Shown here: piece after piece, positions 1 to 32,194 of the stretch
How the letters are laid out: each line of letters opens with the position of its first letter
How positions within the stretch are numbered: position 1 is the stretch's first letter
NCBI GenBank assembly: GCA_019240755.1
Contig: JAFAXS010000021.1
Location: 1-32,194, forward strand
DNA from: Vulcanimicrobiota bacterium
Lineage (GTDB): Bacteria > Vulcanimicrobiota > Vulcanimicrobiia > Vulcanimicrobiales > Vulcanimicrobiaceae
Direction of reading: 5' to 3'
Length of the DNA stretch: 32,194 nt
Made by a program: the position numbers and the translations under genes
The notes under the pieces: model-generated
What the model was told of the DNA's origin: nothing
The model's database searches: none
Seen by the model: only the letters and a program-made list of their open reading frames with translations

Positions 1-273
1 GGTTATCGCGTCCTGGCACGTAACGTTCGCCTCCCCGGCGGCGAGGTCGATGCGATCTGCCTCGACGGCGAAACGCTCGTGTTCGTAGAAGTGAAGCTAC
101 GGGACTCGCGCACATTTGGGAGCGCGCTTGGGAGCGTGGACGCCCGCAAACGCGCGCGGCTTCGGCGCGTCGCGGCCGATTACGCACAGATCGTCGCTCC
201 CGCTGCAAGGGTTCGCTTCGACGTGGTGACGCTGGACGGCAAATGGGTGCGCCTGCACCGCGGCGCGTTCTGA
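1..273 (+). CDS. yraN: UPF0102/YraN family nuclease-fold protein (5' truncated)
   Basis: The gene is cut at its 5' end by the window edge; about 90 C-terminal codons remain of a family usually near 120 residues. The visible part contains GGEVDAICLDGE followed by LVFVEVKLR. This is the conserved GEID...FVEVK core of the YraN/UPF0102 family, which has a restriction-endonuclease-like fold with acidic residues and a lysine in the active-site positions. The biological role of the family is not settled; it is often found beside rnhB, comM and dprA. The stop codon TGA overlaps the ATG of the permease downstream by one base, so the two are probably co-transcribed. Confidence 0.85.
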   Translation, partial: GYRVLARNVRLPGGEVDAICLDGETLVFVEVKLRDSRTFGSALGSVDARKRARLRRVAADYAQIVAPAARVRFDVVTLDGKWVRLHRGAF

Positions 274-1904
274 TGCAGAAAAAGACTCGCGCCAACCCCG
301 AGCTGCGCCGTTCCGTGACGCCGTGGGGGTCGTTTTCGTGGGGCTACTCGGACGTCGGGGCCGATATCTTTGTCGGCCTGGGGCTCGTCCTGGCCGCGGC
401 GGCCGGCGCCAGCAACGTCGCGTTTCTGTTCGCGGGCGTCGTTTACGTGTGCATCGGACTGGCGTACACCGAGCTGGCCGCCACGTATCCGGTCGCGGGC
501 GGCGGCCAGTACTTCGTGATGCGGGGATTGGGCGACATCTTCGGTTTCATCGCCGGCTGGGCCGTGTTGCTCGACTTTACGATCGACGTCACGCTCTTTG
601 CGTGGACGTCGGTCGATTATTCGAGCCAGCTGTTGCCGTCGCTCACCAACTCGGTTCATCCGTGGGTGCACTTCGTGGCCGTCTTCGCGCTCGTCGCGGG
701 CCTCTGTCTGCTCAACGTCATCGGCGTACGCGAGAGCACGGCCTTCAACGGCGTCGTTTCGGCGCTCGACGTGCTCAGCGAATCGCTCATTCTATGCCTC
801 GGATTTCTCTTCGCGTTCAAACCGGCGCTGCTGATCCATGCCATGCAGTTCAACTGGCCCTCGCCCTACCAACTGATGTTGGGGACGTCGCTTGCAATTA
901 TCTCGTTCGTCGGACTCGAATCGATCTCGCAGGCGGCCCAAGAGACGCAGCGTCCCGCATCGGTCATTCCACGCACGTCCGTGTCGTTGATCCTCACGAT
1001 CTTGATCTTTGCGCTCGCGTACTCGAATCTCGCGCTGGGACTGCAGCCCTGGCATCCGATCACCGATGCGTCAGGCCATCACTTGGCGTTTTGGCAGATC
1101 TTCACGAACAATTCCGACAATCAAGGCAAGGCCGTCGCGCTGCTGGCAGCGCAGGTTCCGTACTATGGCGCGCTCGCCGCGCTCTACGTTCCCGTGCTCG
1201 GCGCAATTCTGCTGTTGATCTCATCCAACTCCGGCGTCTTCGGCAGCTCCCGCATCGCCTACGCGATGAGCAGCAGCAATCTGTTGCCGGCGCTCTTTCA
1301 AGGCGTTCACCGGCGCTTTCGAACGCCGGCCGTCTCGATTATCTTCTTCTCCTCGATCGCGGTGATCGAGTTGATCTTCGCCGCCATTCCCGGATTGTTT
1401 CCGGCGGCGGCGTCATTTTACAGCCGGTTCTTCCGCGGCGAGAACGGCCTGGACTTTCTTGCCGACCTCTATGCCTTTGGCGCGGCGACGAGCTACTCGT
1501 TCGTCTTTCTGGGGCTGATCGGTTTGCGTTTGACCGACCCATTGAGCCCTCGAAAGTTCAAGATTCCCCTCAACGTCGGGATGCGCTTTCGGGGCGAGCG
1601 CGTGGAGTTTCCCATCGTTGCGGTGATCGGATTCATCGGGATCTTTTCCATCTTGCTCTTTACGCTGCGCACGCACGTGCTCGGAAGGATATTCGGGCCC
1701 AGCTGGCTGCTTCTGGGGCTCCTGTTCTACCTCGCCTATCGCCGGTATCGGCGGCTGCCGGTGCTGCAATCCGTGCAGCGGGATTGGCGCAACGACCAGA
1801 CCGAGATTCTCCGCCGCTCCGGCGAGCTGGAGCTGATGGACGAATATCTCGCAAACCTGAAGGCGAGCGATCGGCGGCGCGCTACCGAGGGGAGCGGGGT
1901 GTAG
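273..1904 (+). CDS. APC superfamily amino-acid permease
   Basis: A 543-residue polytopic membrane protein of the amino acid-polyamine-organocation superfamily, expected to move an amino acid or related compound across the inner membrane. The N-terminal part has the typical glycine-rich first helix region (SDVGADIFVGLGLVLAAAAG), then YTELAATYPVAGGGQYFV, a usual APC helix 2-3 signature. About twelve hydrophobic segments follow, and the soluble tail is charged. I chose the ATG at 273, which overlaps the yraN stop as TGATG. An in-frame ATG at 243 lies inside yraN. The substrate cannot be read from the sequence. Two small genes directly downstream, including a Usp-domain protein, form an apparent operon with it. 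Confidence 0.85.
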   Translation: MQKKTRANPELRRSVTPWGSFSWGYSDVGADIFVGLGLVLAAAAGASNVAFLFAGVVYVCIGLAYTELAATYPVAGGGQYFVMRGLGDIFGFIAGWAVLLDFTIDVTLFAWTSVDYSSQLLPSLTNSVHPWVHFVAVFALVAGLCLLNVIGVRESTAFNGVVSALDVLSESLILCLGFLFAFKPALLIHAMQFNWPSPYQLMLGTSLAIISFVGLESISQAAQETQRPASVIPRTSVSLILTILIFALAYSNLALGLQPWHPITDASGHHLAFWQIFTNNSDNQGKAVALLAAQVPYYGALAALYVPVLGAILLLISSNSGVFGSSRIAYAMSSSNLLPALFQGVHRRFRTPAVSIIFFSSIAVIELIFAAIPGLFPAAASFYSRFFRGENGLDFLADLYAFGAATSYSFVFLGLIGLRLTDPLSPRKFKIPLNVGMRFRGERVEFPIVAVIGFIGIFSILLFTLRTHVLGRIFGPSWLLLGLLFYLAYRRYRRLPVLQSVQRDWRNDQTEILRRSGELELMDEYLANLKASDRRRATEGSGV

Positions 1905-1906
1905 CG

Positions 1907-2098
1907 ATGCTGCTGATTCGTACGGCCCTCTCCATCGCGATCGTCGTTTGCGGCGCGATTCTCCTCACCGAGATGTTCGCCTCCATTCGAATGGCGGGCA
2001 TCAGGGTGCTGCCCGGCGCGGTCTTGGGCGCGGCGATGGTCGCGCTCGGGGCCCACCGTCTCGCGCTGATTGCGCGCGTGAGGGGCGGCAGGCGGTGA
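1907..2098 (+). CDS. Small two-helix membrane protein, unknown function
   Basis: A 63-residue protein starting at an ATG two bases after the permease stop. It has two hydrophobic stretches, about residues 6-21 and 36-57, separated by a short loop, and ends in a basic tail (RVRGGRR). It lies between the APC permease and the Usp-domain gene, and its TGA overlaps the GTG of the Usp gene, so it is probably part of this operon and translationally coupled. I recognise no family. It could be an accessory subunit of the transporter, but that is only inferred from position. Confidence 0.6.
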   Translation: MLLIRTALSIAIVVCGAILLTEMFASIRMAGIRVLPGAVLGAAMVALGAHRLALIARVRGGRR

Positions 2099-2724
2099 TA
2101 ACGTTCGGTTCTGCGCACGTCAGCATCGCAGGCATCTTGGCGGCGCTCGTCATCGCCGGCGGAGTGGGAAGCACGCTCTATTGGATGCTGCATCCGCCCC
2201 AGTCGTACGTTCAACAAATCGCGAAAAAGGCCGAGAGCGAGCTCGCGCAGATGGTCGGGAGTCTCATCGTCGCGTTCTCGCCGGAGATCGACTCCTCGCA
2301 TATGGTGGCGCTGGCCGTGAAGCTCGCGCGCGGCGAGAAATCGGAGCTCTTAGCGCTCTATGTCATCGAGGTGCCGTACACGCTGCCGCCGGATGCCGCG
2401 ATGCCGGCCGAAGAGCGGATCGCCCTCGACGCGCTGGGCGCGGCGGAAACGATTGCCGGGAAGAACAACGTCGCGATCCGCACGGAGACGATCAAGGCCC
2501 GCTCTACCAAACAGGCGGTGCTCGACGTTGCCAAACGGGAGAAGGCCAATTTGATCATGCTCGGTTCCTTTCGCGAAGGAAAGTACAGCGGCGCACCCTT
2601 GAGCCGCATCATCGAAGAGATCTCCGCGGACGCAAAATGCGATGTTCTCATCGGCGTCGAAGGAAAGCACGGTACGCTGCTGCTTACCGAGGAAAGCTTG
2701 CAGAGCGCTGCCCAAACCGCCTGA
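2095..2724 (+). CDS. Membrane-anchored universal stress protein (UspA-like)
   Basis: A 209-residue protein started at GTG 2095, which overlaps the preceding TGA as GTGA. An N-terminal hydrophobic segment (about residues 11-32) would anchor it in the membrane. The rest, from about residue 53, has the alternating beta/alpha pattern of the UspA domain: SLIVAFSPEIDSSHMVALAV, LLALYVIEVPY and ANLIMLGSFREGKYSGAPL. The glycine loop that binds ATP in many Usp proteins (G-2x-G-9x-G-S/T) is not clearly present, so nucleotide binding is doubtful. Its place behind an amino-acid permease recalls archaeal and bacterial permeases that carry a fused Usp domain, suggesting a regulatory cytoplasmic domain supplied in trans; that role is inference. 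Confidence 0.7.
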   Translation: MITFGSAHVSIAGILAALVIAGGVGSTLYWMLHPPQSYVQQIAKKAESELAQMVGSLIVAFSPEIDSSHMVALAVKLARGEKSELLALYVIEVPYTLPPDAAMPAEERIALDALGAAETIAGKNNVAIRTETIKARSTKQAVLDVAKREKANLIMLGSFREGKYSGAPLSRIIEEISADAKCDVLIGVEGKHGTLLLTEESLQSAAQTA

Positions 2725-2742
2725 TCCACAGAGGTGACTTTA

Positions 2743-3420
2743 GTGAATTTTAGATGTCTCCGACTTTCGTGCGCCGCCATCGCCGCGTTGGCGTTGACGC
2801 TGCAGCTGACCGCGAGCGCTGCGCGCGCTGCGAACACCGCTCCGGCGATCGTGGAGTTCGATAAGGCCTTTGCCGACGTAAACGACTACTCCGCCGTGCT
2901 GCACGTCCACGAGGCGAAAGGTACCCAGACGCAGGATCGCGTGTACCAATACCAGTTCATGAAGCCCCACTTCGCCAAGACGCTGATTCTCGAAGGCGAC
3001 GGCAAAGGGTCGGGCGGCGTGTGGGTCGGCACGGATCAAGTGAGCGGCCATCAGGGTGGCATCCTTTCCGGAATTCACATGAAGGTCAGCATTCACGATT
3101 CGCGCGCCGTGTCGCTGCGCGGCGTCACGATTCCGGAAGGCCTCTTACAGCGGATCGTCGAGAACTATGCGACGACTCCGGGCAAGCTGACCCAAAGCAA
3201 CGGCGGCAAGATCAGCGGCGTCGACACGGATCGCCTCGATCTGAAGGTGACGGATCCGGGGACGAACGGCGACATCACCGAGCAGATTGTCTATCTCTCC
3301 AAAGAGACGCACTGGCCCATCCGCCAGATCATGTATTCGGGCTCGCAAATCGTGCTGGACGAATCGGTGAGCGACCTCAAGACGAACACCGGCTTGAAGC
3401 AATCCGACTTCCCGTTCTAA
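2743..3420 (+). CDS. Secreted LolA-like / DUF1571-like protein
   Basis: A 225-residue protein with an N-terminal signal peptide (basic start, hydrophobic core, ASAARA cleavage-like site near residue 29). The mature part begins EFDKAFADVNDYSAVLHVHE and continues with YQYQFMKPHFAKTLIL, a pattern of long beta strands like that of outer-membrane lipoprotein carrier-type folds (LolA/DUF1571). Near the C-terminus, IVYLSKETHWPIRQIMY also fits these folds. I chose GTG 2743 because GAGGTGA lies just upstream; GTG 2734 is possible. The gene follows the Usp gene after a short gap and converges on the sugar permease gene with a 4-base overlap. A lipid-binding or envelope role is inference. Confidence 0.6.
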   Translation: MNFRCLRLSCAAIAALALTLQLTASAARAANTAPAIVEFDKAFADVNDYSAVLHVHEAKGTQTQDRVYQYQFMKPHFAKTLILEGDGKGSGGVWVGTDQVSGHQGGILSGIHMKVSIHDSRAVSLRGVTIPEGLLQRIVENYATTPGKLTQSNGGKISGVDTDRLDLKVTDPGTNGDITEQIVYLSKETHWPIRQIMYSGSQIVLDESVSDLKTNTGLKQSDFPF

Positions 3421-4418
3421 CGCGCGAGATAACGCTTTCGCAGTTCGTCGAGCACGACGGCCAGCAGGATGACGGCGCCCAGCAGCACTTTCTGTAGGTA
3501 GGAATCGACGTTGAGCAGGTTCATCGCATTATAGAGCACGCCGATGAGCAGCGCGCCGAAGAACGTGCCGACGATGCTTCCCCTGCCCCCGGTCAAGCTC
3601 GTGCCGCCGACGACGACCGCGGCGATCGACTCAAGCAGCTCGTCGCCGGTGCCGGTCTGGGGCGATCCCGACGAGAAGAGCGCCATATATAAGAAACCCA
3701 CGATCGCCGCACAGGCGCCGCTGATCACATAGACCAGCGTCTTGACGCGCCCCACGTTGATTCCGGCTAGCCGCGCCGCCTCTTCGTTGCCGCCGATGGC
3801 AAAGACGTAACGGCCGAATCGCGTGCGCGTCAATAACACGGACGCCGCGACGATGACGACGACCATCCAGATCACCGGAACCGGAATGCTGGGCAAGTGC
3901 AGCGCGCGGGTAACGCCGCCCAGGAACGAGCCGATTCCGGTGTTTTGAAAGTCCGTCGTCTGCAGCGCCACGGGGCGTCCGTGCGCGAGAATAAACGATG
4001 CGCCCAACGCCATCTCCAGCATTGCCAGCGTCGTGATGAACGGCGGCAGGTTCAGCTTCACCACGGGCAGCGCATTGATCCAGCCCGCGAGGGCGCCGAC
4101 CGCGACGGCGACGACGAGCGTCGCAGCGATCAGCGGAAAGCCGCCCAGGTGCAGCGCGTTGGCAAATAAGGCGGCAACCACTCCCGTCAACGCGACGAGC
4201 GATCCGACGGAGAGGTCGATGCCGCCCGTGATGATCACGAACGTCTGGCCCACGCCGAGCACGCAGTTGTACGTGATCTGGCGCAGCACGCGAACGATGT
4301 TGCTGGGCTGCAAGAACGACCCGTGCGTGGCGGCGTCGACGAGGGCGATCAAGACGATCACGACGGCCGCGGCGCCCGCGATGCGCAGCCATTCGCGGCG
4401 GCGATCCGGCTGATTCAC
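3417..4418 (-). CDS. Sugar ABC transporter permease, RbsC family
   Basis: A 333-residue inner-membrane permease of the ribose/xylose (BPD_transp_2) family, which forms the channel of a periplasmic-binding-protein-dependent sugar importer. The segment GQTFVIITGGIDLSVGSLVA is the hallmark RbsC-family sequence, and the C-terminal ESIAAVVVGGTSLTGGRGS is the conserved cytoplasmic loop contacting the ATPase. The length matches RbsC (about 320). I chose GTG 4418, which overlaps the ATPase stop as GTGA. The open frame extends upstream to 4682, but that part is antisense-like arginine-rich sequence overlapping the ATPase. It is the last gene of a three-gene operon. The transported sugar is unknown. 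Confidence 0.9.
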   Translation of the reverse strand: MNQPDRRREWLRIAGAAAVVIVLIALVDAATHGSFLQPSNIVRVLRQITYNCVLGVGQTFVIITGGIDLSVGSLVALTGVVAALFANALHLGGFPLIAATLVVAVAVGALAGWINALPVVKLNLPPFITTLAMLEMALGASFILAHGRPVALQTTDFQNTGIGSFLGGVTRALHLPSIPVPVIWMVVVIVAASVLLTRTRFGRYVFAIGGNEEAARLAGINVGRVKTLVYVISGACAAIVGFLYMALFSSGSPQTGTGDELLESIAAVVVGGTSLTGGRGSIVGTFFGALLIGVLYNAMNLLNVDSYLQKVLLGAVILLAVVLDELRKRYLAR

Positions 4419-5914
4419 GCCGCGGCTCCCGTTGCGACCGCGATCACCCGGTCGGGCGTTGCCTCGGCGCGAGAGAACTCCGCCGCGATGCGTCCACCGC
4501 GCACGACCAAGACGCGGTGGGCCATTCCGAGCGCCTCCGGAAGATCGCTGGAAACCATGACGATCGCTCCGCCGCGGGCGGCAAGCTCCACCATGATCTT
4601 GTAAATCTCCGCCTTTGCACCGACGTCGATGCCGCGCGTGGGCTCGTCGAACAGAAAGACGCCGGCCTGCCCGAGGAGCCACTTGGCCAACACGACCTTC
4701 TGTTGCGTCCCACCCGAAAGATTTCGCGCCAGCTGTTCGGTCGAAGGCGTCCGGATGTGCAACTCGTCGATCATTCGCGTCGTCGCAGAACGCTCGCGCG
4801 CGACGTCAATCAGCAGATCGCGATCGACGAAATCGCCGAGGTGCGCGAGGGTTACGTTCTCGCGAACGCTCATGCCGAGCACTAGACCCTGCGCCTTACG
4901 GTCCTCCGTGATGAATGCGACGCCCGCCGCGATCGCCGCACCGATGCTCGCGCTCCGCAGCGCTCGACCGTCAACGCGAACGTCGCCGCGCTCGGGACGA
5001 TCGGCCCCCGCAACGGCGCGTACGATCTCCGTCCGCCCCGCGCCGACCAGCCCCGCCAATGCCACGATTTCTCCGGCATGCACGCCGAACGACACGCCGT
5101 TGATCGCCGGCGCGCGCACCAAGTCGTGAACCTCCAGCCGCAGTTTTGCGTCGCGCGGGACGGGCGGAAGCTCCGGGAAGTGCGCTTCCAGCCGCCGGCC
5201 GACCATCGCCCGTACGATCTCGTCCGACGAGAAATCAGCCGCAGCGCGCGCCTCGACCACCCTCCCGTCGCGCAACACCATGATGCGGTCGGCGATTCGC
5301 GACAGCTCTTCCATCCGGTGCGAGATATAGATGATGCCCGCGCCGCTCGATCGCAGGCGGCCGATGATCGTAAAGAGCCGCTCGATCTCGCGCTCGGAAA
5401 GCGCGGCCGTCGGTTCGTCCATCACGATGATGCGCGCGTTGCGCGCCAAGACCTTGGCGATCTCCACCAGCTGCTGTTGGCCGACCGAGAGCTGCGCGAC
5501 CGGAACGTCGAGCGGAATATCCACGCCAAGCTCGTCGAGCGTCCGCTTCGCGCGCTCGCGCACGGCGGCGGCATCTATGAACGGCCCCGCGGCCGGTTCG
5601 GCTCCCAACGCGATGTTCGCCGGCGCAAAGAGTTGCGGCACGAGCGTGAACTCTTGGTAGATCATCCCGACGCCGCGGCGCTGCGCATCCTGCGGCGAAT
5701 GGAAATGCACCGGCGTCCCGTCGATCGAGATCTCACCCTGATCCGCCGGAATGGCCCCCGCCAAGATCTTCATCAGCGTGGATTTGCCGGCGCCGTTTTC
5801 GCCGACGAGCACGAGGACTTCGCCGGGAAAGAGCTCGAGCGACACGTCGGAGAGCGCGCGAACGCCGGGAAAGCTCTTCCCGATGCCGCGCATCTGCAGG
5901 AGCGGCGCGGTCAA
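4415..5914 (-). CDS. Sugar ABC transporter ATPase with two ABC domains, RbsA/MglA family
   Basis: A 499-residue ATPase that powers sugar uptake. The first ABC domain has a complete Walker A (GENGAGKST, residues 38-46), signature LSVGQQQ (142-148) and Walker B VMDEPTAALS (164-173). The second has a degenerate Walker A (GLVGAGRTE, about 288-296, with R in place of K) but an intact signature LSGGTQQK (399-406) and DEPTRGIDVG. This asymmetry is normal for the RbsA/MglA/XylG family, and the length is typical (about 500). The start is TTG 5914, one base after the binding-protein stop; ATG 5893 would remove seven residues. The 3' end overlaps the permease start. Confidence 0.92.
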   Translation of the reverse strand: MTAPLLQMRGIGKSFPGVRALSDVSLELFPGEVLVLVGENGAGKSTLMKILAGAIPADQGEISIDGTPVHFHSPQDAQRRGVGMIYQEFTLVPQLFAPANIALGAEPAAGPFIDAAAVRERAKRTLDELGVDIPLDVPVAQLSVGQQQLVEIAKVLARNARIIVMDEPTAALSEREIERLFTIIGRLRSSGAGIIYISHRMEELSRIADRIMVLRDGRVVEARAAADFSSDEIVRAMVGRRLEAHFPELPPVPRDAKLRLEVHDLVRAPAINGVSFGVHAGEIVALAGLVGAGRTEIVRAVAGADRPERGDVRVDGRALRSASIGAAIAAGVAFITEDRKAQGLVLGMSVRENVTLAHLGDFVDRDLLIDVARERSATTRMIDELHIRTPSTEQLARNLSGGTQQKVVLAKWLLGQAGVFLFDEPTRGIDVGAKAEIYKIMVELAARGGAIVMVSSDLPEALGMAHRVLVVRGGRIAAEFSRAEATPDRVIAVATGAAA

Positions 5915-5915
5915 C

Positions 5916-6881
5916 TTATGGCGAGCTCGTCGCCTGGCCTAGTGAGCTTTTCGTAAACGCGCCGACGCCGATCTTCACGACCGGCGGAGGCTTTTTCCCC
6001 GCAAAGTACGCGGCGATAGTGTCGATCGTCGTAGCACCGATCTTCGCCGGATATTGAATGGCGTCGCCGTACATCTCCCCTTGCCCGATCGCGGTCCGCG
6101 CTTCGGGCGTCGCATCGTACCCGACGATCGCGATCTTTCCCGTCATGTTTGCCGCGCGTACGGCCGCCAGCGCTCCAAGCGCCGAATCGTCGTTGATGCC
6201 GAAGATGCCTTTGAGATCGCGATGCGCCTGCATTATGTCGCCGGTATCGCTGCTGGCCTTGTCGCGCGTTCCGCCCGAGTCAATGTCGCCGACGATCGTG
6301 ACGCCGGGGCATTTTTGACTGATGGCGTTCTTGAATCCGCGAACGCGATCTTGGACGCTCGTCACTTCGGGCTCGTCGAGAATCGCCACCGCGCCGCGTC
6401 CTCCGATCGCCGCGCACATCAGCGTGCCTGCCGTGAATCCTCCTTGCACGTTATCGCTCGCGACGTGCGCTACGACGTGCCCTTGCGTGCTGGTGCTCGC
6501 GATGTCCGCCGTAAAGACGGGGATGCCGGCAGAGTTCGCCTCCGCGATTGCGCTCCCGATGGCGGCCGAATCGTACGGCGTCAAGACGATTGCGTCAACG
6601 CGCTTGGAGATGAAGTCCTCCACTTGGCTCTGTTGCTTCGCATTGTCGCGCCCGGCATCGACGACGATCAGGGAGTATCCGAATTTCGCCCCCTCACTTC
6701 GCATCCCGGATTCCATGTCTTGGTAAAATTGCGCCTCGCGATTCTGTATCGAGACGCCGATCGTCTTGTGCGACCCGCTCGCCGCCGAGGACGGTGAGGC
6801 CGCGGATTGCGACGCTCCGTGGGAGCATCCCGCGAGGGCGACGAGCAGCGTCACGGCGACGCGAGCGAGCGTCTTTTTCAA
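5916..6881 (-). CDS. Sugar ABC transporter substrate-binding lipoprotein, RbsB family
   Basis: A 321-residue periplasmic-binding-protein-like lipoprotein. The N-terminus MKKTLARVAVTLLVALAGC has a lipobox (LAGC), so the mature protein should be lipid-anchored at Cys19. The body matches the Peripla_BP_4/RbsB fold: KTIGVSIQNREAQFYQDMES, then DAIVLTPYDSAAIGSAI, ANSAGIPVFTADI and GIFGINDDSALGALAAV. I chose TTG 6881 because AAGGAG lies six bases upstream (6888-6893); the frame extends to a TTG at 6899, which would place the ribosome binding site inside the gene. It heads the operon with the ATPase and permease. The ligand is unknown; a pentose or hexose is likely from the family. Confidence 0.9.
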   Translation of the reverse strand: MKKTLARVAVTLLVALAGCSHGASQSAASPSSAASGSHKTIGVSIQNREAQFYQDMESGMRSEGAKFGYSLIVVDAGRDNAKQQSQVEDFISKRVDAIVLTPYDSAAIGSAIAEANSAGIPVFTADIASTSTQGHVVAHVASDNVQGGFTAGTLMCAAIGGRGAVAILDEPEVTSVQDRVRGFKNAISQKCPGVTIVGDIDSGGTRDKASSDTGDIMQAHRDLKGIFGINDDSALGALAAVRAANMTGKIAIVGYDATPEARTAIGQGEMYGDAIQYPAKIGATTIDTIAAYFAGKKPPPVVKIGVGAFTKSSLGQATSSP

Positions 6882-6939
6882 CACGTTCTCCTTTATCAAA
6901 ATTTAAGAAAACTCTCCCTGTTGTCCACAATCTTCGACC

Positions 6940-7545
6940 TTACTCTTGTGTAATCTGTGGAGAATCCATGCGATCTTGATCGTACCAGCGATCTTCGAGC
7001 AGATCCCGTGTGAACTCTCGTGGCGACATCCCGCCCGGATTACGCTCCAGCCAGGCCGCGGCGCGCATCGCCAGGTACTCGAAATCGTGATATTGGGCCT
7101 GTCCCCGCGTGCGCCGCATGATGGCCACCGCCGGAGCAATCTGCTTCCAACAATGCGTGATCAGGCGCGCGAAGAGATCCATGAAGGTGTCTTCCGACAC
7201 GAGCCCGCGCTTAACGAGCGTCCCCATCTCGTTAAGCCAGTTGCAGGCGACCATTTCCGGATGCGTGGCCGGATCGATGAAACCGATCGTTTCCAGCTCA
7301 CGGCGGTACGCCGGATCGGCTAAGCGCTGCGGCAGTTCGCGTTGTACGTACGTGAGCGCCGCCTGCAGCTCGGGGGCACGAAAGTCGCGCTCCAACGAGA
7401 GCAGCGCTTGGAGTTGATTGCCGGCGCGAATGTGGCGCAGCTGAATCAGCGCCGCGAGCACGCTCGCACAAATGACGATAAAAGTGCCGGCTTCGGCCAG
7501 TGCCGCGACCCATTGGGCTGCCACGCCGCCTGAGTTTCTTGGCAC
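6940..7545 (-). CDS. Membrane-anchored protein of unknown function (DUF4760-like)
   Basis: A 201-residue protein with one hydrophobic segment near the N-terminus (about residues 15-36, AGTFIVICASVLAALIQLRHI) followed by a helical, charged soluble domain rich in tryptophan and arginine. The pattern of an N-terminal helix, then R-x-x-N-Q-x-Q-A-L-L-S-L-E-R-D-F, recalls DUF4760-type proteins, but this is only a visual resemblance. I chose GTG 7545 because AGGGGTGA lies 5-8 bases upstream. The longer open frame to 7671 overlaps the divergent comM gene. It precedes the sugar transporter operon on the same strand by about 58 bases; a functional link is not shown. Confidence 0.6.
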   Translation of the reverse strand: MPRNSGGVAAQWVAALAEAGTFIVICASVLAALIQLRHIRAGNQLQALLSLERDFRAPELQAALTYVQRELPQRLADPAYRRELETIGFIDPATHPEMVACNWLNEMGTLVKRGLVSEDTFMDLFARLITHCWKQIAPAVAIMRRTRGQAQYHDFEYLAMRAAAWLERNPGGMSPREFTRDLLEDRWYDQDRMDSPQITQE

Positions 7546-7595
7546 GCTTGCTTCACCCCTAGACGCCGCCATCGCCGTGCGCAGACGATGCGACA

Positions 7596-9140
7596 GTGCT
7601 TTCGTTGGCCTTTTCGGCGGCGATGCTCGGCATCGAGGGCTACGTCGTTCGCGTCGAAGCCGATAGTGCACCCGGCACGCCGGCGTTTGCGATTATCGGC
7701 CTTCCCGATCGCGCCCTCGGCGAAGCGCGCGAGCGCGTTCGCGCCGCGGTCATCAATTCGGGTTTCGCCTATCCGGCGGGCAAGTTGCTCGTGAATCTCT
7801 CGCCGGCCGACGTCCGTAAAGCCGGACCGGCATTCGATCTGGCAATCGCGTTTGCGCTGATGGGGATTGACGAACAGATCCAGCTCCGAGCATTGCGCGA
7901 GTTCATTCTACTGGGAGAGCTCGCGCTCGACGGCCAGTTGCAACCGGTCAGCGGAATTCTACCGATGGTGCTGGGCGCGCGCAACGCGGGATTTACGAAA
8001 CTGATCGTTCCGGCGGCCAACGCGCGCGAAGCGGCGCTGGTGAGCGGAACGGAACTCTATCCCGTCGATTCGCTGCGCAGCGCAGTCGCCGTAATCTGCG
8101 GCAACGGTTCGCAATGGCGGCGAGCCCCCGTCGCGCAGGCGGCCCACGACGAACTGGCGCACGGCGACCTTACCGACGTGCGAGGTCAGCTGGCCGCAAA
8201 ACGCGCGCTGGAGATCGCTGCCGCCGGCGGACATAATCTGTTGCTGGTCGGACCGCCGGGCTGCGGCAAGACGATGCTCGCGCGCCGTTTGCCCTCGATA
8301 CTTCCGCCGATGACGCCCGACGAGGCGCTCGAGGTAACCAAGATTTACAGCGTCGCCGGATTGCTGCTCGGACACGCCGGCATCGTCGGCGCGCGGCCCT
8401 TCCGCTTTCCACATCACACGATCAGCCAAACGGCGCTCGTCGGCGGCGGCGCGCTCGCGAGGCCGGGCGAGATCTCACTGGCGCATCACGGAGTGCTCTT
8501 TCTCGACGAGCTGCCGGAATTTACGCGGAGCGCGATCGAAGTCCTTAGACAACCTTTGGAAGAGGGTACGGTGACTATTTCGCGAGCTGCCGGAACGTTT
8601 ACATATCCGGCGCGCTTTCAGCTGGTCGCCTCGATGAATCCCTGTCCCTGCGGCTATCGCGGAACGCGGAGCGTCGAATGCCGCTGCGACGATGCCCTGG
8701 TCGCGAAGTACGTCAGCAAGCTGTCGGGGCCGCTGCTCGATCGCATCGATCTGCAGATCGAAATCGCGCGGGTGCCGTTCGACGACATGGTGAGCCGCGG
8801 CGGCGGCGACCGTTCGGCCACGATACGTGAGCGCGTCGTCGCCGCGCGCGACCGGCAGCAGCGGCGCTTTGCCGAGACGTCGTTCGCGTGCAACGCCGAC
8901 ATTCCGGGCAGCGCGATGCGGCGTTACTGTGCGCTCGACGACGCGGCGCTGCGCCTACTCGGCCAGGCCAGCGCCAAACGGCAGTTCTCGGCGCGCGCGC
9001 TCGACCGCATTGCCCGCGTCGCTCGAACGATCGCCGACCTGGCCGGCGAGAACGGCATTGCGCGCGAGCACATCGCCGAAGCGATTCAGTATCGCAGCTT
9101 AGAGCGGCTCGGAGAACTGCGGAATCGCGTCGCCGTCTAG
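7596..9140 (+). CDS. comM: ComM/YifB family AAA+ ATPase (Mg-chelatase-like)
   Basis: A 514-residue AAA+ protein; the family is usually about 505. In naturally competent bacteria ComM is a hexameric helicase that promotes branch migration during integration of transforming DNA. The N-terminal ChlI domain reads LGIEGYVVRVEADSAPGTPA and IGLPDRALGEARERV. The AAA+ core has Walker A GPPGCGKT (219-226) and Walker B VLFLDELPEF (D304, E305). A Cys-containing insert MNPCPCGYRG is typical of the family, and the C-terminal Mg_chelatase_C domain follows. The start is GTG 7596. It is divergent from the unknown gene at 7545 and converges on hemQ with a 42-base overlap. Confidence 0.93.
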   Translation: MLSLAFSAAMLGIEGYVVRVEADSAPGTPAFAIIGLPDRALGEARERVRAAVINSGFAYPAGKLLVNLSPADVRKAGPAFDLAIAFALMGIDEQIQLRALREFILLGELALDGQLQPVSGILPMVLGARNAGFTKLIVPAANAREAALVSGTELYPVDSLRSAVAVICGNGSQWRRAPVAQAAHDELAHGDLTDVRGQLAAKRALEIAAAGGHNLLLVGPPGCGKTMLARRLPSILPPMTPDEALEVTKIYSVAGLLLGHAGIVGARPFRFPHHTISQTALVGGGALARPGEISLAHHGVLFLDELPEFTRSAIEVLRQPLEEGTVTISRAAGTFTYPARFQLVASMNPCPCGYRGTRSVECRCDDALVAKYVSKLSGPLLDRIDLQIEIARVPFDDMVSRGGGDRSATIRERVVAARDRQQRRFAETSFACNADIPGSAMRRYCALDDAALRLLGQASAKRQFSARALDRIARVARTIADLAGENGIAREHIAEAIQYRSLERLGELRNRVAV

Positions 9141-9947
9141 GAAGACGCCCAGCTCCGACGGAGCAAACTGCAGGCCGGCCCAAAACGACCCGAACTCACC
9201 GTAGCGCGCGCTAACTTCGTCGAAGCGCATCTCGTAGATCAGTTTCTTGAACGTCAGCGGATCGTCGGCGTAGAGATCGACTCCCCATTCGAAGTCGTCG
9301 AACCCGATCGATCCCGAGATGATCTGCGTCACGCGCCCGTGATACGATCGGCCGACGACGCCGTGTTGGCTCATCATCTTCGCCCGCGCATCGTAGCCGA
9401 GAATGTACCAGTTCTGCACTTCGCCGCGGCGCTTGTTCATCGGATAAAAGCACTGATAGCGCCGCATCGGGATCTTCGCCCACAGGCGCGGCGCCACGTA
9501 CGGGCTCTCGGCTTGCGCGCGCAGCAGCTCGTCGAAGGCGGCGACCCACTCCGCCGATTGTTGCGCCAGTCCCCGGCGATCGAGCTCCGCGTGAATCTTC
9601 GCGGTCGCGTCGTAGAGGCCCAGCTCGAGCACGGAGACGTACGACTCGCGCGACGCCAAGAATTCTCGCAGCTCGAGCTTATCGACCAGCGTCTGCGCGT
9701 AGGCCAGACCGTCGAACGTTCGCGCGTAGTGCGTCAGCATCAGATCGGCCTTGTGGCCGACAACTTGCGTGAGGCCGATATCGCCGTCGCTGTTCCCTTT
9801 GAGGTGATCGAAGAGGTCGACGGCGTGTCCGGCGTATTTTTTGCGGCGCTTCTCGGCCAGCGCGTCCCAACGGCGGCGACTGAACGAAAACATCCGATGG
9901 AGTATCCACCAGCCTTCCAACGACTCCGGGACGTTAGGATCGCGCAT
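9099..9947 (-). CDS. hemQ: Coproheme decarboxylase (HemQ, chlorite dismutase family)
   Basis: A 282-residue haem-pathway enzyme that decarboxylates coproheme III to haem b, the last step of the coproporphyrin-dependent route found in many monoderm and deep-branching bacteria. It has KADLMLTHYARTFDGL, CFYPMNKRRG (Y168 as the likely catalytic tyrosine), MSQHGVVGRSY (H195 as the proximal haem ligand) and QIISGSIGFDDFEWGV (Q208 at the distal position). The spacing of Y168, H195 and Q208 matches Tyr147, His174 and Gln187 of Listeria HemQ as I recall them, which argues against a true chlorite dismutase (distal Arg). ATG 9947 follows AAGGG, two bases after the upstream stop. It is the last gene of the nrdR-dut operon. 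Confidence 0.93.
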   Translation of the reverse strand: MRDPNVPESLEGWWILHRMFSFSRRRWDALAEKRRKKYAGHAVDLFDHLKGNSDGDIGLTQVVGHKADLMLTHYARTFDGLAYAQTLVDKLELREFLASRESYVSVLELGLYDATAKIHAELDRRGLAQQSAEWVAAFDELLRAQAESPYVAPRLWAKIPMRRYQCFYPMNKRRGEVQNWYILGYDARAKMMSQHGVVGRSYHGRVTQIISGSIGFDDFEWGVDLYADDPLTFKKLIYEMRFDEVSARYGEFGSFWAGLQFAPSELGVFLDGDAIPQFSEPL

Positions 9948-9949
9948 CG

Positions 9950-10939
9950 CTACCCTTGGTTCGAGTAGCCGCGCACGAGCACTTTCGCTCGCTTGACTTC
10001 CGCCTCGACTTCGGCTTCGAGCCGGTCGGGCCGTTCGCGATACTTCGCCCAGAGCGGCGGAGTATGCGCGATGTCGTTGAGCACGCGGGCGTACACGGCG
10101 TTCACCGGCGTCGGCACGCCGTGGTCTCGCCCTGCCGAGGCGACGGCGCCGTTGAGGACGTCCACCTCCGTCTCGGGCCTCGCGCTCCGCAAATCGAGCA
10201 GCAACGACGGCGGCTTGGTGCCGCGCGCGCCTGCAATCGTGTGCGCCAACAGCGTACGCGATAGCGGACTCGGTAGGCTCGCGACGGCGAAGAGACCGCG
10301 CACGGGATAGCGGGGAAGGTCGATCGGATCGAGCCCCAGCGCCTGCATCACCGACCGAACCTCGCGAATCATCCGAATTTCCAACGTGAAGATCTTGTCG
10401 AAATGGACGAAACGATTCGGCAGGACGTTGAGGATCGCGCAGCTCGCATTTGCCACGACGTTCAAGGCGAGCTTGCTCCATTTCAGTGCGCGCCAGTTCT
10501 CTACGACGCGCACCGCCAACCCGGTGCTCGAGAACGTCGCGGCCAGCCAGTTATATGCGTTGCCGCCGATGGGCGCAAGCGCCAAGCCGCCCTCTTTCGC
10601 GGGCCGCGCATTTCCGTCGCGATCGCGATCGACGGGCGTCGTGAGAGCGGCTGCCACCACATTCTCTGCGCCAAAGGCCTGCCCGAGCCGCTCCTCGTTG
10701 CCGACGCCGTTCTGCGGCGAGACGAACACGCACTTCTGCGGGTAGGCAATCGCCGCGCGCAACGTCTCAATTGCGCCGGGCGTATCGTAGGCCTTCGTCG
10801 CGACGATTGCGACGTCGGCGTCGCAGGGCGTTACCTCGTTGAGTTTGCGCGGCGCGTACTCTACGTTCACGCCGACGTTGCGCAGCAGGTCGCCTAGATA
10901 GGTGCCCACTGCGCCCCTGCCGACGATGTAGACGTTCAT
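9950..10939 (-). CDS. 2-dehydropantoate 2-reductase family oxidoreductase
   Basis: A 329-residue ApbA/PanE-family protein. The N-terminal Rossmann motif GRGAVG (residues 7-12) binds [18 protein letters not shown] is the family's second strand region, and [10 protein letters not shown] is the typical NGxGN segment. In the C-terminal helical domain, [18 protein letters not shown] carries the catalytic-type lysine and asparagine. PanE makes pantoate for coenzyme A, but many paralogues act on other 2-oxo acids, so I do not assign panE. Its ATG overlaps the dut stop by 4 bases and its stop lies two bases before hemQ, so it is translationally embedded in this operon. Confidence 0.85.
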
Positions 10940-11412
10940 GCAGAGACGCCGGTGGAACCGAAGCCGCCGTTGGCTCGCACGGTGGGCGGAAGCTCGTCCA
11001 CCGCTTCAAAGACCGCACGCGACACCGGCGCAACGACCAGTTGTGCGATGCGGTCTCCGCGCCGGATAACGACGGGCTCCGCTCCGAGGTTCGCAAGCAC
11101 GACGCACAACTCACCGCGATAGTCCGCGTCAATGGTCCCCGGCGAATTCAAACACGTGATGCCGCTGCGAACCGCCAACCCGCTACGGGGACGAACCTGC
11201 GCTTCGTAACCGTGCGGAAGCGCGATCGAGAAGCCGGTCGGAACCAGCGCGCGCGCTCCGGGCAATAGGGTGAGCTGCTCGCGAACGGCGGCGCAGAGAT
11301 CGGCACCCGCGGCATGTTCGCTCATGTAGTTGGGCTCGGGCAGGCCGTCGCCGTGGGGCAGGCGTTGCAGCGCGACGCGAACCGGCGAACTTCCTCGCTT
11401 TCGTGCGGGCAT
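10936..11412 (-). CDS. dut: Deoxyuridine 5'-triphosphate nucleotidohydrolase (dUTPase)
   Basis: A 158-residue trimeric dUTPase that hydrolyses dUTP to dUMP and pyrophosphate, keeping uracil out of DNA and feeding dTMP synthesis. All five motifs are visible: AGADLCA (1), [10 protein letters not shown] (2), [13 protein letters not shown] (3, with the catalytic Asp and base-recognition hairpin), [10 protein letters not shown] (4) and the C-terminal GGFGSTG (5). The length is typical. It follows nrdR by 11 bases and overlaps the next gene by 4 bases. Pairing with nrdR makes sense because NrdR controls deoxyribonucleotide supply. Confidence 0.95.
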
Positions 11413-11423
11413 TTACGGTGCCA

Positions 11424-11867
11424 CTAGAGTTGCGCGAGTTCTTCCCGAAAGGTCTCGATGTCGCCGAAGGAGCGGTACACGCTCGCAAAACGGATGTACG
11501 CGACGGGATCGAGACCGCGCAGCGCCTCCATCAGTTTCTCGCCGACCAATGCCGAAGCGACCTCGTTTTCGCCGCGGGCGAATAGTTCGCGCTCGAGATC
11601 GGCCGCGACGCTCTCCATGCGCGCTTCGGAGATCGGCCGCTTCTCGCAGGCCTTGCGCAAGCCGGCGATGATCTTCTCGCGGCTGTACTGTTCTCGTCGC
11701 CCGTCCTTTTTCACGACGAAGAGGCGCGGCGCTTCCATCCGCTCGTAGGTAGTGAAGCGGTGCTTACAGCGCGGGTCGAGGCACTCGCGGCGCCGCCGAA
11801 CGACCGTTTCGTCGTCGCGCGAGTCCACGACGCGCGTCTCACTCTTGCGGCAGGTTGGGCAAGTCAG
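11424..11867 (-). CDS. nrdR: Transcriptional repressor NrdR, apparent CTG start
   Basis: A 147-residue zinc-ribbon and ATP-cone repressor of ribonucleotide reductase genes. The N-terminus aligns with the family (MTCPTC, then RVVDSR, RRRREC and RFTTYER), followed by the ATP-cone (VVKKDGRREQYSREKI). The frame is open upstream to 11981, but the family N-terminus begins exactly at a CTG codon (11865-11867). No ATG, GTG or TTG lies in frame between the predicted transcription start near 11902 and this codon. GGTGGAG lies about ten bases upstream. The second zinc knuckle is C29-x4-C34 rather than the usual C-x2-C. It heads the operon nrdR-dut-reductase-hemQ. The function is firm; the start is inferred. 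Confidence 0.88.
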   Translation of the reverse strand: MTCPTCRKSETRVVDSRDDETVVRRRRECLDPRCKHRFTTYERMEAPRLFVVKKDGRREQYSREKIIAGLRKACEKRPISEARMESVAADLERELFARGENEVASALVGEKLMEALRGLDPVAYIRFASVYRSFGDIETFREELAQL

Positions 11868-11909
11868 CGGTACGTCTCTCCACCCACGGCATATCTTGTG
11901 GGTGCGTGT

Positions 11910-11939
11910 ATTATACGTCACTATTGGTAGACAACGCAA
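11910..11939 (-). promoter_or_regulatory. Predicted sigma-70-type promoter of the nrdR operon
   Basis: On the minus strand a perfect -10 hexamer TATAAT (11915-11910) lies 18 bases after TTGCGT (11939-11934), a weak -35. Transcription would begin near 11902, giving a leader of about 35 bases before the nrdR start. The -35 region touches the T-tract of the upstream terminator. No convincing NrdR box was seen beside it. Confidence 0.55.
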
Positions 11940-11968
11940 AAAGCCCCAGGGTGCGGCGGCACGCTGGG
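11938..11968 (-). terminator. Rho-independent terminator after the DUF5679 gene
   Basis: Read on the minus strand, CCCAGCGTGC and GCACCCTGGG form a 10-base stem with one mismatch around a 4-base loop (11968-11945), followed by GC and TTTTT (11942-11938). It lies about 40 bases after the stop of the DUF5679 gene and just before the nrdR promoter, separating the two transcription units. Confidence 0.75.
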
Positions 11969-12009
11969 ACTGTAGTTGCATCCCGGTCGAGGATCAGCTC
12001 ATGAGGCGG

Positions 12010-12156
12010 TTACGCCGAGCCGATCTTGAACATCTTTGTGCCGCAGACCGGGCACTTGCCCTCGGTCGCGGGGCGCCCGTTCTTCATCGTGATCGCAACG
12101 GCGTCTTTGATTTCGCGTTTCGCCTTGCACTTCACGCAATAGGCTTCTGCTGCCAA
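12010..12156 (-). CDS. DUF5679 zinc-ribbon small protein
   Basis: A 48-residue protein with two CxxC pairs, YCVKCKAKREI and KCPVCGTKMF, separated by a short strand region (AVAITMKNGRPATEG). This is the DUF5679 pattern: a single small zinc ribbon of unknown function found in several bacterial phyla. I chose TTG 12156 because GGAGG (12169-12165) lies eight bases upstream; the longer frame to 12270 is arginine-rich and lacks family resemblance. It is monocistronic, with a terminator downstream, and divergent from dprA. Nucleic-acid binding is plausible for a ribbon of this kind but not shown. Confidence 0.8.
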   Translation of the reverse strand: MAAEAYCVKCKAKREIKDAVAITMKNGRPATEGKCPVCGTKMFKIGSA

Positions 12157-12256
12157 CTGTGGTTCCTCCGTGCGCCCCGCTATTTCAGTTGGCGCGGCGG
12201 AATCCCCCTCGCGGGCCCCCGTTGCCCCTCGCCGCGCACCGCGTGATGGTCGTCGG

Positions 12257-13147
12257 ATGCTCGATCCCACCTACCTCGACCGGTCGGCCTTCGAGGCTGC
12301 GCGAAAGGGCCTCCCTTTCGAAGCGCGCCTCGAGGGCCTGTGGTGCTGCGGGGACCTCGCGGGTCTAGGCCGTCCGTGCGTGGCGATCGTCGGCACGCGG
12401 GCCGCGACCGGCTACGGGCGAGCCGTTGCCGCCCGTCTGGCCGCGGATCTGGGCCGCGCCGGCTGCTGCGTCGTTTCGGGGCTCGCGCTGGGCATAGACG
12501 CCGCCGCGCACGAGGGCGCGCTCGAGGCCGGGGCGCCGACGATCGGAATCCTCGGCGGCGGCCACCGCTGCTTCTTCCCGCAGCGAAATCGGCCCCTGGC
12601 GCAAAGGATCGTCGTTTCAGGCGGGGCCGTGCTGTCACCCTATGCGCCCGATCGGCGGTCGGCCCCGCACCAGTTCTTGGAGCGCAACGGGATCATCGCC
12701 GCGCTCGCCGACGCCGTTGTCGTCGTTGAAGCGCCCGCCCGCAGCGGCGCCCTGAACACTGCCGGATGGGCCGCGGGCCGCATCCCGGTCTTGGCCGTGC
12801 CGGGCGACGTGGACCGGAAGCACGTTGCGGGTTGCCTCGCCCTGATTCGCGACGGCGCGACGCTGGCGCGCGGCGCCGACGACGTGCTCGAGGCTCTCGG
12901 ACGGCTCCCGTTGTCCTCGAGCATCCCAGCGGAGCCGCCGCCGGACGGCGTGGCGGCGGTGGTGCTCGCAACGCTCGACGCCGGCGCACGCACGCTCGAC
13001 GAGATCGTGGCGGCCGCCACACTGGAGGCGTCGTCGGTGCTCGCCGCGCTTTCGCTACTCGAGCTCGAGGGCAGAATCGAATCGCGCGGCGGCGTGCAGT
13101 ACGCGCGGGTCGCCGCTGCATCGCGCGGCGAAGATGCGCGGGAATGA
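12257..13147 (+). CDS. dprA: DNA processing protein DprA (Smf)
   Basis: A 296-residue DprA, which loads RecA onto incoming single-stranded DNA in natural transformation. The Rossmann-like core reads VAIVGTRAATGYGRAVA, CVVSGLALGIDAAAHEGAL, TIGILGGGHRCFFP and RSGALNTAGWAAGR, followed by VPGDV and GATLARGADDVLEALG. A winged-helix-like C-terminal domain (about residues 235-285) follows. The N-terminal SAM-like domain seen in longer homologues seems absent or very short. ATG 12257 was chosen; the frame is open to 12170, but that part has low-complexity Arg/Pro/Ala content. Its stop overlaps the argS ATG by 4 bases. Confidence 0.9.
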   Translation: MLDPTYLDRSAFEAARKGLPFEARLEGLWCCGDLAGLGRPCVAIVGTRAATGYGRAVAARLAADLGRAGCCVVSGLALGIDAAAHEGALEAGAPTIGILGGGHRCFFPQRNRPLAQRIVVSGGAVLSPYAPDRRSAPHQFLERNGIIAALADAVVVVEAPARSGALNTAGWAAGRIPVLAVPGDVDRKHVAGCLALIRDGATLARGADDVLEALGRLPLSSSIPAEPPPDGVAAVVLATLDAGARTLDEIVAAATLEASSVLAALSLLELEGRIESRGGVQYARVAAASRGEDARE

Positions 13148-14796
13148 TCGACGATGCATTGCGTCGCTTTGGCGAGGCTGCTGCCGACGTTGTCACGACT
13201 TCGTACGGCATACCGCCGCCGCCGGTGCTCTTTGCGGCGCCGCGGCGGCCGGAGTTCGGCGACTTCGCCACGACGCTGGCATTTTCGCTGGCTAAAGACG
13301 CGCGCCGGCCGCCGGCCGAAGTGGCGGCGGCGATCGTCGCGCAACTGACGCGCGATCACCGCTCGCTCCACGAGCTCTTCAGCGACATCACGGCAGTCGG
13401 CGGATTCATCAATCTTCGCGTCGCGCCTCGCGTGTGGCACGCCTCGCTCGCGCACATCCTGCACGAGGGCGAGCACTTCGGCGAGTCGCCGCGAAAGGGC
13501 ATCCGGGTTTCGCTCGAGTTCGGCAGCGCGAACCCTACTGGCCCACTCGTCGTCGTTCAAGGACGCTCGATGTCGATCGGCGCGACGCTGGCGAACGCGC
13601 TGCGCTTCTGCGGCTACGACGTGTTCGTGGAGTGGATCATCAACGACGCCGGCGGACAGCTCGACGCGCTTGGCCGTTCGATCTACGCGCGCTACAGGCA
13701 ACTCGCCGATCCTTCATATCCCTTTCCCGACGACGGCTATCCCGGCGACTACCTGATCGACCTCGCGCGCGAAGTTCGCGAGCGCGACGGCGATCGCTGG
13801 ATGGAAGCGGCGGAATCGGCGTGGTTGCCGCAGTTTGCCAAGTTCGGGCGCGACGCGCTCGTCGCCGATCAGCAGCGCACGGCGCTGCGCTTCGGCGTCG
13901 CGTACGATCGCTGGCAGAGCGAAGCGGAGCTTCACGCGACCGGCGCCGTCGGGGAAGGCGTCGAGCGGCTGCGCCAGCTCGGGTTGACGTACGAAGCCGA
14001 CGACGCGCTATTCTTTCGCGCGACGCAGTTCGGCGACGATAAAGATCGCGTCTTGTTGCGCCGCGACGGACGTCCGACGTACTTTTGCATGGACGTCGCC
14101 TATCACTATCAGAAACTGAAGGTCAACGATCGCGTCGTTGACATTCTCGGGCCCGACCATCACGGCTACATCGAACGGCTGAAGGGGCTCGCCGCCGCGC
14201 TGGGCTATCCCGGACGCCTCGAAATCGCGATCGCGCAACAGGTTGCGCTGATGCGCGGAGATCAGCAGGTCGCCTTGAGCAAACGTGCCGGCGAGATCGT
14301 GACGCTCGACGAGATTCTCGATGAAGTCGGCGTTGACGCCGCACGCTTCTTCTTCATCATGCCGGCGGTCGAGTCGCCGCTCGTCTTCGATCTGGGGCTC
14401 GCGGTCGAAAAGGCCAACGAGAATCCGGTGTACTACGTGCAGTACGGCCACGCGCGAATCGCATCGGTGCTGCGTCGCGCATCGGCGGACGACGTCGGGT
14501 CGGCGAGCGGCGCATCGCTCGAACCGCTGACCGCAGCGACGGAGCTGGCGTTGATGCGGCGCCTGAGCGAATTTCCCGCCGTCGTCGCCGGCGTCGCCAA
14601 CGACCTCGCGCCGCACCGTTTGGCGCGGTACGCGCGCGACGTCGCGAGTGACTTTCACCAGTTCTACACCGAATGCAAGATCCTCACGGACGACGTGCCC
14701 GTGCGCCGCGCCCGACTGGCGTTGTCGCTCGCCACAAAGAGCGTGCTGGCGCGGACGCTCGGGTTGATCGGCGTCACCGCTCCAGAGTCGATGTAA
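13144..14796 (+). CDS. argS: Arginyl-tRNA synthetase with atypical HIGH motif
   Basis: A 550-residue class I synthetase that charges tRNA-Arg. The N-terminal Arg-specific domain is followed by EFGSANPTGPL. The position of the class-I HIGH motif (PLHVGHGR in typical bacterial enzymes) reads PLVVVQGR (residues 134-141), so both histidines and the glycine are replaced. WIINDAGGQLDALGRSIYAR and the tRNA-contact region NENPVYYVQYGHARI are typical, and the second signature reads ALSKRAG (377-383), close to the usual KMSKRAG. The C-terminal DALR anticodon domain ends the protein. ATG 13144 overlaps the dprA stop as ATGA. Identity is firm; activity with this HIGH variant is untested. Confidence 0.92.
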   Translation: MIDDALRRFGEAAADVVTTSYGIPPPPVLFAAPRRPEFGDFATTLAFSLAKDARRPPAEVAAAIVAQLTRDHRSLHELFSDITAVGGFINLRVAPRVWHASLAHILHEGEHFGESPRKGIRVSLEFGSANPTGPLVVVQGRSMSIGATLANALRFCGYDVFVEWIINDAGGQLDALGRSIYARYRQLADPSYPFPDDGYPGDYLIDLAREVRERDGDRWMEAAESAWLPQFAKFGRDALVADQQRTALRFGVAYDRWQSEAELHATGAVGEGVERLRQLGLTYEADDALFFRATQFGDDKDRVLLRRDGRPTYFCMDVAYHYQKLKVNDRVVDILGPDHHGYIERLKGLAAALGYPGRLEIAIAQQVALMRGDQQVALSKRAGEIVTLDEILDEVGVDAARFFFIMPAVESPLVFDLGLAVEKANENPVYYVQYGHARIASVLRRASADDVGSASGASLEPLTAATELALMRRLSEFPAVVAGVANDLAPHRLARYARDVASDFHQFYTECKILTDDVPVRRARLALSLATKSVLARTLGLIGVTAPESM

Positions 14797-14809
14797 CCGC
14801 CAACCCAAA

Positions 14810-16543
14810 GTGTCGGGACTGCTGGCAGCGCTCTGGCTCGTCGGGCTCTTCGCGGCCGCGCCCGCGCTGCGCTCGAGTAAGAACTACGGCGTCACCGACC
14901 GGTTGCGCGACGGACTGATCCTCGGCGTTGCGATTCCGTTCGGCCTCGGCGCCGTGAACCTGCTGTACGCGCCCGCGTGCTGGACGACGCTCTGCGCGAT
15001 CGTGTTCGTCGCGTACGTTCGTAACATGGCCATCGGACCATCGCGCAACGGCGACCGGCCGCCGTATTTGCTCGTCGGCGCCTTGATCGCCGTCGCATGG
15101 CCGCAGTTGATTCGTCCGCTGCTCGACGGCGACTCGCTCTCGTACCATCTTCCCAACGCGGCGGCATGGGTGCAGGCCCATTCGCTGTGGACGACCGCGA
15201 CCCATTATTGGTGGTATCCGCCCGCGTCGGAACTATTCGCCTCCGGGCTGTACGCGGTCGCCACGCCCTTTGCGCTTCCTTGGTGCGGCGTGGGCGCGCT
15301 CGCGCTGTTGGGATTTCGCATCTTCAGCTGGTCGCGCTCGCGCACGGCTTCGCCGCTGCTCTGCGATGCGCTCGCCGCGGCGACCGTTACGGCGTTTCCC
15401 CTGGCGATTCAAGGCGGCACGCTGCAGAACGACGTCTGGCTCGCGGCCTTTTGGCTCGAGACGCTCTACTGGCTCACCACGGAACCCTGGAATGCAGCCC
15501 TTACGCGCAGCGCGAGCGTGACGGTGTTGCTCAAGCCGCAGGGATTTCTGCTCACGGCGCTCGCGCTCGCACTGTGCAAGGCGCCGCGGCGAGTGTGGCT
15601 CGCCGCGGGCGGCGCGTTTGCAGCGTGGGTCGCGCACGATGCGTTCTTGTGGCGGCGCGCCGGCATTGCTCCGTTCGCCGGAACGGGATATTGGGCGTCA
15701 ACGGTCCTCGCACACGGGTTGCCGGCAATAGCTACCTTCGTGCACGTCGCGCCGGCGGCGTCGCCGTTCGCGCTGCTCGCATTCGCGGCGGCCTTCTTCG
15801 CGCCGTTGATCGAACGCAAGCGCCGCGCGCTGGGCTGGGCGGCATTCGCCGGGGCCTTCCTATTCTTCGTGTTGCCGTTCGGCTACGCAACGGCGGTCGC
15901 CCAGCTCGCGACCGGCGCGTCGCTGCGATTTGCCGCGCCCGCGATCGCGACCGGTGCGGCGATTCTCGCGCGCCCCGCGCGTCGCGTCTGCGTGCTCGCC
16001 ACGCTCCTGCTCGTTGCGAGCACGCTCTTTGGGATCGGTGTCGTGCTGGCGGTCTTTTGGAATGATGGATCCACGCACGTTGCGGTGCCCGTGGCGCTTG
16101 TGACGGTCGGCATCGCAGCAATCGCGTACCGGTCGCGCGCGCGTTGGCTCTGGCCCGCGGCGACCGTCGCGGCGGTCGTGCTCGCAACGCACCTGGCGGC
16201 GCGCCATCCACTCGACTATTACTCCGACGCCTTGCGCGTCGGCTCGACGTCACCGGGAATTTACCGCTGGATCGCGTCGCAACGCCCGAGCATCGTCGGA
16301 GGGTGGGGCGTACGACTCGGCGTGATCAACGTTCTCTCTCCGTCAACGCGGACGGTCGATCTGCCGGATAGCTCCCCCTGTTCCGCCGCAGCGCGCGACG
16401 GTGCGTTGTTGGCCGCGGTGGCGCAGGCCGATTTGGCGCCGGCCGACAACGCGCGGCGCCTTGCCGTCGCGCGCGATTGCGGGCCGGCGCTCTATTCCGA
16501 CGCCGCCGGCGTCGTGGTCAACCCTTCTCGAACTGCGCGCTAA
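14810..16543 (+). CDS. GT-C-like polytopic membrane protein (glycosyltransferase family 39-like)
   Basis: A 577-residue protein with about ten or more hydrophobic helices. The segment LLDGDSLSYHLPNAAAWVQ (residues 104-122) resembles the first luminal loop of GT-C glycosyltransferases, where an Asp binds the metal or the lipid-phosphate sugar and a Y-H-x-P motif often follows. A short soluble C-terminal part of about 90 residues follows the last helix. This suggests a transferase that uses polyprenyl-phosphate sugars on the outer face of the membrane, but the acceptor is unknown. The start is GTG 14810, 13 bases after argS, without a clear ribosome binding site. The 3' end overlaps the convergent AI-2E gene by 26 bases. 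Confidence 0.6.
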   Translation: MSGLLAALWLVGLFAAAPALRSSKNYGVTDRLRDGLILGVAIPFGLGAVNLLYAPACWTTLCAIVFVAYVRNMAIGPSRNGDRPPYLLVGALIAVAWPQLIRPLLDGDSLSYHLPNAAAWVQAHSLWTTATHYWWYPPASELFASGLYAVATPFALPWCGVGALALLGFRIFSWSRSRTASPLLCDALAAATVTAFPLAIQGGTLQNDVWLAAFWLETLYWLTTEPWNAALTRSASVTVLLKPQGFLLTALALALCKAPRRVWLAAGGAFAAWVAHDAFLWRRAGIAPFAGTGYWASTVLAHGLPAIATFVHVAPAASPFALLAFAAAFFAPLIERKRRALGWAAFAGAFLFFVLPFGYATAVAQLATGASLRFAAPAIATGAAILARPARRVCVLATLLLVASTLFGIGVVLAVFWNDGSTHVAVPVALVTVGIAAIAYRSRARWLWPAATVAAVVLATHLAARHPLDYYSDALRVGSTSPGIYRWIASQRPSIVGGWGVRLGVINVLSPSTRTVDLPDSSPCSAAARDGALLAAVAQADLAPADNARRLAVARDCGPALYSDAAGVVVNPSRTAR

Positions 16544-17585
16544 GCCACGGCGCGACGAAGTAGCGCCAGAGAATCTTGATGAGGGCCGCGATCGGAATGC
16601 CGAGGATGAGCCCCGGTATTCCGAAGAGCTCGCCGCCGGCAAACACCGCGAACATTGCGCCGATAGGCGACACGCCGACTGACTGACCCATGATCTTCGG
16701 CACGAGCACGTTGTCGCTGATGCGCGCCATGCCGAACATCACGACCTGCACCCAAACGATCATCCACAGACCTTGCGGGGCAGAGAGCGGGATCGCGACG
16801 ATCTCGGCGATCAACATGCCGATGATGGGGATCGCATACCCGATGGCCGAGATGATTCCCACGATCAGCGAAAACTTGAAGCCCAGGAGCGTGGTCGCGA
16901 CGGCGACGACGGCACCCGTGATGGCGCTGACGATCACCTGTCCCGAGATGTAGCTGCCGAAAACGTCGGTCACCTCGGCGGCGAGCTTACGCGCCGTCTG
17001 CCGTTTGTTCGGCGGGAAGAGCGCCGTAAAGCCCTCCGCAACCTGCGTGTCGTTCAACAGGAAGAACACCGAAAGGATGATCGCGGAAAACGCGATGAAA
17101 AATGCGGTGAACGTATTGAGGGCGATCGCTCCGAGCGACGCGATGGCGCCGGTGACCCAGGCCGCCATCTGTGCTCCCCCGATGCGCGTGAAGCTCACCG
17201 GCGGCAGCTTGAGCATCGGGAAATGCGTTTCTAGAGAGCTCTCCATACCGCTCAGCCAACTTTGCACGCCGCCGGCGTAGGAAGGAAGGTTCGCAGCCAG
17301 CAGCTGGGTCTGACTGATGGTCAGCGGAACCACGACGACCAAGAAGACGGCGACCAGAACGAAGAGTCCTAGGAAGACGATGGCGACCGCCACCCACTTG
17401 GGCATTCGCCGCTCCAAGCGCCCGACGATCGGCTGCACGCCAAACGCGATGAATGCCGCGATCAAGAAGATCGAAATGGTCTTCGGAATGCGCGCCGCAA
17501 ACCAGAGCGCGAGCACGACGATCACGATCGCCGCCGCGAGCCACGCGACGCGACGCCAGACGCCCGTCGTCAGAGAGCTTTGCAC
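16518..17585 (-). CDS. AI-2E family transporter (UPF0118, TqsA/PerM-like)
   Basis: A 355-residue membrane protein with about eight helices. It shows the family pattern: an N-terminal pair of helices with FLIAAFIAFGVQPIVGRLERRMPKW, a long extracytoplasmic segment, then SYISGQVIVSAITGAVVAV, GIISAIGYAIPIIGMLIAEI and a C-terminal LVPKIMGQSVGVSPI...ELFGIPGLILGIPIAAL. Members export autoinducer-2 or act as ion or osmotic transporters, so the name does not prove a signalling role. GTG 17585 lies inside the end of the acetyltransferase gene (16-base overlap). It is the last gene of the pyrK-pyrD-pyrF-pyrE operon. Confidence 0.88.
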   Translation of the reverse strand: MQSSLTTGVWRRVAWLAAAIVIVVLALWFAARIPKTISIFLIAAFIAFGVQPIVGRLERRMPKWVAVAIVFLGLFVLVAVFLVVVVPLTISQTQLLAANLPSYAGGVQSWLSGMESSLETHFPMLKLPPVSFTRIGGAQMAAWVTGAIASLGAIALNTFTAFFIAFSAIILSVFFLLNDTQVAEGFTALFPPNKRQTARKLAAEVTDVFGSYISGQVIVSAITGAVVAVATTLLGFKFSLIVGIISAIGYAIPIIGMLIAEIVAIPLSAPQGLWMIVWVQVVMFGMARISDNVLVPKIMGQSVGVSPIGAMFAVFAGGELFGIPGLILGIPIAALIKILWRYFVAPWLSAQFEKG

Positions 17586-18046
17586 AACAATCGCCGTTCG
17601 GTTTGAAAGCCGTCTCGCTCGTAGAGGCGCCGCGCCGCCTCGTTCTCTTCGGTGACCATCAACGTGAGATGTGGCAAGCGGCGCTGGCGCGCCTCCGCCT
17701 CGGCGGCGGCGAGCAGCGCGCGGCCCGCGCCGCGGCCGCGAAACTCCGGCTCGACCGCCATGTACGCGATGAACGCCTGAGGGAGCGCCGTCACTTCATC
17801 GGGCAAGTCGTCGAGCATCAACAAGAATCCGACACGGTGCTCGCCCTCCTGCGCGATGAACGTAACGTGCGATTGGCCGTCCACGATCTCCACCAGCCGA
17901 TCGTACGCGCCGCTGACCACCTTCTCGGGCGCGCTGCGTAACGTACTGACGCTCGCCATCGCGCAGCGGCGTCCCAAGTCCTCAACGAACGCGCGATCGT
18001 TCGGCGCTCGCGCGTCATCGGGCGTAACGGTGCGTACGGCGATCAT
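17570..18046 (-). CDS. GNAT family N-acetyltransferase
   Basis: A 158-residue acetyltransferase with the acetyl-CoA pyrophosphate-binding loop FRGRGAGRALL (R-x-x-G-x-G/A), preceded by the strand AYMAVEPE. The C-terminal LMVTEENEAARRLYERDGF is the usual motif B ending of GNAT proteins. The acceptor cannot be told from sequence. The ATG overlaps the pyrE stop by 4 bases and the stop overlaps the AI-2E gene start, so the gene is embedded in the pyrimidine operon. Confidence 0.88.
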   Translation of the reverse strand: MIAVRTVTPDDARAPNDRAFVEDLGRRCAMASVSTLRSAPEKVVSGAYDRLVEIVDGQSHVTFIAQEGEHRVGFLLMLDDLPDEVTALPQAFIAYMAVEPEFRGRGAGRALLAAAEAEARQRRLPHLTLMVTEENEAARRLYERDGFQTERRLLCKAL

Positions 18047-18618
18047 CCCACACGACGGGAACCGGGATCGGTCAGCGGTTCGCCGGCGGCGCAGCGCGGA
18101 CAGTCGTGAGACGGATACGAGCGCAGCGGCATCTCCAGCAACGCATAGACCGGCACTGGAAGCGTGGCCGCCTCTCGGATCACCATCGCTCCGACGCCGA
18201 TCACTCGGGCGCCGAGCGACAGCACGACGTCGAGCGTTTCGCGCACCGAAAGACCGGTCGTGATCACGTCTTCAACCACGAGCGCACGGTCCGACGCCGT
18301 CAGCGTGAAGCCTCGGCGCAAGGTCGGAACGCCGTTGACCTTTTCGGTAAAGATCGCAGTGGTCCCCAAATGCCGAGCGACCTCATACCCGAGGAGGATG
18401 CCCCCAACCGCCGCGCTGACGACGACGCTCGGACGCAGCGGTCGAAAGTGTTCCGCGATGGCGCGCGCAGGCGAATCCAAGAGCGAGGGATCTTCGAGGA
18501 TGCGAAACTTCTGGATGAAGCGGTCGCTGTGGCGTCCGGAGCTGAGCGCAAAGTGTCCTTCGAGCAGTGCGCCGGCCTCGAGCAGCGTGCGCTCCAAATC
18601 CAGCTGCGCGGCCTTCAC
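18043..18618 (-). CDS. pyrE: Orotate phosphoribosyltransferase
   Basis: A 191-residue enzyme that joins orotate and PRPP to make OMP in de novo UMP synthesis. It shows HFALSSGRHSDRFIQKFRIL near the N-terminus, the flexible-loop region FTEKVNG, and the PRPP-binding motif ALVVEDVITTGLSV. GTG 18618 overlaps the pyrF stop as GTGA. The frame is open far upstream, but that part is the shadow of pyrF. A C-terminal HDCPRCAAGEPL segment, with two cysteines after the usual fold, occurs in some bacterial PyrE proteins. Confidence 0.92.
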   Translation of the reverse strand: MKAAQLDLERTLLEAGALLEGHFALSSGRHSDRFIQKFRILEDPSLLDSPARAIAEHFRPLRPSVVVSAAVGGILLGYEVARHLGTTAIFTEKVNGVPTLRRGFTLTASDRALVVEDVITTGLSVRETLDVVLSLGARVIGVGAMVIREAATLPVPVYALLEMPLRSYPSHDCPRCAAGEPLTDPGSRRVG

Positions 18619-19325
18619 GCGCGGACGGCCATCTCGTCGAGGATCGCGCGCGCGGCGCCCAGTGGGTCGGGCGCGTCGACGATGGGACGGCCGACCACGA
18701 CGTAATCCGCGCCGGCGGCGACGGCTTGCGCCGGCGTCGTCACGCGCTTCTGATCGCCGTGCGCCTCGCCGACGGGACGGATTCCCGGCGTGAGCGTGAG
18801 AAAATCGTCGCCGAAGAAGGCCTTCAGATCTGCAACCTCGCGCGCGCTGCACACGACGCCGGAACATCCCGCATCTCGCGCCAGCGCCGCCAAACGAATC
18901 GCGTTCTCGCCGGGTCCGCCCTGAAGACCCAGCTCGTTGAGATCTTCCGGCGCGATGCTCGTGAGCACGGTGACGGCCAAGACGTGAGGAGCTGCGCTTC
19001 CGAGCGCCGCCGCGCGCTCCGCCGCAGCATCCACCGCCGCCCGCATCATCTCCAAGCCTCCCAGCGCGTGCACGTTGAGCAGATGCACGTTGGGGCGCAC
19101 GAGCTGCGCAACGGCCGCCGCAACCGTCCGTGGAATGTCGTGCAGCTTCGCGTCGATGAACGTGCGGACGTCGCGCGCCTCGCAAAACGCGAGGATTCGT
19201 TCGGCGTATCCGTAGAGCGCTTCCAGTCCGATCTTCACGATGACGTCGAGCTCGTACAGCCGGTCGATGAGCTGCTCGGCGCGCGCGGCATCCGGAACGT
19301 CGAGGGCCACGATCAGTTGCGCCAC
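18615..19325 (-). CDS. pyrF: Orotidine 5'-phosphate decarboxylase
   Basis: A 236-residue TIM-barrel enzyme that decarboxylates OMP to UMP. It has LIVALDVPD at the N-terminus, the catalytic FIDAKLHDIPRTV (D-x-K-x-x-D-I-P), and LTPGIRPVG with DYVVVGRPI at the phosphate-binding end. Length and motifs fit the short bacterial group (PyrF type 1). I chose GTG 19325, four bases after the pyrD stop with GAGGG upstream; an ATG at 19349 would add eight residues and overlap pyrD by 20 bases. Confidence 0.92.
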   Translation of the reverse strand: MAQLIVALDVPDAARAEQLIDRLYELDVIVKIGLEALYGYAERILAFCEARDVRTFIDAKLHDIPRTVAAAVAQLVRPNVHLLNVHALGGLEMMRAAVDAAAERAAALGSAAPHVLAVTVLTSIAPEDLNELGLQGGPGENAIRLAALARDAGCSGVVCSAREVADLKAFFGDDFLTLTPGIRPVGEAHGDQKRVTTPAQAVAAGADYVVVGRPIVDAPDPLGAARAILDEMAVRA

Positions 19326-19329
19326 CGCG

Positions 19330-20289
19330 CTATCCCTCGTCGCCTTCATATTCGTGCGGCGTCGAGAACGCGACGTTCGCCTTGCCGATGATCGAGGAGA
19401 GCGATGCGAGGTGACGCTCGAGCAGGTACGCGTCGAGCTCCGCGACGATGCGCTCGGGAATGCGGGGATCGGTGAAGTTCGCCGTCCCAATGGAAATCGC
19501 CGCGGCGCCCGCCAAGAAGAACTCGAGCGCGTCGCTGAGCGTCTCGATGCCGCCCTGTCCGACGATCGGAATCTTGACCGCGCGCGCGACTTCGTACACG
19601 GCGAGCACCGCGATCGGTCGAATCGCCGGGCCCGAGAGGCCGCCCGTTATGTTTCCGAGCCGCGGCTTCCAGCGATCGACGTCGATCGCCATGCCGCGCA
19701 CGGTGTTGATCACCGCCAGCGCGTCGGCGCCGGCCCGTTCGGCCTCGCGCGCGACCGCCGTAATGTCGGTCACGTTCGGTGAGAGCTTGACGATTAAGGG
19801 TTTCTCGGTCGTCGCGCGCGCAGCGCGCACGACCGCTCCCGTCAGCGACGGGTCGCAGCCGAACGTCTCTCCCTCGCTCTCGACGTTCGGACACGAAACG
19901 TTCAACTCGACCGCGGCGATCTCGTCGCGGGCCGCGAGCCGCTCGCAAACGTAGGCGTAATCGTCCACGGAGAAACCCGCGACGCTCCCGATCACCTTGC
20001 AGGGCCGCTGCGCGAACTTGTGCACCTCGTGCTCCAGATACCAGTCGATGCCGGGATTCTGCAAGCCGATCGCGTTGAGCATTCCGGCCGGCGTGTGCAC
20101 GAGGCGAGGCATCGAGTTGCCGAGACGCGGCGCGCGCGTCACGCTTTTCAGAACGATGGCGCCGACCTTGGAGAGATCCGCAAAGGGCGCGTACTCTTCG
20201 CCCGATCCGTAACAGCCGCTGCCCATCAGCGTCGGATATGCAAGCTCCAGCGCACCGAGCCGCACCGCCAGACTCGGCCGCACGATCAC
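19330..20289 (-). CDS. pyrD: Dihydroorotate dehydrogenase, class IB catalytic subunit
   Basis: A 319-residue flavoprotein that oxidises dihydroorotate to orotate. The catalytic loop VELNVSCPNV carries the cysteine typical of class I enzymes, and INTVRGMAIDVDRWKPRLGN with GGLSGPAIRPIAV is the class IB pattern. PyrK directly upstream supplies the Fe-S/FAD subunit, so electrons go to NAD. I chose GTG 20289, which overlaps the pyrK stop as GTGA; GTG 20283 is an alternative two codons later. It is part of the pyrK-pyrD-pyrF-pyrE operon. Confidence 0.93.
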   Translation of the reverse strand: MIVRPSLAVRLGALELAYPTLMGSGCYGSGEEYAPFADLSKVGAIVLKSVTRAPRLGNSMPRLVHTPAGMLNAIGLQNPGIDWYLEHEVHKFAQRPCKVIGSVAGFSVDDYAYVCERLAARDEIAAVELNVSCPNVESEGETFGCDPSLTGAVVRAARATTEKPLIVKLSPNVTDITAVAREAERAGADALAVINTVRGMAIDVDRWKPRLGNITGGLSGPAIRPIAVLAVYEVARAVKIPIVGQGGIETLSDALEFFLAGAAAISIGTANFTDPRIPERIVAELDAYLLERHLASLSSIIGKANVAFSTPHEYEGDEG

Positions 20290-21110
20290 CACCGCAGCTC
20301 GTGCGCCCAAAAGACGGGACCTTCGCGGCAGATTCTCGCGTGGACGACGTCGCTGCCACGGCGATCCTCACGCGGAAAGCCGGGCGCCTGCGAGCTCGCT
20401 GCCGTCAACGGCACCACGCAGCCCCAACATGCACCCACGCCGCATCCAAAGGTTTCTTCGAGTGCGAGCTGCGCCGGCACGCCAAGCTCATCCGCGTATC
20501 GCGCGACGCTGCGAAGCATCGGCGTCGGTCCGCAGGAGAAAATCATTTCGGGCGGCGGAGAGATCGCTAGCGCATCGGTCACCCGACCGTGCATTCCGAG
20601 CGTGCCGTCATCGGTCGTCAGGATCAACTCGCACCCGGCATCGGCAAAACGTTGGGCGTCCACGAGCAGCTCCCTGGTTTTCGCGCCGTAGAACAACCGC
20701 ACGCGTTTCCCGGCCGCGAGCAATCGTTGCGCGCAGAGCAATACCGAGGCGATCCCGACGCCGCCGGCGAGGATCGCGACGTCTCGAGCGCGCTGCGAGC
20801 AATCGAAACCGTTGCCCAATGGGCCTAGCACGGCCAAGCAGTCTCCCGGATCGAGTGCTGAAAGCTCGCGTGTCCGCCGGCCAATCACAAAGAAGAGGAG
20901 GCTTGCGAGCTTGCCTTCCGCTTCGTAGACGGCGAGCGCGGTCGCGGCCGCTTCGCCGCTCGGTGGAATCGCCATGACGTACTGTCCAGGCCGCGTTGCG
21001 TTCGCCAGCTCTGGCGCATCGAGCCGGAGCAACACGACGCCGGCCGCAACTTCGCGCCGTTCGATGACCCTGGTCGCATGAACGCGGGCGTGGTGAGTGA
21101 GCGTCGCCAT
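20286..21110 (-). CDS. pyrK: Dihydroorotate dehydrogenase electron transfer subunit PyrK
   Basis: A 274-residue ferredoxin-reductase-type protein that passes electrons from PyrD to NAD. It has the FAD domain (LDAPELANATRPGQYVM), the NAD domain (ILAGGVGIASVLLCAQ and FSCGPTPML) and the C-terminal [2Fe-2S] binding region with four cysteines (EETFGCGVGACWGCVV, then CREGPVFWAHEL). ATG 21110 was chosen; in-frame ATG 21122 and TTG 21131 are possible. It is the first gene of the operon and lies divergent to the small gene at 21230. I saw no PyrR-type attenuator in its 119-base upstream region. Confidence 0.92.
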   Translation of the reverse strand: MATLTHHARVHATRVIERREVAAGVVLLRLDAPELANATRPGQYVMAIPPSGEAAATALAVYEAEGKLASLLFFVIGRRTRELSALDPGDCLAVLGPLGNGFDCSQRARDVAILAGGVGIASVLLCAQRLLAAGKRVRLFYGAKTRELLVDAQRFADAGCELILTTDDGTLGMHGRVTDALAISPPPEMIFSCGPTPMLRSVARYADELGVPAQLALEETFGCGVGACWGCVVPLTAASSQAPGFPREDRRGSDVVHARICREGPVFWAHELRW

Positions 21111-21229
21111 GTCTTCAGGCATTTTCAACAAATTCTTAGGAAAATCTCCGAAAACGGCTGCACGCTCTTGCTACTTCGCTCGTTATACTGTATAGAGAGC
21201 GTAAATACGAGGGAAAGGAGGGTCCCCAG
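21111..21229. other. Divergent intergenic region between pyrK and the 46-residue gene
   Basis: This 119-base AT-richer gap carries the rightward promoter and ribosome binding site of the small gene. For the leftward pyrK operon I see only weak candidates (TATAAC on the minus strand near 21188-21183 without a good -35). No stable hairpin or riboswitch-like structure is evident by eye. Confidence 0.4.
21168..21196 (+). promoter_or_regulatory. Predicted sigma-70-type promoter of the 46-residue gene
   Basis: TTGCTA (21168-21173) and TATAGA (21191-21196) are separated by 17 bases, the ideal spacer. Transcription would start near 21203, leaving a leader of about 27 bases that includes AAAGGAGGG (21214-21222). 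Confidence 0.6.
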
Positions 21230-21370
21230 ATGGCAGGTCTTATCGTCTTCAAATCGCTAGCCGACGCACTGAGAGCGGGCTACCAGGTTTACGATCGGAC
21301 TTCAGACGGCTATCTGGTCAGGACTCGCACGGCCGCCGGTTGGGCGATGGCCTTGGTCTCCTGCAAATAG
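21230..21370 (+). CDS. 46-residue protein of unknown function
   Basis: A short ORF starting at ATG 21230, preceded by the strongest ribosome binding site of the window (AAAGGAGGG, seven bases upstream). The protein starts MAGLIVFKSLADALRAGYQV and continues YDRTSDGYLVRTRTAAGW, then AMALVSCK. It is small and basic, with no clear signal peptide or transmembrane helix. The predicted pattern is strand, helix, strand, with aromatic residues spaced regularly. A promoter upstream and a rho-independent terminator directly downstream make it an independent, probably well-expressed unit. I recognise no family. A regulatory or structural micro-protein is conceivable, but nothing in the sequence decides it. 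Confidence 0.7.
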   Translation: MAGLIVFKSLADALRAGYQVYDRTSDGYLVRTRTAAGWAMALVSCK

Positions 21371-21392
21371 CATCGTCTTTATAGAAAACAAC

Positions 21393-21425
21393 GCCGCCGG
21401 TCGATCGACCGGCGGCTCTTTTTTT
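21393..21425 (+). terminator. Rho-independent terminator after the 46-residue gene
   Basis: A perfect palindrome with 12-base arms, GCCGCCGGTCGA and its complement (21393-21416), is followed by TCTTTTTTT. It lies 22 bases after the small gene. On the minus strand it follows the stop of the DUF6249-like gene, with a weaker T-run, so it may act in both directions. Confidence 0.9.
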
Positions 21426-22017
21426 ATGGCGACGGAGGCTTCTTGATTTCGGGAATCGGACCGGGTCGCCAACCTCCGTAAGTGGGGCCCGGCGGCACGC
21501 CGGCCTGGCTGGGCGGCGGCTGCGACCCTTCGGCGTCGGCACCGTTGGTCGTGGGACCGAACTGCTGGCGAACGTGTGGCGGACCAAACGTTGCACCGCT
21601 CATCACCGCGCCGATAATCTGCGCGATGCCGACGAACATTGGGATCAATCCGCCGAGCAACCACGGACCATAGACGTATTGCCCATCCCCGCGGTACCCG
21701 ATGAATCCCAAGCCCAAGAGCAGCGCAAATCCGACGAACGCTACTTGGATGCCCCGGCGCAGCTGCTGCTGCGCGTACATATCCGTGCCCCACCAGTGTT
21801 GATTCGGCATTGGTCCGGGCGGCTGCGATCCGGGCGTCCAGCCATACTTCATCGCCTTACGCATCTCGCGAGCATTCGGCGGCGGTACTATGCCGTGGCG
21901 CAGCATCTCCATTCGTTCTTGGTGCGCCAGCACGCGCGAGACGATCCAGGCGGCGACCGGCGCGCCGAAGATAAAGAATATCGCAAAGAGGGGAATGAGG
22001 TCGCTAGAGTCAGTCAC
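21424..22017 (-). CDS. DUF6249-like membrane protein
   Basis: A 197-residue protein with an N-terminal hydrophobic helix (LIPLFAIFFIFGAPVAAWIV, residues 7-26) followed by SRVLAHQERMEMLRHGIVPPP, a pattern I associate with DUF6249-type proteins. Two further hydrophobic stretches follow around residues 93-107 and 117-140, then a Pro/Gly-rich tail of about 50 residues. GTG 22017 overlaps the stop of the DUF4097 gene as GTGA, so the two are coupled. Such proteins occur next to ECF sigma and DUF4097 genes, but their function is not known to me. Confidence 0.6.
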   Translation of the reverse strand: MTDSSDLIPLFAIFFIFGAPVAAWIVSRVLAHQERMEMLRHGIVPPPNAREMRKAMKYGWTPGSQPPGPMPNQHWWGTDMYAQQQLRRGIQVAFVGFALLLGLGFIGYRGDGQYVYGPWLLGGLIPMFVGIAQIIGAVMSGATFGPPHVRQQFGPTTNGADAEGSQPPPSQAGVPPGPTYGGWRPGPIPEIKKPPSP

Positions 22018-22937
22018 TGTAAAGAAGCTCCGTTCGTAAAGATATGAATCGATCCGTCGGCCGTGCCGACGGTCAGTTTGCCGGCGCCCGTGCCGAGCTG
22101 TATGGTGCGCTGTGAGGCATCTGCGCGATCTGAAGAGCCGTCCACGACGATTCGGCCGTCGGCGGTCGACGCGGAAACTGTCACGTTCGCGCCGGGCAGC
22201 AGGTCGAGTCTGATCGAGCCCTCATCCGTACGCAAGGTTGCGTCGGGGCGCTCGCCGCGAAGGCTCAAGCCATTCGCTTCGATTCGGCCGTCGTGCGTCG
22301 TCGCTAGGAGCGAACCTACCGCAACGTCTTGCAGCGAGAGGTGGCCGTCCATCGACGTCATCGCCAGCCGATCGCCGCGCACGTCGCGCGCCTCCACGTA
22401 ACCGTCGTCGCTCCGGGCATCGACGTTACCATCGAGGCGAGCGAGCGACACGTGACCGTCTTGTGAGCGAACGCTCACGCCGCCCACGATGCCGGTGACG
22501 TCCGCGCCCGAGCACCGCACGATCTCCACGTGCGCGCCTTGCGGAACGTTGACCTCGATCGCTTGCGTGCTAAATCCAAAGAGATCGATCTGAATTCGCG
22601 GCGGGTCCGGCCGTTCGATCCGCACGCCGTCCGCGGTGCGCGTCACGCGCAGCTGCGAGTAGCGCGCGCTAGAGAAAATCGCGCCGCGCATTTGCGTAAG
22701 ATCCGCAACGTGCACCAACCCGTCGTCGGACTCACCGACGCGAACGCGGGAACGCGGATCGTCGATAACGACGGCCGGCGTCACGCCCGCGGCTAAGGGC
22801 GCTATCGTCGTCGCCCTGAACTCGACGGGATGCAGGCCGGCCGCAAACGTCGTGCGTCCGCCGAGCGACCAGATCGCAAGGCTGACGACGGCGAGCTCCG
22901 CGGCGACGAGCATCGTAACGATGGAAGCGCGAGACAT
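22014..22937 (-). CDS. Membrane-anchored DUF4097-like beta-helix protein
   Basis: A 307-residue protein with an N-terminal membrane anchor (about residues 6-26) and a long repetitive extracytoplasmic part. Between about residues 145 and 240 it shows a regular repeat in which D-G is followed by a hydrophobic strand: QDGHVSL, DDGYVEA, MDGHLSL, HDGRIEA and DEGSIRL, spaced roughly 20 residues apart. This is the right-handed beta-solenoid pattern of DUF4097 (putative adhesin) proteins. ATG 22937 lies one base after the stop of a 44-codon ORF; ATG 22961 is an in-frame alternative. It sits in the operon divergent from the ECF sigma gene. Confidence 0.75.
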   Translation of the reverse strand: MSRASIVTMLVAAELAVVSLAIWSLGGRTTFAAGLHPVEFRATTIAPLAAGVTPAVVIDDPRSRVRVGESDDGLVHVADLTQMRGAIFSSARYSQLRVTRTADGVRIERPDPPRIQIDLFGFSTQAIEVNVPQGAHVEIVRCSGADVTGIVGGVSVRSQDGHVSLARLDGNVDARSDDGYVEARDVRGDRLAMTSMDGHLSLQDVAVGSLLATTHDGRIEANGLSLRGERPDATLRTDEGSIRLDLLPGANVTVSASTADGRIVVDGSSDRADASQRTIQLGTGAGKLTVGTADGSIHIFTNGASLQ

Positions 22938-22938
22938 C

Positions 22939-23073
22939 TTAGAGCTTGGGTCCCCATCCATCGAAGGTAGGGCGCAACGATTGCGCGGAGTTCCACCGGT
23001 CCGTCGGCAAGGTCGGCCGAACGTTTCCGGGCCGAACGCCGCCGGGAAGGGTCGTGTTGAGCTTATCTGTCAT
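22939..23073 (-). CDS. 44-residue small protein upstream of the DUF4097 gene
   Basis: A short ORF from ATG 23073 to TAA 22939, preceded by GGAGG (23090-23086) at a rather long spacing of 12 bases. The product begins MTDKLNTTLPGGVRPGNVRP and ends FDGWGPKL; it is hydrophilic, proline- and arginine-rich, with no membrane segment. Its stop lies one base before the DUF4097 start (TAAGATG), which suggests coupled translation. It begins about 30 bases after the predicted leftward ECF promoter. I recognise no family. It could be a real micro-protein or a leader peptide. Confidence is moderate because the gene is short. Confidence 0.5.
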   Translation of the reverse strand: MTDKLNTTLPGGVRPGNVRPTLPTDRWNSAQSLRPTFDGWGPKL

Positions 23074-23108
23074 TGCTGGGTCGGTCCTCCGTGTCATTTC
23101 CTGCACTA

Positions 23109-23135
23109 GTTACGCCCCGTTGCCCGCGTTGTTTC
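23109..23135 (-). promoter_or_regulatory. Putative ECF promoter, leftward operon
   Basis: On the minus strand GAAAC (23135-23131) is followed after 16 bases by CGTAAC (23114-23109). The AAC-type -35 and CGT-type -10 resemble promoters of many RpoE-like ECF sigma factors. The predicted start near 23103 fits the ORF at 23073. Inferred from pattern only. Confidence 0.4.
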
Positions 23136-23165
23136 GCCGCGAAAAGAGGGGGGTGCGACGAAACA
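23130..23165. repeat. Imperfect inverted repeat between divergent operons
   Basis: TGTTTCGCCGC (23130-23140) and GCGACGAAACA (23155-23165) are complementary over 11 bases with one mismatch, separated by 14 purine-rich bases. Each arm holds the GAAAC element of one of the two divergent putative ECF promoters. Confidence 0.7.
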
Positions 23166-23187
23166 TCGCGCGCGCGTGGAGCGTAGG
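23160..23187 (+). promoter_or_regulatory. Putative ECF promoter of the sigma-factor operon
   Basis: GAAAC (23160-23164) is followed after 17 bases by CGTAGG (23182-23187). ECF sigma factors usually drive their own operon, and the same element faces the other way in the divergent promoter. A start near 23193 would exclude the GTG at 23176 as the sigma start and fits ATG 23263. Inferred from pattern only. Confidence 0.4.
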
Positions 23188-23262
23188 AATGGCGTGTCGG
23201 CCACTATGGTCCTTCGACTCCCCCTGGCTGCGGAGCGGCCTCGCCCAAGACCGGCGCCTCGG

Positions 23263-23811
23263 ATGACGACGGCTCCCGAAGACGACGGCGCCCTGGTGGC
23301 TAGGGCGCTGCGGGGGAATCCGGACGCCTTTGCGACGCTCGTCGAACGATACGACCGGGCAGTCTACCACTTGGCCTACCGAACGTTACAGGACTCCGAA
23401 GAGGCGCGCGACGCGACGCAAGAGGCATTCTTCAAGGCCTTTCGGAGCCTGCGAACCTTTAAGATCGGCTCGAAGTTCTCGACATGGATATTTGCGATCA
23501 CCTATCACGCCTGCTGCGACCGGCTCAACCGGCGCAAACGTTACGCGGGCAGCGAGCTGCCGGAACGCGCCGATCCCTCCCCAGGGCCGGAAGACCAAGC
23601 GATCGCGCTCGACGATGCCCGGCGGCTGCGCGCCGCAGTGGACGCGTTGCCGGAAAAATATCGCACCGTGATCACGCTCTTTCATCTTCAGGGTAAGCAG
23701 TACGAAGAAATAGCCGAGGTGCTAGGCTTACCGCTAGGAACGGTGAAGACGCACTTGTTTCGCGCGAAGGAACAGTTGCGCAAGCTCCTCGGCGAAATGG
23801 AGGTCAGCTAA
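23263..23811 (+). CDS. ECF RNA polymerase sigma factor (RpoE-like)
   Basis: A 182-residue group IV sigma factor. Region 2 covers LVERYDRAVYHLAYRTL, EEARDATQEAFFKAF and GSKFSTWIFAITYHACCDRL, which bind core polymerase and the -10 element. Region 4 (LPEKYRTVITLFHLQGKQYE, then EIAEVLGLPLGTVKTHLFRA) is the helix-turn-helix that reads the -35 element. The short linker lacks region 3, as usual. I chose ATG 23263; the frame is open to 23176, but that start overlaps the predicted promoter. A small membrane protein follows after three bases, then a two-component pair, all apparently in one operon. Confidence 0.92.
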   Translation: MTTAPEDDGALVARALRGNPDAFATLVERYDRAVYHLAYRTLQDSEEARDATQEAFFKAFRSLRTFKIGSKFSTWIFAITYHACCDRLNRRKRYAGSELPERADPSPGPEDQAIALDDARRLRAAVDALPEKYRTVITLFHLQGKQYEEIAEVLGLPLGTVKTHLFRAKEQLRKLLGEMEVS

Positions 23812-23814
23812 CTC

Positions 23815-24198
23815 ATGTACTCAGACGCCTACGACCCGCTCGACGAGGCGATTGCAGGACTCCCGCTGGAGGAGCCGCCCGCGGGGCTTCGTGCCTCCAT
23901 TTTGCTTGCAACGGCGTATCGGCCGGCACCGCTCTTTTCGCTCGGCGAGTACGTCGCCATGGGCGCGATCGCCGCTATCGCGCTCTGGCTGATCGCCTTG
24001 GTGGTCATGGGAGGCGCAACGCTGTTCGTTCACACGATCGAAACGATCGCCGGAACGTCGGCGCGGACGCTGTCAAACGGTGCGACGCTCGCATGGCTTG
24101 CCGCGGGCGGCGCAACGGCTCTGTGGATCTCACTTTTCACAGGATTTCAACCCGCCGCCGTCCTGCCAAAGAGGTCGCAACCGCCACCGCGCCGGTAA
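23815..24198 (+). CDS. Small membrane protein, putative anti-sigma factor
   Basis: A 127-residue protein with a cytoplasmic-like N-terminus (LDEAIAGLPLEEPPAGLRASILLATA) and two hydrophobic helices at about residues 43-70 and 88-106. Its place three bases after an ECF sigma gene is where the cognate anti-sigma factor normally sits, and the E-P-P-x-G-L-R motif is common in proteins of this setting. It lacks the H-x3-C-x2-C zinc motif of ZAS-type anti-sigma factors and is short for an anti-sigma domain. The role is therefore inferred from context. Confidence 0.55.
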   Translation: MYSDAYDPLDEAIAGLPLEEPPAGLRASILLATAYRPAPLFSLGEYVAMGAIAAIALWLIALVVMGGATLFVHTIETIAGTSARTLSNGATLAWLAAGGATALWISLFTGFQPAAVLPKRSQPPPRR

Positions 24199-24207
24199 TC
24201 ACCGGGC

Positions 24208-24900
24208 ATGGAGAAACGTACCACCGGCGAGCAACGCCCCCATCGGATCCTCGTCATCGAGGACGACGCGGCGATCAGCCGAGTCCTTCAATTAGAGCTC
24301 GAGCACGAGCGCTACGACGTTGACGTCGCGCGCGACGGACTCTCGGGCCTCGAGAAGGCGCTCAAAGAACCCGACCTCGTGATTCTCGACCTTATGCTGC
24401 CGCGCATGGACGGCATCGAGGTCTGCAAGCGGATTCGCGCCAAGAGCAAGGTTCCTATCATCATGCTCACCGCACGCGATCGCGTTCCCGATCGCGTCAC
24501 GGGACTCGACGTTGGCGCCGACGACTACGTCACCAAGCCGTTTGCCACCGAAGAGCTCCTGGCCCGCGTCCGCGCGCGGCTGCGGGAACGCGCGCCGCAG
24601 GGCAACGTCATCCAATATCGCGACGTGGTGATGGACCGCGATCGCCACGAGGTATACCGCGGTGACAAGTCGATCGCGCTCACCGCTAAGGAATATGCCT
24701 TGCTCGAATACCTGCTCTTGCATCGCAACAAAGTACACACCCGCGACGAGCTGTTCAACGGCGTCTGGGGCAGCGATTTTCTCGGCGATTCGAACCTGAT
24801 CGACGTTTACATCCGCTACCTGCGCGGAAAGATCGACGACGGTTTCGACGACAAGCTGATCACGACGGTCCGGGGAGTCGGCTACACGATCAAAGACTGA
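24208..24900 (+). CDS. OmpR-family two-component response regulator
   Basis: A 230-residue regulator. The receiver domain has the acidic pair E18/D19-D20 (VIEDD), the phosphoacceptor D61 (VILDLMLPRMDG), T88 and K110 (DDYVTKPF). The C-terminal winged-helix DNA-binding domain includes LTAKEYALLEYLLLHRNKVH and DVYIRYLRGKID, ending with TVRGVGYTIKD, typical of the OmpR/PhoB subfamily. It follows the putative anti-sigma gene by nine bases and precedes its kinase by 13 bases, so it is probably transcribed with the sigma factor. Confidence 0.95.
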   Translation: MEKRTTGEQRPHRILVIEDDAAISRVLQLELEHERYDVDVARDGLSGLEKALKEPDLVILDLMLPRMDGIEVCKRIRAKSKVPIIMLTARDRVPDRVTGLDVGADDYVTKPFATEELLARVRARLRERAPQGNVIQYRDVVMDRDRHEVYRGDKSIALTAKEYALLEYLLLHRNKVHTRDELFNGVWGSDFLGDSNLIDVYIRYLRGKIDDGFDDKLITTVRGVGYTIKD

Positions 24901-24913
24901 CGCCTGCGCCCTT

Positions 24914-26359
24914 ATGTCGCTGAAGTGGCGGATCGCGATCGGATACTCGCTACTGCTCATCATCGCGATGACGGCGATGAGCGGAATCATCGTCTGGCGT
25001 TTTCAGCAGATTCTCTACGATCAGGCCGTGACCAGCGTGAACGCGACGATGCGCGCGATCGTGCAGTTTGCCGAACAGTCGACCACGCCGTTCTCGCTGG
25101 AAGATTCCTCACTCGGAGCGCCGCAGTTTCTCTTCAATAGCAGCAATCTCGCAACGTGGAACTCGTCCAATAGTTTCGTTCAGGTCGATTCCCGCGAGGG
25201 CTATCCGTTGGCGAAGACGGCCAATTTGGGTGCGACGCGCATCCCGCCCAACCCGAAGCTGTCGGCCGCGCGCGACGTCGCGTTTCGGAATCTGAGCTTG
25301 GGCAACCGGCCATTCCTGGTGGAAGACCGGTACTTGCAGGAGGGCTCCAATGCCGCGATCATCCATGTCGCCGAGCCGCTCGACGCGCTGCAGCGCACTT
25401 TTGCACGCGCACGCGAAGCCATCGGCATCGTCCTCGCCGCGGCAGTCGTGGCCGTCGTCATCTTCTCGATCGTCCTGGCGTCGCAAGCGACGACGCCGAT
25501 CAACGAGCTCTCGCGCGAGATGCGCGAGGTCAGTTCTGATCGATTAGCACTCTCCGCCGGCGCGGGGAGTCTTGACGGCAGCCCCTGGCGCCGCCGCGGC
25601 GACGAAGTCGGAAGGCTCGCGCAAAGCTTTAGCGATCTGTTGGGGCGCCTGGGCGAGGCCTTCGCCCGCGAACGGCAGTTCATTTCGGATGCCTCGCACG
25701 AGCTCAAGACGCCGTTGACGTCGATCAATGCCAACGCGCAGATGCTCTTGCGCTGGGGGGATCGCGACCCCGCAATCCGCACCGAGAGCCTCGAGACGAT
25801 CGCGCGCGAGAGCGCCGATCTCGCGGCGATGGTCAACGGCATGCTGACGCTCGCCAAGGCCGATCGCGGCGACGACATTCCGAAAGAGCCGCTGTCGCTG
25901 GCGCAGATCGTGTACGAGGTGACGCAGAACGCGACCGTGCGCGTCGGCGAGAAAGGCCTGACGATACGCTTCACCCATCAGGGCACGCCGACCGTGTACG
26001 GCGATGCCCACCTGCTGCGCCAGCTCGTTGGAAACTTGATCGACAACGCGATCAAGTTCAGCGAGCACGGCGAGATCGGCGTGGCGGTCGGGCACGACGC
26101 CCGCTCCGCCTGGATCGAGGTCACCGACACGGGCCCCGGAATCGCCGAAGAGGAGCAGCCGCACGTCTTCGAGCGCTTCTATAGGGCCGACAAGGCGCGG
26201 TCGCGCGCGGTGCCGGGCACCGGGCTCGGACTGGCGATCGTCCGCTCGATAGCGCGGGTCCACGGGGGCGAGGCAACGGTCCGCCGCGCGGCGAACGGCG
26301 GGGCCCTTTTTCGCGTTTCCGTGCCCCTCATGAAGATGCCGTTCACCCACCTTTCATGA
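24914..26359 (+). CDS. Membrane sensor histidine kinase
   Basis: A 481-residue kinase with two transmembrane helices (about residues 8-29 and 169-190) bounding an extracytoplasmic domain of about 140 residues rich in Ser, Asn and Phe. A HAMP-like linker (TTPINELSREMREVS) follows, then the HisKA motif SDASHELKTPLTS with H262, the N box NLIDNAIKFS (374-383), the G1 box DTGPGI (405-410), the F box HVFERFYRADK and the G2 box GTGLGLAIV. All catalytic boxes are intact. It should phosphorylate the regulator encoded just upstream. Its TGA overlaps the start of the secreted DUF4097-like gene by four bases, suggesting that protein is functionally tied to sensing. Confidence 0.95.
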   Translation: MSLKWRIAIGYSLLLIIAMTAMSGIIVWRFQQILYDQAVTSVNATMRAIVQFAEQSTTPFSLEDSSLGAPQFLFNSSNLATWNSSNSFVQVDSREGYPLAKTANLGATRIPPNPKLSAARDVAFRNLSLGNRPFLVEDRYLQEGSNAAIIHVAEPLDALQRTFARAREAIGIVLAAAVVAVVIFSIVLASQATTPINELSREMREVSSDRLALSAGAGSLDGSPWRRRGDEVGRLAQSFSDLLGRLGEAFARERQFISDASHELKTPLTSINANAQMLLRWGDRDPAIRTESLETIARESADLAAMVNGMLTLAKADRGDDIPKEPLSLAQIVYEVTQNATVRVGEKGLTIRFTHQGTPTVYGDAHLLRQLVGNLIDNAIKFSEHGEIGVAVGHDARSAWIEVTDTGPGIAEEEQPHVFERFYRADKARSRAVPGTGLGLAIVRSIARVHGGEATVRRAANGGALFRVSVPLMKMPFTHLS

Positions 26360-27405
26360 TGCCGGCGCGACCTTCCCGATACAATCGAGTCGTGCACATA
26401 GGCTTCGGGCGCGGGACGGCTGCAACGCTCCTCGCCTCGCTCGTCCTGCTCCTCGCGGCCCCCGTCGGCGCCGACGACGCTTTTGACGTTGGCCCGTCGC
26501 CGGTCCTCAACGTGCACTTGAGCCGCGGTACCCTCGATATTCAGACGTGGGACCGTCCCCAAGTCCAGATCACTTCCGACACGCCCCTCGACATCCAACA
26601 CGTGAGCGCGGCGCAGGTGGACCCGAACATCCCGCGCCAGTTGCAAGTATCCTCGCAGCAAGTCGAGACGGCGCACGGCCCCGTGACCTTGCCGGCAGAG
26701 TCGTTCGTATTGCCCGAGCTGCCGAGCGGCGCGCACGACGCGATCGTCGCGCGCGGCGCCGGTCACGTCACGATCACGATTCCGCGCAACACCGCGATGG
26801 TGCTCGCGCATGTGCGCGCCGGCCATCTCGGCATCAACGGCTATCACGGCATCTTCGTGGCGCACGGCCGTTCCGCCGGAATCAGCCTCGACAACGTCGG
26901 CGGTACGGGCTTCGTCGAATCGTTGCGCGGACGAGTGGTCGCGACGAACTCCACGTTCGATCGTCTGCGGATTCGCACCGCCACCGGAAACATGCTCTTC
27001 CAAGGATGCACGTCGCATCAAATTCAGGCGACCAGCTCCTATGGGTCGATCGTGTACGATAACGGCCACTTTCAACCCGGATTGGCGCGCTTCGAATCGG
27101 AGCACGGCAACGTCGCGCTCGGTGTGCGCGGCGGCGCGCAAATCGGCGCGCACAGCGGTTCGGGCAAGGTGATCTCCAGCTTTCATCGCGAGGCGAACGT
27201 ACGCGGAAATCCTGCGACGAAACAGGCGACGGTGGACGGCGGCGGACCCGTCGTGACTGCGACCTCGCATCACGGCTCCGTCTATCTTTACAGCGGCTCG
27301 ATGAACGAGCATCCGCACGTGCGACAGCAGCTCAGCGGCAACTCACGGCTTCCGATCCGCTACGTGGGCCCACCTCCGCGCCCGCGCCGGCAGCCGCCGA
27401 TCTAA
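26356..27405 (+). CDS. Secreted DUF4097-like beta-solenoid protein
   Basis: A 349-residue protein with an N-terminal signal peptide (hydrophobic core ATLLASLVLLLAAPVGA, residues 22-38). The mature part starts with VLNVHLSRGTLDIQTWDRPQ, the usual opening of DUF4097-type domains, and then shows short strand repeats with S/T/G-rich turns (RAGHLGINGYHG, GRSAGISLDNVG, ATGNMLFQG, SYGSIVYDNG, EHGNVALGV, HHGSVYLYSG). The tail is proline-arginine rich. It resembles the DUF4097 gene at 22014 and is coupled to the histidine kinase by an ATGA overlap. ATG 26356 is used; GTG 26392 would also give a signal peptide. Confidence 0.7.
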   Translation: MMPARPSRYNRVVHIGFGRGTAATLLASLVLLLAAPVGADDAFDVGPSPVLNVHLSRGTLDIQTWDRPQVQITSDTPLDIQHVSAAQVDPNIPRQLQVSSQQVETAHGPVTLPAESFVLPELPSGAHDAIVARGAGHVTITIPRNTAMVLAHVRAGHLGINGYHGIFVAHGRSAGISLDNVGGTGFVESLRGRVVATNSTFDRLRIRTATGNMLFQGCTSHQIQATSSYGSIVYDNGHFQPGLARFESEHGNVALGVRGGAQIGAHSGSGKVISSFHREANVRGNPATKQATVDGGGPVVTATSHHGSVYLYSGSMNEHPHVRQQLSGNSRLPIRYVGPPPRPRRQPPI

Positions 27406-27421
27406 AGCTTCGCTCGGCGCA

Positions 27422-28216
27422 CTACGCCGCTGCGGCGACGAGCGTCTCGAGATCTAACTCCAGCCCATCGTAGGCCGCGATCGCGCGCACACCGAGCTCG
27501 TCTTCCAGCGCTTGTGCGAGCCGCGGGGGATCCGCCTCGAGCATCTTGGTGCCGAAGTGCCCGAACACGGCGACCTTCGGGCGCACTTCGGCGACGACCC
27601 GGCACGCCAACGGCCACGTCAGGTGATCGACGAGCGCTTCATCGCGGTGGCGCAAGACGTTGAGTATCAGCACGTCGGGACGGCGCGCGGCGTAATCCGC
27701 GGCAAGGTCGTCGCTGTACCGCGCGCACGGCAGATACGCGACGCGCAGACCGGCGTGCGCGAAGTGCAGCCCGTAGGTCTGCACGGCGTGAACGTGTTGC
27801 GATGACGTCGTGAGCTCGACCTCGCCGATCATGTACGGGCCGCTGTTGGGCTGCAGGCACTCGATGCGCTCCACGAATTGCCGCGCGTAGGGCAACACGA
27901 CCGGCTCGAAGTCGAACGCGTCGGACGGCGCGAGCACCGCGCCTCGGCGCCGGAAGCCTCCCGACGTCATCGCCTCGATGATGACGTTGACGTCGCTGGA
28001 ATGATCGAGATGCTTGTGCGAAAGCACGATCGCGTCGAGTTCCCGAGGATTGCAGGGCGGAACGTGCGAGAGCGCGCGCACCAACGCTCCGGGACCGGGA
28101 TCGACGTGAATTTGCGTGGCGCCGAACCGCATCCACATTCCGCCCGACGCGCGCAACTGACGCGCCACGACGAAGCGCGCGCCGCCGGTGCCGAGAAAGA
28201 GTACGCTGCTAGACAA
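27422..28216 (-). CDS. Metallo-beta-lactamase-fold hydrolase
   Basis: A 264-residue MBL-fold protein. It has SSSVLFLGTGGARFVVARQ at the N-terminus, the metal-binding HKHLDH (H-x-H-x-D-H), a further histidine in SSQHVHAVQTYG and VFGHFGTKM near the C-terminus. The general form, with FGATQIHVDPGPG and the HLDH loop, is close to beta-lactamase-superfamily phosphodiesterases or RNase Z-like proteins; the substrate cannot be assigned. TTG 28216 was chosen; TTG 28234 also fits. Both lie within the end of the DUF1501 gene, so translation is coupled. Confidence 0.78.
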   Translation of the reverse strand: MSSSVLFLGTGGARFVVARQLRASGGMWMRFGATQIHVDPGPGALVRALSHVPPCNPRELDAIVLSHKHLDHSSDVNVIIEAMTSGGFRRRGAVLAPSDAFDFEPVVLPYARQFVERIECLQPNSGPYMIGEVELTTSSQHVHAVQTYGLHFAHAGLRVAYLPCARYSDDLAADYAARRPDVLILNVLRHRDEALVDHLTWPLACRVVAEVRPKVAVFGHFGTKMLEADPPRLAQALEDELGVRAIAAYDGLELDLETLVAAAA

Positions 28217-29429
28217 GCACGGGGAGCTTCGCAAAGGCGCCGCCGAGTACCGCCGTCGACGGACGGCCGAGCCAGCGTTCCAGCACCGTCGCGTAGACGC
28301 TGCGAAAGTCCACGCTGTAGCGCACGTTCCCCATGTTGGTCGCCGCGAGGTCGGGCAGCGTGCCGTACAGGCCGCCCTTCACGCCGCCTCCGATGAGAAA
28401 GAGCGGCGACGCCTCGCCGTGGTCGGTTCCGCGGCTGCCGTTCTCTTCGATTCGCCGTCCGAACTCGCTGAAGGTGAGCGTGAGAACGCGCCGGTCGTTG
28501 CCATGTGCGGCGAGGTCTTGATAGAACGCGCCGATGGCATCCGAGAACTGCCCGAGCAAGCGGGTCTGCACGACCTTCTGGTTGACGTGCGTGTCGAACG
28601 AACCGTGCTCGACGTAAATCGCCCGCGTGCCGAGCTTGCTGCCGATGATCTGCGCGGCTAAAGCCAAGCTTCGTCCGATGACGGTCGCCGGATACGACGC
28701 CTTGGGCCTGTAGCCGGCGACGAGTCTCGGCAGCTCCTCCGAGCTCCGCTGCGCGTTGCCTTCGACTTCCATGACGTGCGCCAGGTACGGCGAGCTGAAG
28801 GGGAGACGCCGGTCGCGGCTTCCCTGCGCGAACGCATCCCGCGACGCCGCATCGCGGTCGGCGGCCAGCGCGTACTGCCCGAGGGCAGGAACGGCGGGAA
28901 CGTCGGTCCGCTGTGAGATCATCACTTCGGGAAGCACGCGCGAGATCGCGACGCCCCGGAAGAGGTTCGGTACGTTCGGCGACGAGTCGTCGAAGTAGCG
29001 GCCGAGCCAGCCGGTATGCTCGTAACGGTCCGGGGCCGCCGTCTGCCATATCTCCGTGGAACGAAAGTGCGAATGGTCGGGATTCGGGTAGCCTACGCCC
29101 TGAACGACGGCGACGACGCCCTTGTCGTAGAGCGACTTGAGCGTGCGCATCGCGGAGTTGAACCCGGTGTGCGCGTCGATGGGCAACACGTCGTTGCGAT
29201 CGATCGCCAGCCCCGGACGGAGCTGGTAATACCTAGCGTCGCCATGCGGCACGACGCAGTTCAATCCATCGTTGCCGCCAAAGAGATTGATCAGCACTAA
29301 GCAACGATCTGAACTGCCGGGCAACCCCGGCAGCGGCGTCTGCGCCAAGGCGCGCGCAAAAACGTGCTCGGTGTTGGCGACCACCGCCAAGCCCGAACCC
29401 GTTGCAATCAAAAAATCTTTTCTTTTCAT
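28209..29429 (-). CDS. DUF1501 family secreted protein
   Basis: A 406-residue protein with a signal-like N-terminus (MKRKDFLIATGSGLAVVAN). The body has the DUF1501 hallmarks: CLVLINLFGGNDGLNCVVPH, then HFRSTEIWQTA, EHGSFDTHVNQ and the alkaline-phosphatase-like segment LTFSEFGRRIEENGSRGTDHGEA with RGTDHG. Family members (fold related to sulfatases/phosphatases) are exported and are usually paired with DUF1800 genes; the function is not established. The ATG lies one base after the DUF1800 stop. Confidence 0.9.
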   Translation of the reverse strand: MKRKDFLIATGSGLAVVANTEHVFARALAQTPLPGLPGSSDRCLVLINLFGGNDGLNCVVPHGDARYYQLRPGLAIDRNDVLPIDAHTGFNSAMRTLKSLYDKGVVAVVQGVGYPNPDHSHFRSTEIWQTAAPDRYEHTGWLGRYFDDSSPNVPNLFRGVAISRVLPEVMISQRTDVPAVPALGQYALAADRDAASRDAFAQGSRDRRLPFSSPYLAHVMEVEGNAQRSSEELPRLVAGYRPKASYPATVIGRSLALAAQIIGSKLGTRAIYVEHGSFDTHVNQKVVQTRLLGQFSDAIGAFYQDLAAHGNDRRVLTLTFSEFGRRIEENGSRGTDHGEASPLFLIGGGVKGGLYGTLPDLAATNMGNVRYSVDFRSVYATVLERWLGRPSTAVLGGAFAKLPVLV

Positions 29430-29430
29430 G

Positions 29431-30861
29431 TTAATTCAATTGGTAGGCCGGTGACGCCATGGCCAGGTTCGCCGCACCCCGTATGCGTTGATCGTAGTTT
29501 TCGGTCGAGAGCGCGGCCAGTGCGGCGGTTCCGGCCCCGGCAAGATAGCCGTTCAGCTGGGCGAGCGTCGCGGGCGCCGCATCGCCCTGCAGAATTCGCT
29601 GCGCGACGTCATTCGCCGCAGCCGAGGCGGAGAGCGGCAGTCCGCGCAGCCACGACGAGTTCTCCAGCGTCTGGGAGCCGAGCAGCTGCGTGAGAAAGTT
29701 TTGTCGCGCAATCATCGTGCCGCTTGTGATCCAGTTCTGTCCGCCCGGCCATCCCGCGACGCTCGGCGGGTAGAATAGATGCTGGCCCATCTGTACGAGC
29801 GCGGGTAACGCGCCGGCGTCCACCGACGAAAGCCCGAGCGTCTTGTACGTGCCGATGACGAACTCGACGGGACTCTTCACCAGCGCGCGGTACGCGCGTT
29901 CGCTGTAGAACACGTTGCTGCGCAGGATCGTCGCCACGACGGGCGACAGCTCGAAATCGTGCGCGCGCAGCTGCGCAGCGACGCGCTCGACCAACTCGGG
30001 CTCCGGATCGTTGTAGACGAACCAGTTGAGCAGCGAGGCCGCGAAGAACCGCGCGCACTGCGGCTGCTCGAAGATGAGGTTCACGATATCGTCGCCGGTA
30101 AAGTTGCCCGTGCGCCCTAGGAACGTCTTCTGGCCGTCGTCGTGCAGCGATGCATCGAAGGCTGAGGTACCTGCGCGCCGGTTCACCTGCCATCCCGTCC
30201 AGGCGCGCGCCGACTCTCGGACGTCACGCTCGCCGTATGCGTCCACGCCGAGCGTGAAGAGCTCCATCAGCTCGCGCGCGTAGTTTTCGTTCGGGTGGGC
30301 CGCGACGTTCTGCGCGCCGTTTAGGTAGAGCAGCATCGCCGGATCTTTCGAGACTTCGCGCGTCAGCTCGCGAAGATTGCCGAGCGCATACCGGCGGAAG
30401 AGCGCATTTTGATTGTACGTGATCCACGCAAACCGCGGCGTCGCGCGCGAGGTGAAGTGCCCGTGGAAGTAGAGGGTCATCTTCTCCTGCAGCGGCGCCG
30501 GACCGCTCAACATGCGGTCGAGCCACCACTCTTGCATCGCGACGACCGTGCGCCGTCCCTCGCGGCCGCGCGCCTTGCCCGTGTAGGAGCCCTGCTCGAA
30601 GTCCGCGAGCGCTTGCGGCGGCGCGATCGACTGCGCCGACGGAAACTTCATTAGCTGCGCAACCGCTTCGCGCGCGGTCATCGCGGCGAAGCGGCGCACG
30701 TCGTCGGGAGTGCCCCCGAAGCCGGCGCGGCGCAACAGATGCGCTGCCGCGCGCTCGCCGAGCGCCGCTTCGTACGGCGCCAGCGCGGTAGCGACGTCGA
30801 GGTGACCCTGGGGACGGAGGATGCCGCCAACGTCCGTGTGTGTTTGCGCGGCCATTTGCAT
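29431..30861 (-). CDS. DUF1800 family protein
   Basis: A 476-residue protein of the DUF1800 family, which is widespread in soil and aquatic bacteria and almost always linked to DUF1501. It has AAAHLLRRAGFGGTPDDVRR near the N-terminus, EWWLDRMLSGPAPLQEKMTL with FHGHF, NENYARELMELFTLGVD and VAGWPGGQNWIT in the second half. No obvious export signal is seen. ATG 30861 is used (TTG 30864 and ATG 30855 are alternatives). It heads a three-gene operon with DUF1501 and the MBL protein and is divergent from the carboxyltransferase gene. The biochemical role is unknown. Confidence 0.9.
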   Translation of the reverse strand: MQMAAQTHTDVGGILRPQGHLDVATALAPYEAALGERAAAHLLRRAGFGGTPDDVRRFAAMTAREAVAQLMKFPSAQSIAPPQALADFEQGSYTGKARGREGRRTVVAMQEWWLDRMLSGPAPLQEKMTLYFHGHFTSRATPRFAWITYNQNALFRRYALGNLRELTREVSKDPAMLLYLNGAQNVAAHPNENYARELMELFTLGVDAYGERDVRESARAWTGWQVNRRAGTSAFDASLHDDGQKTFLGRTGNFTGDDIVNLIFEQPQCARFFAASLLNWFVYNDPEPELVERVAAQLRAHDFELSPVVATILRSNVFYSERAYRALVKSPVEFVIGTYKTLGLSSVDAGALPALVQMGQHLFYPPSVAGWPGGQNWITSGTMIARQNFLTQLLGSQTLENSSWLRGLPLSASAAANDVAQRILQGDAAPATLAQLNGYLAGAGTAALAALSTENYDQRIRGAANLAMASPAYQLN

Positions 30862-30950
30862 CAAAGGCTACGCGGCCTCCGCGCTGCACCCCTCGCAGCT
30901 CGAGCGGGGTCTAACCGGGCTCTAAGCGCGTCGCGACGAATGGCCGCGCG

Positions 30951-32194
30951 ATGGCGGTGTTGGAGTCGCGGCTCGATCGGCATTCGAGCGATTTCGCGGC
31001 TAACTCTCAGCGAATGGAGCGTTTGGTCGGAGAGCTGCGCGAACGGCTGATTGCCGTTCGCGCCGGCGGCGGAAAGGAAGCCGTAGAGAAGCACCGCCGG
31101 CGCAACAAGCTGACGGCCCGCGAACGCATCGAGCGCTTGATCGATCCGGCCTCCGGTTTCCTCGAACTCTCACCGCTCGCCGCCGGCGAGATGTATCGCA
31201 ACGACTCACCGGCGGCGGGAATCCTGACCGGGATCGGCATCGTGGAGGGTCAGCACTGCGTAATCGTCGCGAACGACGCGACGGTCAAGGGCGGCACCTA
31301 CTACCCGATGACCGTGAAGAAACACCTGCGCGCGCAGGAGATCGCCGAGCAGAATCACCTGCCGTGCATCTATCTCGTGGATTCGGGCGGCGCGTTCTTG
31401 CCGCTGCAGGCCGACGTCTTTCCGGATCGCGACCACTTCGGCCGCATATTTTACAATCAGGCGCGCATGTCGAGCAAACGCATCGCGCAGATCGCCGCGG
31501 TAATGGGCTCGTGCACCGCCGGCGGAGCCTACGTTCCCGCGATGAGCGACGAAACCGTGATCGTCAAAGGACAGGGGACGATCTTTCTCGGCGGGCCACC
31601 GCTCGTGAAGGCGGCGACGGGCGAAGAGGTGAGCGCCGAGGATCTCGGCGGCGCCGACGTGCACACCCGCGTCTCGGGCGTCGCCGATCACTTCGCCGTC
31701 GACGACGCGCAGGCGCTGGCCATGGTTCGCGAGATCGTGCGCAACCTACACCTGGAGCTGCCGCGGCAGTGGGACCGAATCGAGCCCCAACCCCCGAAAT
31801 ACGAACCGCGCGACATCTACGGCGCCATTCCGGCCGATAGCCGCGTGGGCTACGACGTGCGCGAGGTTGTCGCGCGCTTGGTCGATGCGTCGGAGTTCCA
31901 CGAGTTCAAATCGCGCTACGGTACGACGCTCGTCTGCGGCTTCGCCCACATCGAGGGCCACCCGATCGGCATCCTCGCCAACAATGGAATTCTCTTTAGC
32001 GAGAGCGCGCTCAAGGGCGCGCACTTCATCGAGCTCTGCGCACAGCGCGGCACGCCGCTGCTCTTCTTGCAGAACATCACCGGCTTCATGGTGGGCAGGG
32101 AATACGAGAATCGCGGCATCGCGAAGGACGGCGCCAAGCTCGTCACCGCCGTCGCATGCGCTGAGGTGCCGAAGTTTACGGTGGTGATCGGCGG
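30951..32194 (+). CDS. Acyl-CoA carboxylase carboxyltransferase subunit, methylcrotonyl-CoA type (3' truncated)
   Basis: The frame is open from ATG 30951 to the window end (414 codons) and is therefore partial; full-length members have about 530 residues. The sequence carries [20 protein letters not shown], then [84 protein letters not shown] and [18 protein letters not shown]. This is the biotin-dependent carboxyltransferase fold with both crotonase-like domains, closest in pattern to the beta subunit of methylcrotonyl-CoA carboxylase (leucine degradation). A propionyl- or geranyl-CoA substrate cannot be excluded. The 86-base gap to the divergent DUF1800 gene holds its promoter, but I see no clear consensus. 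Confidence 0.92.

Follow-up and report, generated by a model that had tools for sequence, protein, structure and literature searches.

The window analysed here is a stretch of 32,194 nucleotides from a genome grouped with Candidatus Eremiobacterota (Vulcanimicrobiota), and the locus of interest consists of two divergent operons. The forward operon encodes an ECF sigma factor of 182 amino acids (SIG, 23263-23811), a small protein with two transmembrane (TM) segments that is a putative anti-sigma factor (ASF, 23815-24198), an OmpR/PhoB-type response regulator (RR, 24208-24900), a sensor histidine kinase (HK, 24914-26359) and an exported DUF4097-like, or toastrack, protein (D97s, 26356-27405). 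The first four genes are separated by gaps of 3, 9 and 13 nt, and D97s overlaps HK by 4 nt; the ORF listing bears out the genes, strands and spacings given in the preliminary description. The reverse-strand operon opens with a gene for a 44-residue protein (22939-23073), followed by a membrane-anchored DUF4097 protein (D97m, 22014-22937) and a DUF6249 membrane protein (21424-22017; profile match of 39.4 bits against a cut-off of 33). A stem-loop just past the DUF6249 gene (21393-21416) probably marks the end of this operon. The consensus scan found five terminator-like sites where 5.4 were expected, this one being the sole site with a 10 bp stem. No sigma-70-type promoter was found in the region by consensus scan. 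Signalling through ECF sigma factors and signalling through two-component systems are mostly viewed as separate pillars, and the two lie apart in most bacteria.

SIG scores 122.7 bits against TIGR02937 (cut-off 42.9) and contains Sigma70 regions 2 and 4 only, which places it among the ECF factors. Its best NCBIfam model is SigW, at 137.5 bits, below the cut-off of 209 for that model. In-frame starts exist upstream at 23176 and 23206 but are unlikely to be used; since a promoter occupies 23160-23185, translation probably begins at 23263.

ASF is free of cysteine, and its 42-residue N-terminus is predicted to form two short helices (residues 8-15 and 25-33) ahead of the first TM segment. Searches of Pfam with 33 ASF proteins and of the PDB sequences gave no credible match, and homology to known anti-sigma families could not be detected; chance was judged to account for weak hits to a PSII protein, IFRD2 and RNA polymerase gamma. 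Class I anti-sigma factors have an N-terminal four-helix domain (ASDI) of about 100 amino acids, often with an Hx3Cx2C zinc motif (PMC7406223), and with its short, two-helix, cysteine-free N-terminus ASF does not belong to them. A closer parallel, in architecture only, is CnrY, a class II anti-sigma factor that binds its sigma factor through two N-terminal helices (PMC7406223). ASF likewise has fewer than 50 residues and two helices before a TM segment, but it shows no sequence similarity to CnrY and has two TM segments; its sigma binding is putative. No ASF-like protein was found in the genes beside the other ECF genes of the genome; two candidate anti-sigma neighbours there have the cysteine-containing N-termini of typical zinc anti-sigma factors.

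RR and HK score well above their Pfam cut-offs. HK is composed of an extracytoplasmic domain, HAMP, HisKA (with the invariant His262) and HATPase domains. D97s carries a signal peptide, a beta-solenoid and a Pro/Arg-rich tail; an export signal is present in all 33 D97s proteins compared, with an A-x-A motif in 28. Its match to PF13349 (21.9 bits) falls just short of the cut-off of 22.9, and a homologue from a sister lineage passes at 37 bits. The AlphaFold model (core pLDDT 95-98) aligns with 4qrk (Foldseek E 1.5e-5; Z 11.8, rmsd 2.2 Å over 145 residues), 3lyc (Z 14.4) and 4opw (Z 13.3), and as modelled D97s has the single-stranded beta-helix fold of the toastracks 4QRK and 4OPW. Matches to pectate-lyase-like and tailspike proteins, with Z below about 10, were taken as generic to beta-solenoids.

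Several observations support the coupling of the kinase to the secreted DUF4097 protein that had been suggested earlier. In six genomes of one genus the two are fused, with the toastrack at the C-terminus of the kinase. RR, HK and D97s are jointly absent from genomes G054 and G001, which retain SIG and ASF, and have been relocated together in G048. In the sister lineage f3, RR-HK-D97s adjoins the same pyrK-like gene, and neither SIG nor ASF is present. No ECF promoter was found directly ahead of RR in the sister lineage or in G048. Because of the fusion, and because the sister lineage has the kinase and toastrack without the sigma pair, the secreted toastrack is, on comparative grounds, part of the kinase module. 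An alignment of D97s to the sensor region of the kinase (0-6 bits) was judged to be noise.

The 44-residue protein that begins the divergent operon is conserved and was previously unannotated. Its gene has a GGAGG ribosome-binding site, the predicted product ends in a conserved RPTFDGWGP(R/K)(L/I), and in a comparison of 32 loci the pairwise differences at the codon positions were 472/307/2029. Since this gene ends right ahead of D97m, the latter probably starts at 22937 instead of 22961, as in the listed ORF (22014-22961). D97m matches PF13349 at 37.3 bits (cut-off 22.9). It was rejected as a relative of LiaG, scoring 30.2 bits against the cut-off of 285 for model NF049997, to which D97s gave no match. 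The two DUF4097 proteins had been treated as one unit, an idea we have abandoned because D97m is optional, occurring in 45 of 67 loci; in the loci compared, D97m tracks the sigma module and D97s the kinase. The DUF6249 gene is divergent from SIG in 67/67 loci of the window's order, and we found no literature on DUF6249 in such a context.

Within this order SIG and ASF are adjacent in 74/74 loci, RR comes next in 70/74, and the full SIG-ASF-RR-HK-toastrack block is kept in 60 of the 63 loci with enough sequence to hold it. The arrangement is not due to chance, as judged from the gene order and 4-nt overlaps that recur throughout the order. The preliminary description had proposed conservation of gene order as a check, which comes out strongly positive inside the order, and had asked whether the sigma pair and the two-component pair are usually separate in relatives: inside the order they are joined, whereas f3 has the two-component system and toastrack but no sigma pair. 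It had also called the combination uncommon; the combined operon is real, but there is a precedent in sigE-cseABC of Streptomyces (PMC6767563).

Between the two operons lie back-to-back ECF-type promoters, GAAAC-N17-CGTA toward SIG (23160-23185, forward) and GAAAC-N16-CGTA toward the 44-residue protein, D97m and DUF6249 (23111-23135, reverse), and for this reason SIG probably drives both operons. Such a promoter faces SIG in 66/73 loci (0.33 in shuffles) and the divergent operon in 66/73 (0.43 in shuffles). The two -35 elements stand 0 to 48 nt apart, except for one outlier of 309 nt, and spacer lengths of 12 and 24 nt are over-represented. A fixed response-regulator operator was sought between the divergent promoters and none was found; as spacer length varies, we claim no such site.

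An RND efflux pump gene elsewhere in the genome (ACR_tran, 711 bits) has this promoter ahead of it as well. The pump promoter is found in 13/13 members of the genus that have a close homologue and in each of the 22 further SIG-positive genomes with a placeable start. A genome-wide scan for GAAAC/CGTA gave 63 matches against 30 for a reversed-pattern control, so that many are background; most were dropped, several lying within coding sequence, and the pump site alone was retained because it recurs in relatives. Among the matches in the window's own genome, conservation backs only the two sites at the locus and the pump site.

The order of the genes and their joint losses, the promoter motifs, the kinase-toastrack fusion and the modelled fold are all read from sequence; taking them together, we regard the locus as a two-module envelope-stress regulon, with a probability of about 0.6. 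In the first module, ASF would hold SIG at the membrane through its two N-terminal helices, and released SIG would recognize the GAAAC-N16/17-CGTA promoters and transcribe its own operon, the divergent operon and the RND pump gene. The second would comprise RR, HK and D97s, the last acting as periplasmic partner and modulator of the kinase; it stands alone in the sister lineage and lies within the sigma operon in the window's order. Given this position, its level should rise upon release of SIG, which may thereby amplify the kinase pathway, a form of crosstalk between the modules. The divergent ECF promoters support the combined circuit that was proposed earlier; that envelope damage is the signal, and that DUF4097 proteins sense or shape the cell surface, we infer.

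In this little-studied group of soil bacteria, from a phylum with hardly any cultured members, both signalling types stay in a single operon through nearly the entire order, and the promoter motifs point to a regulon. With its kept gene order, beta-solenoid surface proteins, tiny new protein and matched promoters, the locus has a layout that is new for an otherwise known type of circuit, probably for envelope stress, and that lends itself to testing. Questions that can now be put to experiment are what toastracks contribute to sensor kinases, which side of the membrane they occupy, whether the gain of a two-component system can be tuned by an ECF factor, and the role of a conserved 44-residue protein under putative ECF control.

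The modules might instead be independent systems that respond to different signals without crosstalk, and their shared operon might be due only to a sigma module that came to lie ahead of a two-component operon already in place. The modules do dissociate both ways (RR-HK-D97s only in the sister lineage, SIG-ASF only in G054 and G001, the two apart in G048), and we consider this possible if doubtful: 60/63 loci, from dozens of genera, keep one tight operon, and no promoter other than the ECF one was found for the block, so that there seems to be selection for co-expression at least. It is less easy to see the locus as a cascade like that of Streptomyces, in which RR would activate the sigma operon and the product of the second gene would modulate the kinase instead of acting as an anti-sigma factor. 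The sigE-cseA-cseB-cseC operon (ECF39), which responds to cell-envelope stress and is seemingly absent outside Streptomyces (PMC6767563), has the same order of ECF sigma factor, membrane-associated protein, OmpR-type regulator and sensor kinase. However, CseA is a lipoprotein, whereas ASF is cysteine-free with hydrophobic TM helices; RR scores 183.7 bits against a cut-off of 350 for the CseB model NF041733; and the sigE promoter is no sigmaE target (PMC6767563), while the promoter here is conserved and of an ECF type that suggests autoregulation, a candidate SIG target. There is also no conserved operator space, and G054 and G001 keep SIG-ASF without this two-component system. Such a cascade is distinctly improbable. 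The locus further differs from sigE-cseABC in having a following toastrack gene and a divergent operon under probably shared control.

Another ECF factor might be the main reader of the GAAAC/CGTA promoters, with the local SIG merely one of its targets. The genome has about 18 sigma-70-family matches above cut-off, among which there could be such a factor, and three genomes in which SIG went undetected (G044, G075 and G003) still have the pump promoter. G044 and G075, however, are drafts whose congeners carry SIG, so that assembly gaps may be responsible; G007 and the f3 genome examined, which has no SIG, lack the pump promoter, and promoters on both strands flank the sigma gene as autoregulation predicts, which makes this unlikely. 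The toastracks, finally, could be structural or adhesive surface proteins that are targets of regulation and not sensors, as the annotation of the closest PDB folds to D97s as putative adhesins and its Pro/Arg-rich tail would allow. That the toastrack can be fused to the C-terminus of the kinase and is inherited together with it argues against this, and we think such a role somewhat unlikely.

The two-module regulon has its nearest relatives in sigE-cseABC and LiaFSR/LiaG and belongs to neither. In LiaFSR/LiaG and VraTSR, toastracks (DUF4097/DUF2154) are likewise genetically tied to a two-component system, and toastracks are predicted to be mostly intracellular (PMC11237479); the present locus differs in its OmpR-type regulator, the sizeable extracytoplasmic domain of its kinase, and the export of its toastrack, which a single genus has fused to the kinase. 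GAAAC/CGTA is the SigW promoter class. The locus shares it, and its best NCBIfam sigma model, with the SigW-type ECF regulons of Bacillus, but belongs to another phylum, has no RsiW-like anti-sigma factor and includes a two-component system in the operon. As a tentative extension, the exported toastrack may be an obligate kinase subunit, dosed by an autoregulated ECF sigma factor under a new minimal anti-sigma family, with the 44-residue protein as a further regulator; in the one genus, kinase and toastrack would form a polyprotein that retains a signal-peptidase-like site. A cultured relative is available in Vulcanimicrobium alpinum WC8-2 (PMC9758169).

The seven-gene layout of the preliminary description is correct, both in gene positions and in spacing, the gaps measuring 3, 9 and 13 nt and the one overlap 4 nt. 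Domain searches at the window locus identified an ECF sigma factor (SIG), an OmpR-type response regulator (RR), a HAMP/HisKA/HATPase sensor kinase (HK), a DUF6249 membrane protein and a DUF4097 protein. The secreted product encoded at the end of the sigma operon (D97s) scores 21.9 bits against the DUF4097 model (cut-off 22.9). Its AlphaFold model, built from 33 sequences, is confident (core pLDDT 95-98) and matches four structures of the toastrack fold, 4qrk (Foldseek E 1.5e-5; Z 11.8) and 3lyc, 3pet and 4opw (Z 13.3-14.4).

In order-wide searches of 103 genomes, D97s was matched in 93 and ASF, the two-TM protein encoded after SIG, in 91; 80 neighbourhoods were retrieved and tabulated for gene-order counts. 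SIG and ASF are adjacent in 74/74 tabulated loci, and RR directly follows in 70 of these. The gene-order conservation by which the preliminary description proposed to check the block was indeed found: complete SIG-ASF-RR-HK-D97s is present in 60 of the 63 loci with enough room, 56 with separate genes and four with HK and D97s fused. The DUF6249 gene is divergent in 67/67 loci, the gene for the membrane-anchored DUF4097 protein (D97m) in just 45/67. Four-nucleotide overlaps are frequent at SIG-ASF and at HK-D97s, and the flanking pyrK-like and metallo-beta-lactamase-fold genes are also widely kept.

The sigma pair and the two-component pair stand together in these 60 loci, but some other genomes have them apart or have just one of them. 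Genomes G054 and G001 contain SIG-ASF-DUF6249 and lack RR-HK-D97s, G048 carries both sets on a single contig at a distance of about 1 Mb, and in f3, a sister lineage in the same class but outside the window's order, RR-HK-D97s adjoins the same pyrK-like gene without SIG, ASF, DUF6249 or D97m. Searches of f3 gave no match to ASF and, in 13 genomes, no orthologue-level match to SIG (best 108 bits, 40% identity, one genome). Either the ancestor of the order may have gained the sigma module by insertion, or f3 may have lost it. In the f3 locus that was examined closely, two further genes lie between the pyrK-like gene and RR-HK-D97s; at L229 (2980-4423) in this lineage, the genes in that place encode a SIMPL-type protein and one like 2'-5' RNA ligase, both names being based on sequence alone.

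D97s belongs with the kinase: besides being absent, moved or kept together with it in the genomes above, it forms one polypeptide with it in six genomes of one genus (G083-G088), about 780-840 aa where complete and ordered kinase, hydrophobic export segment, toastrack; the proposed coupling of kinase and secreted toastrack is thereby supported. The toastrack is at the kinase C-terminus in all the fusion loci (L180, L181, L187, L190, L200 and L034), and the product may be a polyprotein that signal peptidase cuts. Since one hydrophobic segment separates it from the preceding cytoplasmic kinase domain, the fused toastrack should be extracytoplasmic. Unfused D97s has an N-terminal hydrophobic stretch in 33/33 cases, followed by an A-x-A motif in 28/33. 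Toastracks have been argued to be mostly intracellular (PMC11237479), and this family looks like an exception. An A-x-A-like site is retained at most fusion junctions.

The genome that holds the window (2.59 Mb, 174 contigs) is near Candidatus Eremiobacterota MAGs; RR is 82% and 76% identical to its two best named relatives. The cultured Vulcanimicrobium is placed in Vulcanimicrobiota by the NCBI taxonomy; the wall of V. alpinum WC8-2 (3.50 Mbp) is of the gram-negative kind, with LPS and an outer membrane (PMC9758169). By analogy the window's species probably has the same envelope, so that any exported protein would end up in the periplasm or beyond it.

ASF had no match in a Pfam search. In its alignment (33 members) the N-terminus is conserved around LxxLPLEEPPxxLRxxIL, and two TM segments are seen; the structure model has short helices at 8-15 and 25-33 with membrane helices after. 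Class I anti-sigma domains average about 101 aa and four helices, whereas class II CnrY binds sigma4 and sigma2 with two (PMC7406223). The modelled layout fits class II, a likeness of architecture.

Alignment of the region between the divergent genes within the genus reveals two conserved blocks. Among 73 loci, GAAAC-N16/17-CGTA occurs in 66 toward SIG and 66 toward the divergent operon, against 0.33 and 0.43 in dinucleotide shuffles. In the window, this conserved motif marks ECF-type promoters to the sigma operon (23160-23185, + strand) and the divergent operon (23111-23135, - strand). It resembles the SigW-type ECF promoter. SIG would recognise this motif, and autoregulation is the simplest reading of the flanking copies. 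No such site lies directly before RR in f3 or G048; therefore the kinase module comes under this ECF-type promoter only in genomes that have the two modules joined. Across the 73 regions the -35 to -35 distance is often exactly 12 nt (18 loci) or 24 nt (6 loci), and no sequence within these spacers is conserved. At L192 the divergent promoters are 309 nt apart, with several CCCTTCGAGACGCGTTCC...GGAACGCTCCTCAGGGTGACA repeat copies inserted. At L235 (7560-7585, - strand) of G115, a sister-lineage genome without SIG, GAAAC-N17-CGTA lies just before the start of a membrane DUF4097 homologue. Between promoter and sigma start (about 23209-23262), the window has a degenerate repeat-like sequence, which would explain spurious upstream sigma starts; it reads CCTTCGACTC...GCTCAGGACAGG in relatives L151 and L167 and is missing from other congeners.

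A motif scan of three genus genomes gave one match recurring before the same gene, an RND efflux pump (ACR_tran, 711 bits; G000:C172:43845, L258), with GAAACA-N16-CGTA upstream. The site lies 52-60 nt before the start in 13/13 genus genomes with a close homologue, and is present in 22/22 SIG-positive genomes of other genera with a placeable start. Of the SIG-negative genomes, five allowed the start to be placed: the site is missing in G105 (f3) and G007 and kept in G044, G075 and G003. The three that keep it reflect either assembly gaps or a promoter read by another ECF factor; the window's own genome has about 18 sigma-family matches above cut-off.

We propose that SIG is restrained by ASF and would be freed by envelope stress, boosting its own operon, the divergent membrane proteins and the pump. 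Kinase, regulator and toastrack would rise too, because they are in SIG's own operon; the kinase and its periplasmic partner D97s may report a second envelope signal, with crosstalk between the modules. What this scheme takes directly from the data is the genes and their order, the promoter motifs, the fusion and the fold.

The Streptomyces sigE-cseABC operon has the same gene order, but it has no anti-sigma factor, its second product is a lipoprotein, and its promoter is CseB-dependent and not a sigmaE target, where the window operon instead has an ECF-type promoter; it is apparently absent outside Streptomyces (PMC6767563). ECF39 and ECF234 are linked to two-component systems (PMC8999054), toastracks are joined to such systems in LiaFSR and VraTSR, and mention is made of a toastrack context whose operon includes a sigma factor (PMC11237479). 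No account that unites all three turned up in the open-licence literature; the locus is therefore a variant on known themes.

A short protein ending in conserved (R)PTFxGWGP(R/K)(L/I) is encoded beyond the left promoter, on its downstream side, in 32 loci, usually with GGAGG ahead. Over 12 conserved codons in 27 loci, pairwise differences at positions 1/2/3 number 472/307/2029; this pile-up at third positions marks a translated gene. Our guess is that it serves as a regulator or assembly factor for the membrane proteins of the divergent operon. In the window it is an unannotated 44-aa protein (22939-23073, - strand) with the C-terminus RPTFDGWGPKL, and the stop of its gene abuts a better D97m start at 22937.
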